A stretch of 8,445 bases of DNA, from positions 1 through 8,445 of the forward strand of contig JAODMX010000463.1 of NCBI GenBank assembly GCA_025464735.1, written 5' to 3'. Below are positions 1-8,445 of the stretch, one piece after another. Position 1 is the stretch's first letter. Each line of letters starts with the position of its first letter. The DNA comes from Frondihabitans sp. GTDB lineage: Bacteria; Actinomycetota; Actinomycetes; Actinomycetales; Microbacteriaceae. The translations under genes and the position numbers were made by a program. The notes beneath the pieces are model-generated. The model saw nothing but the letters and a program-made list of their open reading frames with translations, was not told the origin of the DNA and did no database searches.

Positions 1-701
1 TCACGCGCAATCCCTTCCACCCGCGCCGCTGGTCGCTGCACGTGAAGATGACCCTGGTGACCACCGTGATCCTGCTCGTTGCCGGGACCGTGCTGTTCAT
101 CGTTCTCGAGTTCGACAACCCGCGCACGTTCGGTGACAGATCGGCGGGGCCGACGATCTTCGAGTCGCTCTTCCTCAGTACGATGACCCGATCGGGCGGC
201 TTCTCGACGATCGACATCGCGCACCTGCACGACTCGAGCCTGCTCGTCGCCGACATGCTGATGTTCATCGGCGGCGGCTCCGCTTCGACCGCCGGCGGTA
301 TCAAGGTCACGACGCTCGCCGTCCTCTTCCTTGCCGCCGTGGCCGAGGCACGCGGCAAACGCAGCATGGAGGCGTTCGGGCGGCGCATTCCGAGTGACGT
401 GCTGCGGCTGGGTGTGAGCGTTGCCCTCTGGGGGGCGACCATCGTCGCCGTCGCGACCGTCGTGATCCTGCAGATCACCAAAGCGGAGCTGTCGCATGTT
501 CTCTTCGAGGTGATCTCCGCTTTCGCCACCTGTGGCCTCTCGGTCGGGCTCACAGAACACCTCCCTGATTCCGCGAAGTACGTGCTCGCCGTGACGATGT
601 GGATGGGGCGCGTTGGTACAGTGACGCTCGCCGTCGCGCTGGCCAACAGCCAGCGTCGCCAGTTGTTCACGCGCCCCGAAGAAAGGCCCATCGTTGGCTG
701 A
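1..701 (+). CDS. ktrB: KtrB/TrkH-type potassium uptake channel subunit, 3' part only
   Basis: Integral-membrane, ion-conducting subunit of a Ktr/Trk K+ uptake system. The frame is open from base 3 at the window edge, leaving 232 C-terminal residues; the N-terminal half lies outside. Visible family landmarks, in order: a hydrophobic helix (LVTTVILLVAGTVLFIVL), the third pore-filter region TRSGGFSTID, the intramembrane gate loop rich in small residues (MFIGGGSASTAGGIK), the fourth filter region SAFATCGLSVGLT, and a last membrane segment beginning MWMGRVGTVTLA. Four filter regions around a pseudo-fourfold axis are the known TrkH/KtrB architecture; two are seen here. The stop overlaps the next gene, the cytoplasmic nucleotide-binding partner, by 8 bases, so the two are almost certainly co-translated. 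The Ktr rather than Trk label rests on the small single-RCK partner. Na+ versus K+ dependence cannot be read from the sequence. Confidence 0.92.
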   Translation, partial: TRNPFHPRRWSLHVKMTLVTTVILLVAGTVLFIVLEFDNPRTFGDRSAGPTIFESLFLSTMTRSGGFSTIDIAHLHDSSLLVADMLMFIGGGSASTAGGIKVTTLAVLFLAAVAEARGKRSMEAFGRRIPSDVLRLGVSVALWGATIVAVATVVILQITKAELSHVLFEVISAFATCGLSVGLTEHLPDSAKYVLAVTMWMGRVGTVTLAVALANSQRRQLFTRPEERPIVG

Positions 702-1365
702 ACGGATTCCCCACGACGCGCCCGTGCTGGTCATCGGACTCGGCCGGTTCGGAGCCGCGACCGCCGGGCAGCTCCAACGCCAGGACCGCGACGTGCTCGT
801 CGTCGACAACGACGCCGCCCTCGTACAGCAGTGGGCCGAGCGCGTGACCCACGCCGTGCAGGCGGACGCCCGCAACATCGATGCGCTCACTCAGATTGGG
901 GCGCGCGACTTCGCGATCGCGGTTGTGGGGGTCGGGTCATCCATCGAAGCCAGCGTGCTCATCACCGCCAACCTCGTCGACCTCGAGATCCCGCAGATCT
1001 GGGCGAAGGCGATCTCCAAATCGCACGGCAAGATCCTGAGCCGGATCGGGGCCACGCACGTCATCTACCCGGAGGCGGAGGCCGGCGAGCGCGTCGCCCA
1101 CCTCGTCTCGGGGAGAATGCTCGACTACATCGAGTTCGACGACGACTTCGCGATCGTCAAGATGTACCCGCCGAAGGCGGTGCGCCAGACGACGCTCGGC
1201 GACTCGAAGATCCTGACGAAGTACGGCGTCACCGTGGTCGGGGTGAAATCTCCCGGTAGCGCGTTCCGTGAGGCCAGGCCCGAGACGACCATCGGCGATC
1301 ACGACCTCATCATCGTGAGTGGCACGGAGTCCCAGCTCGAGCGGTTCTCGGCTCTCGACGCCTGA
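694..1365 (+). CDS. ktrA: KtrA/TrkA-type K+ channel gating subunit (RCK domains)
   Basis: Cytoplasmic ring-forming regulator that gates the KtrB channel in response to bound nucleotide. 223 residues, the usual size of KtrA (E. coli TrkA is a doubled version about twice as long). The N-terminal RCK_N Rossmann fold has the glycine motif GLGRFG at residues 15-20 and the acidic ribose-binding residue D38 at the end of the second strand (VVDND), pointing to NAD(H) or adenine nucleotide binding. Residues about 140-223 form the RCK_C domain (IVKMYPP ... TLGDSKI ... DLIIVSGTESQLERF). The start is TTG at 694, inside the end of ktrB, preceded by a purine-rich ribosome site GAAAGG at 681-686. The 8-base overlap indicates translational coupling and a stoichiometric complex. 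The gene ends 29 bases from the convergent proC. Confidence 0.92.
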   Translation: MAERIPHDAPVLVIGLGRFGAATAGQLQRQDRDVLVVDNDAALVQQWAERVTHAVQADARNIDALTQIGARDFAIAVVGVGSSIEASVLITANLVDLEIPQIWAKAISKSHGKILSRIGATHVIYPEAEAGERVAHLVSGRMLDYIEFDDDFAIVKMYPPKAVRQTTLGDSKILTKYGVTVVGVKSPGSAFREARPETTIGDHDLIIVSGTESQLERFSALDA

Positions 1366-1378
1366 GCGGCTGCGCAAC

Positions 1379-1394
1379 GGCGTGGACTGACGCC
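1379..1394. terminator. Small symmetric hairpin between convergent ktrA and proC
   Basis: GGCGT, a 6-base loop and ACGCC fill the last 16 bases of the 29-base gap between two converging stop codons. The symmetry would serve both strands. It is only 5 bp long and has no T-run on either side, so it is a weak terminator candidate supported mostly by position. Confidence 0.3.
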
Positions 1395-2228
1395 CTACTC
1401 CTCGGCGATCTCGCGGGCCCGCTGCAGGGCTGCGGCGGCCGCGCGGTCGAAGACCTGCTTCAGATCAGCTCCTTCGAGCACCTCAACGGCCTTCTCGGTC
1501 GTGCCGTGCGGGCTTGTGACGCGCCGGCGAAGCTCCGCCGGGTCGACGACATCGGCCGCCAGCAGCTCGGACGCCCCACGAAAGGTGCCCTGCACCATGA
1601 CCGCCGCCTGGTGCGGCGTGAAGCCGAGATCGACAGCGGTCGCGGTCATCTGCTCGATCAGGTAGAAGACGTAGGCCGGGCCGGATCCGGAGATCGTCGA
1701 GAGCGCGTCGATCTTGTCTTCGGGAATGGTCACCACCTCGCCCACGCAGGCGAACAGGGTGCGGGCGAGTGCGAGATCGGCGTCGGAGGCGCGGCTTCCC
1801 GCCGCGAGCCCGGTCACGGCCAGCCCCACCAGGGCGGGGGTGTTCGGCATTGACCTGAGCACGGGCACGGTGTCAGGCAGAACGGCTTCCATGGCCGCTG
1901 TGGTGATGCCCGCGGCCAAGCTCACGACGATCGTTCCCGCCTCGATGACCGGCGCGATGCCACGCAGCAGGTCGAGAACCAAATACGGCTTCACACCGAT
2001 GAGCACGATCTTGGCGCCGGTGACAGCCGAGGCATTGGCCGCAGGATCCGTCTCGGTCGCCAGTGAAGTCACGTTTCCGTGGCGCAGCGCCGTGGCTTTC
2101 GCCTCCGTGCGATTCGTGACGCGAACACCCCCCTCGACGCTGACATCGGGCCGCACGAGGCCGTGGAGGATGGCGCCCCCCATCGATCCGGCTCCGAGAA
2201 TTGCAGTGGCGGGGAGGGTCGTCGTCAT
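1395..2228 (-). CDS. proC: Pyrroline-5-carboxylate reductase
   Basis: Catalyses the last step of proline synthesis: NAD(P)H-dependent reduction of 1-pyrroline-5-carboxylate to L-proline, in the cytoplasm. 277 residues, normal for the family. The N-terminal Rossmann domain has ILGAGSMGGAIL (residues 10-21); RSMPNTP (125-131) and the helical dimerisation domain with SGSGPAYVFYLIEQM (180-194) follow. The P5CR signature is at 237-244 as VTSPHGTT; His replaces the Gly or Asn often found after SP, which is not an active-site loss as far as I can tell. The start ATG at 2228 is preceded by TAGGATGGACCA. This can be read as a -10 hexamer placed to start the mRNA at the ATG (leaderless), or AGGATGG may act as a ribosome site. 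It is divergent from the CDF gene and convergent with ktrA, so it stands alone. Confidence 0.95.
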   Translation of the reverse strand: MTTTLPATAILGAGSMGGAILHGLVRPDVSVEGGVRVTNRTEAKATALRHGNVTSLATETDPAANASAVTGAKIVLIGVKPYLVLDLLRGIAPVIEAGTIVVSLAAGITTAAMEAVLPDTVPVLRSMPNTPALVGLAVTGLAAGSRASDADLALARTLFACVGEVVTIPEDKIDALSTISGSGPAYVFYLIEQMTATAVDLGFTPHQAAVMVQGTFRGASELLAADVVDPAELRRRVTSPHGTTEKAVEVLEGADLKQVFDRAAAAALQRAREIAEE

Positions 2229-2234
2229 TGGTCC

Positions 2235-2244
2235 ATCCTAGGAT
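2235..2244. promoter_or_regulatory. Palindromic -10 region shared by proC and the CDF gene
   Basis: ATCCTAGGAT is a perfect 10-bp palindrome, so it presents TAGGAT (a TANNNT-type -10) on both strands. On the minus strand, 6 bases separate TAGGAT from the proC ATG, which would give a leaderless transcript. On the plus strand it would start a transcript near 2251, about 48 bases before the CDF ATG at 2300, which has its own ribosome site GAGAGG (2291-2296). I see no convincing -35 for either direction. Confidence 0.5.
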
Positions 2245-2299
2245 TGGCCGCAGTAGTCGGGGCACGGGAGCCCCACATCGGGGTGATCGAGAGAGGCTC

Positions 2300-3307
2300 A
2301 TGAGCGAACCGCACAGTCCAGGCACGGAAGCCGAAGCGACCGAAGCCCCCGGGGCGCACGGCACCAAGGCGATCCTCGCCGCCCTCGGGGCGAACCTCGG
2401 CATCGCGCTCGTCAAGCTCATCGCCTGGGGGTTCTCCGGGTCAGCGTCGATGCTCGCCGAGGGAGTCCATTCGATCGCCGACTCGGCCAACCAGCTCCTG
2501 CTGCTGCTGGGAGCGCGGCAGTCCCGGCGCAAGGCTGACGAGGAGCACCCCTTCGGCTACGGTCGAGAGCGTTACGTCTACGCCTTCGTCGTGTCGATCA
2601 TTCTGTTCTCCATCGGTGGCGTCTTCTCTGTCTACGAGGGCGTCGGCAAGATCCAGCATCCGCACGAACTCGAGGTTCCCTGGTTGCCGCTCGCCGTGCT
2701 CGTGATCGCTATGGTGCTCGAGTCGTTCTCACTGCGGACTGCTCTGCGCGAAGCGCGCCCGCATCGAGGCGACCAGAGCTGGCTGCGGTTCATTCGACGC
2801 GCGAAAGCGCCGGAGCTCCCCGTGCTCCTGCTCGAAGATACGGCGGCGCTCACGGGGCTCGGTCTGGCGTTCCTCGGAGTGCTGTTGACCGTCATCACCG
2901 GCAACAGCCTCTTCGACGCCCTGGGCACGCTGTGCATCGGCGCGCTACTCATCCTCGTCGCCATCGTGCTCGGCATCGAGACGAAGAGTCTCCTCGTCGG
3001 CGAGGGCGCATCGGCAGAAGACACCGCGGCGATCAAGCGTGCCATCATGGCCGGCCCCGAGGTCGAGCAGATCATCCACATGAAGACGCTCTACCTCGGG
3101 CCCGAAGAATTGCTCGTCGGGGTGAAGGTGGCGGTCTCCGGGAAGCAGCTTCTGGCCGACGTCGCCTCGTCGATCAACGCGGTCGAGAAGCGTGTCAGAG
3201 CGGCCGTGCCGATCGCCCGCGTCATCTACGTCGAACCGGATGTCTGGGTGCAGCCGGGTACCCCGGAACCACCGACCGAGACGATCGTCATCAAGGCGTC
3301 CGACTAA
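2300..3307 (+). CDS. Cation diffusion facilitator, ZnT9 (SLC30A9)-like
   Basis: Membrane transporter of the CDF family, expected to export a divalent metal such as Zn2+ or Mn2+ against a proton gradient. 335 residues from ATG 2300, chosen because GAGAGG sits 3 bases upstream and the encoded sequence before it is non-hydrophobic and lies in the promoter region. Membrane segments are near residues 25-45, 48-72, 94-112, 128-146, 174-198 and 205-227; a cytoplasmic C-terminal domain (about 235-315) ends VIYVEPDVW. The TM2 metal motif is HSIADSANQ (H57, D61). TM5 has LLLEDTAALTG (E179, D180) instead of the HxxxD of YiiP-type exporters. HSIAD[ST]ANQ, HPFGYG[RS], LLEDTAA and ITGN.LFD.LG match my memory of human ZnT9, so this looks like the bacterial counterpart of that branch. 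Substrate cannot be fixed from sequence. No metal-regulator gene is adjacent. Confidence 0.88.
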   Translation: MSEPHSPGTEAEATEAPGAHGTKAILAALGANLGIALVKLIAWGFSGSASMLAEGVHSIADSANQLLLLLGARQSRRKADEEHPFGYGRERYVYAFVVSIILFSIGGVFSVYEGVGKIQHPHELEVPWLPLAVLVIAMVLESFSLRTALREARPHRGDQSWLRFIRRAKAPELPVLLLEDTAALTGLGLAFLGVLLTVITGNSLFDALGTLCIGALLILVAIVLGIETKSLLVGEGASAEDTAAIKRAIMAGPEVEQIIHMKTLYLGPEELLVGVKVAVSGKQLLADVASSINAVEKRVRAAVPIARVIYVEPDVWVQPGTPEPPTETIVIKASD

Positions 3308-3337
3308 GCGCTCACGGCCTGCGCAGGGCTAGCGCTT
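3306..3337. terminator. Nested dyad between convergent CDF and tadA genes
   Basis: AAGCGCT (3306-3312) and AGCGCTT (3331-3337) form a 7-bp inverted repeat overlapping both stop codons, and between them lies a second palindrome, CCTGCGCAGG (3318-3327). The symmetry and placement between converging genes fit a bidirectional terminator. There is no long T-run, as is common in actinobacteria. Confidence 0.45.
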
Positions 3338-3811
3338 CGAGGCGAAGAACCCGTCGAGGAGGGCCGCGCACTCCCCGGCACGCACCCCGGCGTAGACCTC
3401 GGCGCGGTGCGGGAGCCTGCGGTCGCGGACGATGTCGTAGACGCTGCCCGCGGCTCCTGCCTTCTCATCCCACGCGCCGAAGACAAGCCGCGGCACCCGT
3501 GCGGCGAGAATCGCGCCGGCACACATCGGACACGGCTCGAGCGTGACGACGAGAGTCGCCCCCGTCAGGTGCCAGTCGCCCGTCGCTCGCGCGGCAGCGC
3601 GCAGAGCAAGCACCTCGGCGTGGGCGGTAGGGTCTGCGGTCGCCTCGCGTTCATTGTGGCCGATCCCAAGGATCCTGCCCTCGGCATCGACCACGACCGC
3701 ACCCACCGGAACGTCGCCGGTCTCGGCACAGCGCTGAGCTTCGTCAAGCGCCAGCTGCATCCAGCCGTCGAAAGCCGCCGGCACGGGCGAACCGTGAGGC
3801 AGTGCAGGCAC
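3329..3811 (-). CDS. tadA: tRNA-specific adenosine deaminase (TadA)
   Basis: Zinc-dependent deaminase that converts the wobble adenosine (position 34) of tRNA-Arg(ACG) to inosine. 160 residues from GTG 3811, a normal TadA length. I chose this GTG because a strong ribosome site GGAGGT (minus strand, 3822-3817) lies 5 bases before it; the ATG at 3760, within [10 protein letters not shown], would also give a near-complete protein but lacks this site. The frame remains open upstream to 3961, but that would overlap upp. Catalytic zinc motif: TAHAEVLAL (His ligand and proton-shuttle Glu) followed by [12 protein letters not shown] (two Cys ligands). VPVGAVVVD and the C-terminal region [17 protein letters not shown] are also typical. 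HAE plus PCxMC alone would fit other cytidine or guanine deaminases, but the N- and C-terminal sequence makes TadA clearly the best call. Confidence 0.94.
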
Positions 3812-3838
3812 GCGGCACCTCCGAACTCTCGACTCCGC

Positions 3839-3852
3839 TAGCCTCGAGCCTA
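3839..3852. promoter_or_regulatory. Near-palindromic divergent -10 region of tadA and upp
   Basis: TAGCCTCGAGCCTA reads TAGCCT on the plus strand (3839-3844), 7 bases before the upp ATG, and TAGGCT on the minus strand (3852-3847), about 35 bases before the tadA start. Both fit TANNNT. For upp this would put the transcript start at the ATG itself, and upp has no visible ribosome site. For tadA it leaves a leader of roughly 29 bases holding GGAGGT. No good -35 is visible. Confidence 0.45.
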
Positions 3853-4484
3853 TGCGAGTGCACGTGGCCGACCACCCCCTCATCACCCACAAGCTCACGG
3901 TGCTCCGCGACAAGAGGACGAAGTCGCCGACGTTCCGTGCGCTCACCGAGGAGCTCGTCACGTTGCTCGCCTACGAGGCGACCCGCACGGTCCGCACCGA
4001 GCCGATCGACATCGAGACCCCTGTGGGCCCGACGACCGGTCTGGCCATCAGCAAGCCCCGTCCGTTGGTGGTGCCGATCCTGCGCGCGGGCCTCGGCATG
4101 CTCGAGGGAATGACCAAGCTGGTGCCATCGGCCGAGGTCGGATTCCTCGGCATGATGCGCGACGAAGAGACCTTGCAGCCGACCACCTACGCCGAACGTC
4201 TGCCCGACGATCTCTCGAACCGGCAGTGCTTCGTGCTCGATCCGATGCTGGCGACGGGTGGGTCACTGATCGCCGCGATCGATTTCCTCCTCACGCGCGG
4301 GGCCGTCGATGTCACAGCCGTGTGCATCCTGGCGTCACCCGAAGGTCTGGCCGCCGTCGAGAAAGCGATGCACGGTCGCGAGGTGTCAATCGTGCTGGGT
4401 GCCGTCGACGAGCGACTGAACGAGAACGGGTACATCGTGCCGGGACTGGGCGACGCGGGCGACCGTTTGTACGGGCTCGCCTGA
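3852..4484 (+). CDS. upp: Uracil phosphoribosyltransferase
   Basis: Cytoplasmic pyrimidine-salvage enzyme: uracil + PRPP to UMP + PPi. 210 residues, standard for the family. The start sequence [20 protein letters not shown] is characteristic. [16 protein letters not shown] (about residues 69-84) is a conserved PRTase segment. The PRPP-binding loop is [12 protein letters not shown] (about 126-137), and the uracil-binding C-terminus is [19 protein letters not shown]. All key motifs look intact. No Shine-Dalgarno-like sequence precedes the ATG; TAGCCT ends 7 bases before it, so the mRNA is probably leaderless. Divergent from tadA with 40 bases between. The next downstream promoter begins only 43 bases after the stop, so there may be some read-through into the winged-helix leader. 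Confidence 0.96.
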
Positions 4485-4491
4485 GCTTTTG

Positions 4492-4520
4492 CCCGGTCGC
4501 GACCGGGTACGACGCGTACC
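4492..4520. repeat. Two overlapping palindromes upstream of the leader promoter
   Basis: CCCGGTCGCGACCGGG (4492-4507) is a perfect 16-bp palindrome. It runs into GGTACG, 3 bases, CGTACC (4506-4520), a second dyad ending 6 bases before the TTGACA box. The first may contribute to termination behind upp, although the T-run (4487-4490) precedes rather than follows it. The second is placed like an operator or activator site for the leader promoter. Their function is not shown by sequence. Confidence 0.45.
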
Positions 4521-4526
4521 GCTCGG

Positions 4527-4555
4527 TTGACAGACACCCGGAGGTGCGAAACAAT
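4527..4555 (+). promoter_or_regulatory. Sigma-70 promoter of the Cys-codon leader
   Basis: TTGACA (4527-4532), a 17-base spacer, and AACAAT (4550-4555, matching TATAAT at 4 of 6). Seven bases then separate the -10 from ATG 4563, so transcription should start at or within a base of the ATG, giving a leaderless mRNA. This is the best promoter match in the window. Confidence 0.7.
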
Positions 4556-4562
4556 CACCCTT

Positions 4563-4679
4563 ATGAATGCAGACGCGCACGCCCCGATCACCCGTGAGGT
4601 TCACACCTCCCGAGGTCTCGTGGGGATTACCGGCATGGTTATGCCGGTTGCCGTCCTGTGTTGTCGAATGCATGCCTAA
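4563..4679 (+). CDS. Leaderless 38-residue Cys-Cys leader peptide (candidate)
   Basis: Short frame from ATG 4563 to TAA 4677-4679. The peptide begins MNADAHAPITREVHTSRG and ends PVAVLCCRMHA; the tandem TGT Cys codons are residues 33-34, followed by CGA Arg. There is no ribosome site, but the promoter just upstream would start the mRNA at this ATG. Three segments of a possible attenuator overlap its 3' half, and the stop codon lies inside the third. In mycobacteria, leaderless short frames with runs of Cys codons are established as cysteine-responsive attenuators, and this has the same construction, though only two Cys codons. That it senses cysteinyl-tRNA is inference. It might instead be a small functional protein or a chance frame. 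The next gene is the winged-helix regulator about 300 bases downstream. Confidence 0.6.
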   Translation: MNADAHAPITREVHTSRGLVGITGMVMPVAVLCCRMHA

Positions 4680-4686
4680 CCGGCAT
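4629..4686 (+). promoter_or_regulatory. Mutually exclusive hairpins: attenuator-like switch
   Basis: Segment A ACCGGCAT (4629-4636), segment B ATGCCGGTT (4641-4649) and segment C AACCGGCAT (4678-4686). A:B pairs 8 bp with a 4-base loop. B:C pairs 9 bp plus a G-U, with a loop of about 28 bases holding the two Cys codons. B cannot pair with both. A ribosome at the Cys codons (4659-4664) sits just past B, and one at the stop codon covers the start of C, so translation could decide which hairpin forms. All pairing is read directly from sequence; the regulatory role is inferred. Confidence 0.55.
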
Positions 4687-4975
4687 CCGACCCGCCGAGT
4701 CACCGCTGGTCTGCAGGCCTGATACAGCTGCCCTGCAACCCGCGACCGCGAGTTGAACCTCACCAGGTTCGCGCGGACGTGACTCCGGATGCACAATCCG
4801 CCCCACAAGGCGGAGCATCCCTCCCCGCTCCAAGATCCCGGGCTTCATTTTCCCGACTTGCGAGCCTCGCGGCACACACCGAAGGCATCGCGTTCCTTCT
4901 CCGCACCCGGCCTGCTCCCTAGGGGCTCGGGTTGGCGGACGAACGGGTGACTTCCTCGTCCCAAAGGACTCCCCC
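4687..4975 (+). promoter_or_regulatory. Structured leader before the winged-helix gene
   Basis: No gene is seen in these 289 bases. Predicted stems: TGCAGG/CCTGCA (4712-4717 with 4732-4737); CCGCG plus GAACCT paired with AGGTTC plus CGCGG (4746-4750, 4755-4760, 4765-4770, 4772-4776; 4-base loop); and GGATGC plus CCGCC paired with GGCGG plus GCATCC (4787-4792, 4798-4802, 4809-4813, 4815-4820). The last competes with GGAGC/GCTCC (4812-4816 with 4827-4831). None is followed by a T-run. The ribosome site AAAGGA (4963-4968) lies 7 bases before ATG 4976. I do not recognise a known riboswitch class. Confidence 0.4.
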
Positions 4976-5698
4976 ATGTCTCTCGCTCTTGACACCACCA
5001 GCATCCAGGCCCCGTCCACTCAGGCCCCCGCCACCCGCCACCTCACCGCGGTCGAGCCCCCGGCTCCCGCCCCCCGCCTCAGTGCCGTTCCCGCGGGCAC
5101 CGAGGCACGCGGGTTCGTTCTCTACGTCGGCATCGACGAGCTGAAAGCGGCCGACGCCGGCACCAGCCTCGGCGAGATCGTCTCCCAGCTCCGTGCCCTC
5201 ACCGCTCAGCTCGCCCCCGCCGCCGAAACGCACGCGGCCGTGGCCCTCGCTCCCGAGGGGGCGGGCGGGCGCGACGTCGACGTTGTCCGGCTGGCACTCC
5301 AGGATCCGGCAGCCCTCGCCAAGCACCGCCGGACCGAGGTCGACGAAGAACCCGGTGCTCGCGGCGGTGTGGTGGTCGACATCTCCCGCAAGCGCCTCCT
5401 GCTCGACGGCGACGTTGCCCCCCTCACGTACAAGGAGTTCGAGCTGCTGCAGTACCTCGTGCTCCGCGAGGGTCGCACCATCGAGCGCACCGAGCTGATC
5501 TCCAGCCTCTGGTCGGCGGGCGATGACGAAGACGCACCCAACGAGCGCACCATCGACGTCCACGTGCGTCGCCTTCGCTCGAAGCTCGGGGCCTTCGAGG
5601 ACATCGTCCGGACCGTGCGCGGTGTCGGCTACCGCTTCGACCGTCACGCCGACGTGTCGATCCGCCAGGCCTCCACCCCTTCTCCCGACGTCTTCTGA
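4976..5698 (+). CDS. Orphan OmpR/PhoB-type winged-helix DNA-binding protein
   Basis: Probable transcription regulator of 240 residues. Residues 1-45 are rich in Ala, Pro and Thr and look disordered. Residues about 46-115 (GFVLYVGIDELKAADAGTS ... DVDVVRLALQD) form a small domain I do not recognise; it lacks the acidic pocket, phospho-Asp and Lys of a receiver domain. Residues 130-224 are a complete Trans_reg_C winged helix: GVVVDISRKRLLLDG, LTYKEFELLQYLVLREGRTIERTEL, recognition helix ERTIDVHVRRLRSKLG (190-205), and the wing ending VRGVGYRFD. With no receiver and no neighbouring kinase, it is not a standard two-component regulator. The start has AAAGGA at 7 bases. The long leader with a Cys-codon frame suggests its expression is tuned after transcription starts. 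Its targets are unknown; the GTTAC/GTTAT dyad 180 bases downstream is the right type of site for this fold. Confidence 0.85.
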   Translation: MSLALDTTSIQAPSTQAPATRHLTAVEPPAPAPRLSAVPAGTEARGFVLYVGIDELKAADAGTSLGEIVSQLRALTAQLAPAAETHAAVALAPEGAGGRDVDVVRLALQDPAALAKHRRTEVDEEPGARGGVVVDISRKRLLLDGDVAPLTYKEFELLQYLVLREGRTIERTELISSLWSAGDDEDAPNERTIDVHVRRLRSKLGAFEDIVRTVRGVGYRFDRHADVSIRQASTPSPDVF

Positions 5699-5706
5699 TC
5701 AGCTGT

Positions 5707-5754
5707 CGAGGCGCCTCGCGGCGTTGTCGTCGGGCGCGATAGCGCCGCTATCGC
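5707..5754 (+). terminator. Palindrome and hairpin behind the winged-helix gene
   Basis: CGAGGCGCCTCG (5707-5718) is a perfect 12-bp palindrome. GCGATAGC, a 3-base loop and GCTATCGC (5736-5754) form an 8-bp hairpin 37 bases after the stop. The sequence after it is pyrimidine-rich but mostly C. Likely terminator for the winged-helix transcript; a U-tract is lacking. Confidence 0.45.
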
Positions 5755-5818
5755 TTCCTCCTCCGCCTTGCGATCCACCGCGACATCAGATCAGGCTATT
5801 TTGTCCCCCAGGGCGCGG

Positions 5819-5837
5819 ACCGGGTGTACCCCGGTTT
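5819..5837 (+). terminator. Second hairpin with short T-run
   Basis: ACCGGG, a 5-base loop (TGTAC) and CCCGGT (5819-5835), followed by TT and then A. Compact GC-rich stem with a minimal T-run, so it may be a back-up terminator. It also precedes the AT-rich stretch starting at about 5850. Confidence 0.35.
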
Positions 5838-5876
5838 ACCCGATGGCCATGTTTTTACAAGGATGTTCCCAGAAAA

Positions 5877-5916
5877 ATAACGATTGGGTAACTAGCCCTC
5901 GTTACCAAGTCGTTAT
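5877..5916. promoter_or_regulatory. Dyad of four GTTAC/GTTAT half-sites (OmpR-family type)
   Basis: ATAACGATTGGGTAAC (5877-5892), 8 bases, GTTACCAAGTCGTTAT (5901-5916). The arms match at 14 of 16 positions. Each arm is itself a direct repeat: GTTAC and GTTAT start 11 bases apart, one helical turn, on the plus strand at 5901 and 5912 and on the minus strand at 5892 and 5881. Tandem half-sites at 10-11 base spacing are what OmpR/PhoB-family dimers bind, and GTTAC-like repeats resemble reported actinobacterial MtrA sites. It lies in the only markedly AT-rich part of the window. Confidence 0.55.
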
Positions 5917-5926
5917 AGATTGATGT

Positions 5927-6026
5927 CACTGAAGTTGTTTGCTGTGGCAGCTTCAGTGGAATGTGATTGCAGGACACTCTTGGTGCAAGGGAGAGGGTCG
6001 GTCTCTAGCCTCTGAGACCGACCCTC
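5927..6026 (+). ncRNA. Candidate ~100-nt small RNA or leader
   Basis: TAGATT (5916-5921), directly after the GTTAC/GTTAT dyad, fits a -10 and would start transcription near 5927-5929. That point begins a stem CACTGAAG/CTTCAGTG (5927-5934 with 5951-5958). A 34-base linker follows, then a perfect 13-bp stem GAGGGTCGGTCTC/GAGACCGACCCTC (5993-6005 with 6014-6026) with an 8-base loop. Start-site hairpin plus strong 3' hairpin resembles a small RNA unit. No T-run follows the 3' hairpin. It could instead be the upstream part of a long marR leader. No known RNA family recognised; the loops lack the C-runs of actinobacterial 6C RNA. Confidence 0.35.
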
Positions 6027-6064
6027 AGTCCGTTAAGCGGTCCCTTCGGCCGTCGCGAGAACGC

Positions 6065-6133
6065 CGACGCACCCCCGTCCGGACTAACCCAGCGCCGACG
6101 GCGGGGGCCTCTCGTCCGGACGGGGGTGCGTCG
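6065..6133. repeat. Perfect 20-bp inverted repeat with 29-base loop
   Basis: Left arm 6065-6084, right arm 6114-6133, with all 20 positions complementary; the arms contain a C5/G5 run and a self-palindromic GTCCGGAC. The loop (6085-6113) holds a small stem CGCC/GGCG. No T-run flanks it on either strand, so it is not a standard terminator. It may be a copy of a dispersed repeat, a protein site, or a transcription barrier between the region upstream and marR. Confidence 0.7.
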
Positions 6134-6171
6134 CACGGGGACGGCGGCCGGCCGAGCGGTCCGACTTTTCG

Positions 6172-6191
6172 TAGACTGGTGGCCACCAATC
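6172..6191 (+). promoter_or_regulatory. marR operon promoter and candidate MarR operator
   Basis: TAGACT (6172-6177) fits a -10 and would start transcription near 6184. TGGTGGCCACCA (6177-6188) is a perfect 12-bp palindrome overlapping that start; with two flanking pairs it becomes an 18-bp imperfect dyad (6174-6191). MarR proteins typically repress their own operons from such palindromes. No clear -35 is seen. Confidence 0.5.
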
Positions 6192-6208
6192 AGTCGAGGA
6201 GCACCCGA

Positions 6209-6715
6209 GTGAGCGACAAGACAGTGAGCGACAAAGCGCTGGCGGTCAACGCGTGGGAGTCCCTCTTTCGCGCCCAGGTCACGATCATGCGCGAGTTGAC
6301 GGCGTGTTTTCCGACCGGTGAGATCTCGTTCAACGAATACGACGTGCTATTCAACCTCTCCAGTCAGCCTGAGCGACGGGCTCGCATCAAGGAGCTGACG
6401 CAGCACCTGCTGCTCACGCAGCCGAGCATCAGCCGTCTGGTCGACCGACTCGCCTCGAAGGGCATCGTCTCGAAGCTGAGCGATCCGGGCGACGGCCGGG
6501 GCATCATCGTGGTCATGACCGACCTCGGTGGCGACATCTTCCGCACGACGGCAGTCCGACATGCCGACGCGATCTCGCGTCGGGTCGGGGGCACCCTCGA
6601 TCGGGCGGAGCTCATGCAGCTCCTCGAGCTCTGCACGAAACTTCGTCTCGGCACCCAGATCGCCGACACCCCGGTCGACGATCGCCTCTGCCCGACTGGT
6701 GCCGGGGCCGAGTGA
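6209..6715 (+). CDS. MarR-family transcriptional regulator
   Basis: Predicted dimeric winged-helix repressor of 168 residues, typical of the family. The start is GTG 6209, with GAGGAG (6196-6201) 7 bases upstream; the frame is open further 5' to 5939 but would run through the large inverted repeat and has no ribosome site. The first codons contain an 11-base duplication (6209-6219 and 6224-6234), giving VSDKTVSDK and a second possible GTG. The N-terminal dimerisation helix is about 10-33. The winged helix runs about 42-105: NEYDVLFNLSSQPERR, helices with TQPSISRLVDRLASKGIV (70-87; recognition helix), and the wing SDPGDGRGIIVVMTDLG with the usual D-x-R. The C-terminal helix is about 130-148. 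The gene overlaps the photolyase by 4 bases, so it probably controls itself, the photolyase and the hydrolase. Its ligand is unknown. Confidence 0.9.
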   Translation: MSDKTVSDKALAVNAWESLFRAQVTIMRELTACFPTGEISFNEYDVLFNLSSQPERRARIKELTQHLLLTQPSISRLVDRLASKGIVSKLSDPGDGRGIIVVMTDLGGDIFRTTAVRHADAISRRVGGTLDRAELMQLLELCTKLRLGTQIADTPVDDRLCPTGAGAE

Positions 6716-8085
6716 CCTCACCGTCGATCGTCTGGCTGCGTGACGACCTGCGTCTCAGCGACAATCCGGCGCTTCACCAGGCGGTGCAACGGGGTGAGCA
6801 CATCGTTGTCGTCTACGTCCTCGACGACGAGACGCCGGGCATCCGGCCCCTCGGTGGCGCCTCGCGCTGGTGGCTGCATCAGAGCCTCACGGCGCTCGCC
6901 GCCGACCTCGAGGATCGGGGAGCTCAGCTGACGCTCCGACACGGTCCGGCCGCGACAGAGATCCCTCACCTCGTCGATGAGGTTGGGGCGGGAGCCGTCT
7001 ACTGGAATCGTCGCTACGGTCTCGCCGCTCGTGAGACGGACGCGGCGCTCAAGGCGACGCTGCGCGACCAAGGCGTCGAGGTCGACAGCTTTCAGGGCAG
7101 TCTGCTGTTCGAGCCGTGGACCGTGCGGACCGGATCCGGAACCCCCTTCAAGGTCTTCACCCCGTTCTATCGTGCCTGCCTCGAACAGCCAGAACCCCGG
7201 CGCCCCTCCCCCTCGCCCGCCGCGATCGACTCTCCCCGACGCGCTCCCGCGAGCGACGACCTCGCGTCGTGGGCGCTCGAACCCTCGCGCCCTGATTGGG
7301 CCTCCGGCCTCCGCGAGCGCTGGGAGCCGGGCGAGGCGGCCGCGCATCGCACTCTGGAGCGCTTCGTCGCGGGCGACCTCGCCGACTATGACGATCGGGA
7401 CTTCCCCGGGAGAGACACGACGAGTCACCTCTCGCCCCACCTGCGATTCGGTGAGATCAGTCCGTTCCAGGTCTGGCATCGTCTTCGCGCCGGCGTGCCC
7501 GACGAGGCAGGCGGTCAGGTCGCCCCGTTCCTTCGGCAGCTCGTCTGGCGCGAGTTCAACCATGCGGTGCTCTTTGCGAATCCCCACCTCGCCACAGCCA
7601 ACTACCGGCCCGAGTTCGACGAATTCCCCTGGTCGACACCGGACGTCGGCGCCGTCGAAGCCTGGCGGAGGGGTCTCACGGGAATCCCGCTCGTCGACGC
7701 CGGCATGCGCGAGCTGTGGCAGACGGGCACCATGCACAACCGGGTGCGAATGGTGGTCGCCAGCTTCCTGATCAAGAACCTCCTCGTCGACTGGCGGATC
7801 GGCGAGCAGTGGTTCTGGGACACCCTGGTCGACGCCGACGAGGCGAACAACCCGGGCAACTGGCAGTGGGTCGCCGGATCCGGGGCCGACGCCGCCCCCT
7901 ACTTCCGTGTCTTCAACCCGGAGCTGCAGGCCGATAAGTTCGACACGCAGCGAGAGTACATCCGGCGCTGGGTACCCGAGATCGACACCGCCGACTACCC
8001 CCTGCCGATCGTTGATCTCAAAGACAGTCGTGCGCGCGCTCTCGCGGCCTACGACACGATGCGAAGAAGGGCAGGTGTCGCGTGA
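6712..8085 (+). CDS. phr: Deoxyribodipyrimidine photolyase (class I CPD photolyase)
   Basis: Flavoenzyme that uses blue light to split cyclobutane pyrimidine dimers in DNA. 457 residues, close to E. coli PhrB (472). The N-terminal alpha/beta antenna domain begins SIVWLRDDLRLSDNPAL. The C-terminal helical FAD domain holds SHLSPHLRFGEISP (238-251), WREFNHAVLF, TGIPLVDAGMRELWQTG (323-339), MHNRVRMVVASFL, and the block around NNPGNWQWVAGSG (379-391) through PYFRVFNP. By alignment from memory with PhrB, the electron-transfer Trp triad is W307, W361 and W384, all present, so the enzyme should be photoreducible. GTG 6712 overlaps the marR stop as GTGA, which indicates translational coupling; a ribosome site is therefore not needed. 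A cryptochrome-like role is possible, but the bacterial length, lack of a C-terminal extension and complete motifs favour a repair enzyme. Confidence 0.95.
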   Translation: MTSPSIVWLRDDLRLSDNPALHQAVQRGEHIVVVYVLDDETPGIRPLGGASRWWLHQSLTALAADLEDRGAQLTLRHGPAATEIPHLVDEVGAGAVYWNRRYGLAARETDAALKATLRDQGVEVDSFQGSLLFEPWTVRTGSGTPFKVFTPFYRACLEQPEPRRPSPSPAAIDSPRRAPASDDLASWALEPSRPDWASGLRERWEPGEAAAHRTLERFVAGDLADYDDRDFPGRDTTSHLSPHLRFGEISPFQVWHRLRAGVPDEAGGQVAPFLRQLVWREFNHAVLFANPHLATANYRPEFDEFPWSTPDVGAVEAWRRGLTGIPLVDAGMRELWQTGTMHNRVRMVVASFLIKNLLVDWRIGEQWFWDTLVDADEANNPGNWQWVAGSGADAAPYFRVFNPELQADKFDTQREYIRRWVPEIDTADYPLPIVDLKDSRARALAAYDTMRRRAGVA

Positions 8086-8445
8086 TCTTCCGACGAGAAC
8101 TGCGAGCGGCGGCCACGGGGGTCGACACCCTGTTCAGAACGCGCTCCGACGACCAGAGGGCGCCTAGCGCGTCCTACGGTGTCTTCGACCGCGAGGGCCT
8201 CGTGCACACCGGCTCGACGGGCCAGGTCGCGGGCAAATCCCCGACCGCGGACACGATCTACCGCATCGCCTCCTGCACGAAGAGTTTCACCGCGACGGCT
8301 CTGCTCGCCCTGCGCGACGCCGGAGCGCTGACGCTCGACGACCCCGTGACCGAGTTCGTTCCCGCTTTCGCCGCGGTCCGCCTGCCCACCGCCGACTCCC
8401 CCGTTCCCACGCTTCGCATGCTGCTCACCATGTCGGCCGGACTGC
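8082..8445 (+). CDS. Serine hydrolase, beta-lactamase/PBP-like, 5' part only
   Basis: Start of a serine beta-lactamase-like hydrolase (class C beta-lactamase, esterase EstB or DD-peptidase superfamily). 121 residues are present and the frame is open at the window end. GTG 8082 overlaps the photolyase stop as GTGA. The active-site motif SxxK is S64-C-T-K67 within YRIASCTKSFTATALLALRDAGALTLDDPV, and RMLLTMSAGL at the end is the conserved segment after it. The YxN and HxG motifs would lie outside. The N-terminus (VIFRRELRAAATGVDTLF) has no signal peptide, so a cytoplasmic esterase, amidase or peptidase role is more likely than antibiotic resistance. The substrate is unknown. It is the third gene of the marR-phr unit; a link to DNA repair is not evident. 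Confidence 0.85.
   Translation, partial: MIFRRELRAAATGVDTLFRTRSDDQRAPSASYGVFDREGLVHTGSTGQVAGKSPTADTIYRIASCTKSFTATALLALRDAGALTLDDPVTEFVPAFAAVRLPTADSPVPTLRMLLTMSAGL

Follow-up and report, generated by a model that had tools for sequence, protein, structure and literature searches.

Leaderless Cys-Rich Leaders With a CGA-AUG Core Precede an Orphan OmpR-Type Regulator Gene in Actinobacteria and May Control It

The window analyzed in this study is a stretch of 8,445 nucleotides of chromosomal DNA of Frondihabitans sp. (Microbacteriaceae). Positions 3329–4484 carry tadA on the reverse strand and upp (3852–4484) on the forward strand; a gene for a winged-helix protein follows, and a short leader frame lies between upp and that gene (Table 1). 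An earlier note, made from the letters of this DNA alone, had described a promoter, its spacing to an ATG, a 38-codon frame with Cys codons, and three segments (A, B, and C) proposed to form mutually exclusive hairpins; all of these elements were found in place. The promoter was the only sigma-70-like site detected on either strand of positions 4480–6210, compared with a mean of 0.1 in shuffled sequences. The frame ends with CTG TGT TGT CGA ATG CAT GCC TAA. Rfam covariance models gave 0 matches to the window at E values up to 1, and thus identified no riboswitch or Rfam leader there.

Table 1 Features of the leader and regulator region of the window
Feature	Positions	Strand	Basis or remark
Sigma-70-like promoter, TTGACA-17 nt-AACAAT	4527–4555 (TTGACA 4527–4532, AACAAT 4550–4555)	+	7 nt 5′ of ATG 4563
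Leader peptide frame, MNADAHAPITREVHTSRGLVGITGMVMPVAVLCCRMHA*, 38 codons	4563–4679 (TAA 4677–4679)	+	Aligned with 79 related leaders
A/B hairpin over G-M-V-M-P codons	4629–4649 (A, ACCGGCAT, 4629–4636; B, ATGCCGGTT, 4641–4649)	+	Present
Tandem Cys codons, TGT TGT	4659–4664	+	Codon counts in 80 leaders
Core, CGA ATG (Arg-Met)	4665–4670	+	CGA kept across leaders
Segment C, AACCGGCAT	4678–4686	+	Pairs with B over 9 positions in the window
P1 5′ arm, CGCCGAGTCAC	4693–4703	+	GAG...CTC helix; three inner pairs covary in Microbacteriaceae UTRs
P1 3′ arm, GTGACTCCGGA	4779–4789	+	7 exact pairs, 4779–4785 with 4697–4703
Regulator ribosome-binding site (RBS), AAAGGA	4963–4968	+	AGGAG, AAGGA, or GAGGT in UTRs of 109/123 relatives; 28.2 in shuffles
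Orphan OmpR-type winged-helix regulator, presumed target	4976–5698	+	Trans_reg_C at residues 148–221
Candidate non-coding RNA gene	5905–6030 (block 5866–6040)	+	3′ of regulator

The regulator is 89–92% identical to the proteins of three named Frondihabitans. Its description in the earlier note as receiver-less agreed with the Pfam profiles, which assigned Trans_reg_C alone and no receiver domain. The predicted structure had a mean pLDDT of 71, with residues 1–43 below 50 and middling or low confidence in the N-terminal half. Its best matches among solved structures were OmpR-type DNA-binding domains, the first being GlnR at 43% identity (PDB 8hig, 8hml). The likeness to GlnR, an OmpR-family protein, lies in the DNA-binding domain; unlike GlnR, the window protein has no receiver by profile. 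It is not a known sulfur gene. The plasmid matches listed for positions 4400–5000 fell at the upp end, and the phage matches listed (5 of 50) fell at the regulator's DNA-binding domain.

The winged-helix gene had 472 relatives, and conservation of the leader was examined in the best 80 of these loci. The earlier note had held that related genomes lacking the frame, with no covariation, would speak against it; a leader of the same type preceded the same orphan regulator in 79 of the 80 loci, and the remaining locus (L076), with only 144 nt 5′ of the match, was too short to judge. These 79 leaders end in C-R-M-[C/H/S]-[A/R/L]-stop, in which C-R-M was the search motif, satisfied by all 79 loci having sufficient upstream sequence. 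On sequence grounds, the window frame is a genuine conserved leader, beyond chance. The proposed leaderless geometry was also borne out. TTGACA with at most one mismatch was present in 74 of the 80 aligned leaders (window included), and its first T lay 36–37 nt 5′ of the ATG in 68; the ATG would therefore be at about +1. The leaders are 25–45 codons long, with the hexamer CGA ATG in frame with the leaderless ATG throughout. Substitutions were spread evenly over the three codon positions (175, 198, and 193), which argues for little constraint on the peptide outside the core; codon changes in 55 pairs comprised 297 nonsynonymous and 104 synonymous. None of the positions after the stop codon was strongly conserved in 121 dereplicated leaders.

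A profile built from the 80 leaders matched 192 of 249 sampled family genomes (E up to 0.01) and 19 of 248 genomes of the order. Of the 57 family genomes without a match, 20 were listed, and 16 of these are at most 2.1 Mb in size. Each of six related genomes contained a single strong match, the next best having an E value of 0.04 or worse, and none had a second strong match, for example before metNIQ. Seven genomes had a second match, with E values of 0.001–0.01. Among the matches examined, profile searches of the family and class genomes revealed no convincing leader before another gene. Several loci are represented in our sets by two entries from a single genome (e.g., L001 and L085).

Codon counts in the 80 leaders demonstrated the following: Numbered from the stop, codon −5 was CGA, codon −6 TGY, and codon −4 ATG in all 80. 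Cys occupied codon −7 in 63 leaders and codon −3 in 72, and the third bases of the Cys codons varied between T and C. The earlier note had stressed tandem Cys codons; these are present in the window and the Cys-rich frame is conserved, but contiguous Cys codons (TGY at both −7 and −6) were found in 63 of the 80 leaders, whereas CGA-ATG was nearly constant. In a wider set of 173 regulator loci, which includes the window and some duplicates, 168 had TGY-Arg-ATG, and the Arg codon was CGA in every one (146 distinct); TGY and ATG were search conditions here, and only the Arg codon was left free. CGA made up 181 of the 4323 Arg codons (4%) of the regulator genes; in upp plus tadA the count was 346 of 3939. 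Among the remaining Arg codons of the 80 leaders, 92 of 125 were CGC and 6 were CGA. The Cys codons were also biased: TGT accounted for 167 of 219 in the leaders (76%), and for 57 of the 63 at codon −7, whereas upp plus tadA used it in 96 of 830 (12%).

Of the remaining five loci of the wider set, L076 is truncated, and CGA-ATG was kept where the preceding codon was GCT (L158), ACG (L168), or CGT (L178). Across loci outside the aligned 80, the Cys before CGA gave way to Thr, Ala, Arg, Phe, Tyr, Ser, Leu, or Gln. The exception was L146, in which the start of the leader is kept and CGA-ATG is gone. (The leaders of L158, L204, L212, L213, L289, L293, L302, and L303 were read by eye.) Regarding arrest by the nascent chain, C-R-M was present in all 80 aligned leaders, window included, the body of the peptide was free to vary, and Cys was replaceable elsewhere. 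For the Salmonella his leader, slow decoding of CGA has been described in a paper that also cites, in the part available, faster reading of NNC codons than of NNU codons by Cys and other tRNAs (PMC4046918). Slow decoding at a stall site would therefore be a plausible explanation of the codon choice, provided that the effect extends to these bacteria. The leaders of L161, L172, and L177 end C-C-R-M-C-C-C, so that Cys codons flank CGA-ATG on both sides.

Leaders of this kind were found in two further groups. Regulator matches (E up to 1e-30) occurred in 34 of 198 genomes of the order and in all 149 genomes of a family that we call Arthrobacter-like, a label inferred from an Arthrobacter plasmid record matching L211 over its leader region. 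A script found an in-frame CGAATG leader in 85 of 124 Arthrobacter-like loci, many ending C-C-R-M-H-A or C-C-C-R-M-Q-A; by this filter, the regulator lacked such a leader in the other 39. A stricter filter, which accepted any third base in the Arg codon, gave CGA leaders in 74 of the 124, plus two CGG frames (L290 and L319) without the features of the family. The codons found before CGA included CGT, TAT, TTT, TCT, CTT, CGA, and CAA, and in the more distant loci L212 and L213 this codon was CAG. An TGTTACTTGC element was noticed by eye at the promoter in many Arthrobacter-like loci (within L199–L303), some of them lacking the leader; a second TGTTAC sometimes follows about 21 nt on, upstream of the leader or the regulator.

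The other group resembles a described leader. In Streptomyces lividans TK24, the leaderless leader metL precedes metNIQ, ends C-M-C-R-R-M-C-A-F, and was interpreted as methionine dependent; CGA is unmentioned in the sections of that paper available (PMC8079986). When 296 genomes of the class were searched with the metL peptide, 23 matches were strong (E below 1e-5). Most of these relatives begin MTTTSxRxLATEA and end C-M-C-R-M-C, encoded by TGT ATG TGT CGA ATG. We refer to them as Streptomyces-type, a label inferred from the metL match (96% in L324). Their Arg codon was CGA in 28 of 28 loci (18 distinct), and 58 of 85 Cys codons were TGT. In both of the two fragments profiled, the gene that follows was by far most like MetN, with scores under the curated cut-off because the fragments are partial. 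Two sequence-pattern searches for the leader found it in 0 of 4 and 0 of 296 genomes; the second used a two-Arg pattern that was too narrow, since the peptide search of the same 296 genomes found strong matches with, in those read, a single Arg. A combined leader profile run on these 296 genomes matched strongly only in the regulator and metN settings already known; five weaker matches (E 0.002–0.02) were in G712, G764, G686, and G836 and, as a second match, in G657. By eye, a TGTCC...GGACA-type inverted repeat, a possible operator, was seen 5′ of the leader in several Streptomyces-type loci (L328–L340).

The RNA between leader and regulator was searched for complements of a 12-nt core containing CGA and ATG. 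Among 65 Arthrobacter-like UTRs (those 85 with in-frame CGAATG, dereplicated), an exact downstream complement of at least 7 nt, the anti-core, was present in 51, compared with 7.7% of dinucleotide shuffles, and in 50 of the 51 it lay 40–51 nt before the regulator start. The most enriched heptamer was GCATTCG (45 of 65 UTRs, 1.1 expected), which RNAalifold paired with the core. Flank changes were matched in L222 (TCGAATGT with ACATTCGA), L204 and L256 (GAATGCC with GGCATTC), and L302 (CGTCGAATG with CATTCGACG); other flanks leave G-U pairs (e.g., L223, L234, and L241). Shifted 12-mers of the same leaders gave no excess of complements of at least 7 nt (fractions of 0.11, 0.06, and 0.00 vs. 0.08, 0.08, and 0.00 in shuffles). 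For Microbacteriaceae, 26 of 123 UTRs had a core complement of at least 7 nt vs. 7.2% of shuffles (controls, 0.09 and 0.13 vs. 0.07), and 13 of these 26 lay 5–10 nt before the regulator start assigned by script, an assignment with errors at a few loci (e.g., L021, L155, and L066). Each of the 18 distinct leaders of the Streptomyces type was followed by a core complement of 6 nt or more, compared with 17% of shuffles; none had one of at least 7 nt (4% in shuffles). The complements were TCGACA in 10 leaders (38–41 nt before the MetN end-mark motif), TTCGAC in 5, and GCACAT in 3, and this 6-nt stretch may be conserved for other reasons. We conclude that pairing of core and anti-core is supported, at the level of sequence, in the Arthrobacter-like genomes and some Microbacteriaceae.

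Predicted effects of blocking the core were mixed. Exposure of the Shine–Dalgarno (SD) sequence rose by at least 0.19 in 8 of the 13 Microbacteriaceae UTRs with the anti-core 5–10 nt before the start (in L024 from 0.24 to 0.62) and not in the other 5. Mean SD exposure showed no general effect (0.46 to 0.44 for the 65 Arthrobacter-like UTRs and 0.48 to 0.49 for the 123 Microbacteriaceae UTRs), and mean exposure of the start rose slightly (0.40 to 0.46 and 0.44 to 0.47, respectively). In the window, start exposure fell from 0.11 to 0.02, and the core had at most 5 nt of exact complement in the UTR that follows, with no evident partner. RNAduplex pairing of core and UTR gave no excess among Microbacteriaceae: out of 100 ranks, 4 of the 99 cases placed fifth or better, and the median rank was 60. 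A further pairing may involve the Met codons of the leader: CATCAT lay no more than 30 nt from the regulator start in 33 of the 97 loci with ATGATG in the leader and in 0 of 18 others (Microbacteriaceae), and the duplex of each leader with its own RBS region scored −24.39 compared with a permuted mean of −23.61 (SD 0.28, 20 permutations). This is a hint that leader ATGATG may pair additionally with CATCAT in the ribosome-binding region, and it is confounded by kinship.

These pairs raise the possibility that CGA-AUG is kept solely for RNA pairing near the downstream RBS, with Cys content and decoding speed incidental, and that access to the site is governed simply by whether the leader is translated, as might change under, for example, antibiotics or a general stress on translation. 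In whiB7-type upstream ORFs, leader translation as such switches the downstream site. The anti-cores of the Arthrobacter-like and some Microbacteriaceae UTRs, the complements in every Streptomyces-type leader, and the persistence of CGA in several lineages where the Cys before it is replaced all agree with this explanation. Yet CGA is equally constant where no anti-core was found, the window included; the TGT bias extends to codon −7, which in most loci lies beyond the paired stretch; and the enrichment of Cys and Met at the frame end recurs in three lineages, in one of which the target is a Met importer. We therefore consider pairing alone possible but unlikely.

CGAATGC and GCATTCG also form an inverted repeat in the Arthrobacter-like loci, and OmpR-family proteins often regulate their own genes, so the core could be a DNA operator with an inverted downstream half-site, for the regulator or another factor, the frame being kept passively. 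The hexamer is, however, in frame with the leaderless ATG in leaders of 25–45 codons, and the third bases of the Cys codons vary between T and C. The core also precedes metN in Streptomyces-type genomes, where regulator searches of 12 of 12 genomes gave nothing better than an E value of 1.3e-17, with the best matches over the DNA-binding domain only; the core is therefore not a private operator of the regulator, and we regard an operator as very improbable.

A different helix was found after the stop codon. In Microbacteriaceae UTRs, CGCCGAG opens this helix (P1), with GAG mostly 14–19 nt past the stop, and CTCCCGG closes it; in the window, GAGTCAC pairs with GTGACTC. Among the 95 of 134 UTRs that contain a GAG[T/C] motif, 40 had an exact helix of 6 or more pairs starting from the first such motif within 60 nt of the stop, compared with 7.2% of shuffles. 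Covariation was assessed in the 68 of 134 UTRs with both CGAG and CTC plus flank, by which motifs alone the arms were set. The three inner positions paired in 50, 48, and 51 of the 68 loci, exceeding the maxima of 1000 permutations (47, 41, and 48); the fourth paired in 22 (maximum 27) and gave no pairing signal. These tests supersede a first-pass search for hairpins after the stop, in which 13 of 134 UTRs had one no more than 6 nt from the motif. A ribosome that has arrived at the stop codon would extend to the 5′ arm of P1 and one waiting at CGA would not, which is the geometry needed by an attenuator. For the window, P1 is more likely than core pairing to be the RNA that responds.

The covariation called for by the earlier note thus exists, but in helices other than A/B/C, and the proposal that those segments form a mutually exclusive attenuator did not hold. 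B:C has 9 exact pairs in the window and 4–6 in the five closest relatives examined. A/B was no more stable than synonymous randomizations (mean z of −0.28 for 101 leaders with MM and −0.58 for 26 without, compared with +0.44 for a control stretch of the regulator), so the stem largely follows from the codons, and the G-M-M-M-P block that encodes it is absent from short leaders. A classical transcription attenuator, in which the A/B/C hairpins act with an intrinsic or Rho-dependent terminator, would account for the three segments that pair as described in the window, for a 10-pair B:C in L167 when G-U is counted (6 exact), and for the one codon-level hint for A/B, that the Gly codon before M-x-M-P is GGC in 43 of 43 cases vs. 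842 of 1226 in regulator genes. With 0 terminator-like sites, and hence no intrinsic terminator downstream of the leader, in positions 4480–6210, and with A/B/C weakly kept and within what coding needs, we judge it quite improbable. As for other mutually exclusive hairpins, P1 is conserved, with no competitor found.

The preservation of Cys-rich CGA-AUG leader ends over hundreds of actinobacteria suggests that the ribosome reading the leader controls the regulator. That the translated leaderless leader acts on the regulator is, in our judgment, highly likely; we infer this control from the observed conservation, promoter geometry, and codon choice, and the transcript start, signal, and output of the window leader are likewise inferred. 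The explanation that we favor for the whole, and consider somewhat probable, is that the leaderless peptide controls the orphan regulator in cis as a ribosome-sensing attenuator, probably of Cys or Met limitation. A ribosome would begin at the 5′ AUG and slow at the end of the frame, where U-ending Cys codons meet the slow CGA. When charging of Cys-tRNA (or Met-tRNA) is low, it would stall and cover the UGY-CGA-AUG core and adjacent RNA. When supply is good, it would finish, and the core and the RNA after the stop could fold with segments near the regulator RBS, reducing expression. A shortage of sulfur amino acids would thus raise the level of the regulator. We propose sulfur amino acids as the signal with moderate confidence, based on the Cys and Met content, the use of TGT, and the parallel with metN. 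In Streptomyces-type genomes, the leader with the same core probably does likewise for this methionine importer gene.

More tentatively, the CGA-AUG leaders may form a ribosome-sensor family in which a slow, inosine-decoded Arg codon within a Cys/Met stretch doubles as the strand that pairs with the RBS region. The module would be common to a methionine importer (Streptomyces-type) and a GlnR-like orphan factor (Micrococcales), and the speed of the ribosome would set the level of a sulfur-status regulator. Attenuators usually precede biosynthetic or transport genes, whereas the gene here encodes a transcription factor; an attenuator before a regulator carried by every Arthrobacter-like genome sampled would make a local ribosome sensor regulon-wide. 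Such a reading would give the uncharacterized regulator its first testable function. The near-absolute conservation of a rare codon, with its synonyms unused, offers a natural experiment on how codon speed and RNA pairing act in regulation.

The leader can be compared with three described systems. It shares with metL a leaderless short frame with a C-R-M-type end, and like the metL relatives it carries CGA ATG; metL differs in its target, the Met import operon metNIQ rather than an orphan regulator, and in lacking the G-M-M-M-P block (PMC8079986). Candidate Cys leader peptides have been proposed for cys operons in Mycobacterium and P. acnes and for cbs in B. longum, each upstream of the genes; in the portion of that paper available, these share runs of Cys codons near the stop and the lack of a conserved terminator hairpin, differ in the genes they precede, and are described without mention of a CGA-AUG core (PMC1262725). 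Within the open-licence papers searched, as far as their text was available, we found no report of this leader or of a CGA-AUG core in leaders.

The third comparison is with mycobacteria, in which Canestrari et al. are said to have described, in 2020, polycysteine leaderless short ORFs that act by masking the RBS and have Cys metabolism loci as targets. The window leader resembles these in being leaderless, in its Cys codons, and, presumably, in downstream control by ribosome pausing. They control cysteine biosynthetic genes, whereas the window leader precedes an orphan regulator, and a sulfur-related target (metN) was found only in Streptomyces-type genomes. Placement of the AUG at +1 in our leader family comes from promoter geometry, and its constant feature is CGA-AUG rather than contiguous Cys codons.

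The genes upstream of the leader are also conserved in position. Among 81 loci having more than 2 kb upstream, upp was within 1 kb in 72 and tadA in 76. CGA is read by inosine made by TadA, and in the window tadA lies two genes upstream of the leader; the leader might thus report tRNA modification too.

Downstream of the regulator, the candidate non-coding RNA gene (Table 1) is marked by a nearly invariant GGAATGTGATTGCAGGACACTCTTGGTGCAAGGGAGAG, a terminal hairpin with compensatory changes, and a promoter-like GTTACC..CGTTATATATT. It had no match in Rfam 15. None was found in the Arthrobacter-like and metN loci, of which only L198–L243, with the downstream flank present, are informative. Seven of 99 genomes of the order carried it, each of them also having a match to the leader profile. 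It was present in 55 of the 80 loci L001–L080, on the strand of the regulator in 33 and on the opposite strand in 22. The GTAACG-type repeats at this candidate RNA resemble MtrA boxes.
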